From Crambe crambe (taxonomy: Eukaryota > Porifera > Demospongiae > Poecilosclerida > Crambeidae): a stretch of 64,000 nt of DNA. The first letter of the stretch is position 1. Each line of letters starts with the position of its first letter. Under the pieces are notes generated by a model. The model worked only from the letters and a program-made list of their open reading frames with translations, was not told the DNA's origin and made no database searches. Positions 1-64,000 of this stretch are shown here, one piece after another. The position numbers and the translations under genes are program-made. Location of the stretch: the NCBI GenBank assembly GCA_963924555.1, contig OZ004597.1, positions 5,963,904-6,027,903 on the forward strand. Direction: 5' to 3'.

Positions 1-52
1 TGGATAGCTCTCAGAGTAACCAACATTTTGGTACTAAAATTAACACCCAGAG
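1..52 (+). repeat. Left terminal inverted repeat
   Basis: It pairs with 4751-4802 at 48 of 52 positions. It starts on the window's first base and may extend further left. Confidence 0.88.
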
Positions 53-216
53 CTAAAAAGTGAATGAGTTATGTGCGATATTATTAATGTTATGTTTGCA
101 AGCAGCTGATGCAAGCAGCTGATGCCTTGTGTGCATGTTTTTGCAAGCAGCTGATACCTTGTGTGCATGTTTTTGCATGCATGAGGCATTTAGTCAGTAG
201 AGTTGAAAAGTTACAG

Positions 217-273
217 GTAAGTTTATCATTCAGTTTTCCAGCTCACCCTACAATTCTAGATTCTTATTTTCAG
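217..273 (+). other. Putative 57-bp intron in the transposon 5' leader
   Basis: The donor CAG|GTAAGT at 217 and the acceptor TTTTCAG ending at 273 sit just before the ATG at 276. A pyrimidine-rich stretch precedes the acceptor. Removing it leaves a short untranslated leader. Confidence 0.5.
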
Positions 274-275
274 CA

Positions 276-3200
276 ATGGAGGCACAACCTGCAAAGTGTG
301 CTATATGCAAGGCTTCTATAGGTACAGGAGTCCCATCTTCTACTCTAACAGCAAAAGGGAGTTCAACTATCAACCGCGCCAGTGATGTAAGGAAAGACAG
401 TATTCATACTATGCCTGGGGAAGTAGTGCATCAGGAGTGTCGCCGCATATACTGTCATCCTTTTCAAATAGCGAAAGACACCAACCAAGAAGAGTTAATG
501 CCAAGTACAAGCAAAGGTAGACCTGTGCTTCGGTCATCTGAGGAGGATTTTTCTTTCAAGACTGATTGCTTCTTCTGTGGAAGACCAGCTAAGTTGGGGA
601 GAAAACGAAAGCATGATGTTCTTCAAGTGAAAACCATTGGAATAAAGGAGACTGTTCTGAAGATATGCCAAGAGCGAGCTGATAGTTGGTCTGACACTGT
701 GAAGGCACGCATTCTACATGTGCATGACCTGCATGCTGCTGATGCAGTCTACCATCAGACTTGCAGTGTCAATTTTCGCACAAAGAAGCAGATGCCAATG
801 TCTCAGTTCATTGCAGAAGATTCCAAGAGGCCAAAGCTTGGACGTCCTCAGAATGACACAAGGGCAGAAGCATTTTTGGAGGTTGCAAGATACCTTGAAG
901 ATAATGACGATGAGCAAATTACAATCAATGATCTCATTGACCTTATGAACCAAAAACTAGCAGACACTACTTACGAAGCTTATACTTATCCCCACATGAA
1001 GACAAAGCTTCAAGAACACTTTGGTGAGAGACTAATTCAGACGGAGATCAATGGCAAACCGAATGTTGTCACTTTCAGAACAACAGCAAGAGTGGTGCTC
1101 CAGGACTACTACAGTAAGCAGCAACAGAAACAAAACACTGCTGAGGAGAAAATAAAACTTGTACAGGCAGCTGCAAAGCTAATTAAGGAAGACATCAAAG
1201 CCATTGAAACAGCCCATGAAGTTTACCCCCACTGCAATGACCTGACATCACAAGAGGCTAGCATAGAGTATTTACCAAATACTCTGAGGGTACTGCTGGA
1301 AGAACTATTTGCTGGGAAAAAAGCTGGAGTGAAAATGGCTTCAATTGGGCAAGCAATGATGCAAGCAACTCGACCCCGGGTCCTGCTAGCACCACTGCAG
1401 TTTGGGTTGGGCGTGCAGTTGTATCACCACTTCTCCTCACGATTCCTCATTGACTCCCTTCATCATCATGGGTTTTGTTGCTCCTACCAAGAAGTGCAGC
1501 GGTTTGAGCACAATGCTGCTCAGTCACATGGAACTGGCATTCCCAACCTGTCAACAGAATTCGTCCAGTATGGAGCTGACAACGTTGACCACAACATCCG
1601 CACATTGGATGGCCATGGCACCTTCCATGGTATGGGTATGATTGTTGCTGTTACTCCTGAAACCAGTTCAGGGCAGTCAATCCCCAGAGCAAAGGTAACC
1701 TCTCTTGATGTTGCTGCTGTTGGAAGGGTGCAGATACATTTCCACAAGGAAGAGAGTCATGGAATGTCTGCTGTGACATACCAAAAGCTTTTAGATTTAA
1801 AGGCTCAGAACTGCTATGAAAATCTTGATGTTCTGTGGAAAACATCGATCATTTTCGGATCCCCCAGACCAGCGTGGTCAGGGATGATGCAGTTTGTACA
1901 CCAGGGTGACCACCCAGGTAAGGCATCTGTCATGTTCTTGCCTATAATTGACATGAATCCCAGTGACAGCACATGCATTTACTCTACACTCATGTTCATC
2001 AGTGAGCATGCACAAAGACATGGTGTTACCCCAATTCTAACATTTGATCAGCCACTGTGGTGGAAAGCTCTCATGATTATTGAATCTGAGCCTGAGGAGA
2101 GTGATCTCAGAGAGATCGTATTGCGTCTTGGTGGTTTCCATACTGAGATGAGCTTTCTTGGATCCATTGGGCACCTGATGGATTCATCTGGGCTGCAAGA
2201 AATGCTCGAGTCTATCTATGCACCCAATGCAGTTATTCACATGTTGAGTGGCAAGGCTATTGCACGAGCTGTGCGTGGACACTTCATTGTTGATGCAGCC
2301 CTCAATGCTCTGATGCTGCATAGTGGGTTCAATGCTCCTTTGCCATGCCAACCTATGTCATACAGCAGTGATAATGAAGCAGATGTAGAAGCACCCACCA
2401 AGAACCAAGATGTGGACGAAGCCCTCACCCTCTATGAGAAACTCATGGCTAAAGAGATAAGTGCAGAAGAAGTGTGCTCATCCAATGTCCTGGAAAGAAT
2501 CAAGGACAGTCTCAAGAATCACTCTGAGTCTGTAAAAAAGTCCTCCAGAACTTCAGCACTTTGGGTTCAGTACATGCACATGATCGACATCTTGCGCAAA
2601 TTCATCAGAGCAGAGCGTACTGGAAATTGGGAGCTGCATCTGCAGGCTATCCAAGACATGCTTCCCTACATGGCAGCTTCAGGCCACAACTCATACACCA
2701 AGTCTGCCATGCTCTATTTGCAGCAGATGTCGAACCTCAAGACTCAACATCCTGATGTCCAGCGACATTTCAATAAGGGATTACATGTGATCCGAAGAAG
2801 CAATCGCCCATGGGGAGGTCTTTCATCTGATCTTATTATTGAGCAGGTTCTCATGAGAAGCTTGAAGACCAGTGGAGGGCTCACACGAGGGCGTGGAATG
2901 ACGGAACATCAACGACTATTGTGGCTGTTGTCAAGACCTGCCTGTGCAGAAGTTAATCAGGCAATGCAGGAGCTCACTGGGGTTAACTACAACACTGGGG
3001 AGCAGAATAAGGATATGACAGCAGCAAGACAAGCACGTGACTGGAAAGACACACTGACTGTACTCCAATATCTGCAGGAGCGAAACCCATTCAGCTCGGA
3101 CCCAAGTTTGCAAAGTATTGCCACTGGAGTGCATGCTCACCCCACTGTTAATGTTGATAAGGCAGTGGCAATTGGGGACATGATATTAACATCAATGAAT

Positions 3201-4706
3201 GGGATCACACCTGCCGAGTACACATTTCAGAAGAAAAACCAAGCAGTTACTCTAGGCTTGAAGTCATCTTCAGTCAAGATTGATGGAGATAGAATTCAGA
3301 TTGACCCACTGCTCCTCTTTCAGAGGCTCACCACTGTCATGCAGTCATCGGATGATCTGGAGTCAGCCTTCAAATATGAATTGTGCAGCTATCCATCTGC
3401 TCTCTATGATTCCTCTCTTTTGCTCCGTGAAGCCGACAAGCCAGCACTTGCTGATGCCATTTGGAAGACTTGTGAATGTGAGGCCCCAGCAGATATCTCA
3501 GAAGATGGAATTCAGTATGTCCTGGATGGTGGAGCACTTCTACAACGCATTCCATGGTCCCGTGGTTCTACATATGGAGACATCTGCCACCAGTACACAG
3601 AATATGTAGCAAGAAAGTACAAGAATGCCATAGTTGTGTTTGATGGCTATGAGAGTATGAACACAAAAGATATGACACATCAGAGGCGGTCAAAAGGAAA
3701 GGGAGGTGCAACTGTGACAGTTGCTTCTAACATGACCACCACAATGAAGAAGGACCAGTTTTTGGCCAACCGAAAGAATAAGCAGCAATTTATTTTCATG
3801 CTAAGTAGAGAGCTGGAGAAGAACAACTGCAAGACTTACCATGCATCAGGAGATGCTGATCTTCTGATTGTCCAGAAGGCTGTTCAATCTGCTACCACCA
3901 GTAACACTGTCCTAGTTGGTGACGACACTGACCTCATTGTTCTGCTCTGCTATCACACAAAGCTCGAGTCCCATGACCTCTTCTTTCGTCCTGAGCCTAA
4001 GAAGAACACAAAGAAGCTTCGCATCTGGAATATCAAGGCCACAAAAGAAAAGCTTGGTCAAGACATCTGCAGCAACATCCTCTTCATACATGCATTTCTT
4101 GGGTGCGACACAACATCACGCCTGTATGGGATTGGAAAGGGAACGTCCCTTAGCAAGTTCAAAGCAAGCAGTATGTTCCGTGAGCAAGCAAAAGTGTTCA
4201 ATTCTGATTCAGCCTCCACACATGATGTGGTAGATGCAGGAGAGAAAGCACTACTACTAATCTACAATGGAAAGTTAACTGACACATTGGATTCCCTCCG
4301 ACATAAACGATTCTGTGAAAAGGTGGCTTCAAAAACATCTCATGTAAAACCACAGTCCTTGCCACCAACTTCGGCAGCAGCAAAGTACCACAGCCTTCGT
4401 GTGTACCTTCAAGTTCAAGAATGGAAAGGATCTGCTGATGGACTTCATCCAACAGACTGGGGATGGCAGGAGTGTGAAGAGGGGTTTGTGCCACTTCAAA
4501 CATCTCTACCTCCTGCTCCTGAACATCTGCTGCGGGTAATCAGATGCAACTGCCAGACTGACTGCAGTACTCTGAGATGCTCATGCAAGAAGCACAATAT
4601 TGAATGCAGTCCTGCTTGTGGCAACTGCAAGGGAACTGGTTGCACAAACATATCTCGTGATAATGATACAGATGTAGAAACATTTGATAGTCAAATAAAC
4701 TATTGA
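276..4706 (+). CDS. Transposon protein: zinc-binding N-terminus, PIN/FEN-like motifs, CXC C-terminus
   Basis: Uninterrupted ORF of 1476 residues filling the element. The N-terminus has two Cys/His clusters: C8, C11, H52, C55, C60, and a second from about residue 98 (CFFCG) to 160 (YHQTC). Near the C-terminus are spaced acidic motifs: VVFDGY (D1123), GDADLLIV (about 1192), GDDTDLIVLL (about 1215) and FLGCDTTSRLYGIGK (D1278). Their order and the final GxD...GIGK resemble the metal-binding and helix-hairpin segments of PIN/FEN1-type nucleases; this is inference from motif layout. Residues about 1424-1456 form a Cys-rich block (CNC...CSCKK...C..C..C) like the tesmin/TSO1 CXC DNA-binding domain. 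A short intron (GT at 217, AG at 273) may precede the ATG, so an untranslated exon is likely; upstream ATGs do not splice into frame. No DDE-type transposase was recognised. It is probably the element's mobility protein. Confidence 0.8.
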   Translation: MEAQPAKCAICKASIGTGVPSSTLTAKGSSTINRASDVRKDSIHTMPGEVVHQECRRIYCHPFQIAKDTNQEELMPSTSKGRPVLRSSEEDFSFKTDCFFCGRPAKLGRKRKHDVLQVKTIGIKETVLKICQERADSWSDTVKARILHVHDLHAADAVYHQTCSVNFRTKKQMPMSQFIAEDSKRPKLGRPQNDTRAEAFLEVARYLEDNDDEQITINDLIDLMNQKLADTTYEAYTYPHMKTKLQEHFGERLIQTEINGKPNVVTFRTTARVVLQDYYSKQQQKQNTAEEKIKLVQAAAKLIKEDIKAIETAHEVYPHCNDLTSQEASIEYLPNTLRVLLEELFAGKKAGVKMASIGQAMMQATRPRVLLAPLQFGLGVQLYHHFSSRFLIDSLHHHGFCCSYQEVQRFEHNAAQSHGTGIPNLSTEFVQYGADNVDHNIRTLDGHGTFHGMGMIVAVTPETSSGQSIPRAKVTSLDVAAVGRVQIHFHKEESHGMSAVTYQKLLDLKAQNCYENLDVLWKTSIIFGSPRPAWSGMMQFVHQGDHPGKASVMFLPIIDMNPSDSTCIYSTLMFISEHAQRHGVTPILTFDQPLWWKALMIIESEPEESDLREIVLRLGGFHTEMSFLGSIGHLMDSSGLQEMLESIYAPNAVIHMLSGKAIARAVRGHFIVDAALNALMLHSGFNAPLPCQPMSYSSDNEADVEAPTKNQDVDEALTLYEKLMAKEISAEEVCSSNVLERIKDSLKNHSESVKKSSRTSALWVQYMHMIDILRKFIRAERTGNWELHLQAIQDMLPYMAASGHNSYTKSAMLYLQQMSNLKTQHPDVQRHFNKGLHVIRRSNRPWGGLSSDLIIEQVLMRSLKTSGGLTRGRGMTEHQRLLWLLSRPACAEVNQAMQELTGVNYNTGEQNKDMTAARQARDWKDTLTVLQYLQERNPFSSDPSLQSIATGVHAHPTVNVDKAVAIGDMILTSMNGITPAEYTFQKKNQAVTLGLKSSSVKIDGDRIQIDPLLLFQRLTTVMQSSDDLESAFKYELCSYPSALYDSSLLLREADKPALADAIWKTCECEAPADISEDGIQYVLDGGALLQRIPWSRGSTYGDICHQYTEYVARKYKNAIVVFDGYESMNTKDMTHQRRSKGKGGATVTVASNMTTTMKKDQFLANRKNKQQFIFMLSRELEKNNCKTYHASGDADLLIVQKAVQSATTSNTVLVGDDTDLIVLLCYHTKLESHDLFFRPEPKKNTKKLRIWNIKATKEKLGQDICSNILFIHAFLGCDTTSRLYGIGKGTSLSKFKASSMFREQAKVFNSDSASTHDVVDAGEKALLLIYNGKLTDTLDSLRHKRFCEKVASKTSHVKPQSLPPTSAAAKYHSLRVYLQVQEWKGSADGLHPTDWGWQECEEGFVPLQTSLPPAPEHLLRVIRCNCQTDCSTLRCSCKKHNIECSPACGNCKGTGCTNISRDNDTDVETFDSQINY

Positions 4707-4750
4707 ATTCGTATCGCAGATTATTTGATCATAACTCATTAATATTTTGT

Positions 4751-4802
4751 CTCTGGGTGTTAATTTTAGTATCAAAATGTTGGTCACTATAAGAGCTATC
4801 CA
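4751..4802 (-). repeat. Right terminal inverted repeat
   Basis: It is the inverted partner of 1-52. The flank immediately to the right is ATGGTATATTAA. Confidence 0.88.
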
Positions 4803-5218
4803 ATGGTATATTAATTTTTGATGTAAGTAGTACCCAAGCTGAGATATGACAAGAAATACCATAAAAACCATAAACCGTTTAGTAGCAAAAAGTGGTTTTA
4901 CATTTGAGTGATTTTCACAATGTTCCCCCAGGAAGATTCCTTAAGATTTTTTTGCTGCCATAGAGGACATAATGAAGAAACAAAATCAGTTGAGTTTGCT
5001 TTTGTTGCAATTTGTTTAAGGTTGACTCATCATAATGACTGTACTATATGCCTCAATTCACTGTGTGCAGGTAGCGATAATTGTGTGATTGTGACTGCTG
5101 GTATCCTTCTCTCAGTTATAGGACTGCTATAAATCTGGAAATTAAGGCCCTCAAATTTTTGCACAACTTGCATTTTAACCATTTCTACTCTCCATCAGTG
5201 ACAGACTGTTGCTCAGGA
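4803..5218. other. Intergenic, nothing recognised
   Basis: AT-rich spacer between two inverted-repeat elements. Only short ORFs are present and no convincing coding or RNA feature was seen. Confidence 0.5.
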
Positions 5219-6308
5219 CGTACACAGGATTGGAAACAGGGCATGCGCGCGTAGAATTTATAGACCATCCGTGTAGGTACCTGGCGAACAGAGAAATCTT
5301 ACACAAAATAGGAAAGAGGGTGAAAGGCAAGGTATTTAGCGCAGCAATAATTATGATTATAAGTGAAAAGGCTCAATGACCTATAGCTGTAGTAGTTTAT
5401 CATGTCAGTTTAGTCTATTTACTGTTGCTATGGAAGAAAAACGTGGAAACAGGTGACTGAAAAGTTTTGTGGCACTCCTACTACTAAAATAGAAGTCTAG
5501 CTGCCTTACTTTTGGTATAAAATGAAAGATACTAGTTGACCATATGTACTAAAGTAGTTTTAATTTTGTGCAGGGCTGGAGATGGCATGCCATTTGCCAT
5601 TGATGGTTTAAGAAGCCATTTCACTATGTTGTTGTTCTTATATGAGGAGATGAGATACCTCCTTGTATCAGGGGCAGGAAAGGATACACTGGGGCAGCTT
5701 TATTCTTCATCTTGATCCCTCAAAACAAGTATATCACAACAAATCTCTCGATGAATTGGATGTTCAGCAGTGCACTATCAGTACTTGTTATTATCATTTT
5801 TTTATTATAACATGAAAGGAAATATGTGTAAAGTGACAGTATTAGTTGCTACATTATAGTATCCTTCTTTACTATAGCTTTTCTTGACAGCCAGCCATGG
5901 GTAATCTGAAGAAACAGTAACATCGACATGATTTTTTTACAGGCACCTTTAAAAAGTACATATGTACATATGAATGATCACTACCTAACAGATTAGTGGG
6001 AAAAAAGAGACTATACTTTTAATATCCAAGCTCCAGAGGTCCACAAAGTCGAACTACCGTTGTTACTCGCAATTATACCCTCTAACACTTGAGAAACCAG
6101 CCTTTTTAAGAACTATGCTTGTTTAGCACTATACTAGCCCACTCTTTGCATTCTTTAAACTTACCAATTGGCTATAGTTTAGCAGAAATTTGGCACACTA
6201 CTTCTCCTCCCCTGTTTGTTTGGGGCAATTTAGCACGAACAGCTGCCTACACGGATTGTCAGTATTGTCGTTATGGGCGCACGTGACCTGTTTCCAATCC
6301 TGTGTACG
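5219..6308. mobile_element. Non-autonomous element bounded by imperfect inverted repeats
   Basis: The left arm (5219-5285) begins CGTACACAGGATTGGAAACA. The right arm (about 6242-6308) is its inverted partner, ending in the complement of the same 20 bases. Inner parts of the arms match imperfectly but include TCCGTGTAGG on both sides. About 1.09 kb in total with no coding sequence. A related fragment, TTTCCTATCCTGTGTATGTAGTC, occurs near 9210. No clear target duplication was found. Confidence 0.65.
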
Positions 6309-6448
6309 CTATACGTAGTCTAGTATATCTATGCTCAGGATTAGGAACACGCTAGCTGCACGTGCACGTGCTAGCTAGCTCGTATGGTTGCCATGGCTAC
6401 ATGTAACACCCACGCGTTAAAAACAAAACCCTATCTACTCCATGACCC

Positions 6449-9433
6449 ATGATGAGTTCGCCTCAAAACAGCCTTCGAAAGACCAGAAAGACTTCTCTCC
6501 CAGGATTTCCCAGGTGAATTGTAACTAGCTGATTCATAGAATTCAAATACTTTGCTTTTGACAGAGTACCTTTTCGCCAGTCTATATCAGATGGCAATCT
6601 CTTATCAGAGTATCCTCTCCCTACACACCACAAACACACCTCTTCATCCCTAAATGACCAAATCCACCAGTCTATTGTCGATCAACTGCTATTGCAAAAT
6701 AAGCAGACAAAGAAAGGTAAAGGAGTTCCAAAGCTGAAGACCACGCCCACTGATGATGAGCTCTTGATTTCTATGGCTACAAGGCTGGGGAAGGTTGAGA
6801 AAGAACTCCTTAGCTCAAAAAGAGAAATAGTGGAGAAGGTATAGCCAAGTAGCTATAAGTTTTCTTAGTATTACAGCGGCAGACCTAATGATGTAATCAT
6901 AATAGCTAGTGAGTGTGGTTGGCCGGCCTGGTGGAACATATCATTCTGATGGGTGGGCCTTGCATTGGGAGAATCCTTCCAGTTTAAAAAATGAATTTAT
7001 TGTGGATTGTTGTGTGTGTATTATATATAGACTGAATATATTCAGTGGATGGAGGAGAAGATTGCTTTTCTAGAGGAGTCTTTATCATCACATCATCAGC
7101 CACAGTGCCGAGATGAACACAATGAAGTCCTGCAGCTGGAAAGACGGTGCCAGATGCTACAGAAACAAGTGGATGAAATGGAGGTATGTCAGTATCAGTG
7201 GACACTCATGCATGTGTATCCAAAGCTACTGGACTGCCCAGTTCAGATGCACCAGTTTTTATTCTCTGTATTTAACTTATGACCATTGTTTTATGTGCAG
7301 GAGTTTCTGAATGACTATGGAATGGTATGGGTTGGGAAAAGTCATGTGGAGTTGCAAGACCCTGTCTGTACCAACCAGTATTGGTCCCCTGGTGCCTCTG
7401 TGTCTAGGGAGGAAGTTTCTTCCATTAACTTTGACAAAATCGTTCAACATGTTCAGGAGTTGAGTATTTTGGCAGGAGAGGGAAGTTCAGAGGTCACTAA
7501 GACTCCAAAAGGTGCTCAATTAAAGGTATGTGTGTAGTAAGTCGTATGTTATTGGTATGTGGGTGATATAGTATTGGTATGTGGTTGGGTGATACATGTA
7601 TACAGTCCATGTATAATAATGTACATCCTGTGTATATCATGTGACTGCAGGAATTGGATCTTGTTCCCCTCAGTCTGTACAGGAATGGACTAATCCTGTT
7701 CTCAGGTCCCTTTCGTCCATACTCTGACCCTTCAACACAGCAGGTGGTCAGAGATTTGATGGATGGGTATTTCCCCACAGAACTACAGTCTCGATACCCT
7801 AAGGGGGTTCCTTTTGCCATCACTGACCTACGAGATGTCACCTTTACCCCAAAGTCCTCCTCCACAAGTCCATTCCCAGGTGGTGGGCATGTTCTTGGTG
7901 GAGATAAAGGTCCTTCCAGGTTGCTTCCTGCTGCATGTCTTAGATCACCTTCCAAATCTGAAGGAACAATGACAAATATGTCGGTATCAAGTTCTAAATC
8001 TGAAGGAACAATGACGGCGTCAGAGGTTCCTGGCAATAAGCTCTCTATTGATCAGTTTATCTTAAGGTTTCCTCGCTCAGTGATTAAGGGTGGACGAGTG
8101 CTAGAAATCAGGTCTGGAATAAAGGACATGTTACAGGTATGATAATAGCTATGGTGGTATGAAATACTCTTACAAAAATTGGAACCTACATTCCAAAAAG
8201 AGGACAAACCTCTCAACAAGTGAGTATTTTTGTATATACTCTGTACAGAATTGACCTCTCTACAAAGGAAGGGCAGATTCCACTTATTACAAATCAGTCA
8301 CACCAATATTTTCTTATCAAGCCTTAATAGCTGTGACAAACTTCCATGCAGGGTAGTGGTGATGGTGGTGGTGGTGGTGCTGATGGGAGTAGTACTGGAC
8401 TGACCTTAGTGGAAACCACAGCACTGAAGGAGATGAAGAACCGCTTAGAGATGGCAGAAAATGTACGTCCCCCTACTCCTGTACACCTCGTTACTCTACG
8501 CATCAAAGCAGACAGTGCCAATGGAGAACAGGTGATGGGTAATGGGGGAACAGTGTAAGGGGAGAGGATGGAGCAGGGAGGAGGGAGCAGTAATAATTAT
8601 AAAGGGAGGAACAGTGCTAGTGTAGAGGTGAGGGGAGGGGACAATGCCAGTAGAGAATAGGGACTCTAGCAGCCCAATACCCAATTCTTTTATTGTGCAT
8701 GTACAAACTCACTATAATGTAGTTTACAATTGCAAGCTAGGGCCATTACAATTGCAAGCTAGGGCCAATCAAATCCAATAATTAATTATCATAAGAAATT
8801 CTCTGCCCCTGCAGGAGTTCCTCATCAGCTAATACATGACGTTCTTTTTGCTTATTGTAGACATACATACTGAAAATGAAGCACACAGAGACCGTAGGTG
8901 ATGTCAGAGCATACATTGATAAGTTGAGGTAAGTAGTATAGCCTCTTTTGTAATTACCTGATATCATACCATTGCTTATAAGACGTGGTCTTGGATGTAA
9001 CTGTAGCCTCTTACCTAGCTACTCAGGGAAATTTTGATGGCTGGCCTCATCGTGAAGCTTTATAGTCATGTAGGCTGGATGATTGTCCATTAACGAATAG
9101 GATTTAAACTTTACTTGGTATGTAATTTGCTGTAAGAGCTCATTACATACCTCAACCTATCACTCATCAATCATCAGTGCTTACCTAGGCCCATTTGAGG
9201 GAAAGAAAAATGGGCCAGTTTCCTATCCTGTGTATGTAGTCTAGCTTGTAGGCAAAGATCATGTACCTATGATTATCACATTACTTGGATGTAATTACAG
9301 GAGTGGAGATTCCTCATTTGAGTATGATCTGAAGACTACATTTCCCACTCGTATCTTGGATAACCCTTCGGCCACTTTGGCCCAGTGTGGCCTTGTCTCC
9401 TCTGCCACTCTCCATATGACTAGAAGAACATAG
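6449..9433 (+). CDS. UBXN11: UBX domain-containing protein 11
   Basis: Eight-exon model: 6449-6513, 6565-6838, 7031-7183, 7301-7525, 7651-8136, 8352-8531, 8861-8928, 9301-9433. All junctions are GT-AG and phases agree, giving 527 residues; from memory the human protein is about 520. Residues about 85-165 are a heptad-like coiled coil (DDELLISMATRLGKVEKEL onward), followed by FLNDYGMVWVG, a UBXN11 signature. An SEP domain begins near residue 240 (LSLYRNGLILFSGPFRPY) and runs to about 305. A Ser/Gly-rich linker follows, and a UBX domain occupies about 438-527. UBX proteins are adaptors of the p97/VCP ATPase; the SEP-UBX pairing occurs in p47-like cofactors. Mammalian UBXN11 (socius) has been linked to Rnd GTPases. 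The start is the first of two adjacent ATGs. A likely AATAAA signal lies near 9517. Confidence 0.93.
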
Positions 9434-9559
9434 ACATGCTACTACTAAAACATATGCAAATCAAAATTAATTTCTTCAATAATATTGGTGCCTCCAATGT
9501 AAAAGGGCATATGCAGAATAAACGGGGAAAAAGAATGTCAAGTGACTGAGGGAGGCTAC

Positions 9560-11359
9560 TCAGGTGTAACATAAAAATGATTTATAACAAGTGATAAGTC
9601 AGGTTCTGATGATGACAGAGCAGAGAGGATCCTGTCCACATTCATGAGGGAGGAGTGAGTTGTGATATAGTGTTCAAAGTACGAATTGCCCTCCAAATCT
9701 GACACATCACATCGAGGGCAAGGGCTGGAACCATATGAGGGCCTGGTCAGCTCCCTATACAGGTTCTGTAAGCAGTGGTGCCGGCTGTGCCTCTATCCAG
9801 GGCTGCGTCCCAGAGTTTTATCCAGCTAGACTCCTTAGCAACCGCAGCTGCTATTCTGGTACTCATGTGCTCTTGACAGGATGATAGTAGCAGTTCCATG
9901 TCTCTATTAGTCACTTCACTCTTCAGCTCAGCTGTAGAACACATCATCCCTAGGGTCTTCTTCACCAAACCATCCAAACCCAGACGAGATTCAAGGAACT
10001 GGGACCCCTCTACGATCTGAAGTGGAACTTCACTGGGTGTGTCTCCCATGAGATGAGTGAGAAATAGATGACCGAGGGACTCTTCATTTGTGGATGCACG
10101 TTGGATGAAGAGGAGTTTCTGCTATAGTATGCGTGCTGTCATTGAGGGCCACTCCAGAGCGAGTCTAGTAGCCCTGCCAGAGTGATGTCGGGGCAGTTTC
10201 AAGATTCGACGGCCGATCTCAGCTTGGAAAGATTCAAGCTTATCCAATAGAGATTCAGTCAAGTACCAGTTTTCACTCCCAAATAGCAGGACTGGGACGA
10301 CACAAGTTTCGAAGATGGCTCTACCAGAGAGAGGATTTAGCTTTCCCTGGAAACCACCCATTGCTCCAAATGCAAAGAAGCTACTCCTTGCCCGTCCAAT
10401 TGCAGTGTCGATTGACTTGTTTGCTGACAGGTCCCAGGACCACCAATATCCTAGGCACTTGGCAGAGGCAACTGGAGGGAGGGCCTGTTCCTTGATTGTG
10501 CAAATTGGCTCAGCAGGAGCTGTCTGGGATGAGACAATCACTACTTCACATTTAGATGCATTCAGGGATAGAGCATTTGTGGCTATAAACTCCTCTACTC
10601 TTCCAATTTGGGAGTCTAGGGTGTCCCTGCTAGTACATAGTGTCCTAATATCATCTGCATGAGCAAAGCCCCCTGCATATAACCCAGCCACACATGGACC
10701 CAGCTGGTTCTTCTCTAGATGTTGTAGGAGGAGGTCCAGTATGAGCAGGAACAGGGTGGGGGAGAGGACCGAGCCCTGAAGGAGGCCATGCTCCATGGTG
10801 TGAGGTTCAGAGGTCTTCCCATTGAGTAGGACACAACTCTTTGGGGCCGTGTACCAGGATCTCAGCAATCTCCATGTCTTCCCCATGATACCACACTCAT
10901 ATGCGTGTTTCAGCAAAACAGGGTATTGCACTGAGTCGTAAGCCTTTTGCAGATCGAAGAAACACAGATATGCGGTGTCTCCTTCCCGTGCAAACTTGGA
11001 TACAGCTTCAAAGGTGGAGAAGGTGGCATCTACACATGAGTTGTTCTTCACGAATCCCGTTTGGTTCCTATGGGGAATTCCTCGTTCAGTAAGGATGGGC
11101 TGGAGTCTGAGTAGCACTAGCCGCCCATGGTTTTTGCAAGAACAGAGGTGAGTGTTATCCCGCGATAACTGTTAGTGTTTAAGGGGTCCTTACCATGGCC
11201 CTTGTAGACTGGGATTAGCATGCCCTGCTTAAATGTAGCTGGGACTACTTCTGACTCAATCACAGCGTTGCAGACTTGTTGGATCCAAAGCAGTAATGAT
11301 TGACCCCCAAAACGAAGGTGTTCTGGTTGTAAGTGGTCGAGTCCTTCAGACTTACCCAA
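9560..11359 (-). pseudogene. 5'-truncated non-LTR retrotransposon with reverse transcriptase
   Basis: Read on the minus strand from 11359, the first segment contains KSEGLDHLQPEHL and NSYRGITL, typical of the fingers of LINE reverse transcriptases. A frameshift near 11117 leads into a 331-codon frame with FFDLQKAYDSV, GLLQGSVLSP and AHADDI, which holds the catalytic aspartate pair with His replacing the usual Tyr. Further frame shifts near 10122 and 9747 separate a C-terminal part that ends in a CxxC...HxxxxH zinc-finger-like motif (CPRCD...FEHYITTH). No endonuclease domain remains upstream. At least three frame breaks mean the copy is dead. Clade is not assigned. It lies about 130 bp past the UBXN11 stop, on the opposite strand. 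Confidence 0.88.
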
Positions 11360-11369
11360 CTTCTATTTA

Positions 11370-11483
11370 GTTATACGCATGCGCATGCTGCGTCGTTTAG
11401 GGGGCGGGGCTCGTACCAATACCAAGAGAAGGTAAAGGGTCGCCGATACCGCCAGTGCCCTCTCGAAACTAGGTGACATCAAG
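11370..11483 (+). promoter_or_regulatory. Probable promoter with NRF-1-like palindrome and GC box
   Basis: TACGCATGCGCATGCTGCG (about 11374-11392) contains the palindromic NRF-1-type core, followed by a GGGGGCGGGGC box near 11400. A CpG-rich leader runs up to the ATG at 11484. The same motif pair precedes the receptor gene at 56755. Confidence 0.55.
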
Positions 11484-12044
11484 ATGAACCCTTGCCCAGA
11501 GAGTGAGTTTTCCATTACTCATAACTCATACTAACTGACCCTAAGCCCACTAATAATGAATAGAGCCAGCTAGCAAAACTTAAGTTTACACTAGCACTGG
11601 ACTGTCCCTGTGAACTCAGCTAGCCAATAATCATACAATACAATGATTATTGGCTAGCTGAGTTAGTGGAAGCTAGACCTGCCCACATATAACTAGCTAG
11701 CTCTATCTCGAAGACCAATAAACACATGAACATAAAACTCATATCTAATAGCTATGTTCACGGTTATCACCGTTGATTTTTTGTTTTGTGGAAATTTACA
11801 TGGGAAAATGGCACTTCACCTGTTCCTTGGAAAACCTACAGCAGCGGGTACCAGGTGATATGATTTTTAACACTTTGAAATGCCTTTGCTACATAGGAAC
11901 TATTTGTAGGCTAAGTGCATGCATTTCTATAGCTAACTGATTTTATTAGATGTTGCAGATCTCACCGTTGAAGTTACTGAAAGTGAAAGTGAAAATAGTG
12001 ACAATTCAGACACAAGTATGAATAGTGACAGTCCAGGAAATTAA
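11484..12044 (+). CDS. Upstream ORF (37 residues), spliced across the first intron
   Basis: ATG at 11484; exon 11484-11502 joins 11950-12044 (donor GAGA|GTGAGT, acceptor TTTATTAG). The joined frame begins MNPCPENVADLTVEV, turns Ser/Glu/Asp-rich and stops at 12044, 46 bp before the ATG of the next frame on the same exon. It is either a translated upstream ORF, a second cistron, or the 5' end of an isoform not seen here. No family is recognised. Confidence 0.4.
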
Positions 12045-12090
12045 AGTTTAATATTTTCTCTACCCTACCCTCTCTCTGGAGGAATCCACA

Positions 12091-14534
12091 ATGGCTGCCC
12101 TTCAAGTGAAAGGTGATGATACTGACTCAGCATTTGGTACGATCAGTGGTGGAACAAGTGTGGCCACTCGTTCATTCACTTCGGGACTTAGGACCAATGA
12201 GTCCATGGTAAATGACAGTGTGTGAGTCAATTACCAAGGCAGGACTGACATAACAAGATGCCTCAGCATATAGTAGACTTGGCTAGGTAATGTTTGGGTG
12301 GCACTCCAGCTTGTCATTAAACTGATGGAGATTTTTTGCAAGTGCTAAAGTCATACTTTCATGGTCATGATATGTGTGCTTAGTTCCTTTGCTCCTGCTC
12401 TTGCTGCTGATGGTTTTATTGGCTCTCTCGCTGCTTTTTAAACTTGTAGACTCTGTTCTCACTGTTCAAGTCTTCGCTATAATTTGTGCAGCAAGCAAGC
12501 GAGCAACTAAGAGCAGCGAGAGCAGAGACTAGATGTAGTAGGCATGTTAATACACTGACAGCAAAAGAAAGCCAAAAAAGAGAGTACAAAACTTAAAGGC
12601 ATCAAATGATCTGCAGGTACTAAATATTCAGCGGTTTCGATTTGGCAGGTAAAAGGATGTTTTGCTCAGTGAATGCCATTTAAATCCTTGTTTGAAATAG
12701 CTTCGAATAATGTTAGTGTTTCTTCTAATATTGGATCAACCTAAGTGGCAAACTGGCACAGCTGCTTTAGCTTCTACAGCAAAAAATAAAGATTTAATGA
12801 GGTCAAAATAACATCATGAGTCAGGAGAATTAGTCAAATTGCTTCTTTGTGCCTATAACAGAGACTACAAAATCCACTTTCCTTGTGTTGATTTTCATTG
12901 CATCTAAGAAAATAGTCCCTTAGCTAGTACTATAGTCCACTAGTAGTACTATAGTCCACTAGTAGTACTATAGTCCACTAGTAGTACTATAGTCCACTAG
13001 TAGTACTATAGTCCACTAGTAGTACTATATGTCTGCAATGCAGCTGCTACAGTGTATAGTCTGCAATGCAGCCACTAGTAGTACTATATTCTGCAATGCA
13101 GCCACAACTATAGTGTCTTAGCCATTGCAACCTGGACCATTTAGATTGGGTCAAGCTAAAGTCTAATGTTAATTCAATTAAAATAAAGGGAAACAGGAAA
13201 CCACATAAAGAGACCTAACGAGTGGTACCTACTGCAGTGCTAATTGCTAGACTACAAACCAAGTAAAGTGACACCTCTAAATACAGGACACTCAAGATCA
13301 TTACTTTTAACCACTGTATAAAAGGACACATCTCTATTATGGATGAAACTTTGTTTGGTCCCAACATTCAGGTTCCATAAAAACATAGAACTGCACTACA
13401 CTGAGTCCAAGCACTTATACCACATGATCAAGCCCTGTCAGAAAACCCATTAGCTAACACTTCCTCCCTCCCACCATGTTATGTCAACACCTACTTTATT
13501 GATGCAGACCAATGACCTCTCTGTCATTCATTGTTTCAGAGATTGTTGTACTAAGTCTTCTCTCCAGGTCATGACTGAAAGTTTCTTTAACCTGCCATAA
13601 TAATTATACTGTAACCTACCATAACCATAGTAACCTACCATAACCTATTGTAACCTACTGTAACCTACCATAACCTATTGTAACCTATTGTAACCTACTG
13701 TAACCTATTGTAACCTACTGCAACCTACCATAACCTATTGTAACCTACTGTAACCTACCATAATCACATAACTTTCTGTAACCTATTTTAATTAACCTAC
13801 CTATGCTAACCATAGTAACCTACTTGAACCTTATTGTAACCTACTGCTGCGTGTAACTCTATTTGTAACTAAATTGTAACCTGCCGTAACTTACTGTAAC
13901 TTAACCTATGCCATATTATGGAAAATAACTTTGTAACCTGGTTACATCATGATCAATGTTGACCTTTTTGACAGGTATATGCTTTGAGTTCTGAGTTCGA
14001 GCAGCAAACTGGAGTAGAGAATGGCAGAATGGGAGACGATTTAAATGTACATGGAGCTCCTGTAATATTCTGGAACGCTTTTATAGATTTGGTTCGTGGA
14101 AACAACTGGGTGAAATACAAGCCCAACACAAGAGACACCATTGGCGACAGAATATCCGACATAGTGGAAGAAGTAAGTGCAAACATTGATTGGCTTATTG
14201 GAATTTAAGCCTGTAAATAAACATTTTGTATAGAAAAGGGATATAGTGTTGATGAAAGTACCAACTGCAAGCAAAGTTCAGCTGGCTCAGTATTGCAGTG
14301 ACAGCAATTTCTTCAATTCAAGCAAAAGCTCAATATTTGCAGCTCAAGTGAGTTTGATTTTCCTTGTGTAGTACTTCTCGCTTCTTATAATCGTAATAAC
14401 TACCTCGTAATGGTATTGTGTTATAGGTGGATGTTGGACATGCATACACACCATCTCAGCCTTACTTCTTTATGGAGTTCAAACGCCATGCACCAAGTGG
14501 GTGTGTGGAAATTCTCAGACCTCAAGTACATTAA
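12091..14534 (+). CDS. Unrecognised 178-residue protein, four coding exons
   Basis: Exons 12091-12207, 13975-14172, 14234-14347 and 14427-14534 join in phase 0 at every junction with good GT-AG signals. The N-terminal 39 residues are polar (MAALQVKGDDTDSAF). The rest looks like a folded domain rich in aromatics and alternating hydrophobics (GAPVIFWNAFIDLV, SQPYFFMEFKRHAPSGCVEI) and ends in LRPQVH. There is no signal peptide, membrane segment or catalytic motif. I do not recognise the family. Consistent phases across four exons make a real gene likely. The first intron (1767 bp) holds two minisatellites. The promoter and an upstream ORF lie at 11370-12044. Confidence 0.65.
12925..13030. repeat. 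19-bp tandem repeat
   Basis: Unit AGTAGTACTATAGTCCACT repeated about 5.5 times. Each unit contains the near-palindrome AGTACTATAGT. Degenerate pieces (ACTAGTAGTACTATA) continue to about 13090. Confidence 0.9.
13611..13908. repeat. 10-bp minisatellite (TAACCTACTG/TAACCTATTG/TAACCTACCA)
   Basis: A run of TAACCT-headed decamers with alternating tails ACTG, ATTG and ACCA. Regular from about 13611 to 13760 and degenerate after. It lies in the long intron upstream of the exon at 13975. Confidence 0.88.
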
Positions 14535-15710
14535 CTTCAGCATCTGGCATAATGAAACACTGGAACTTCTTTTTATTAAAATTTTTAATTGGCAGTAGTG
14601 TCATAGCTATGGCTACTAATTGTACAAAATTGTTTGAAAGCAAAAGAAAGCACTGTTTATGTTATAGCACTATGAGGGTTTTATTAAATCAGTGGCCCTC
14701 AACACTGCTGTGCCTCCTACAGTTATATCCTGAGCTCCAAATGTAGTTGAACTTCAGTCAATGAATAGGTAGCTTTTTATACTAAATCTTACAAGAAAGA
14801 TAAGGCAAAAAAATTCTGGTCTGGTGATATTGAAGATTGTAGCTATGCTACTGCATATGGTGTGACCCATTTCTCCCAATATAAAATTTTTCACCTCTTG
14901 GAAGATCACCCAAAAAAGCTATAATTATGGGTGATTGATAGCAATTAGCTAGCTAAGTTATGAGTGAAGGAAAAGTTCCTAATGATGAGGTATAATAATA
15001 ATCTACAGGTAGAGTCCATGCATAGCTACTCGAACCCTAAAGTGATTTAGACCTCTCCTGATCCATTCAAACCATCTAAAAATTTCAAGACCAGAGGGAG
15101 GTAACTAAACTGAACTTGCAGCTGCCATAACACACATCAATCCTGGAGTAGAGCTAATGTTATCAAAAGTCTGGGAGACATAGTTCTTCTTGACTTGAAT
15201 GCAGCATGCATGGCCTACATTAAGGAAGTGTCTGTCATGGAGCCTAAGGGGGGTTCAAAATAAGGGAAAGGGAAGTCACATGACTCTCATGTGAGCATCA
15301 TGTGATGTAAATAGAAGTTGTTGATGCTATAGGAGAGAGTATATAATGTGGAGAAAGTCTATAATGCCATGATCATGTGGTCAGTCATCTCCTAGAATTA
15401 TAGTTTTCAATTTCCTCCCTTCCCTCCCCTCCCTCCCTCCCTTCCCTCCCCTCCCTACCTCCCCTCCCCTCTCCTTCTCTTTACCACAAAGGCGCTAGGC
15501 ATCCACACTACACGCAGGTGCTACTGATTAGGGGCATTTATGCACATGTGCAGTAATTCCGTGAAATAGGGATCCCAGAACCATTCTGTTGGTCAATGTT
15601 GTTTTGGGTGTAGCTATCTGTTGAAAGCAAAAATGAACCACATGCATGTAAAAAACACACAATAGCTAGTCTGGCAATAGCTAGCCATAGCAAGCTAGAT
15701 AGTTGCAAGC
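14535..15710. other. Intergenic with a pyrimidine tract
   Basis: Contains the 3' flank of the preceding gene and, at about 15411-15480, a C/T-only tract of CCCTCCCTCC type. No coding feature recognised. Confidence 0.5.
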
Positions 15711-17363
15711 ATGGATTGTAGATTGCTTTTCATGTTGCTACTTTTTCCTTGTAGTGAGGCCTCAGGAGATATCCGATATCGGGAAGAATCAGAGGTTAAA
15801 GAGATGACCTGTCCCACATGGTACCACACTAACTCTGCTGGTCGGTGTGAATGTGGTGCACGCTTGAGAGATAAAGTGATATGTAAGCCAAATAAGAAAG
15901 TTGATACTATTGCCTGGCTGTGTATGAGTTACGATAATAAAAGTAAAGTCACAGTTGCAGGAAAATGCATATACAGTCCTTTAGGCAGCTTCAATAACGA
16001 TTATTTTATCAAGCAGCCCACTGCTGTGACAGAGTTGGATAATTTCACTTGTGGCTGGTTGAATCGAACTGGCCTTTTGTGCAGTCACTGCAGGAATCAG
16101 TCACATGGAGTTGCTGTGCTATCCTACAGGTATGAGTGTGTGGAATGTCTGGGGAGTATCTATGGATGGCTGCTCTATTTCACCCTCGTACTTGTTCCAG
16201 TCACATTATTCTTCCTTGTCATTATAGTCTGCAACATTCGTGCAACAGCAGCCCACATGAATGCATTCATATGCACTGTACAGATCATATTCTACACTAT
16301 CAACACTCAAATAGGTGGAGTTCATACGAGCTTTGATAAATTTGCTGTGACCATATTGGGTATTTGGAGTTTGGATTTTTTTCAGTATACTTTCCCTCCA
16401 TTCTGCATTGATAAAAACTACTCGACTTTGAGAGTATTATCATTTGGCTACATCAATGCCTTCTATCCACTAGCTCTCCTGATAATCACGTACATTTCCA
16501 TTGAGTTACATAACAAAAACTACCGACTGTTCAGAACAATTTGGCTACCTTTTGGATTATGTCTGTCTTCTATTCAGAAGCATTTGTCTGTGAAACTTCA
16601 CATTAATGCGAGGTTGAATGTTTTAAATGCATTTGCTACTTTCATCATCTTAGCCTATTGCAAGATATTGTACACTAATTTTTCCCTTCTTAGTTTTACA
16701 CAGCTCTTCAAAAATAATGGATCTCCATTTCCACCAAATAAAACACGATATACTCTCTACAATGCTTCAGTGCCATACCTCGGAGAAGAGCACAAACCTT
16801 ACTTCATCCTGGCCATTACTGTGCTCCTGGTCTTCAACATCTTTCCAATGCTTCTTCTACTTTTGTACCCCACAAAACCCTTTCAAACGTTACTTAACTG
16901 CTTCCCCCAAATGCGTTGGGATTACCTTCACATATTCATGGATTGCTTTCAAGGGTGTTATAAAAATGGAACTAACAACACTCTGGACTATCGCTACTTC
17001 GCTGGACTTTACCTCCTCATTCGATTCATAAACCACATCGGTATGATTGGGCCTGGGTCGTACAACATCATGATTCAGAATATTCTTCACCTGACTGTCT
17101 CAATTCTGTTTGGAGTTTTGCGACCATACAGAAATGATTTCTATAACAGATTAGACTGTACATTCTTTGGATTGCTAACATTTGGCAGTGTATGGATGCT
17201 CTGCAACAAATATATTGTCCGTCTACGAAACTATTCAGTCATATTATTATACATCTTGGGAATGATTACAGTGCTGCCCTACACACTGTTGATACTACTA
17301 CAGAACTTGATATCAATAGTGTGTCCACAGAATCTCATAATTAAACTCAAAAAAATTCTTTAA
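15711..17363 (+). CDS. Orphan multi-pass membrane protein, array copy 1
   Basis: Intronless 550-residue ORF. Residues 1-17 form a signal peptide (MDCRLLFMLLLFPCSEAS). A Cys-rich ectodomain follows to about residue 150 with several N-glycosylation sites and the motifs CGWLNRTGLLCSHC and YECVECLG. About nine hydrophobic segments follow from GWLLYFTLVLVPVTLFFLV (about 152) to the C-terminus, which ends in a short basic tail (KLKKIL). The family resembles expanded orphan membrane proteins of sponges and cnidarians, from memory; ligand and function are unknown. It differs from copy 2 at a few residues and in one clustered block (INHIGMIGPGSYN here, INHINTIYNHPSYT there). Confidence 0.85.
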   Translation: MDCRLLFMLLLFPCSEASGDIRYREESEVKEMTCPTWYHTNSAGRCECGARLRDKVICKPNKKVDTIAWLCMSYDNKSKVTVAGKCIYSPLGSFNNDYFIKQPTAVTELDNFTCGWLNRTGLLCSHCRNQSHGVAVLSYRYECVECLGSIYGWLLYFTLVLVPVTLFFLVIIVCNIRATAAHMNAFICTVQIIFYTINTQIGGVHTSFDKFAVTILGIWSLDFFQYTFPPFCIDKNYSTLRVLSFGYINAFYPLALLIITYISIELHNKNYRLFRTIWLPFGLCLSSIQKHLSVKLHINARLNVLNAFATFIILAYCKILYTNFSLLSFTQLFKNNGSPFPPNKTRYTLYNASVPYLGEEHKPYFILAITVLLVFNIFPMLLLLLYPTKPFQTLLNCFPQMRWDYLHIFMDCFQGCYKNGTNNTLDYRYFAGLYLLIRFINHIGMIGPGSYNIMIQNILHLTVSILFGVLRPYRNDFYNRLDCTFFGLLTFGSVWMLCNKYIVRLRNYSVILLYILGMITVLPYTLLILLQNLISIVCPQNLIIKLKKIL

Positions 17364-19065
17364 AGCTAGTAACACTTTTTGATCACAATGTGGCTTGCCA
17401 AGATTCAATGATATAATGATTATTGAGACCTGAATATCAAGAATATTCATTGAAGGCTTCTATCCAGTAAGAGTAAAATATCCCCTTGATAGTGCCCCCA
17501 TGCAAAAGATGTTGTTCTTTCAGTACACCCCACAGAGTGTTTATTCTGCAACCCAAAGTTGCAACTGAAAAAAAAACTTTTGTAACCTTATTTTCTCCAA
17601 TAAGGTAACTTTGCACATAGCTTTCTCCCCTTGATTGATTTTCCTCCCTTGAGTTCTAGTAGTGATGATACCTATGCTTACTTACTAAGATGTTGCTGTT
17701 GTTATGCTCTTTCCCATGTTAGATAGCTACCATATACAATGTGCTTATTATGGTGACATATACTGTTGGCTTCTTAGTTCTAGTAGCCAGCATGAAGCGA
17801 GCTTCGATACAATGATTATGTTTATTTGACATATAACATATGATGACATAATTATTACTAGATACCATAGCCAGCATAAAGCAAAGATTATGATAGCCTC
17901 ATCCCCAGGCTCTCTCGCGCACTCACGAGAAGCTCTCAGAGAGAGCTTTCTTTTGAGACCAAAGCATCATGGAGGTATGGACGGAAATAAAAATAATAAT
18001 AATATGGTATACCTCCAACAGTGTGTTCATGGAGTCTCATAGTAAAAATTCTCTATATACGTAACATTTTTGATAATTATTAGTGATAATGTTTATTATC
18101 ACATGCAGTGTGATTTGCCAAGATACAATCACGTAAGTATTGAGGCCTGTGTTAGAACATTCCTGATAGCCTGCATTGAAGGACCTTCTCTTCTTATTCT
18201 CCCCTTGATACTGTCCCTCTTGATAAATCTAAAAATCTGCAGGCAATAATAACAGGTGCATGCTCTTTCAAGTACACCTAGCTATGGCATGTTTATTCTG
18301 CTGTAATTTTGCTTCTGTATAAAGTTGGGGTCAAACTCCTTGTTCAAGTACTCCTTGGATCATAAACATGGAAATCACAATAATGAGTCTTTAAAACTTC
18401 AGCCTATTCCCTTATTTGGAAATGATTTGGTATCCCCTCTGAGTCATATATAAGCTTATCAAAACAATACAAAGGTTCAAAAACAAAACTTTGGGGAAAG
18501 AATACAATGTAGGTACATACATAATGTACCTTGTGTGCTTGTACTGTTCAGTACAGATGTCTGTGAACACATCAGGAAGGAAGGGAGGGGAGGGGAAGGA
18601 GGGAGGGGAGGGGAAATCATGTGACTACCTCCAGCTATATCAATAGTCAAGGTGGCTCCATAGATAGGGGCAGTAATATTTGCAGAATCATTGGTAAAAT
18701 TAATTATAGCTATGAACTGCAAGAAAGAAGTCACAAGTTCAATAGATCACATGCCATGATCTGACACAATAATGATATTACATGAGAAATCCCCCCCTTC
18801 TCTCAAGCCCCTCCCACAACCTAACAAAGGTTTGAGAGAGTAGTAGGAAAGTTGGTTCGTTAAGGTACAAGGACATGATTACATTGGAGCCTGCATGAAT
18901 ATCATATCAGGGCAAGAAAAATATAATACAGATCATGTGCCATTGTATAATGTTATTGTTTATTTGGGTGCCATCTGTTGAAATCGAAAGCCCCCATACA
19001 TATTTACAATATGTAGGGAAAAAAAGCACACAATAGTCTGGATAGCAAGCTAGCTCGTTGCAAGC
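17364..19065. repeat. Array spacer 1
   Basis: Non-coding spacer nearly identical to 20722-22493 over most of its length; together with the genes it defines a duplicated unit of about 3.4 kb. It contains a G/A-rich tract at about 18573-18613 (AGGGAGGGGAGGGG), with G-quadruplex potential. Confidence 0.88.
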
Positions 19066-20721
19066 ATGGATTGTAGATTGCTTTTCATGTTGCTACTTTT
19101 TCCTTGTAGTGAGGCCTCAGGAGATATCCGATATCGGGAAGAATCAGAGGTTAAAGAGATGACCTGTCCCACATGGTACCACACTAACTCTGCTGGTCGG
19201 TGTGAATGTGGTGCACGCTTGAGAGATAAAGTGATATGTAAGCCAAATAAGAAAGTTGCTACTATTGCCTGGCTGTGTATGAGTTACGATAATAAAAGTA
19301 AAGTCACAGTTGCAGGAAAATGCATATACAGTCCTTTAGGCAGCTTCAATAACGATTATTTTATCGAGCAGCCCACCGCTGTGACAGAGTTGGATAATTT
19401 CACTTGTGGCTGGTTGAATCGAACTGGCCTTTTGTGCAGTCACTGCAGGAATCAGTCACATGGAGTTGCTGTGCAATCCTACAGGTATGAGTGTGTGGAA
19501 TGTCTGGGGAGTATCTATGGATGGCTGCTCTATTTCACCCTCGTACTTGTTCCAGTCACATTATTCTTCCTTGTCATTATAGTCTGCAACATTCGTGCAA
19601 CAGCAGCCCACATGAATGCATTCATATGCATTGTACAGATCATATTCTACACTATCAACACTCAAATAGGTGGAGTTCATACGAGCTTTGATAAATTTGC
19701 TGTGACCATATTGGGTATTTGGAGTTTGGATTTTTTTCAGTATACTTTCCCTCCATTCTGCATTGATAAAAACTACTCGACTTTGAGAGTATTATCATTT
19801 GGCTACATCAATGCCTTCTATCCACTAGCTCTCCTGATAATCACGTACATTTCCATTGAGTTACATAACAAAAACTACCGACTGTTCAGAACAATTTGGC
19901 TACCTTTTGGATTATGTCTGTCTTCTATTCAGAAGCATTTGTCTGTGAAACTTCACATTAATGCGAGGTTGAATGTTTTAAATGCATTTGCTACTTTCAT
20001 CATCTTAGCCTATTGCAAGATATTGTACACTAATTTTTCCCTTCTTAGTTTTACACAGCTCTTCAAGAATAATGGATCTCCATTTCCACCAAATAAAACA
20101 CGATATACTCTCTACAATGCTTCAGTGCCATACCTCGGAGAAGAGCACAAACCTTACTTCATCCTGGCCATTACTGTGCTCCTGGTCTTCAACATCTTTC
20201 CAATGCTTCTTCTACTTTTGTACCCCACAAAACCCTTTCAAAAGTTACTTAACTGCTTCCCCCAAATGCGTTGGGATTACCTTCACATATTCATGGATTG
20301 CTTTCAAGGGTGTTACAAAAATGGAACTAATAACACTCTGGACTATCGCTACTTCGCTGGACTTTACCTCCTCTTTCGATTCATAAACCACATCAATACG
20401 ATCTACAATCATCCCTCGTACACCATCATGATTCAGAATATTCTTCACCTGACTGTCTCGATTCTGTTTGGAGTTTTGCGACCATACAGAAATGATTTCT
20501 ATAACAGATTAGACTGTACATTCTTTGGATTGCTAACATTTGGCAGTGTATGGATGCTCTGCAACAAATATATTGTCCGTCTACGAAACTATTCAGTCAT
20601 ATTATTATACATCTTGGGAATGATTACAGTGCTGCCCTACACACTGTTGATACTACTACAGAACTTGATATCAATAGTGTGTCCACAGAATCTCATAATT
20701 AAACTCAAAAAAATTCTTTAA
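19066..20721 (+). CDS. Orphan multi-pass membrane protein, array copy 2
   Basis: Intronless 551-residue ORF nearly identical to the copy at 15711, with the same signal peptide, Cys-rich ectodomain and about nine membrane segments. Differences include D/A near residue 66 (KKVATIAW), K/E near 102 (YFIEQP), and the block INHINTIYNHPSYT. All Cys of the ectodomain are kept and the frame is fully open, so it is probably functional. The start context GTTGCAAGCATGG matches copy 1. Confidence 0.85.
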   Translation: MDCRLLFMLLLFPCSEASGDIRYREESEVKEMTCPTWYHTNSAGRCECGARLRDKVICKPNKKVATIAWLCMSYDNKSKVTVAGKCIYSPLGSFNNDYFIEQPTAVTELDNFTCGWLNRTGLLCSHCRNQSHGVAVQSYRYECVECLGSIYGWLLYFTLVLVPVTLFFLVIIVCNIRATAAHMNAFICIVQIIFYTINTQIGGVHTSFDKFAVTILGIWSLDFFQYTFPPFCIDKNYSTLRVLSFGYINAFYPLALLIITYISIELHNKNYRLFRTIWLPFGLCLSSIQKHLSVKLHINARLNVLNAFATFIILAYCKILYTNFSLLSFTQLFKNNGSPFPPNKTRYTLYNASVPYLGEEHKPYFILAITVLLVFNIFPMLLLLLYPTKPFQKLLNCFPQMRWDYLHIFMDCFQGCYKNGTNNTLDYRYFAGLYLLFRFINHINTIYNHPSYTIMIQNILHLTVSILFGVLRPYRNDFYNRLDCTFFGLLTFGSVWMLCNKYIVRLRNYSVILLYILGMITVLPYTLLILLQNLISIVCPQNLIIKLKKIL

Positions 20722-22493
20722 AGCTAGTAACACTTTTTGATCACAATGTGGCTTGCCAAGATTCAATGATATAATGATTATTGAGACCTGAATATCAAGA
20801 ATATTCATTGAAGGCTTCTATCCAGTAAGAGTAAAATATCCCCTTGATAGTGCCCCCATGCAAAAGATGTTGTTCTTTCAGTACACCCCACAGAGTGTTT
20901 ATTCTGCAACCCAAAGTTGCCACTGAAAAAAAAACTTTTGTAACCTTATTTTCTCCAATAAGGTAACTTTGCACATAGCTTTCTCCCCTTGATTGATTTT
21001 CCTCCCTTGAGTTCTAGTAGTGATGATACCTATGCTTACTTACTAAGATGTTGCTGTTATTATGCTCTTTCCCATGTTAGATAGCTACCATATACAATGT
21101 GCTTATTATGGTGACATATACTGTTGGCTTCTAGTAGCCAGCATGAAGCGAGCTTCGATACAATGATTATGTTTATTTGACATATAACATATGATGACAT
21201 AATTATTACTAGATACCATAGCCAGCATAAAGCAAAGATTATGATAGCCTCATCCCCAGGCTCTCTCGCGCACTCACGAGAAGCTCTCAGAGAGAGCTTT
21301 CTTTTGAGACCAAATCAAGGGGTAGCATCATGGAGGTATGGACGGAAATAAAAATAATAATAATATGGTATACCTCCAACAGTGTGTTCATGGAGTCTCA
21401 TAGTTAAAAATTCTCTATATACGTAACATTTTTGATAATTATTAGTGATAATGTTTATTATCACATGCAGTGTGATTTGCCAAGATACAATCACTTAAGT
21501 ATTGAGGCCTGTGTTAGAACATTCCTGATAGCCTGCATTGAAGGACCTTCTCTTCTTATTCTCCCCTTGATACTGTCCCTCTTGATAAATCTAAAAATCT
21601 GCAGGCAATAATAACAGGTGCTCTTTCAAGTACACCTAGCTATGACATGTTTATTCTGCAACCAAAAGTTGTAATTTTGCTTCTGTATAAAGTTGGGGTC
21701 AAACTCCTTGTTCAAGTACTCCTTGGATCATAAACATGGAAATCACAATAATGAGTCTTTAAAACTTCAGCCTATTCCTTATTTGGAAATGATTTGGTAT
21801 CCCCTCTGAGTCATATATAAGCTTATCAAAACAATACAAAGGTTCAAAAACAAAACTTTGGGGAAAGAATACAATGTAGGTACATACTTAATGTACCTTG
21901 TGTGCTTGTACTGTTCAGTACAGATGTCTGTGAACACATCAGGAAGGAAGGGAAGGGAGGGGAAGGAGGGAGGGGAGGGGAGGGGAGGGGAAGGAGGGAG
22001 GGGAGGGGAAGGAGGAAAGGAGGGAGGGGAGGGGAAATCATGTGACTACCTCCAGCTATATCAATAGTCAAGGTGGCTCCATAGATAGGGGCAGTAATAT
22101 TTGCAGAATCATTGGTAAAATTGTAGCTATGAACTGCAAGAAAGAAGTCACAAGTTCAATAGATCACATGCCATGATCTGACACGATAATGATATTACAT
22201 GAGAAATCCCCCCTTCTCTCAAGCCCCTCCCACAACCTAACAAAGGTTTGAGAGAGTAGTTGACAAAAGAAGAGGAAAGTTGGTTCGTTAAGGTACAAGG
22301 ACATAATTACATTGGAGCCTGCATGAATATCATATCAGGGCAAGAAAAATATAATACAGATCATGTGCCATTGTATAATGTTATTGTTTATTTGGGTGCC
22401 ATCTGTTGAAATCGAAAGCCCCCATACATATTTACAATATGTAGGGAAAAAAAGCACACAATAGTCTGGATAGCAAGCTAGCTCGTTGCAAGT
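20722..22493. repeat. Array spacer 2 with expanded G-rich minisatellite
   Basis: Second copy of the spacer at 17364-19065. Its purine tract has grown to about 21941-22037 (repeated GGGAGGGGAAGGA), roughly twice the length of the first. Other differences are small indels. Confidence 0.88.
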
Positions 22494-24085
22494 ATGGATT
22501 GTAGATTGCTTTTCATGTTGCTACTTTTTCCTTGTAGTGAGGCCTCAGGAGATATCCGATATCGGGAAGAATCAGAGGTTAAAGAGATGACCTGTCCCAC
22601 ATGGTACCACACTAACTCTGCTGGTCGGTGTGAATGTGGTGCACGCTTGAGAGATAAAGTGATATGTAAGCCAAATAAGAAAGTTGCTACTATTGCCTGG
22701 CTGTGTATGAGTTACGATAATAAAAGTAAAGTCACAGTTGCAGGAAAATGCATATACAGTCCTTTAGGCAGCTTCAATAACGATTATTTTATCGAGCAGC
22801 CCACCGCTGTGACAGAGTTGGATAATTTCACTTGTGGCTGATTGAATCGAACTGGCCTTTTGTGCAGTCACTGCAGGAACCAGTCACATGGAGTTGCTGT
22901 GCTATCCTACAGGTATGAGTGTGTGGAATGTCTGGGGAGTATCTATGGATGGCTGCTCTATTTCACCCTCGTACTTGTTCCAGTCACATTATTCTTCCTT
23001 GTCATTATAGTCTGCAACATTCGTGCAACAGCAGCCCACATGAATGCATTCATATGCATTGTACAGATCATATTCTACACTATCAACACTCAAATAGGTG
23101 GAGTTCATACGAGCTTTGATAAATTAGCTGTGACCTTATTGGGTATTTGGAGTTGAGAGTATTATCATTTGGCTACATCAATGCCTTCTATCCACTAGCT
23201 CTCCTGATAATCACGTACATTTCCATTGAGTTACATAACAAAAACTACCGACTGTTCAGAACAATTTGGCTACCTTTTGGATTATGTCTGTCTTCTATTC
23301 AGAAGCATTTGTCTGTGAAACTTCACATTAATGCGAGGTTGAATGTTTTAAATGCATTTGCTACTTTCATCATCTTAGCCTATTGCAAGATATTGTACAC
23401 TAATTTTTCCCTTCTTAGTTTTACACAGCTCTTCAAGAATAATGGATCTCCATTTCCACCAAATAAAACACGATATACTCTCTACAATGCTTCAGTGCCA
23501 TACCTCGGAGAAGAGCATAAACCTTACTTCATCCTGGCCATTACTGTGCTCCTGGTCTTCAACATCTTTCCAATGCTTCTTCTACTTTTGTACCCCAAAA
23601 AACCCTTTCAAAAGTTACTTAACTGCTTCCCCCAAATGCGTTGGGATTACCTTCACATATTCATGGATTGCTTTCAAGGGTGTTACAAAAATGGAACTAA
23701 TAACACTCTGGACTATCGCTACTTCGCTGGACTTTACCTCCTCTTTCGATTCATAAACCACATCAGTACGATCTACAATCATCCCTCGTACACCATCATG
23801 ATTCAGAGTATTCTTTTCCTAACTGTCTCAATTCTGTTTGGAGTTTTGCGACCATACAGAAATGATTTCTATAACAGATTAGATTGTACATTCTTTGGAT
23901 TGCTAACATTGGGCAGTGCGTGCATACTATGCAATGAACACATCGTCCAATTACAAAAATTTTCGGTCTCAGTACGCATAGTGGGAATGATTGCAGTGTC
24001 CTACACACTGTTGATATTGCTACAGGACTTGATATCAGTAGTGTGTCCACAGAGTCTCATAGTTAAACTCAAAATTTTTCTTTAG
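22494..24085 (+). pseudogene. Broken array copy 3 of the multi-pass membrane protein
   Basis: Same start and ectodomain as copies 1 and 2, but TGG becomes TGA at 22839-22841 within the CGW motif, and a 58-bp deletion near 23152 removes part of a membrane segment (copy 2 residues DFFQYTFPPFCIDKN) and shifts the frame. Downstream the frame stays open to 24085. The last 70 codons or so (from about 23880) are diverged from copies 1 and 2 (for example LGSACILCNEHIVQL), so the 3' end has a different history. No intron would cleanly remove either lesion. Confidence 0.85.
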
Positions 24086-24277
24086 ATCTTTATAGTACGT
24101 ACCCTTAGACTACCATGCGGGTCTATTAGACCCACAATTAGTAACACACATCTTTATAGTACGTACCCTTAGACTACCATGCGGGTCTATTAGACCCACA
24201 ATTAGTAACACACATCTTTATAGTACGTACCCTTAGACTACCATGCGGGTCTATTAGACCCACAATTAGTAACACAC
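24086..24277. repeat. Three perfect 64-bp tandem repeats
   Basis: The unit begins ATCTTTATAGTACGTACCCT and ends AGTAACACAC, starting at 24086, 24150 and 24214. Each unit holds the hairpin GGGTCTATTAGACCC. The array starts on the base after the stop codon of the broken gene copy. Confidence 0.95.
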
Positions 24278-25351
24278 GGCAATTACATCACTAGTCTGTG
24301 CACACATCAGCTATGTAATCATATCAAGTTATTATTATAATATTTATGCAGTCTCATTTCTTTCTCTCAGTAACTTGCGACTAGCTATGGGGCTGATATT
24401 TGTTGTCTGACCATTATAATATGTAGGCCACTTGCCTTTTTTTAGGGGGAGGGGGTACCAGGTCCAAAACAGATATTTTGAAAATGAAAGCTATATGGGC
24501 TCAATTTTCAATCTCTATATAGGCAAAAGCTTTGCTTTGTATGGTAGTTACAACGTTACTATCTCCATAGACTTCATACTCAGTATAATGGTGCCCTATA
24601 CAGTACATAGTCTATGGGAATCGTGATTTTTGAAGCTATACCAACCAAAGCTTTCATAATTATTTTGGAGCTTCCTTTTAATATGCCTAGAGATTGATAT
24701 CAGCACTATTATGGCTAGTTAATAATTAGTCAAGCATGCCCCACCTCCCTCAACAGATTCACGTGACAACAGTCCATTGATATTTCTCCCTTGATTTTAA
24801 TTTTAGTGGCAATGATAGACATTTCTTACTGAGATGTAGCTAGCTCTTTCAAGTACAACCATAATAACTGTTATTACTGTGAGTGTAACTAGCTTACATG
24901 TTTATTATAACAGCGTAGAAGAAATAGCACACATCAGCCTGCCTGCCTAGCTATAGACTAAGTAAAAGAAGTTACTGCTTTAGAAGTACTATTAAATGTA
25001 CACCTGGCTCAGGAAATAGCAGCACTCATTAAAATGGCGAAGCTATATTCATTCAGAGCATATTTTATGCAACTTACTAAAGATAGAGAATAACCATCTT
25101 CTTCATGCATATATGATTTAGGCTGTAACACAGACTGGCCACGGAACAGGCCAAGTTTCCTATACCAGATATGTCAGGTTTCTAAATACATAAGACCCCT
25201 AGGTTAACTATTATTTATTTAACATGGAATCATGCTCATGCTTACCTTGACCCCATACCCAGGCTCTAAATTATGCAGGGGTTTGAAAGGGAGCCTGTTT
25301 GTGCATATACTGACACAAGTACTAAAAGATGATGATGAATGATTGTATTTG
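24278..25351. other. Intergenic, nothing recognised
   Basis: AT-rich spacer between the receptor array and the 3' end of LAS1L. Only short ORFs were seen. Confidence 0.5.
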
Positions 25352-26463
25352 CTATAAGATTCCTACTGATAATTGTAATTTCTGTATTTGAGAGCTGTCC
25401 ATACTCCAGTATTTCAATTTTAATTCCGGAATACCCAAATTGAATGACTCCTTTTCTGATGTACATGTAGTACTACTGCCTGAATTGAATGGCTCCTTTT
25501 CTAATGTAGTACTAATGCCATCGTCAGTGACCAGCACCTCTTCAGAATCACTAGTAGTCTCTATGAGAGAGAGAATCTTATAATTACAGCTAACTATAAT
25601 TATGCACACATTTGGCTACTTGTATGGTGGAGAATTTGAGGAGTGCCAAGATGTTTATTTAGTAGTCAGGTGGGTGCATGAAGGCAGGAGACTGAACAGA
25701 AGCTATAGTTCATATTCCAGGAACCCATGCAGGAGCCAGGATATGAATATTGCTAGCTATAGCTACATTACTAGAAGAACACATGCAGGGCATTGTGTCA
25801 TGAGCCTGATAATTCTGATAGATGTAGTTTAAATTTGAATTTTCTTTTTATGAGCATAATTTTAAGCTGGGAATGGACTGGTTCACCCCAATTATAAACA
25901 ATTATTTATATTGAGAATGATAATTAGGAGCCAACACAAGTTAGCCTTCCATGCAGTAAATTACGGCATAGTAACGTTAATTGCTGGTGTGAGACCCTGG
26001 ATATACAGAATATCCCACAACTATATAGCAGGCAGCAAATAGACTTACCTTCACAATCATAATTTCTAAGAGAGTCTTTTGGTAGGTCAAACATACAAGC
26101 CTGAATAGTCTGTCCTGGACACATCCCCATAGGACAATGAACCCAAGCAGTCATGTCTGATACAGGTTTCCAGCGCACTTCTTCCTCCATCCTATTGTCC
26201 CCAAGCTTACTAACAGTATTCTCCTTCTTAGTGAGCAACACACAAGAAATCATTTCCTTGAATTGCCTGAGGTGGTTTCCTTTCTTGTGGGCATAGTTAG
26301 GGATATAAGAAGCACTGCCAACTCGGGCAGAAATGGTGACTTGTGCAGAGAGGTACAAGATATTGCTCAAAGTGGACTCGGAAGCCACTGACTTCAAATG
26401 TCGTGTGATGCTGCATTTTATTACAGTATATTATGGGTTGGTAAGTGAAGCATTTTTGTACCC

Positions 26464-26531
<68 letters not shown>

Positions 26532-28642
26532 AACCTCATAACTCACACATTGACAACAGCAAGTAAATAGTGGCCCACGTGGTGCTTAGCCACATGCAGC
26601 AGCTCTAACCAGTCCAAATCTCCCGGGAGAAAGATGTCTTCATCATCTAAAACTAGATATTAAAGCAACTCATTATTGATGTATACCATGTAGGTTTAGA
26701 TATGCAGGACAGCCATGCATCTCAGTCCAATTGTTGTGCGTGCATTCTAGCCTATAGCACCCGAATAGGCACCTATACTAGCCTCTCCAGAGTATATACC
26801 ATGAATGCCCTCCTTGCCCCCCATGGTTACACTGTGAATGCCACACTGTGAATGCCCCCGTGGTTACACTGAATGCCCCCATGATTACACTGTGAATGAC
26901 TTCCTTTGCAGAGTATGTACTATGAATGACCTTCTTGCCCCAGTATGTACCCCTTGCCTCGCCATAAACATGAATGAGTCTCTTTGCCCCTCATGGTTAC
27001 AGAATATGAACATACTGTGCACAATCTCCATGTCTCCCACAGTCTCCACTTGGTCTGAGCTGATAAGTAGATTCAGCCAACCAGCCAAAAAGTCTCTCAT
27101 ACCAGCAGCACCTGAAACACAACAAACTTCAGATTAGCAGGATACCTCAGCACATAAATAAAAGTCTAGCTCAAAAAAGGTAACAAAATTTATCTATATA
27201 GTGACTTACAGTTTGAGTCATTGATAGTGCAGATAAGGGCAGACACGAGACGCTGTTTGAAAGAATCAGATTGCTTGGACGTCTTAAGGAGGTGTGTCCT
27301 CCACATGCCCATGTCTCCCTCCCCTATTTGGAGGGAGGGAAGCATGGCCATCTCCTGCTCACTAGGAACTGCAGAAAGCATAATTATAATGCCAGTATAG
27401 CTATGTAGAGTGGACATGTTACCTTTGACTTCGTACTTCACATTACGTGGGAAGTGAAGCAAATGCTTGCACTTCAAATAGTCACTTAACTGTCTGAAAG
27501 AGAATAAAAGTGGATTAAGATGCAACTAGCTATGCAACTACATTTAACAAGAATCCATTCACCCTGCAGTTTATACTACTTAAGCTGAACAGAAGCAGCT
27601 AGTGCTAGTAGCTAGCTATAGCTATCCTATCTACGCATGGGATTACTATTTTATTTGGAGCATTATAAAAATCCTATTAATATCTACACTGTATACATAG
27701 CTATGAATTATACTTGTAGTCAGACTGAGTGAGGACTTCCATTAGCTGATCTCGAGATCTGCACAGCCCACGTGACAGCCTAGAGATGGATGTGTCCTTA
27801 TCCCTGGGTTCCTTCCTCACCTCCTCATCATCCCTGTCCACTAATTCAGTGGGTGTGGCACTTCTAGATATGGAGTGACCAATAGTTAGTCTCTGTGGGC
27901 GCCAGTAGTTGGCTCGCAGCCAGTTCAGGCAGAACTCTGCACCAGCCCTGAGGGCCCCAATGGAGGGAAGCTTCTCGTGAGTTCCAGTATGACGAAGAAT
28001 GACAACCCATGAAGGTATTCCATACTACAAGTCAATCACAATTATTATGATGATATCCTTCAACACCAAGGAGAAAACTGAACCATGAGGAAAAGCTACT
28101 TCTTTATTGTACTTACTTCATGGACACAAGTGCGGAGATCAGCAGATAGATTCAATCGTTCCTTTACGATATCTGCAATTCCATTAATAAACCTGGAGGA
28201 AATACAAGATCAGCAATGCATACTCTATTCTAACAAGACAACTCAAATCCTTACGTGCATAAATGCAGCTATAGGGGACAAACAATGTAACAATTTTCAT
28301 GTTAATTTATTTTCCGTTGTTACAGCTTACTTGTAACACTATTTTGTACCTGGTAACAGCAATGGAGTATTGCAGTATAAGTGCTTGAAAGTGTACCCCT
28401 CCACCCTCCATCTTCTCCTGTACACGGCACTCACACAGGTTGGCAGTCATCTCCACCATCATTGGGACACCTCCTCTGCTCTTCCAGGCTGCTACACGAT
28501 TCACTCCTTTCCTTATAAGCTGTGGGCGGCTGGAGTACAACCAAGTGTACACAAGCTCCCATTCTTCACGACATGTCCACGGGCTGTACTGCTTTCTTAG
28601 TCCAGATCCCTTTTCTAGAGAAGACAGTGCTCCTTTTGACAT
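25352..28642 (-). CDS. LAS1L: LAS1-like ribosome biogenesis nuclease
   Basis: Nine exons on the minus strand: 28350-28642, 28117-28192, 27714-28024, 27423-27493, 27210-27368, 27016-27111, 26547-26652, 26049-26410, 25352-25560. All junctions are GT-AG and phases sum to 560 residues. The N-terminus has EEWELVYTWLYS and VNRVAAWKSRGG, typical of the LAS1 HEPN domain. VVILRHTGTHEKLPS carries the RxxxxH catalytic signature of HEPN RNases. GALRAGAEFCLNWLRANYW and a C-terminal CPMGMCPGQT are also LAS1-like. With NOL9/Grc3, Las1 cleaves ITS2 of pre-rRNA in the nucleolus. I chose the ATG at 28642; in-frame ATGs at 28660 and 28783 would extend it into the CpG-rich promoter. It is divergent from OCRL. 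Confidence 0.92.
26464..26528. repeat. (TC)n microsatellite in a LAS1L intron
   Basis: About 32 TC units between the LAS1L exons at 26410 and 26547. On the coding strand it reads (GA)n. Confidence 0.95.
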
Positions 28643-28996
28643 CTTTTTAATAATGCGCATGCCCGCGTAATCGCTCGCGCGATCGCGACGGCTTACAAAT
28701 GTCACGTGATAGTTACACCGCCCACGTCCACGGCCCCTCCCCTTTTTGGATTCTCGAGTACAGCTAGCTAGCAGCATTGGCATCCTTTATCGCGTGTGAA
28801 GCTCGGTGTGAAGTATACTCTGTCTGCAAGATCTATAATATTACACCTGCAAGAAGCAAAGAGGAAGCAGATTTTATCTGAATGGTGAGCTGTGTAACTT
28901 GTTAGCTTGTTTGTTGTGTGTTAAACTGTGCTGTCTTTCTGTGGTAGGGAGTGACATATTCCTGACTCATTGCTCTTCCCTATACCCAGTTGTACA
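28643..28996. promoter_or_regulatory. Bidirectional promoter of LAS1L and OCRL
   Basis: CpG-rich interval between divergent starts. It contains TGCGCATGCCCGCG (28654-28667, NRF-1-like), CGCTCGCGCGATCGCGACG, and a TCACGTGA E-box near 28700. A likely untranslated OCRL exon ends at a GTGAGC donor near 28884. Confidence 0.65.
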
Positions 28997-31746
28997 ATGG
29001 AAGGGTCGAAGGTCATCCAACAGCTCCTGCGTCCCACTGATACTTGTGTGATTGTATCCTTTCCTCAGAATCACTCTTAGAGTCCTAGTCCAACCAGCCC
29101 AACCCATAGCCCTAGCTAGCCTAGCCCTCAGAATCAGTCATTCCTTGTGTCTATCCCACAATAGACACTTTGTGGTTCTATATTCCAGAACCATTGCTGA
29201 CACTAGCTGTAAAAATGTGGGATAGAAAATCTAAAGATACATGTGCAGTATATTGCTGTGTACCTAGAAACCCCCTGGACCCATAGCCAAACGCCAGCAT
29301 GTAACTCTGTAACTCTCCATGACAGAGAAAAGAGTACAATAGTATGAGGGTGTTGCACTATGGCAGTGGTATGGCATCATTGGGGGATATCAGAGGGTGA
29401 AAATAGTCCAGAGTTATGTTAGAAGCAAATGGCTGGCTGGCTGACTGGCTTGCTAGCTGGCTGACTGGCTTGCTAGCTGGCTGGCTGGCTTGCTGGCTGG
29501 CTGGTTATGAGAACTTATGTGAACTTATGTGCTTGTATGGTGGGCGGGATCAATTATTATTTGAGAAATGAAAAGTCATTCATAATTATAACGATGCAGT
29601 ATGACTGAGAATCAAAACAACTCATGTACATAGCTCGGTATCCACCATTACCTGTGTCAATCATGTGTGAGCAGCAGATATGATGATCATGCAGTGATAT
29701 CAGGACCTGTGGAGATGCAAAGATTGTGTAGTGTGTGTATGATATGTATGTATGACTGTGTACTTCAGGTTATGTGAGTCAGGTGACAATAGGTTCTGTA
29801 GCTCTGACAAAATAACTCTTTGTCTTGGTACACTAGTGAAGACCAGTGTTCAACAAGGTGAGCAAGTGTAGTCACTGTTTTGTCCAACTCAATCTCGTGC
29901 CTTTGTAGACAAGCTAGACCTTCTGCCATGAACACCTCTTAATATCCAAGCAGCATTTTAAGTGATTTTACATGGATACCAGAGCTATAAATAAGATGTT
30001 CAATTTGATTGGTCATTATAAAGATTCAGTCGGACATTCAGCATCCTGTAATACTTGAAATTTTGGTTGGCCATTTCAAGAAATGGTTGGAAAAGGACCA
30101 GTGACCAGCAGTTATTTTTAGCTCTGGATACTAGACACTGTTGCATTCATTTCTAGTGTGTGCCTGAACCTCCTGCTCTGCAGTATTGGCACTTTGATTA
30201 ATACCCCTTTATCATACCCCCTTGATAAATGTCCTCTTACCCCCTCACCCCAATATTAATACCCCTTACCCCTTTGATTTGCATCCTCTTACCCCCTTGA
30301 TCACCCCTTACCCCTTTGATTAATGCCCCCTTGATTTGTATCCTCTTATCTCCCTTGCTTTTTATATCCCCTTATCTCCTTGATTAATATCTCCTTCCCT
30401 ATTCCTACGTCTTCCCCTATTCCTGCATGCTATTCCTACATGTAGTGTCTTCCCTTATTCCTACATGTTAGGCTTACTGATAATGGAAGGGAAAGTTTGC
30501 TCCAGGACTGTGAGGTACAGCTGGAAACAGGGCACCATACAAGTCCTCCAAGATAGTGGGCACACACAGGAAGAGTTACAACAACACATGTAGGAATAAA
30601 GGAAGACATTACATGGGGAAGACACTACCTGTAGGAATAGGGGAGACACGGAGCTACAGAAAGACTTAAGGAACCCAATGGGGCACACACACACACTCTT
30701 TTTCTGTGATATGCTCAAAGTAACTTATTTTCCTTGACATGGAGATGTGTATGTGGAGTAGATGGTGCAGGGTCATCTGTTGGGTTTAACTCCTCCTTCT
30801 CGTCGCCTGATAGCCATCGTCAAACACGAGGGCACAGAGGAACATGCGTAAGTCGTTTCCATCACAGCTAAGCATTGAGCATTCACAAAACACTAAGTCC
30901 TGTACTGCAATAATTTTTCACAAAATTAATGTAATGTTTTCAATACAAATCTCTTACACTGCAATACTGCAAGAGCTACAAAACACTTAATATTTAGTGT
31001 GGTTGGGATGTAGAAGTGTTAGATAAATGCTGGTGGTAGTAAGTCTTCCTTATTTGGTGACCACTATGGAAGTGATGATGTTTGCCATGCATATTAGGAA
31101 AGACATAGCAATACATGTTGATTGTCCTGACCCCAGAACTTAAAAAGCTAAGCTTCGTGCATTTATGAAGATGACCAGTGAATCTGTGCCTGTCCTACTG
31201 TTGGCAGCTGCACCTTTTCCCACCTGTGCTTACTTTCAAGATGCACTGATATTTTTGCATCATTTTTCAGTTGGCATTGACTTCTGAACTAAATCCTTCA
31301 GTTTAGTCATGGTCAGCTGTGTTTGGTTTGCCTCTGACTGTTGTTATAGAGACAGCAAACAGTTATTGTAGCATCATGTACAGTGACACACCTGCAAGTG
31401 GCCCTTGATAGTCATACCCCAAGGACATTACCTACTGCAAGTATTTAATGAGGTACATTGTTATCAGGTTATTTCTATTTGAGGTGGACTCCCATACTAA
31501 CCCTGTCACTGTCAAGGTGGAAGCATTCTACCCTATTAAAGGATCATTCAGTTCAGAGGTCAAAGGTGAGTTTGTACCATGGTTTGGTATGGGGTCTTCA
31601 ATGTTGTCCATGCAGAGACCCAACACACTCAATGCCAAATTCTGTTGAATAATGGAATGGGTTCTTCCATTGCTCTGCAGCTTCCCTACGATACACACAT
31701 TGCTGTCTTCATCAGTCAAATCAACAAAGCCCTCCACCAATATGGT

Positions 31747-31815
<69 letters not shown>

Positions 31816-34800
31816 GTAGCTACTTACATGTCTATTTCTCTCTTTGCAGCTCAGTCTGAAACAGCTTATTCCTCCTCCAGCTTCTCCTGGTTGTTAGGCT
31901 ATGAGAATTGTCGTACTGGTTGGGACAGGTATGTATGCAGTGACAATGACACAGATATGCAGTAATACAAGTATGCAGTGACAGTGACACAGATATGCAG
32001 TAATACAAGTATGCAGTGACAGTGACACAGATATGCAGTAATACAAGTATAGTATGGAGTGACACAGTATGCTATGCAATGACAGTATGGAGTGACACAG
32101 TATGCTATGCAATGACAGTATGGAGTGACACAGTATGCTATGCAATGACAATATGGAGTGACACAGTATGCTATGCAATGACAGTATGGAGTGACACAGT
32201 ATGCTATGCAATGACAGTATGGAGTGACACAGGACCAGGGTTCTATCTACTGGGAAAGGGGTGGACAGTATTACAGCTCCTTCCCAATTTCTTTGATCCC
32301 CCCCAAATGAAATTTATAGCCCTCAAAAACTGAAATTCTAGATAGAAACCTTATGACATGCCTGAAATATCACTCTGTTATTGTGGGTGGATTATGAAGT
32401 GATGCATGCATGACTAATAATGACTAATGCATGTGCATACGTACATTGTACATGTATGGAACTGAATATGTCCATGTCATGTGTGAATGGAGCATGCATG
32501 AATAATGATCATCCTTATTTCAATTGTGTTGTTATAACTGACCCACCCACCCACCGGCCCGCAAGCCTCAAGTGCAGCCACACCCTGCTGTAGAACCTCT
32601 CATTTCAATTATGTTGTTATACCAGGTTCAGCAAGCCTCAAGTGAAGCCACACACCCCTGCTGTTGAACCTCTCATCAACCTGACCTCTGACCCCAAGTA
32701 TTCGAAGGAAGGTTTTCCTGACACATGGCCTTGGAGTCACATCATCACTCCCAACTCTGACGGCACCACCGAGGTTGCAAGTAAGTCCTCCCCTCTTTTC
32801 CTCTCCCTTCACTTCACCTATCCCCTCCCTAACTTTCCCCTCTCCTCTCCCCTCACCTCACCTCACCTCTTCCTTTTCCCTCTCCTCCCTCTCCTCTCCC
32901 CTCTCCTCACCTATCCCTTTCCCCTCTCCTCTCCCCTCACCTCACCTATCCCCTCCATTCCTCCTCACCTCCCCTCTTTTCCTCCCACCTGCCGCCCAGA
33001 GAATCTGAAAGCCAAGCCCCTTGTGTCCTTAAGTGCTATAATACCACATTTGTCTGATTACTGCCAGTTACTGTCTTCAGTAGTCATGTGTTATTGACAT
33101 GAGTACAGCTCAAGTGTCCCCAGTAATCATATCCATGCAATTATTGTTTTTGTTTCTTTTAGATTGTGAACTTCTGGAGCTAGAGGACTTTGACCCCCTG
33201 CGGCAGAAGAAAAATATTGAAGCCACACCCACAAATACACACCCTCTCCTGGCCACTAATGCTAATGTCATTGATGGCGGCGACAAATTTGAAGTATCTG
33301 TCACTAACGCCACACCTCAAGATAGTCCCGTACTTCACAGGACCAGTCCATTCCACGCCTCTGAGGACGTTGACCCTTTCCTCTCCTCCAGTGCACTGAC
33401 TACGTCTGCTAATCCAGTCATCACCAAGGCAGAGAAAGGGTTAAAACACTGCATCTCGGACACCAATCTCAATACACTCAAACAAGAATACAAGCCTCTG
33501 CCCCCCCTCTCTCACGTTGAACCTCTTATCACACGTTCACAAGAGGACTTGACTGCCACCACAGGTGAACCTTCACCTCGTCACTGTGTGGCCAGCACCA
33601 CCAAGACCGACCATGCAAGCAAATCCAGTAGAACTTCAAGGAAACTCGATGATGATGGACCACTCTCGAGATCTCTCTTCTTCGTACCACTAGACGAGAG
33701 CGAGTGGGTGATTTTCGATGATAATGGGAAGATGAATGATTTCCCTCGACGTCAGGTTCGCAGCAATGATACTTCCCCCACACAAAATCGCAAAGGCAAG
33801 CTGCAGGGCTCGAAACATAAACTGGAGTTTCTCAATCCATCAGGAATCAAAGCCATCACCAGCTCTGTCAACATGCGCAGTCCAGAGCTGTCTGGCAAAA
33901 ACAACAGAAAAGGGGGACTTAGTCGTAGTAGGGACAGGAGCAGAAGTGCAGCAATATTCCAGCAGCTTGGAGCCAAAACAGTCCCAGGCAAGCGCAGTCA
34001 GTGGATCAGTAGGTATCGTCCGGGGGTAGCTGTGCCTATACAGGGGGCATCTGCAAGAGAGAGTATCATGCAATCTGAACTCAGACATCGAGAGAAGGAG
34101 TTCTGTTCTTCTGTGAAAGTCAGGTGAGGGGTGAGATTACTAGTGTGGACAGCAAGATATTCCACATCATAAGCTCCCAGCTGCAGCATGTACAAGTGGT
34201 CATGTACAGCTAGACCCAGACACATTTTCATTTAGGGTACACCGATACATTACTGGGTACAAGTGAGTCAGAGTTAGCAGGTCACCTTATTATGTTGGTC
34301 AAAAGGAAAAGTGATAGAACCTGATAATTATTATTAGAGGTTACTGTACAAAAAAGCTGTATATCAGCCACTTTGTTCAGTCCCAAGGGTGACCATTATA
34401 ACCATGTTCCACTCTACACATACGTACATGCTAGAGGATGTACATAGATGGAACTCTACATGTACACATGCTAGAGGATGTACATAGATGGAACTCTACA
34501 TGTACACATGCTAGAGGATGTACATATAGATGGACGGACATGTATACATGCTAGAGGATGTACATATAGATGGACGGACATGTATACATGCTAGAGGATG
34601 TACATATAGATGGACGGACATGTACATTGTGGATGTAATGATTGTTGTGCATGTGATATGTACAGGGTCTACACGGCCACCTGGAATGTGAATGGGCGTG
34701 TCCCACCCTTCTCCATGGACCCCCTCCTTAGAGAATATCAGGTCAAAGGTGAAAAGAACTCTCCCATACCTGACATATATGCCATTGGGTGAGTTACATT

Positions 34801-37800
34801 CCTTCAGTCACTGCCGCATGAAATATGTGTCATCATTGTATGTAAGTGTCATACTACACAGTGGGATAATTTCGGTGGGGATGTAATTTTAGTAATCAGT
34901 CTATCTATCGTTCTATTGAGCCACCGTTTAGCCACATGTAGAGTTGTTCTTTTCATTCGTACATCATTCAGCGTGAACTATGGTGCTTTATCCAGTAGGC
35001 TGGTAACTTACCTAGCCACTTTCTTCTCAGATTCTGTCAATTAAAAAGTCGTCACGATCGCGAAGAAGGCTATACCTGAAGAAATGAAGGGAAAAAATAG
35101 GCAAGTATGCAAGCCAAGTGAAAATGGAGATTCAGCAGCTGTGAAGTCCATAGATATTGTTGCGCATGCACTAAAATAGTCGTACTGTACGACTACCGTA
35201 ATTCTTCATCTGTTTTTATCTCCGAAAAAAACCCACTGTATGGTATGTGATGTACAGCGTGTATCATGTGATGTACGGTGTGTGTCATGTGATGTACGGT
35301 GTGTGTCATGTGATGTATGGTGTGTATCATGTGATGTACGGTGTGTGTCATGTGATGTATGGTGTGTATCATGTGATGTACGGTGTGTGTCATGTGATGT
35401 ATGTGTTATGTTTGTAGATTTCAGGAGTTGGATTTAAGTGCTCAGTGCCTGCTTAACAATGAATCCAGCCGTGAGGACATGTGGGTGGAATGTGTAGAAC
35501 GAAGTCTAAGACATGTTGGCTCTTACACCAAGGTCAGCCATTAGCTAGTACCATGGGCTCCTACACCAAGGTCAACCATAGCACTTAACCTTAGCCAGTC
35601 ACCAAGGTCAGCCATAGCACTTGAACCTTAGCTAGTGCTGTTGGCTACTTCACCAAGGTCAGCCATTACACTGAACCATATGTATGTATGTTGTAGCTGT
35701 GTTGTGTTCGTCTGGTTGGCATAATGCTTCTGGTCTACATCAAAGATTCACTATGTCCCTTTGTCAGTGACATTGAGACTGACGTGGTCGCCACTGGAAT
35801 GCATGGATATATGGTAGGTGTCCTGAGTGGGAAGGACCTAGTGGGTGTGGCCTATTACCAAGCACTTTTCTTGCAGGGGAACAAAGGCGGTGTGGGAGTG
35901 CACTTTAATCTCTACCACTCGTCACTGTGTTTCGTGAACTCTCACCTTTCAGCTCACATGGAGGAGGTGGAGAAGAGAAATGGAGAATACTTCAACATCA
36001 TAAACAAGATGATTTTCAGCACATCTGATTTTCCTTACGACATAGTTCACCATGAGTACGTTACCATGACTTCATAGTTCACCATGAGTACGTTACCATG
36101 ACTTCATCTAGCTGTGTTACACTGATAATTACTCCACACCACACCCATTAAACGAGTCCTAAACACAGCAAGTTTAGTAGATTGAAGTCCATGCATCCAT
36201 CAGTGCATATTCATGTGCAGTCAGTTGCTGCAACTCTGCACATCAAGTCAAACCATCCAGTCAAGCTACTTAAACTCAAAGTCTTTAAGGAATGATTATA
36301 TAGCAGTTGCATTACAGCTGAGTCTAATGAATTACCATGTCTTCATTGCAGCATGATCTTTTGGATTGGGGATCTGAACTATCGGATCAACACTAATGCA
36401 GAGATGACTTATGAGCAAGTGAAGGCCAATGCCGATGCATACCAGTTCCCTATCCTGTTCAAATATGACCAACTGCTGCTTGAGATGGAGAGTCACAACG
36501 TGTTCACTAGTTTCACAGAAGGAATAATCGACTTCAAACCCACCTACAAATATGACCCCAACACTGACAACTGGGACTCCAGGTATGTGTGTGTGTGTGC
36601 ATCCTGCTGTCATGTGATCTGCATGCAGCACTGACCTATCCATGCATCCCATGCTTTGGTATTGATGGGTACACACACCCATACCTCCTAATCATGGTAC
36701 ATACACCCATATCTCCTAATCATGGTACACACACCCATACCTCCTAATCATGGTACACACACCCATACCTCCTAATCATGGTACACACACCCATACCTCC
36801 TAATCATGGTACACACACCCATACCTCCTAATCATGGTACACACACCCATACCTGGTACACATACCCATACCTCCAAATTGGTATGGGTGTGTGTACAAG
36901 TAAAGTGATGTCCCACCCTATTATTATTAGGGTAGATGAGAAGTGTGCAATAGTGGTCTCCCTATGAATGGGAGTACAGCCAGTGTAGGGTTATGGGAAG
37001 TGTACAGTAATGGCCTCCCATGCTTGGCCCTGCAATCAATCATGACGATAATATCATGGTCCTTCACTTCACTGCCATGCATGGTCCTGTGGTGTAACAG
37101 TTAGCACCCGAGACTTTGAATCTCAAGATCCAAGTTCAAATCTCGGCAGGACCTTTTTTATACTTTCCTTTTTTCTTCAAATCTACTGCAATGTTTCTTT
37201 GTCTCAGCACCTGCCCATACCCATATCATGTCAGAATGAGTTATTAGTGTAGCAGGACATAGAGATACATAACAGGACACAGAGATATCGTGTAACAGGA
37301 CACAGAGATACATGAATATATAGTGTAACAGGACACAGAGATACATGAATGACTACAACATAACCAAACAGGTTTCCTGTACTTGCTGATCTTTAACCAA
37401 CAAGTAAGCTTGAGAGAACAGATTACAGGGAGAATCAGTTATCAGGTAGTGCAAAGCCATTAGCAACTAAACTGGCATTGTCTGGCATGACAGCCTGTCT
37501 TCAAAGAAAGGCAAGTGATTAATCTGAGGTCTGTGATAGCTTCTTCAGTCAAGTGGAGGCCGACCACATCACCTATCATAAACATACCACGTTTAGTGAT
37601 CATTGATGAAGTCATACTGAGACAGGAAGAGTATCTAGTGATGTACATGCGTAGCTTCTCCCTTGTATTGATTACACTCTGTCATCTCTTCTCTTTTCAG
37701 TGAGAAGCATCGTGCCCCTGCTTGGTGTGACCGCATTCTCTATCGTGGGAAGGGGATTGAGCAATGTTCCTACACCAGTCACCCGGCACTCAACATCAGT

Positions 37801-40797
37801 GACCACAAACCTGTCAGCTCTATATTTGACACTACTGTAAGTCATGGTGTTCATTTACTTACCTATGGCCCAGCAGTGCAGTGCAGTACATCTAATCCCA
37901 GGCCAACTGTGATAGTGACCCTTTACCTACTGTACAACTGTGACGGTGACCCTTTACCTACCCTACAACAACTATGTCAGTGATGACCCTTTACCTAACT
38001 TATATCCTGGTGTTGAGAAGTAGCTTAATTTTTTTCTCTCCTTCCCTCTCTCCCTCCCTCCTTCCCTCTCTCCTTTCCTCTCTCCCTCCTTCCCTCCCTC
38101 TCTCTCTCCCTCCTTCCCTCTCTCCCTCTCTCCTTTCCTCTCTCCCTCCTTCCCTCCCTCTCTCTCTCCCTCCTTCCCTCTCTCCCTCTCTCCTTTCCTC
38201 TCTCCCTCTTTCCTCTCTCTCCTTCCCTCTTCAGCTGCAAGAGGTGGATCCTCAGAAAGAGAAGTCAGTTCTAGAGGAGATCACTTGGAGACTCGACAAG
38301 TTGGAAAATGATACACTTCCACAAGTTGACCTCAATGTCACAGAGGTCAGTCAGTCACCTTGGAGTGACACGTGCCTGAGCTGCATGACAATACAGTAGA
38401 ACTTACTTCCTAATAATAAACACACTTGGGGCCCTGCCTTAGCCTTTGTCGAGATTGTCTTCTTTTGGAGGTTATTTAATATAGAGTGTATACATGTCCT
38501 AAGGAACTTGTCATTTATTGAGGTTCATTCTCCTTTATCAGATGTTCCACTGTAATAGAACCACATCCAAAAGATGTCACAACTTTTCTTCTTCTTTTTT
38601 TAGTTTCATTTTAAAGATGTTCGTTTCAAGGTGCCACAGTCACGAAGACTAGTGGTGACCAATACAGGCCTCAGGCCAGTCCACATCTCCTTCATCTTGA
38701 AGCCTGACGACAAGTCCTTGACCAAAGACTGGCTGACTGTCAAGCCTACTTCAGCTGTCATTCATCCCAGTAAGTTCTAATTACAGCCTAGTACATACAT
38801 ATACTCATATACCTTGTACATACATACATATACCAACTAGGTCAGGCAAACAATGTGCATGATGGCACTTCAGAAGTAGATTCTCTGTGCTTATTGGAGT
38901 ACAGTGAAATGTGGACTCCTTTAAATACAGAGCCTCTATATTCCAGACAGTATTGGGGGGAGAACCCTTACATTGGAATCCCTAAATGGGGACAGTATTG
39001 GGGGGAGAACCCTTACATTGGAACCCCTAAATGTGGACTCCCTGAAGTACAAATCAGGACATTTTTCAGATCCTTGCTCTGTAATATGATTTAATGACAC
39101 CTACTGGTCCCAAGAGTACCCACATTTAGAGGTCTGGACCAACCCTTAATTCCCCAAATAATCTTTAGCTACATGTATTAAATTTTGGGGGAAAAACTCT
39201 CTCTTAACTTTATGCAGTGGAAGATGCTGTGGTAGAGTTTACAGTGCTAGTGGATGAGGACAGTGTCCCATCCCTTGCCTCCAGCAAAGCTCTGCTGGAG
39301 GACATTCTGGTCCTACACTTGGAAAAGGGGAAGGACTTCTTTATCACTGTTACGGGAAATTATCTCTTGTCATGTTTTGGTTCTTCACTGGAGACTCTAG
39401 TCAACCTTCACACTTACATCAGGGAGGTCCCTGTTGCACACCTTGTAGACTTGGTCAGTAAATTGTGTATGTGATGGTTAGTAAACTGTACTAGTCAGTT
39501 AACTCTGTGTACTGGTCTGTAAACTGTGTCACTTAGTGCATGTTACTGGTTAGTAAACTATGCATATAAACCTAGAGTTCAAGGTGTACAGTACTGGAAC
39601 TTATTTATGACAGACTCAGAATTTGATGTTATTTTGTTTGTGTAGTCATCATCATGGGAGGAATGTGCCCTCGAGCCAAGACCTAAAAATACTCAAGCTC
39701 CACCCCCTCTGGACATTCCCAAAGAACTGTTTGCCATGGTCGACTTTATTGAGAGAAATGGCATCAATAAGGTCAGCAACAACTCAGCATATATGCCACT
39801 GCATAACCCCTCCCCTTCCCACACACACACACACACACACACACATGCGCACAATACATCAATGGGGTAGAGCCAGAGAACTATAATAATGTCCCATAAA
39901 TAATATTGACTTTCCTATAAATAATTGACATCCTGTCCGACATCCTACATCATTGTGTCCTGACATCCTGCATCATTGTGTCCTACAAATAATTCCATCA
40001 GTGTCCTATAAATATTTGTGTCCTGTAATAGACATCCTTAAAGTTATATACATAAAGTAATGCTTTGTTCTAGGAGGGACTGTTTTCAGATGGAGGGAGA
40101 CAGACAGATCTAATGGAGATAACAAACATGTTAGATGCTGGAGGGAAGGACTTGCCCGGCTCTGTGTTCTCTGTTGCTTCCGTCCTCCTCACGTTCTTGG
40201 CAGCTCTTGCTGAACCGGTTGTACCAGTTCATCTTCATCCTCGCTGCATGGACTGCTGTAACAATGTGACACTCTGCAAACAGGTGATTTTGGGACCTTA
40301 AAGTGTACAGCTCTGGTGTGTATTAAGGAGTGGGGGCAGAACTGTGATAGCTCTAACACTTGATCTTGGTCAAAACTGATCAATTTGGTAGTACAATAAC
40401 TTCTTAAGTTGATACTTTGAGGAGCAAAATATTATGGTAGCTGTGGTATAATTTGCAGATTCTGTCACAAATGCCTGCTGTGCACAAAAAAACCTTCAAG
40501 TTCCTCATCAAGTTCATGAAGAATCTACTGAAGCATGCTGATGTCAGTGGCCTCGACCCAAAGGTTCTAGGTGAGCTCAGCCACTGGAGTCCAGTCCTGT
40601 CTGGCCTCCATCTTTGCAGGACTATCTGGTTTTAATTCTGCATGTATTTGTTTGCATACATAGCCTCTATTTTTGGTGAAGTGCTGTTACGAACACCTCT
40701 CAGTGAGCGTCGCTCCAAAAGCCGTAGACAACTAAATGCCATGAACAGAAAGAAAGCAACCTTCCTCTATCAGTTCATTGTCAATGACCTCAGCTAG
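28997..40797 (+). CDS. OCRL: Inositol polyphosphate 5-phosphatase OCRL/INPP5B
   Basis: Exons from 29769: 29769-29857, 30814-30847, 31468-31565, 31616-31744, 31850-31928, 32626-32780, 33163-34123, 34666-34788, 35418-35532, 35697-35813, 35877-36055, 36352-36582, 37701-37836, 38235-38345, 38604-38769, 39218-39453, 39646-39771, 40074-40283, 40459-40570, 40664-40797; phases agree throughout (about 1180 residues). The ATG exon at 28997 ([13 protein letters not shown]) does not join in phase, so a small exon is missing. Domains: PH; a 320-residue linker; 5-phosphatase with [37 protein letters not shown] and SDHKPV; ASH; and a RhoGAP-like domain without the arginine finger, as in vertebrate OCRL. It removes the 5-phosphate from PI(4,5)P2 on endosomes, Golgi and cilia. 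Invertebrates usually have one gene for OCRL/INPP5B. Confidence 0.94.
29428..29505. repeat. GGCTGGCT/TTGCTAGCTGGCTGAC short repeats
   Basis: Variants of GGCTGGCTGACTGGCTTGCTA within the first OCRL intron region. Confidence 0.8.
30180..30475. repeat. Degenerate CCCCTTGATTAATA-type repeat
   Basis: Pyrimidine-rich repeats such as TACCCCTTTGATTAATGCCC in an OCRL intron. No coding content. Confidence 0.7.
31746..31814. repeat. (TC)n microsatellite in an OCRL intron
   Basis: About 33 TC units between the OCRL exons ending at 31744 and starting at 31850; it begins 2 bp past the donor GT. Confidence 0.95.
31930..32232. repeat. Two adjacent tandem repeats (about 38 bp and 33 bp units)
   Basis: Three units with GTATGCAGTGACAGTGACAC (31930-32046), then about 5.5 units of AGTATGGAGTGACACAGTAT plus GCTATGCAATGAC (32051-32232). 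The two units share the AGTGACA core. They lie in an OCRL intron right after the exon ending at 31928. Confidence 0.9.
34427..34630. repeat. About 40-bp tandem repeat in an OCRL intron
   Basis: Units share ACATGCTAGAGGATGTACAT; early ones continue AGATGGAACTCTACATGTAC and later ones ATAGATGGACGGACATGTAT. The last ends about 35 bp before the exon at 34666. Confidence 0.9.
35249..35402. repeat. 21-bp tandem repeat upstream of an OCRL acceptor
   Basis: About seven copies of TGTACGGTGTGTGTCATGTGA with C/T variants, ending 15 bp before the exon at 35418. Confidence 0.9.
36681..36880. repeat. 26-bp tandem repeat
   Basis: About seven copies of ACACACCCATACCTCCTAATCATGGT in an OCRL intron. Confidence 0.92.
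37083..37154 (+). tRNA. tRNA-Gln (anticodon TTG), possibly degenerate
   Basis: 72-base cloverleaf inside the OCRL intron 36583-37700, same strand. The acceptor stem GGTCCTG pairs perfectly with CAGGACC, with discriminator T. A-box-like GTGGTGTAACAGTTAGCAC is followed by the anticodon loop CTTTGAA (TTG at 37116-37118) and the T-loop TTCAAAT. One C-A mismatch in the anticodon stem and one A-C in the T stem raise the chance of a decayed copy. A TTTTTT run right after 37154 is a Pol III terminator. The sequence closely resembles eukaryotic tRNA-Gln(TTG) as I remember it. Confidence 0.82.
37248..37346. repeat. About 32-bp tandem repeat (AACAGGACACAGAGATACAT)
   Basis: Three to four degenerate copies in an OCRL intron just downstream of the tRNA-like gene. 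Confidence 0.85.
38035..38233. repeat. Pyrimidine-only intron tract
   Basis: About 195 bases of CCTTCCCTCTCTCCCTC pattern leading straight into the acceptor at 38234. It contains larger internal repeats of about 58 bp. Confidence 0.92.
39817..39846. repeat. (CA)n microsatellite
   Basis: Short CA run in an OCRL intron. Confidence 0.9.
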
Positions 40798-41107
40798 TTA
40801 GCTGATCTTAAATTACTTCCTAGTCAATTGAACGAGTTAGCTACTAGCTGGCTATTTTTATGAATGGAATGTATTAGTGTTTTTATTATCAGATGTAGCA
40901 ACAATTATCAATTGAAAAACAGGAAAAACAGGAGCAATGGTAACCAAGCCAGTTGCAATAGACTTGTTCATTAATAATGAAGCCAGTTGCAATAAGCCTC
41001 ATTGATAACAAAGCCATGGTCAGTTATAATAAGCTTTTGTCCTCTGAAATATTTTCAGGAATCAGGGATAGCCATGTACGCTAGCTGGCTCCAGTATTTT
41101 CATTCCA
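40798..41107. other. Shared 3' region of convergent OCRL and CCDC57
   Basis: Only 310 bp separate the two stop codons, so the 3' UTRs must be short or overlap. The phrase AGCCAGTTGCAATA recurs near 40950 and 40980. Confidence 0.7.
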
Positions 41108-44100
41108 TTAGTCTTTGATGTTGTAATTTCGTACTTTCATTGAGTTAGATTTTGGTTTGTGCTTGCTACTAGCAGTGCTAACAGTTGTTGACTTTGGAGC
41201 AGTTTTGTTCTTCACTGGTTTGACTTGCGTGCCAACTTCTCTTCCCACCAACTGAAGCCTGATATCCTTACTCCTGAACTGGGCCTCGGACTGATCCTTA
41301 TTGCCCCTGGACTGGTCCTCGGACTGATTCTTATTACCCTTGGACTGCTGATTCGGCTCCTGGTGGGGATGAGGAGTAGAGCGCCTCTCTACTCCCTTGT
41401 CCCTGTCATTTCCATCGGCTGATGATATCTCCCCAAAGTTTTTTTCCACAGAGTCCATAACTTGGTTGAGTGCTGCAGCATCCATGGATGATTCTGTTGG
41501 GGTGAATTGCAGTGAGACCAGCGATTCATCTTCCTTCCAGTCCCAGGACCCCAACACTCCAGGCCTAGCTTGCTGTTGTGGGTCTGCACGGGCACAAAAT
41601 TACAAGCAAAATGAAGACCGTCCCTACATTGTTAGATGAACTGGTGAGACCATGTAGATAATATCCCCTACATTGTTAGCCATTCACCAACTGGTAAGAC
41701 CATCCCACATTGTTAGACTCACCAAATGTTAAGGTGGTGAGATTATGTCCCTAACTAGTAATACACCAATGTTGAGGTGGTGAGACTGTCCCTACATTGT
41801 TGGACTCACTGATGTTGAGGTGGTGAGACTATGTCTCTACATTGTTAACTAGTAATACATTGTTAGACTCACCAATGTTGAGGTGGTGAGACTGTCCCTA
41901 CATTGTTAACATTGTTGGACTCACTGATGTTGAGGTGGTGAGACTATGTCTCTACATTGTTAACTAGTAATACATTGTTAGACTCACCAATGTTGAGGTG
42001 GTGAGACTGTGCAGTGGGTACACTCTGTGCAGGACTTATGAACCTGAGGGCACTTGTCTTCTGGTCAGTGGAAACTTCTTGTTGACTTGTTCTTCCAGGC
42101 AGTCTTGAATGTTGCAGGTTGTCTTCTCTTAAACTGAGCTCCACAATACCATCCACTGCTTGCTCTAATGACTCCATCTCAAGACAGTCCTCCACATCTC
42201 GACCTTTTCCACCATTCACACTTGCAGAACTCACAAGACTTCTCTCCTGTAGCTGAGTGGACTTGTCTCGCATGTTGATGTGAGTCCCCGAGGGGTTGGT
42301 ATAGGCTGCAAGCTGGTCTATGTGGGCAGAGAGTAATGACTTCTCTTTGACCAGAGCTATGATCACTTGAGTGGCCTGCATCAGCTTCTCATGAAGTTTA
42401 GTTTGAGGCACACTATGTGCCTTCAGAATATACACCTGTAGGGGACACATACAGTATAGGATATACACCTGTAGTGTATGGAAGGGACACATACAGTATT
42501 GCTGAGCCTCTCAGTCGCTCTGCACATGCAAAGGGTTAACTACTCATCTCATCTAAATCACATGCCATACAGTATACACTTGCACATGAAGTAAATAGTC
42601 AACATAAAGATTAGTCTTGGCTTTCCACCACCGTTGAGCTGTTAGCTACATACATATACCCTAGCTTAGCCTTGTACCCAGGCCTTTCCCCTCCCTAGCC
42701 CTAGCCCTAGCCCTACATATACCCTAGCTTAGCCTTGTACCCAGGCCTTTCCCCTCCCTAGTCCTAGCCCTGGCCCTGGCCCTAATCCTAACTCTCTAGC
42801 CATCCTACGTAATTTACCATTTCTTGTTCTTCTTTTACTTTGCTTTGAAGTTTTTGTGCGTGTGTCTTCCAGTGTTGACAAGCCAGTTCCACCTCTGTCT
42901 TATCCCTCTGTAGTGAGGCTATAGTGTCACTCAGCGCTATCAAGTGAGTGCGATCCTGGACTTGCTCAGTGGGTGTGGCTGGATTAGAGCGAGAGTGATG
43001 TTGCCTTTTGACCCCAGGGTTAGGAGGAGAAGATAAAATCTTCCTATTGGAGGGACTTGGGGTGGGGGGTTTCCCCTGAGGGATGGTCTGCTGTAATCGT
43101 TCCACTAACAGTCTATTTTCCGATTTAAGTTTTCTGACTTCACTCTCCATATATTTGACATAGTCCAGTGTTGGCATAGTGTCGGCATTCGACTGTGATT
43201 CCCTGTGCTCCGATGTCACAGAAAGTTCTTCCAATTCAGTACGCATTTGCTTTATGACACTCCGTAGCTCCTTGTTTTGGGTCTGTAGTGTCTGTACTTG
43301 TGTCACATGATCAGTCACGTGATCAGTCATGTGATCACCACAGGGGATACCATGTTGGGAGAGGGTATCAATAGCAGCGTCTCTTTCCATCTGCATATGC
43401 TCTTCAAGTTTCTTCAACTCCTTCAGTTTTGCTTGTGCCTCGTGACACTCAGCAGTCAACTAGAAACAGAAGATTCAATTTTCACTTTGTCTATTCATTT
43501 CTGACTCTACTCACTTTATTTTTTGCATGGATTATTTCCTTTATTTCTTGTTGATGCCTGGCATAAGGTGCCCTCTCTGTCTTACGAACATTCTCCTCCC
43601 ACTCCAGTCGTTGTTGGGCATGAGTCCACTCCAAGGATCTGATCTTTTCAAGGTTGGAAGACACCTCATCTCGAAGTCTGCAAAGAAAGAAAGAATAGAT
43701 GTTGTTACCTTGTAGGTATTTGATAGCAAATAAACATGCTACGGAGTTGTGTAAGAATAATAACTGTACAATTTCAATTTCAGACTTCAAAAAGTATTTG
43801 ACCAGATGACCAATCTACTTCAGTCTAGCTACAGTCCTTTTGAGTGGACACTTCCTGCAAGGCAATACCCACTAAGGGGGCTACGCTAGGGCTAGGGCTA
43901 GGGCTAGGGCTAGGGCTAATAATTACTCACGACACCCAACAGATGACCAGCCGGTATCGGGCATGGTGGATAAAACAGACTATCAACCTACACAAGGTTC
44001 TTACAAAGATAATTCCTTTTCTCTGTCCTGTAGGTCGCATTTCAGGCCCTGATTAGTGTCCTGTAAAGCCTGTATCTCTAGATCTTTCTTGACTAGACTT

Positions 44101-44964
44101 TGGCTAAGACTTTTCTGGTGTTGTGCATGTGATGACTGGCAACTCCTTAATTCTCCATGGGCTCTAATTGGAAAAGAAAAAAGTGTTCACTCCAGTCCAA
44201 TCATGGATGGACATTTCCACATATGAACCACTGAATTTTTTTTATGGATCATTGAAAGTCTATACGCACACTTTGAGGGTTGCATTAGCTGCATATATCA
44301 TTGATACCTTTCTAGTAACTGGTCTTTGTCCCTAATGGTTTGTTGCAGGCCGAGTTCCCTCTGATGCCACTCCCCATCCCTCTGCTCCAGGAGGAGTTGA
44401 AGTTCCGCACACTGCTCCTCCAGCTTCCTCTCCACACACAAATGAGCCTGCATACAGTAACAAAAATACAACACCATCCAAAGACAGCCCAGCCCAGCCC
44501 AGCCCATTGGTGCATCTTCTTGTCCAATGTACTGTATGTATGTATGTATGTACTTGTTTTGCAGCTTTGAGATTAGCTTCACTTTCTCTTGCTCTCTTGT
44601 CCAACTCTCCATGTCTAAATTTAGAATCATACAAAAAGTATGTACATGCAAAATGCAAATCATCTAGCTCCTGGTCAAGCCAGGATGTCTGTGCACTAAG
44701 CAGGCACTATGAGCCAGTGCTGGCAACCTCCTGGAGCCCAGGCTAGGAAGACTGACTATCTCTTCTCAGCAAGTGGTGTGGGCACCCGAAGTCCCACCTG
44801 GACCACAACTGATATTGGAGAGATAGCCAATTTGATTTGCACCCTGGTTCAGTTGGGTTGGTGAAAAGGATATAACACTGGTGGGACTCAATCTCACGGT
44901 CTCCCGCTTACAAGCCCAGAGTGCAAACCACTCACATACATACATGCATGCATACATACATACA

Positions 44965-44995
<31 letters not shown>

Positions 44996-46943
44996 CTTAC
45001 TTTCTCATGAAATTGTCTTCCTTTCTGCGAATTTCCCTGTGGTCCCTTTCTGCTTCTTGTTCATATTGTCTGACTTGGTCTTCCAGCCTGTGTTGCTCTG
45101 CCTCTAGTCTCCACACCTCCTCTTTGTGTTGCTGCCTTTCCCTCTCACCTCTCTCCACCACCCCTTCCAACTCCTGTTTCACACAAGCAGCTGCTGACTC
45201 AGCATGTGCCAGTTCACGCTCCAACTGGTGATTGCGAGACTCGTGCATGAGGAGAGTAGAGGACAACTGCTCCACTCTCAACTGGTAGTCATCATCACGT
45301 TGCTTCAATGTCTACATGTCCACACAAGTCAAAAAAAAAACAAAATAAAAAACAACAAAAACAAAAAACAAAAATAACAATCCCATCAATCTGACTCACT
45401 CCCTCCCTCACCTGTTCAAAGTCAGCCATGAGTTGCTCTCGTTGTGCCTGAGTGTCTCCTTCCAGGTCTAATAGTCTCCTCTCTAATTCTCTCTGAAATT
45501 GTGCTACCTTATCATGCTCTGCATCCAACTCACTCTGCTTGCTGCGTCTGCAATGTGTACAAAACTCCTCAATTTGCACTCTTGTGGGATCCACTACCAT
45601 CCATACTGTACATAGCTGATCTGGTGACTCCACAGAGTCACTAGGGCTCAATACAAAAATATATATATCATGGTGACTTTACTAGAGGGTTGAATATGGT
45701 CGAGCTGATGTTTTTTATGATAGAACACATTCAAAATGTTATATTGAGCCCTAGTCACCTATGATCAGGTGACACTCAGGTGACAATCACCTATGATTAG
45801 GTGACACTCACCTATGATCAGGTGACACTCACCTATGATCAAGTGACACTCACCTATGATCAGGTGACACTCACCTATGATCAGGTGACACTCACCTATG
45901 ATCAGGTGACATTCACCTAAACCCTGCTCACCTATAGCTGTCCATGCGAGAGTGGACTTCCTTCATCTTGGACTGGTAGTAAGTTTTCAGTTGGAGCTGA
46001 GCCTCCTTCCCTGCATCCATCTCTTTACACACACTGTCCAAACGTACCTAATACACAAAATCACTCATTACTGCCATGTAATACCAACTAGAACTACCAC
46101 ATTATGCCAACTAGAACCACCAGCCCAGCTAGCTATCAAGGAACATCAAGAATTCATACAGGATTTTGAGGTTGAAGGGGAGTTATGGCGCACTATGCAT
46201 GCCAAAATTTTGCTCTGATCCCATGCCCACTTTGTGACCAATAAGCTTTGAAACGGTCTGTAGTGAAGGATGTAGCTGAACTTGCACAAATCTTTTTTTT
46301 TTCTTTTGGGGGGATGTCCCAGCCCCCTCCCTGTATGAATCCCTGAACATTAGTTCACATCTCAAGGCAGGGAGGCACTCTGTAGTTGCCTTCACTACCA
46401 GTCTACACCACACACTGTATGTGCATACCTTGAGTTCACTATTGTCTGCCATGAGGCTATTGATGACTCTCTGGAGCTCAACGAAGGCAGCCTCATAGTG
46501 AGAGAGTTCCTGGTCTCGAGAGGAAAGGAGAGAAAAGTTATAGTCAAAGTCAGCCTGTAGCAGGGAAACCTGTTCACGCTCCTTCAACAGCTCTTGCTCC
46601 AGACCTATGTACGAGAGGAGGAAGCCAAGAAGTAGGAGGGTTGGGAAGGAGATAAAGGAGGGGGGGAAAGGAGGATTGGAAAGAAGATGAAGGAGAGGGA
46701 AAAGAGGAGGCCAAGGTTGGAAAGAGTAAAAAAAGGAGGGAGGGTTGGAAAGAAGATAAAGGAGGAAGAGGGGGAGAGGTAAAGAAGTGGAGGAATGCAA
46801 ACTCTCCACAAACCCTCCCCACTTTGGCCTGTAAGCTGACCTTTGATGGTGTTAGACAACTGTTGTGCCTGTTGCAACCTCAACTGATTCAATTCCTTCT
46901 CCTTTACACTGGCTAGCTCTTCTAAGGAGCTCTTACCTGCCAT
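41108..46943 (-). CDS. CCDC57: Coiled-coil protein CCDC57-like
   Basis: Twelve exons on the minus strand: 46841-46943, 46429-46604, 45932-46047, 45412-45547, 45001-45311, 44554-44614, 44308-44447, 44005-44163, 43515-43677, 42818-43459, 41988-42435, 41108-41583. Phases agree at all junctions, giving 976 residues; human CCDC57 is about 900. The first 150 residues (SLEELASVKEKELNQLRL, LQADFDYNFSLLSSRDQEL, HYEAAFVELQRV) match the CCDC57 N-terminus as I know it. The body is nearly continuous heptad coiled coil; the last 300 residues are polar with Ser/Pro and Lys-rich stretches. CCDC57 is a centrosome/centriolar-satellite and microtubule protein in vertebrates. Its start is 93 bp from that of RABL3. 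A different long centrosomal coiled-coil family is the main alternative. Confidence 0.82.
41650..41996. repeat. Tandem repeat in a CCDC57 intron
   Basis: Repeats containing ACTCACCAATGTTGAGGTGG and GTGAGACTGTCCCTACATTG in varied order. They include copies of the sequence around the donor of the exon ending at 41988 (CTCACCAATGTTGAGG). Confidence 0.85.
42650..42790. repeat. Duplicated segment with CCCTAG runs
   Basis: ACATATACCCTAGCTTAGCC plus TTGTACCCAGGCCTTTCCCC occurs twice, each followed by CCTAGCCCTAGCC-like runs. It lies in a CCDC57 intron. Confidence 0.88.
43882..43918. repeat. (GGGCTA)n telomere-like repeat
   Basis: About five GGGCTA units in a CCDC57 intron, a one-base variant of the animal telomere repeat. 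Confidence 0.92.
44690..44934 (-). repeat. Possible tRNA-derived SINE
   Basis: On the minus strand, from 44934, the sequence TGAGTGGTTTGCACTCTGGG, then CTTGTAAGCGGGAGACC and a B-box-like GAGATTGAGTCCC resemble the 3' two thirds of a tRNA. A non-tRNA body follows to about 44690. It lies in a CCDC57 intron next to a (CATA)n run. The extent is uncertain. Confidence 0.4.
44935..44996. repeat. (CATA)n microsatellite
   Basis: About fifteen CATA units abutting the donor of the CCDC57 exon ending at 45001. Confidence 0.93.
45768..45925. repeat. 21-bp tandem repeat (CACCTATGATCAGGTGACACT)
   Basis: About seven copies ending at the donor of the CCDC57 exon 45932-46047. The unit contains the near-palindrome CACCTATGATCAGGTG. 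Confidence 0.93.
46620..46800. repeat. Purine-rich intron tract
   Basis: A/G-rich degenerate repeats of GGTTGGAAAGAAGATAAAGG type in the first CCDC57 intron. Confidence 0.8.
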
Positions 46944-47036
46944 TCCCTCGTTTCAAAAAAAGGCGGGGTTCGTTTGAATTTTATAACAACGTCGACCCTT
47001 TTCCAAGTAACAAACGTCGACCCTTTTCCAACCAGG
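46944..47036. promoter_or_regulatory. 93-bp bidirectional promoter of CCDC57 and RABL3
   Basis: It contains a tandem duplication of AACGTCGACCCTTTTCCAA (about 46988-47006 and 47012-47030), with the palindrome GTCGAC in each copy. There is no obvious TATA box. Confidence 0.65.
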
Positions 47037-50008
47037 ATGATGGCCTCGGACAACCTGAAGAAGGTGAAAATACTAGTCCTGGGAGACACAGGTGATTTAC
47101 ACTGATTAGTCCTGTGAAGGTACTCTGTAATTATCCGCCGTGTAATCTAGGTGTGGGTAAGAGCAGTCTAGTCCATCTCATTTGCCATAAAGAAGTCCTT
47201 CCCCACCCAACATGGACTGTTGGCTGCACAGCAGAGGTCAAGGTAGTCAAAACTGTTTAGTATACAAGTGAACAGAGTCACTGCTATTTGTAATGGTTCT
47301 TGGTTGGTTGTAATGATTCTTGGCTGGTTTTCTAGATTCATGACTACAGCCAGTCCCTACAGTCCCCAGGACAATCCTCGAGTTACTTCCTGGAGTTATG
47401 GGATGTAGGTGGGGCACCCTACCATAGAAAAGGTCGCTCTGTCTTCTATCAAAATGTAAATGGTGAGTTACACGTTTTCACTGGAATGATTGCTTTGACT
47501 TGGCAACCTTTTGCCAGGATTGATTTTAGTGCATGACTTGACCAACAAGAAGAGTCACAGCCACCTCACCAAATGGCTCTCTGAATTCCACAATGGGAGT
47601 AAGGGCACCGGACCTGCTGGGAGAGGGATAGGTTCCAGCAGCCGTGCTGGTATTAGTCACAGTGAGTCCTATAGGTAAGGATATTTCTACTTTCATGATA
47701 ACTTGTAACTATATATATACATCTGTTTTATATCAAGCAATTTGGAGTATGATCCAGAACAGTTCATTGAGCAAGAAGTGCCCTTACTGATAGTGGGAAC
47801 TAAAGCCGTAAGTATATGAAGGCACTGAAAAGTACGCCCAAAAGAGATCCCTCTTTAGTGCATCAGATCTGACCCTAAGGCCAGCATCCTTAGTGTGCTG
47901 ACATTACTTTTAGATCCCTGTGCCCTGCTCAATGAGAGAGGTTTTCTTTACTCATGGGCAGTAAAGGACAGCACCTCCATTTGCTATGAGAGTTAGATGT
48001 GGCTCTTTTCTAATGCAATTCCAGCAGTATATGTATCCAGCCATTATGAAATTTAAACTTTTAATCCAGGACCAGATTAGTTCAGCTGTGAAGAACTCCA
48101 GTAGTAGTATGACGGGTGCTGTGTCCATCAATGTGGTGAGTACATTACATAATGCATGTCCATCAATGTGGTGAGTACATTACATAATGCATGTCCATCA
48201 ATGTGGTGAGTACATTACATAATGCATGTCCATCAATGTATAATACATAATGCATGTCCATCAATAATGCATGTCCATCAATGTATAATAATACATAATG
48301 CATGTGGACATGTCATTGTGAATTTCTCAGACTAAGTGTCAATTAGGTACCTAATCAGTTCATCTGGGAGGGGGGGGGGGGTCCAGGGGGCAAGGAGAAA
48401 AAGCAGAATAGCGGGTGGAATCCAAGGAAACCAAACATTAAGCCTTAAGAAGAGGTTGTAGGGTTATACAGGCCTGTAGCAACCGGTCAGGCCATGGCCT
48501 GACCACTTTTAGGGCTAAGTTAACCTTTGACCCTTATTTTATTAACACACCAGGGCTGGATTCAGGGGTGGGGTTGAGGGGGTTGCAACCCCCCCCCCCC
48601 CCAGAAATGCAATTTGACCATGCCTAGCTACGTAATTGCTTAGCCATGTCTATTTTTATTTGAGAACTTGTGTTTCTCCTCTAAAGTAGTGTAATTAGAA
48701 GAGAGAACATGTTACATGTGTGGGCTAACTAAACTAGGAACTAATGTGGTTACTATGGCTACGGTCAAAGAAAGAAACAATCCATGTATATATGACACAT
48801 CCATTCTGGCTTTCACTTTCAAGGTCACACATTGGATAACTTGGTGCATACTAACTGTGATTTCCTTTTGCGATCACACCTGTGACCATGCACGTGTCAC
48901 TTCAAAAATATCTTTCAGAGTACATTACACATTGGATAATTCAGTGCAGAACAATCACACCTGTGACCTTGCACGTGTCACTTCAAAGATATCTTTGGCT
49001 TACATTTTCAAGATCACACATTAGATAACTCAGTGCTGTGATTTGAGGTGTGACCTTACATGTGTCACTTTGAGTTTGAGTGCCAGTGAACGGCCCACAT
49101 GGGTCCTCCAAATAACTATACTCCTTCCCTCATGGTCCAGTGTTTAAGCTCTTAGTCCTGTAGCTAACCCCACTTATCTGAAAATCCTGGATCCAGCCCT
49201 GCACACTCATGCTAAGAAACACATTGTGTAGCCACACCCACCACACCCACGTCCTGGCCTGACCACTAAAATTTCGCTTCCTACGGGCCTGTTATAGGGA
49301 TTATGATAACTAGTAGCTGTGTTATGAAAATAATAAAGTCAATAATCTAATAACATGTAGCCAAATCATTCATTGTCTTGTTGATAATTACGTAGATATT
49401 GGTGACTCCAAGAGTACCTAAAATGCCTTTGTGACTTTCCAGCAGAGCAGAAATTATTTCATGAGGGATTATTAGATGTGTCTGTGGGTGAAACTGTGGC
49501 CATACTAAACAAACGCACATCACATGTAGATGCATCACCAAACTGAGACTGGAGAATTGGGCTTCCTGCAAGTGTCCTCCATTCATGATACATGATGCAC
49601 AGATCATGAGGAGGAATTCATGTAGTGTTATTTTGCAACCAAAACAAACACCTTGAATGAAGGTCACCCAAAATGGATCCATAGACTCTTTTGAGGATTG
49701 ATGAGTACAAAAGATTGTAGCTGGTAGGATATATCCAGAAATCATACCTGTAGCTTAAGAGATATGGTTGTCTAAGAATAATAATAATGATAACAACAAC
49801 AGAGAAGAAGAATCCAGCAACTTACTTGCTTGCCATATTTCTGAAACAGTAAGCTCCCTGGTCCTGAAACTTGGTCTGCACTTTGTAGTAGGCTCTAGTA
49901 GGCAGCCTGGATAATCATTCAAGTAAGTCTAAGTGGTGGAACTAGAATTTCACTTTTGTATTTAGTCTATATGGGGCATGCGCAGCCATCCACGTCATCC
50001 CTACACAA

Positions 50009-50066
<58 letters not shown>

Positions 50067-51715
50067 ACTGCTCTCTCTGATACCAGTATATCAGTCAGTT
50101 AGTTTTACATTTGGTTTCCTTGGATTCCGCCATTTCTGCCATTTCTGTCATTCCACTTTTTCTCCCGCAGGGGAAGCTTCTTAGACATTTCTCATATCAC
50201 ACTAAGTATTGAAATAAACATCAGAATATTGTCAATGGGTGTTTTAGATCATAACAGAAACTCTTTGTGTTTGTGATCATGATAAGGTCTTTGTGTACTT
50301 TGCACCTTCTCATATTTTGATGATGCAGGATAGCACCAACATAAGACAATTCTCTGTGGACTCTCCTCAAACAATAGAGCTCAACAAATTCTTTGACAAG
50401 GTAAGGCTTATAAATAATGGCACAACATAGCTTATTTAGTGGGCACAACATAGTTATTTTGTATAGAAGGCTAGCTTTTGTAGAAACCTTGGGTCTTCAC
50501 CTTACTATCACACAATGAAAATTAATTAGGTCTATCAGGTATGTGTCCAGAGCACCAGCCTAGTGCTTCTTGATTTATATGTGAACCAGTACCTACGTAT
50601 ATTCTGTAGGTTGATACTAAGTTTGCTGGTTACCATACTGAGTAGGGAAGATGGAACAATGTAACTGGCTAGGTGGGAAAGTGTATTTCAAGAAAGTATT
50701 CCTTAATACTTCACCGCCTTTATCTACCCCCCCATTTAAGAAATGCTTTCATTTTCATCAATTCAATATATTAGTGAGTGCAACATCATGCAAATAATAT
50801 GGTGCATAGTTGAATATTGAAGAAATACATGTAAGATATTTGGAGTCCATACAAGGTCTCCCATAAGGCCTCAAATCTCAATCGTACATATGCACATTTG
50901 GAGTGGTGATGCATATGCATTGGTGGATGGCATATATAGATGCATAGGTCTCTGTGGTTGTTACTGGTAGCACAGAGCTAGTCATTATAGTCATGAGCTA
51001 GCTAGCTGACAACATTACAGATAGCCTCTTAAAAACTGTGATTCTGGCATTCCTCCGTCTTTATATTCTTCAAGAACATGAAAGAGAAGGCTTTCAGAAA
51101 GGTAGTTCAGCCACTTTAAATGGGCAGGATCCTTCGTGCCCATCATATTCTCATAGCTAGATGGTCTCTTGGTAGCTAGAGGCTTTTCATCCACAGCAGC
51201 AGCATCTATATCTCCAGCAGCAGCCAGCTAATATTATGCCAGCTGCAAAGCCACTCCCACTCCATGCACCTCTCCCCTTGCAAAAAAAAAAAAAAGGCCT
51301 GGGTACGAGGCTAGTATTATTATTGTTTCTTTGCAGGTGATTGAGAGGCGATACTTTTCCTCCAACTTCCGTCCCCATATGGTCAGTTAACTCACTGATG
51401 CACAATACACTAAATCATGATAGAGCACATTTCCCAACTCATCTGCTGCCCCATTAGCCTTTCTATGTAGTTATTCCCCCTTCCCCTGTCACCGCATGAA
51501 AAATTGAAAGCTAATCCTTCATTAGTCACCGTCAGAAGTGGTTGCTTAAATGCTCCTGATGATTGCATTTCAAGCCGTACATTATTTCACTCCAGTATAA
51601 TAGTACTTCCTTTCTTGTTGCCTTTCAGTAGATGAGCACTGCTTTGTCGTCAGGAGGGAACTCGGAGAGACTACGTCCCTCAGCACGGAGATCTTTAAGC
51701 AATCCTGAAGCATAA
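47037..51715 (+). CDS. RABL3: Rab-like protein 3 GTPase
   Basis: Nine exons: 47037-47091, 47151-47242, 47336-47462, 47518-47674, 47738-47807, 48070-48135, 50329-50400, 51337-51381, 51632-51715; phases agree, 255 residues (human about 236). P-loop [20 protein letters not shown], then [17 protein letters not shown] replacing the Rab [16 protein letters not shown], and [10 protein letters not shown] as guanine motif: all RABL3 features. [16 protein letters not shown] is near the C-terminus; no prenylation cysteine ends the chain, as in RABL3. A 20-residue Ser/Gly insertion (about 125-145) precedes [21 protein letters not shown]3 is a small GTPase reported to act in RAS prenylation through RAP1GDS1 and in cilia or proliferation. 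Two adjacent ATGs (47037, 47040) exist; the second matches the usual MAS start. Confidence 0.95.
48101..48310. repeat. 35-bp tandem repeat copying the RABL3 exon-6 donor
   Basis: The unit GTCCATCAATGTGGTGAGTA plus CATTACATAATGCAT occurs about three times from 48122, then decays. Each of the first three contains the exon end and the GTGAGT donor (at 48136, 48171, 48206). Confidence 0.93.
48469..49291. mobile_element. Small CAGG-ended element with 5-bp duplication (outer)
   Basis: The ends CAGGCCTGTAG and CTACGGGCCTG are inverted repeats with one mismatch. TTATA flanks both sides (48464-48468 and 49292-49296). Non-coding. It contains the element at 48551. It fits a hAT-like non-autonomous element. 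Confidence 0.65.
48551..49201. mobile_element. Small CAGG-ended element nested in the former
   Basis: The left end CAGGGCTGGATTCAGG and right end CCTGGATCCAGCCCTG are inverted. CACAC flanks both sides (48546-48550 and 49202-49206). A C-run of about 15 near 48588 and repeats of TGTGACC...CACGTGTCACTTC lie inside. It resembles hAT-type miniature elements. Confidence 0.72.
49990..50064. repeat. (GA)n microsatellite
   Basis: About 30 GA units in RABL3 intron 6. Confidence 0.93.
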
Positions 51716-54481
51716 TCATTCATCACAACGTCATTCACTTTTTCCCTTCTACTTTTAGTCCTATTTATAAACTTTCCATGTTATCTATCCTGTTCCATCA
51801 GAGTACATATTCCTCTTGTGTGCACATTAATTGTCTATGTAAGTATTATAGTTAATTGAGCACTTACTTTTCTTTATTGAGTACTTCTTAATTGCACTGA
51901 ATAGCTGTGACATTTGCATGTAAATGATTGTGACTCTAATGCATACAATAGCTATTGTTCTTCCCATAAAATTATAGCTCGGCGAGGAAATAGTAGAGCT
52001 ACTGTCAATGACTTAGCCAATAATAGGTTCCTGCAGATAATTATGTTATTAACCAACCTCCTGCAGATAGAGTCTTTCTGGGATTTTTGGGAGTCATAGC
52101 ATAAGTTAGTCAGATGGGAATTTTGCAAATATTGGTTGCATTCTCAATACTTGGCCTCATGGAAATGTCACTTCAGCCTACACTGCATTCACTTGTAAAA
52201 TGAAAAATGACTCTGCAGCTCATGTAAACACGATAGAAACCTTTCATGTTTCTATCTATGCTCATGTCCAGGGACCCACAGGTATTTAATTTGGCACACC
52301 TGACACACCCCCGCAACAGACCCCATAGCATGACACTTCAGGTATGGTGACTGTATTACAGTAGGTGTACTCAGGGCTGGATCCAGGGTTTCAAACCCCC
52401 CCCCCCTTTTTTTTTTCTCAAGCCCAAGCATGTAGCTATAAGGCCCAGAAATTTTGACCTTGCCCACTTAGCCAAGCAGAATATAATCGTATCATGTAGG
52501 CTACCTACGGTAAAACTGGTGTGAATACAAAAACAGATGATTTTGGCTTGCACTTTCAAGGTCACACTTTAGATAACTGTGCATGTATCACTGTAAAAAG
52601 AAATGTGTAAAAACAACCTTTTTTAGTTTATCTGAGCAACTCAGATAAACTAAAAATGGGTTATTTTTACTATATTTTTACAGTGTATACTAACTGTGAT
52701 TTCCACACCTGTGCACTCAGAGGTCTGTCAGAGTTTGAGTGTAATCAACACATAACACCCTTTTTCCTTCTCCACTCATGCAGGCTGATGATATGACTCA
52801 AACCTCAAACTTGACAATGGGCCCAAGGTAGATGCTGCTTGTTTCATTAGCAGCTTGCCCATGTCTTTGTTCTTCCCTGTTAGTTTTCTCTTAATACTCT
52901 CTCTCACTGGCAGACATTTCTTCCCTTCTTCTTCTCTCCTTTACTCTGTGCCTCTCTTTCTCTTGCTCTTTCATCTTCTGTCTAGTGTGTTCTTCGACTT
53001 CTCTGCCTCTCTCTCTCCCTTGCTCTTTCATCTTCAGTGAAACATTCTTTCTGACTTCTCTGCCTCTCTCTCTCCCTTGCTCTTCTAGTTTCACCTCTGC
53101 CTTGCTGTAAGCTGGCGCCATTACTGAGCATGCGCAGTCATGTCTAAGTACGCGCACGTTTGTCGGAGGCTGACTTCATCTTGCTACTCTGTGGGAGTTA
53201 AATTCATCCCGCTTGTGGCTGAAACTCTAGATAGCTTCGTGGAGGATGCTGTCGCCTGATGCCACCTCATCCACCAAACACCTTTTCGGGCATGTCACCA
53301 TTGCTTTTTGGCGTGGGAATGCAAGTTTATGGCTGCATCGTCAGCCGACCCTGCCCCCTGAACTGGATGGTCTTTTGTAGTCAGTCTCTTTTTTTTTTGT
53401 TTTGCTGCTGTTGTGTTTTTGTTGTTTTGTTTTGTTTTTCTTTTGATTTTTATTCACTTGTTTTTTGTTTATCCTTATTTGTTTCTCTTTTTTGGTGTTA
53501 TCTTTTCACAATTATCAGAATTCAGTCAAAAATAAAGAACAAAACAAAAACAACAACAGCATATCTGATTTGCAATACTCTTTAAATATCTTTTAAAAAT
53601 CAAATATTGATAGTGTTGCCGTTGTAGTCGTGTGGTAGTGTGTTGGCTCACGAGGCCTGAGGACTCCCCAAGGGTTTTTTTCTTTTTCTATTAACTGTCC
53701 ATGTGATGCATTACCTTGACGTAATGTGACGTAGTGACAAGCACATTATATGCATGGGTACAGTAATAAGAGCTATAATATTATAAGCAAAAATTTTGAT
53801 CATAATCTGGCCATCAACTGCATGGGACTAGTAGTTAGCTACTTGAGATCCTCATAGGGCTACAATTTTTTTTTATTGGTTTTGAGTAGCCATAACATGT
53901 AACTCCAGAAACACTAGAATAGCAGCCAGCTAAATAAGAATCCTAGCATGAATCAAGTCATTCAGCTATATTATAAAAGCGAACACATTCAAGTGGGTGG
54001 AATCCCAGCAAAACCAAAAGTTATGGAGACCTAACTTGTGCACTATCTAGCTCGATCCTGTCATGCATACGATTATCTGAAGTTACAGGCATGCATGTGA
54101 TAAACAGTCTGCCACATGCATGGCCCTCCAAGCTCAACTAAGGTACTAAGAAAAATCCATGCCCTGCATATAATATAACTCTGCTAACTAGCTAGCTAAT
54201 GGGTGAGCATGTATATAGCAAGTATTGGACCAAAATGTACACCCATCTTTTACAATGAGCAGCTCTTTTTTTAAATTTAATATTAGCTTCATGTATGTAT
54301 AGTCATGCATTACTTCCCAGTGGACTCATAACTCTATAGCTATGCATAACTTGCAGGCAGACTTTATGCATGCATGGTCATGTAGGAACCAAATGGTATA
54401 ATCATTATGTTCATTCATCTATGTCAATGTGATGACTGTATGATTCAAATTAGCTAATTATACATCACTTATTATTAGTCT
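51716..54481. other. Intergenic between RABL3 and the receptor
   Basis: Contains a truncated CAGGGCTGGATCCAGG element end at 52372 followed by C and T runs, a T-rich stretch at about 53390-53560, and CpG-rich sequence with GAGCATGCGCAGT near 53126. A splice-flanked plus-strand segment at 52784-52828 could be an alternative exon. No firm gene was found. Confidence 0.45.
52372..52440. mobile_element. Fragment of a CAGGGCTGGATCC element
   Basis: It matches the left end of the element at 48551 (CAGGGCTGGATCCAGG and a C-run, then AATTTTGACCTTGCC). No matching right end was found. Confidence 0.5.
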
Positions 54482-56755
54482 TTAAAGAATTGGAAGAATA
54501 GGAGGAACAAAGACACATATGATGAAAATAGTGATCATTAAATTCAGAGTGACTGAGAGTACTATAAACTCATCAGTTGGATCAAATGACACAGCAAAGA
54601 GAAGAAAGTACAGGGAAAAGCCAAGGACACACAAAATGGTCATCAAATACACTAGGACACGCAGTATGTTGGTTGTGAATGAGTTATTGGAAATTTTTCG
54701 TGTAAGAATAGCAAAAATAGTGACACAACTGAGAATGGCTGCTTTATATGCCATAACAAGGCTTATCCACACCTTGTAGTTAGCAGATGTGCATACAATC
54801 TTCACACGCAACGTATTATTCAACAAACTTTTATCAGGGTTCTCTTCCATAATGCTGTCAAATCTAGAATCTTTCAGTGATGTCCAAGTAACTCCAAAAA
54901 CCACATCAACGACTACCAATGAGATTACTCCAGCAATAAGTAGAGGGTCTGAAATGAAGGGTCCGGGGCTGTTGTAATGTTCAAAGATGCGGTAAATTCT
55001 CCATGTTCGCAGAGCTACAGGAGCAAAGGAAAGGGTAAAACCAAGTGGTAGGAACCAGGCCCATAACATCTGGCAAAAAATGTGCCTTATTTTCACATCA
55101 AGAGCTGCTGCAGAGTTCAAAGTCCAGATGAACGTCCCAGCTGCCAAGATATATATACCCATGTAAGAGATGTGGAGTAGTCTAGGGCTGGAGGCTTTCA
55201 CTGATGGCTTTTTGGCATGTATGAGAGTGAACGTGTGAAGAAGTACTACAATTAGGAACTGGATGATCACAGTAATGGTAAGGAATATACCTCCAATATG
55301 GTTTTCTCTAACAATGACATTCGGAAATGAGTCTGGGATGAGCTCTACAGAGTTGTATTGGATAAGATCAATGCCAATGGTAGCCACTAATGTTATATTG
55401 CCTTTGCTGACTTGAAAGAGGTTTGCCTTTCTCTTGGAGAATCCTGTCTCTCTTTCAAAGCTGATCTCACCTGACATTCCTTGAAATTTTGTTTCATAGA
55501 ACTGATTGACGATCATTTTAGTTTGTGACAAGTTCCCATAGCTGCCACTATTTATCCTGAAACCTTCTGTTTTTGTCAGGTTGTCCAACACTAGCGCCCA
55601 TGCCCACACAGCATCGTAGAGATAAGTACCCCAATTAGTCACAGTGGAATTCCGTTCTAAAGTATTGGACATCTGGTTGTAATTCTCCACATAAGCCTCA
55701 TAGCGACGAAGATAGTCTTGGTAAGTGATGTTTGACTCAAGTAACACACCATCAGATGGTTCCAGGCTGTAGGTGGAAAGCACTGTCATTTCTAATGCTT
55801 TAGCCATGTCTTCCCTTGTGCACATCTTCTTATCATAGAAGAAATCTACTGGCTGTAGAAGTTCATTCGGATGGTGGTCCATAAATACCCACTGGTATGT
55901 GTCATATGTCAGATTCATATGATTGGAGCTGGAGAGACATATGATTTGCTGTGACAATTCCAAAGAACACATGACAAATACAATTCGTGACAGGGTTTGT
56001 CGAATGGCCTCTAAAGGAATGTAACTTGGAGATGCAGGAAACAAAATAAAGTTCGCTGTGATATTTCTATCTTTAGTTGATTTTAGCAACAACCTTAATG
56101 TGTTCTGATAAGCCAAACGAGAGTCATCATAGAGTATGGACACATTTTCCCATTTGGACTCATTTAGCAGAAAGATGAATCCTTCCACGAAACTTTCTGT
56201 AGAACCCAATGTTCCTAAGAGATACTGGTACTTTGAACGACTCGCCAGGGTGGGACTGGAAGAACCATGGAGCATAACAATACTCAGTTCTGACCTATTT
56301 AATAATGGAGCAAGTCCTATGGTTGAAAAAGAGCAACCTGGACCAATGGTCCCCATTATTTTTTCTCTATTGGGTGCAAATGCTTCTTCAATAAAACTGC
56401 CAATAGTCCTTGCCACTCGATGACAGCCACCTTTTGCATGAATCAGCTCCAACGTGTAGTTCTCCAGCAGCGATGTATTCTCGTTAATCTGGTCCTTGGC
56501 AAGGTCCAAAACAGGCTGCAGATTATCTCCTTCAGCCCACAGTGGATTCAGGAATGGATCCGGATCATAGTAAGGTAAAAGAGTCAGCAAATAGACTACT
56601 TCTTTCTTGTTAGTATCATTCTTATTGCAGCAAGCTGTCCTACAGGAGACGAGGACTAGAGAAACTAATAGAACAACAGGTTGCATCTCACGAACAAGAT
56701 CAAGTCTGCTACATAGCTCGTTAATGCTGCAGCGCAGTGCTAGTGGAATCCGCAA
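54482..56755 (-). CDS. GABA-B-like metabotropic receptor, intronless
   Basis: Single-exon 757-codon ORF. The signal peptide fits best from M24 (MQPVVLLVSLVLVSCRTACC), so translation may start at 56686. Residues about 50-480 form a periplasmic-binding-like (Venus flytrap) ectodomain: LAKDQINENTSLLENYTLEL, GPGCSFSTIGLAPLL, YDAVWAWALVLDNL. Seven membrane segments follow from about 490, with the loop IHAKKPSVKASSPRLLHISY; KASSPRL is the GABA-B hallmark. The cysteine-rich domain of mGlu receptors is absent, as in GABA-B. The chain ends at FVPPILPIL right after the seventh membrane segment, with no cytoplasmic tail or coiled coil. Sponges have many such receptors; the ligand here is unknown. Either the tail is really missing or a spliced 3' exon exists. 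Confidence 0.9.
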   Translation of the reverse strand: MRIPLALRCSINELCSRLDLVREMQPVVLLVSLVLVSCRTACCNKNDTNKKEVVYLLTLLPYYDPDPFLNPLWAEGDNLQPVLDLAKDQINENTSLLENYTLELIHAKGGCHRVARTIGSFIEEAFAPNREKIMGTIGPGCSFSTIGLAPLLNRSELSIVMLHGSSSPTLASRSKYQYLLGTLGSTESFVEGFIFLLNESKWENVSILYDDSRLAYQNTLRLLLKSTKDRNITANFILFPASPSYIPLEAIRQTLSRIVFVMCSLELSQQIICLSSSNHMNLTYDTYQWVFMDHHPNELLQPVDFFYDKKMCTREDMAKALEMTVLSTYSLEPSDGVLLESNITYQDYLRRYEAYVENYNQMSNTLERNSTVTNWGTYLYDAVWAWALVLDNLTKTEGFRINSGSYGNLSQTKMIVNQFYETKFQGMSGEISFERETGFSKRKANLFQVSKGNITLVATIGIDLIQYNSVELIPDSFPNVIVRENHIGGIFLTITVIIQFLIVVLLHTFTLIHAKKPSVKASSPRLLHISYMGIYILAAGTFIWTLNSAAALDVKIRHIFCQMLWAWFLPLGFTLSFAPVALRTWRIYRIFEHYNSPGPFISDPLLIAGVISLVVVDVVFGVTWTSLKDSRFDSIMEENPDKSLLNNTLRVKIVCTSANYKVWISLVMAYKAAILSCVTIFAILTRKISNNSFTTNILRVLVYLMTILCVLGFSLYFLLFAVSFDPTDEFIVLSVTLNLMITIFIICVFVPPILPIL

Positions 56756-56830
56756 GGGGCGGGGCCTGAATGCAACACGTTATACGCATGCGCACTTTCA
56801 ACTAAGGATGCCAATTGGCCAAGTGTCTTA
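56756..56830 (-). promoter_or_regulatory. Receptor promoter with NRF-1-like motif and GC box
   Basis: A GGGGCGGGGC box (56758-56767) and TACGCATGCGCAC (56783-56795) lie just upstream of the ORF. They match the motif pair at 11374-11405 in relative strand order. Confidence 0.55.
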
Positions 56831-57512
56831 TCCCCAGGATCTTTCAAATTCTTCACGAAGATCAATTGAAGAGAACATACTCAAATGAGTCAAGGCAAGG
56901 CTAAAACGAATTTTTTACACTGGGTGTTGTGTCTTTCAAGGCTCCACTCCGGTTACGCAGAACTTGACATAAAAGTAGTAAAAATGCCTTGAGTTACTCA
57001 TGGCATTGAATTAAGTCATCCATGCCTTGAGTCACTCATGGCATTGATTTAAGTCAAACATGCCACGAGTATACATGGTACTGAATTAAGTCAGTGACTT
57101 ACTTCCATGCCAATATAAGTATTCATATTAAATGGCAGCTTTTTAAGTCAGAGTAGGTCCCTGGTGATTAGAATAATAGGCTGACTTAATTCAGTGCCAT
57201 TATAACTAAGTGGGCAATTATTTAAGTACACTAAAAAAACAGTTATTAGCTATAAATGGAAAAATTACAAGCTAGCTGTAGCAACGGAAATAAATTAACA
57301 TGAAAATTGTAAACAAGCCAATTTACAGTATATAGCAATAGATTACTGTGGTGATTGAGAATATAGAATTTCTACACCATCTCAGATAGGCATTGGGGGC
57401 TGAAATGCTCTTTTTTGGTCTATTATTCTATTCTGCAGTGCTCCTCCAGCAGACCCATTATTGTAGCCTATTCTCAACTATAAAGTAAAAATGAAAGTGT
57501 TTACTGCACACC

Positions 57513-57625
57513 ATGCACACACTGTTTTGTTTTCTTGCTGAGCACTGTTTTGTTTTCTTGCTGATTCCCAAAAGGATGCATTTTGGGGGGGGATCAGCAA
57601 GAAAACAAAACAGTGTGTGCATGCT
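57513..57625. repeat. Long hairpin plus poly-A
   Basis: ATGCACACACTGTTTTGTTT plus TCTTGCTGA is inverted at about 57594-57623, with an extra direct copy of CACTGTTTTGTTTTCTTGCT in the loop. A run of about 34 A follows to 57660. Confidence 0.85.
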
Positions 57626-57629
57626 TTAA

Positions 57630-57663
<34 letters not shown>

Positions 57664-58256
57664 ACTCAGAATGCACATACCAGTATGCCAAGTCAAGATG
57701 CCAGCACTTGACAATCAGGCAAGGGCTAGGGAGGAGCATGGTTATAGTAGCTATAACAATGACTGCAGCCTATTATTCTGTTTATGCTGCTATGCTAGCA
57801 TAGCCCCATGACCTTATAGTTTTCATTTAGATTAACTCCTTTCTTGGTCAATTATTCGATTCTTTATGTGAACTGCAAAATGAAAACAGTGAAACAGTTC
57901 ATTACAACTTTGTCTTAAAGTAATAAGCCATATAATTGCAGCATCTATTCAAAGACTATCTGGTTCAGGTATTAAAAACAGCTTTTGAAAAAAATTTTCA
58001 AGATAAATTGCAATGCATCACTCCAGCCAGTTACTACCCCCTTTAATATTTTCCCAACATCATGATCTGAGGAACATTTTCTGTATGCAAGGCCATAGCT
58101 ATGTCTTTTAGCATCAAACAACAAGAAGAACCCACTCAAGGTGTGTATCTAGTTCCAGAAGGAGGTATCAAACGCATTTTTACGATGTATGAAGATTGCT
58201 GGCTTAATTAGAATACTCATCCTTCTTAATTTACAGTTTCATAAACTATGATACTT

Positions 58257-58564
58257 CAGGGTTTCATCTAGGAATTACACCTTGGGGGGGGGGGAAGCTC
58301 ACTGATCGAGTAGCTATAGGCCACGGTGAGGGGGATGTGCCCCCTTCCACGCGGAGTGCAAAAGAAAATTTGGAGGACTCATTGTTGGCTAATTCTCCTA
58401 CCATTTTCACAAATACCAATACTTTATTAGGGAGGGAGATTACATTTCTTTCAATAAGTATAGCTATATTATAGCTAAACCTGTATAAGAACAAAAAATA
58501 ATAATTTTTTTTTTTTGGGGGGGGGGGGAGGAGCTTCCCCCCCCCCCCCGTAGATGAAACCCTG
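58257..58564. mobile_element. CAGGG-ended miniature element nested in the long-repeat element
   Basis: The left arm CAGGGTTTCATCTAGG...GGGGAAGCTC (58257-58300) and right arm GAGCTTCCCC...GTAGATGAAACCCTG (58531-58564) are inverted. TACTT flanks both sides. Non-coding. Confidence 0.78.
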
Positions 58565-59723
58565 TACTTGGAAAGGCGAATTGGATTTCCTGCTGAAGAT
58601 AACTGGTCCCTGATCCACAAAAATTCTATGGGGGCTGGGTGGCTGAAGCCCCCCTCCCCTCAAATAAAATTAAAAAATAAAAAAACAACAACTAGTGAAT
58701 CCCCAACATTGTGCAGGAAGTATTGTACATAAGGGAGATGCTCCCACACATATAGTGGTGGGCTCCCGGTACCCACCATCAACAGCTCAGCCCTTCCACC
58801 TCTCCTACTCTATACACTGTGACTTATGTATGGAGAAAATACCAGGAGATAGGAAGCTACCCTCATTTGTTTTACTGAGGATGACTGATCTTCATATTTG
58901 TGGTAACTTTGCAACATTTTATGAGCATGCTCAGTATTGTGTTTGGTCCAGCTAGCGCAATGCGCTATAGCTCTTAGCTCTAACTTAAATCACTTCCAGT
59001 CACTGGCTGATTTTTGTCACTTAGTTACTGTCAGCTGAATAATAAGAAGTTATTGCTAATTAACATTGTGATACTATTGGAGAACATCACAATATTCTCC
59101 TTGCTTAAATTCTTTGGTGCACTGGGTAAAGGGTTTGACAGTTCTAGAAAGGTATAATGGAATTCTAGAGTTAATAAGTGAACCTTCTAACTGAAAACTA
59201 TAAGGTCACTGCTTGGAATATGACATAGCTAGAGAAAAGTGGGAAGAATGAGTGGTTTCGAGTTTTGGGTTAACATGACGAGGTCACTGAAATGAAATGC
59301 TGTGTATAGTCTCTCTGAAGATAGAAACTGTTTTTAGTTATTGAATCTGGAGATTGTACAAAAATCCTTTGCAAATTTTATACTTTCAATCACCATGGCT
59401 ATGTTCCATGACTTTCGACAGTTTTGAGTGTACTTAAATAATTGCCCAATTATCATGGCACTGTATTAAGTCAGTCAATTATTCTATTTACCAGGGACCT
59501 ACTCTGACTTAAAAAGCTGCCATTTAATGTAAATACTTTATATGGAATTAAGTCACTGACTTAATTCAGTGCCATGTATACTCGTGGCATGTTTGACTTA
59601 AATCAATACCATGAGTGACTCAAGGCATGGATGACTTAATTCAATGCCATGAGTAACTCAAGGTATGGATGACTTAATTTAATGCCATGAGTGACTCAAG
59701 GCATTTCTATTACTTTTATGTCA

Positions 59724-62265
59724 TTTTATGTAGGACCCTCCACTCCTACAAAAGCTGGAACAGTTTCAGGATGAAGTATAGGAAGGAGGATTTTGAGGCT
59801 ACCCCGATACTATAATAACTTAGCAGTCAGGATCAGTCTTAGATGGCCAAGTTTCAAAGCCATCATCCTCATACACAAACTATATTATTCTACCTAGCAA
59901 AACTACTCATTGCAGATTCCTCTTCATGGCCGGAGGCACTGCTACGGCTGGTACGGCCATAGCTGTACCACCATTGCCTAATTGAAATCGAATCAATAAC
60001 ATTAAATTTTACTGGAGGGCTTCCCCCCCCCCCCCCCCCCCCCCCCCCCAGATGGTAACTATACCATTACCTGGCTCCAGCTCTGCTCTTACACCAGTTC
60101 ATATCTATTTCACTCACTCACTGTTGAAGACCCACTCAGCATTGGCCTATATAGTGCAAGCAATGGCCTAATGCAACAATGTAAAGAACTGGAAGTTTCT
60201 TTCGGCACCAACTAGGATGAATGCCTATGAGTAGAGGAAGCTGTCAACATTATGAAAGGTGCAAGACTGTAGCTAGCTACTAGTTGATACAGACTGGTGC
60301 AGGCCACTCTATCAAGGGCATGTTCTCACCCCTCCCTTACATACATCACTGATGAAATAATTATTGGTTAACGAATAGTGCAAGCAGTGGAACAGTGCTC
60401 TCAAGTATGGTACCAAGGGCACAAAGATCCTAGTCTCGCTAGCCAGACTCTTTTCCCCCTTACTATACTCTGCACACCCACTTAACCCACACTAATTATA
60501 TACGTGCAGGAGGTCTGGCTATAGCGAAACTACAAAAGATCCTATGCAGGCCTGTGTTTGGTGATCGTATTAATTTTACCCACACTGTTGTTCTACTATT
60601 TGTTCACCGATCACATCAACCTCACATGAACACTTTCCTTTGGACTCCATCTTAGTATCCATCGACTCAAAAAAAAAATGTGTCAACATTGTTATTAGCT
60701 ATTAATTTTGATGCCCATCTGTGGTCAATAAAAAAATTTGCCGTTGCCATTGACTACTGTCCCATTTTCTGATACAGGGCTGGCTCCAGGAATTTAGAAG
60801 GAGGGGCCTACACATTTTTGGGAGTGGCAATGGTTCACCACATGCTAAATCTGGGGCGACTAGCTATGGGAGTAAAGTGATATGAATGTTTAGAACAGGG
60901 ACAAAGGAATTAACTGACAGGGATCAGTTTATGCCCAGTCCTAGTCCTATGCCTATGCAGGGTTCATTTAATTTGGAGTACCTTTACCTGATAAGCTACT
61001 TTATAACTCCTCCTCCTCCTCCTCCTCCTCCTTCCCCCCTGGAGTATAACTGTGTAGTTGTTCTAACTGCGTGATGCTGTCAGAATGTCAACCCTCCTGA
61101 ATAAATATTTCGAAATCCATCCCCTTTATTAGCAACAGGAGCTATAGCTAGAGAAATGGCAACCATAATTTATAAAGAACATCCACAAGCTCCTTCAAGA
61201 AGGAAGGGGACTATAAAAAGAACCCCAGCTTAGCAAGAGATAGTATGGTGAATGCCAATGTTCCATATAGTACCTGTTAATTAAGCGGTTCTTTTATCTG
61301 ACTGCAATAGGTAGCTATACTCAAAGAAGGTTCCTAAAATCTTCTGTTCATGCTGATATCATTGAAATTTAGAAGGGAACAAAAGGTGGGGCCAACCCCA
61401 TCAGCCCTTTATCACATGATTATGTTAAATTTTGCAACAAAATTTTATGCCCAACCTGGCCACCCTAAGGGAAACCATCTTCCTATGCCACTGTACTGTT
61501 GTTACCATGGAAAAGAATGTAGCAGACTATACTGTCAAGTCAGTTAGGGAATCTAGCTATTGTCTTATGCATAAGAAGTCAATAGGTCTATATATATGCA
61601 TGGGATATAACTTGATTTGCTGAAAGGAGGAGGATACAATAGAGAGGTTCTAATTTGGACACAAATTAATTAGCTATAGCCATAGCTAAAATGAGGAACA
61701 TCATTAGGCATCATAGCTAATCATGTAGCTACCTTATAATGGGTACTTATTTTAGCTAGTTCAAACTGTAACTAAATACTTTGAATGAATACTTTGAATG
61801 ATCAAGGCATGGGCCTAGTATCATGGAATTAATCTTTACTACAAAAAATCTAAGTTACCTTAAGAAGTCAAAAATAAATAAATTAAGTTAGTAGACTCTG
61901 CAAAGTGAAGAAAATGATGAAAGTCTAATCACATAGTTGCAGCTTCTAGCTCAAAATGACCATGCATGGGTGTGCTAATTGTGGTTATCATAACATGAGT
62001 GAATGACTATTCCTCAAAATTAGGGTGGCCTAGCCACCTCTGTTCCTACGCCATGCAGTGGATATGCAGTACTTGATGGCCATGAATGCTAGCTACCTAT
62101 CAGTTTGCATGCAAGCTGTGTAGCTAGCACAATAATTAGTTATTATAGGATGCCAGGCTATACCAGAAGAGCAAGTTTTGGGTTCTTAGTTTCTCACAGA
62201 GCTATTAGCTAATAGCTAGCTATAACCAAAATCTCAGAAAGAAGGTGCCTTTCTTTTCGATCAAA
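59724..62265. other. Intergenic, with C-run and small elements
   Basis: Contains a C run of about 26 at 60025-60050, a small inverted-repeat element at 60430, a CAGGGCTGGCTCCAGG fragment near 60776, and (TCC)n near 61009-61032. No gene recognised. Confidence 0.5.
60430..60532. mobile_element. 103-bp miniature inverted-repeat element
   Basis: The ends CTAGTCTCGCTAGCCAGACTC and GAGGTCTGGCTATAGCGAAACTA are inverted with small indels. Flanks CAAAGATC (60422-60429) and CAAAAGATC (60533-60541) look like a target duplication with one extra base. Confidence 0.6.
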
Positions 62266-64000
62266 ATGGTTCTATTAGAAGTGATTCCTGGAGGGCTCAT
62301 AAGTGTCCTCGTCCTTCTTGGTGTCCTGGTCATTTGGATTATATTATATTTAAAGTAAGCAGCTAACTAAGTATAGTTATAATTTAGCACGTAGCTACTA
62401 ACAAGGTAGCTATGAGGGAGCAGGGGTGGATCCAGACCCACATGATAGCTATTACATATAATAGTGCTGCAGTTTAATGTATGTTACAATAGCCAATTAT
62501 GTGCTGTTGCACTATAATATATTCTTCCTCTGGGCATTAGCTAGTACATAGCTGATCCCTTTCTTTTTTCTTTTTTTTTAAATTTCATAATAGTAGCTGC
62601 AAGTGCATAGCTACTCGACTAGAAATTATATGTAGCTTCCCGTTTCAAAAGTGCACATAATATATAGCTACTGTATATCTAGCAGCTACATTCTTTACGT
62701 AGAATATCATTTTTAATCTCCTCATTATTTTCAGCCGCCACTATAGCCATATACATGTATCTACCAATAGTGCACAGATTATGACTGTTGTAGCTAGCTG
62801 TGCTCCAATTTATACTTATATTAGGTATTCGTATTTTCCTTTTCAAGTCTTTGCAAAAGCTGGAATTAAATGCCCTCCCCCACACTTCTTCTTGGGAAAC
62901 TACCTACTTATGGCTAAGTTTGTTAGTGAATTAGTTAATTAGCTAAAGAATGATCTAAAATTATGAGATAGTCCCATGCAGGTAGCTATAGATAATCAAT
63001 TTTTAAATCTCAGCTCAGCTTAAGTTCCGGCCCTCATGAAATTCCCCGAAATCAAATATAGATAAATCACTAATTTTTAGGACCAGCTACCTCTCAGAAG
63101 CAATCTAGAATTCATATTGCTGTATAGCTATAATAGCAAGCTAGCTACAGTGTGGGTTAATGAAAAAGTGGCTGAAATGATACTAATTTCTACCACTAAG
63201 ACTGTCACATGCACTGTACGTAACATTGTTAGATAATTAAATTTCAAGCATGATTTTTTGATAATCAGGATGATTTCTATTAATTTGAGAATTTCCCCTT
63301 CCTTTTCAGGACTATATGGGGTTTGTTGAATATCTGCACAAAAAGTATGGACCCAATGTAGGGTAAGTTATACTTTACCCTTCTTACCTTTTTTCATCTT
63401 ATATGTAACTATCACTAGTAAGTAACTATACTTAACTGCATGATACCAGATTTTATGCTGGACTTCGCCCTGTCCTTTCGGTGACGGACATAGAACTTAC
63501 CAAGCGTGTACTAGTGAAGGATTTTGAAAATTTTATAAACAGACCAGTAAGTATCATCATCACTAGCTACTGTAGAGCTGATATTAGTATTGTAACCACA
63601 AAGATAGCCATTATACGTGTATGTTGATGTTTGAAATTTTGAGTTCAGTAAAGCATTATTATTAGAATAGTGAACATGCCTACGCTATTCATACTAAAGG
63701 GCCTGAGGGTCTCTAAATACTCTAGATCCCATCGGTTGAGGTGTCTAACTTATCAGAGAGCGTGATAGTGCTCTCTATGTAGGGATGACCTATGATTTAG
63801 ATTTTAGCATGCTATAAAATTAAGATCTTCCACCAACTAAAATCTAATGGCTATACCTCCTCATCTATAATTACGTATAGCAAGCTCCTGATTTCTTTGG
63901 AAGGAAGCCAGATGAAACTAAAGGCATGGCACTGGATAGAGATGAGATGTGGAGAGTAGGTCGGCTAACTCTCTCTCCTACCTTTTCCTCTTCAAAAATT
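62266..64000 (+). CDS. Cytochrome P450, CYP3-like, 5' part (runs off window)
   Basis: Exons 62266-62354, 62825-62921, 63310-63362, 63450-63546 and 63882 onward join in phase with GT-AG borders. The first exon encodes an N-terminal membrane anchor (LISVLVLLGVLVIWIILYL). Next come KAGIKCPPPHFFLGNYLL (proline hinge), FVEYLHKKYGPNVGFYAGLR, PVLSVTDIELTKRVLVKDFE, FINRP, and the C-helix DEMWRVGRLTLSPTFSSSK with the WxxxR pair that contacts haem propionate. This order matches microsomal CYP3/CYP5-clan enzymes. The I-helix, ExxR and haem-binding cysteine lie beyond the window. Substrate is unknown. It is expected in the endoplasmic reticulum. Confidence 0.9.

Follow-up and report, generated by a model that had tools for sequence, protein, structure and literature searches.

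The beginning of this DNA raises the question of what moves a long element whose single protein resembles a nuclease. The window, i.e., the whole stretch of 64,000 nucleotides that was analyzed (G000:C20:5963904-6027903 of a 143-Mb, 119-contig genome), opens with one very long open reading frame (ORF) between inverted repeats. In the original prediction, it was considered a transposon with terminal inverted repeats (TIRs), whose protein combines a PIN/FEN-type nuclease with a CXC domain and contains no recognizable DDE/RNase H transposase elsewhere. Whether the element is truly mobile, which parts of the protein could drive it, and to which group it belongs are considered here.

The element is a TIR DNA transposon of the real cut-and-paste kind. 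Its inverted ends, previously described as 52 bp long, are present, and inside the window they form arms of 73 nt (1-73 and 4730-4802) with 88% complementarity. The BLAST E value of 9e-20 indicates that these arms are not due to chance. The window edge (position 1) falls within the left inverted repeat, and the true left terminus lies farther out. DNA from the left flank (L009) extends the repeat to an alignment of 300 nt at 93%, and the inverted repeats of the whole element measure approximately 320 bp. The limits first placed at 1 and 4802 therefore had to be moved: the whole element covers G000:C20:5963651-5968949 (5299 bp, window -252 to 5046), and its right terminus is at 5046. The aligned ends of related copies give termini of the form 5'-TAGT(C/A)CAG. 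The subterminal direct repeats are possible protein-binding sites.

Table 1. Positions of the features of the element in the window.
Feature	Position	Strand	Remarks
Transposon, part inside the window	1..5046	+	further 253 bp left of the window
Left terminal inverted repeat, inner part	1..73	+	outer 253 bp outside the window
Subterminal direct repeats	97..173	+	32-nt unit, CAGCTG core, at 97, 110, 142
Probable 5'UTR intron, 57 bp	217..273	+	GTAAGT ... TTTTCAG; inferred from splice signals
Single ORF, 1476 aa, probable transposase-nuclease fusion	276..4706	+	
N-terminal region, paired Cys/His motifs	297..764	+	conserved residues
Putative DDE/RNase H-type transposase core, residues 345-900	1308..2975	+	inferred from conserved acids
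FEN/XPG-like nuclease domain, residues 1080-1300	3513..4175	+	motifs, profile-profile match
C-terminal cysteine cluster (CXC-like), residues 1424-1456	4545..4643	+	
Right terminal inverted repeat	4730..5046	-	terminus 5'-TAGTACAGTCATT from the end inward; 300 nt align with the left arm at 93%
Target site duplication, right copy, 3 bp, TAT	5047..5049	.	left TAT outside the window

The rest of the window has a varied content. To the right of the transposon, there is a smaller element-like structure of about 1.1 kb (5219-6308) with inverted arms at 5219-5250/6277-6308 (91%) and 5263-5283/6240-6260 (86%), which is likely a non-autonomous TIR element. A reverse transcriptase fragment (10122-11117, minus strand; RVT_1, E 5e-24) represents retroelement remains. 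Tandem gene copies for a protein of 550-551 aa are located at 15711-17363, 19066-20721, and 23147-24085; units one and two share 98.5% identity over 1.8 kb, the third copy is partial, and the two copies tested gave no Pfam match at E 0.01. At 37083-37154 (plus strand), ARAGORN finds a tRNA-Gln (TTG), and Rfam also matches a tRNA. A single open frame at 54482-56755 (minus strand) encodes a class C receptor-like protein with ANF_receptor and 7tm_3 domains, presumably GABA-B-like.

The mobility of the element is documented by its relatives. The terminus was sought in 19 places, namely the window copy and loci L010-L027. Both termini occur in 10 of them and one in 3 (L012, L021, L027), while the TAGT(C/A)CAG terminus is absent from the remaining 6 (L015-L018, L023, L026). 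All 10 window-group copies with both termini are flanked by an exact 3-bp direct duplication, against 12 matches of 3 bp among 90 mispaired flanks used as a control. With other boundaries or lengths of at least 3 bp, a match was obtained in at most 1 of the 10 copies. The original prediction of a TIR transposon is supported. Inverted ends of its own are also present in a second lineage (L015, L018, L023), whose protein identity to the window copy is 27-59% depending on the stretch. At the termini of this lineage, which were picked by eye, the 3-bp duplication is found in two of the three copies and not in L018, so that the pooled lineages show it in 12 of 13 two-ended copies. The duplicated triplets vary (TAT, TAG, TTA, TTT, TTC, AAA, ATA, CAA).

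A whole-genome protein search gave at least 42 matching stretches, with 32 of 308 candidates scored. When the 120-base ends of two other subfamilies were used as queries, 37 and 38 matching stretches were found, and these sets overlap each other. Two copies on C3 have stretches of the window's inverted repeat in common; both have decayed, and the two appear to be near-duplicates. The window copy is the only full-length stop-free match among the 32 of 308 candidates scored, as might be expected of a domesticated host gene flanked by repeats through coincidence. Such a gene is contradicted by the target duplication and the intact ends, whose inverted repeats measure approximately 320 bp, as well as by homologous ends in related copies on several contigs and by the decayed relatives on C3. 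This explanation was rejected as having practically no probability. Half of the 10 two-ended copies (L013, L019, L020, L022, L024) are deletion copies, in which the nuclease and the cysteine cluster are retained and the putative transposase core is lost. They were considered as nuclease-only elements and rejected. Each contains stops or frame breaks, and the break points are common within two groups; the C-terminal-only copies are therefore read as decayed deletion derivatives.

The predicted frame of 1476 codons is uninterrupted, and the probable 5'UTR intron sits immediately upstream of its start codon. Database searches with the protein were largely silent. Pfam returned weak or chance matches only, NCBIfam gave no match, and neither the whole protein nor the core alignment matched in PDB sequence searches. 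No relatives of the protein were confirmed in viral contigs and prokaryotic genome contigs. In the N-terminal region, H52, C55, C98, C101, C131, H160, and C163 are retained without exception in the 6 or 7 loci that align there, and this region is likely zinc-binding. At the other end of the protein, the cysteine cluster behind the proposed CXC domain is present, with six cysteines in residues 1424-1451 retained in every aligned locus (14 to 16 loci each); the Pfam preSET_CXC match to it is weak (E 3.8, under its cut-off).

The four acidic motifs that suggested a nuclease (VVFDGY, GDADLLIV, GDDTDLIVLL, and a fourth) are present as quoted. The acids at 1195, 1217, 1219, and 1278 are retained in 13/14, 14/15, 14/15, and 14/15 aligned loci, respectively, as counted without L016 and L017. 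Residues 1080-1300 are not recognized by Pfam, NCBIfam, or PDB sequence searches. The Pfam XPG and PIN models give no match to the ORF at E up to 10; for XPG_I (PF00867), the ORF does not reach the Pfam cut-off, which is exceeded at three further sites in this genome. In a PDB search with the nuclease alignment, one P450 match appeared by chance (E 0.2). A single-sequence AlphaFold model of the region (mean pLDDT 31.8) carries no weight. For these residues, hhalign was used to compare a five-sequence alignment with a small profile that had been assembled manually from pieces of FEN1, EXO1, and XPG. The pieces were taken from the host because a scan of prokaryotic genome contigs with one host FEN1 exon found no archaeal FEN1.

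In global mode, the comparison reached a score of 31.4, whereas the maximum of 100 column shuffles was 12.6 and a control with the core region gave 3.0. Six motifs are in register and follow the same order, LDGG/IDAS, VFDG, RR, GDAD/EAEA, DDTD/TEDMD, and GCDTTSRLYGIGKG/GCDYCESVKGIGPA. The domain differs from FEN1, EXO1, and XPG in its low identity (18% in the alignment), in being missed by Pfam, and in being part of a transposon protein. The local scores were 32.0 and 33.6 (shuffle maxima 21.4 and 20.2, 100 column shuffles each), and the reversed alignment scored 9.6. The core-region control gave 20.6 and 25.0 in this mode; the second of these values exceeds its shuffle maximum (20.2). The global mode was relied on because this control came near or above the shuffle maxima in local mode. 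Among 11 ORF segments, each no longer than 250 residues, only 1126-1375 (27.1) and 1251-1476 (26.4) scored above 18; segment 1001-1250, which contains part of the nuclease domain, scored 12.7. The hhalign probabilities are modest (39.0%, 36.6%, and 67.5% in global mode). Because of these values and the small profile, the evidence that residues 1080-1300 or so are FEN/XPG-like, as originally suggested, is good but not conclusive.

The statement that the protein carries no DDE/RNase H transposase elsewhere became doubtful. Residues 345-900 are conserved as far as the second lineage and contain invariant acids that fit a D-D-E triad. D435, D438, and D445 are retained in 4/4 aligned loci, D591 in 3/3, and E856 in 7/7. 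The candidate triad would consist of D435 or D438, D591, and E856, the last being a guess from its conservation. Because other acids of the core are also invariant (e.g., D559, D564, E642, E780, D852), we infer this triad rather than read it directly. No Pfam DDE model matches the protein, and a weak match to DUF6589, a Pfam family of unknown function, covers residues 608-819 (E 9e-4, under its cut-off). Judged by its pattern of conserved acids, the region is probably a DDE core with a putative RNase H fold.

The window ORF was also compared with six relatives in terms of substitutions, where stop codons were left out and some codons count twice owing to overlaps between matches. The pS values are 0.74-0.81 in the core and 0.81-0.89 in the nuclease, and pN values are 0.16-0.40 and 0.21-0.46, respectively. 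Synonymous differences are saturated, so dS and the ratio are not computable. Both halves are conserved and appear to be held by selection across subfamilies. With silent sites saturated and both halves maintained, the nuclease is probably needed for transposition. Its conservation alongside the transposase half suggests a part of the mobility machinery, not cargo.

On the basis of published descriptions, the element very probably belongs to the Academ superfamily of cut-and-paste DNA transposons and its nuclease-encoding AcademX lineage. Judging from gene content, the host of the element is a eukaryote, probably an animal. The nuclease of AcademX is of the XPG type. The primary description of the Academ lineages, as cited in PMC10045372, is that of Kojima 2020. 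The available part of PMC10045372, in which the term “XPG” does not occur, divides Academ into two lineages, with duplications of 3 or 4 bp in AcademX and of 9 or 10 bp in AcademH; according to its author, this difference seems related to the encoded nuclease (AcademX) and helicase (AcademH). Curated bivalve Academ elements have a mean length of 5565 bp in the accessible text of PMC10294476, and PMC10799480, as far as its accessible part goes, deals with the helicase lineage in fungi. The window element is a DNA transposon of 5.3 kb, its family shows exact 3-bp duplications in 12/13 two-ended copies, and an encoded nuclease is indicated by the profile-profile match with its shuffle and region controls. 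As nuclease, duplication, and length coincide with these descriptions, the element is assigned to a known group and not to a new kind of mobile element. The likeness to AcademX, from which no difference was shown, is one of published description and not of sequence identity to named elements. A new superfamily outside Academ, with a FEN-like nuclease acquired independently, is unlikely; it would draw on the absence of relatives from the viral and prokaryotic collections searched, an observation of little weight when the transposon is eukaryotic, but all three features agree with Academ/AcademX in the parts of PMC10045372 and PMC10294476 that were available.

If the assignment holds, AcademH belongs to the same superfamily, but the window element shows neither the helicase nor the 9-10 bp duplications described for it. 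No Pfam or NCBIfam helicase model matches the ORF, and the duplications are 3 bp long; AcademH was rejected for this element. Other groups were also rejected. Kolobok elements produce TTAA target duplications, whereas those of the window family are varied 3-bp sequences. EnSpm/CACTA elements end in CACTA/CACTG and not in TAGT(C/A)CAG. KDZ (Kyakuja-Dileera-Zisupton) elements have duplications of about 8 bp, compared with 3 bp here.

The original prediction also allowed for the nuclease as an unusual mobilizing enzyme. A FEN/XPG-like nuclease that moves the element by itself, with residues 345-900 not being a transposase, would be in line with the missing Pfam DDE match. However, TIRs accompanied by short and exact 3-bp duplications usually point to DDE strand transfer, and residues 345-900 are conserved with D-D-E-like invariant acids. 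Moreover, the survey in PMC9587614, in its available part, places Academ among the superfamilies encoding a DDD/E transposase, and mobilization by the nuclease itself is very improbable. In the preferred reading, cleavage at the TAGT termini of the inverted repeats would be the task of the probable DDE core (residues about 345-900). The core would then transfer the 3' ends to target DNA at positions staggered by 3 bp, and this stagger would give rise to the 3-bp duplications. The FEN/XPG-like domain may process the strand left by the DDE chemistry, either by cleaving the 5' strand during excision or by trimming flaps and gaps during insertion. DNA binding may be the role of the two cysteine-rich ends of the protein (N- and C-terminal).

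It can tentatively be proposed that the FEN/XPG-like domain is an obligatory second-strand nuclease, so that DDE chemistry would handle the 3' ends and a flap-type nuclease would free the 5' strands; this is possible, but we would not yet favor it. The full-length copy, with its uninterrupted frame, exact ends, and duplications, together with the set of related copies, would make it possible to test why, in some eukaryotic transposons, the transposase is fused to a flap-type nuclease. If the proposal is true, Academ would be a eukaryotic two-nuclease transposase, fused in one chain and with a FEN fold, and would functionally parallel TnsA/TnsB. In Tn7, TnsB acts together with TnsA, a restriction-type nuclease that is a separate protein. 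The pairing of a DDE transposase with a second nuclease would be common to both systems, a parallel that is functional speculation; they differ in that TnsA is restriction-type and separate, whereas the window element has a FEN-like nuclease in the same chain.
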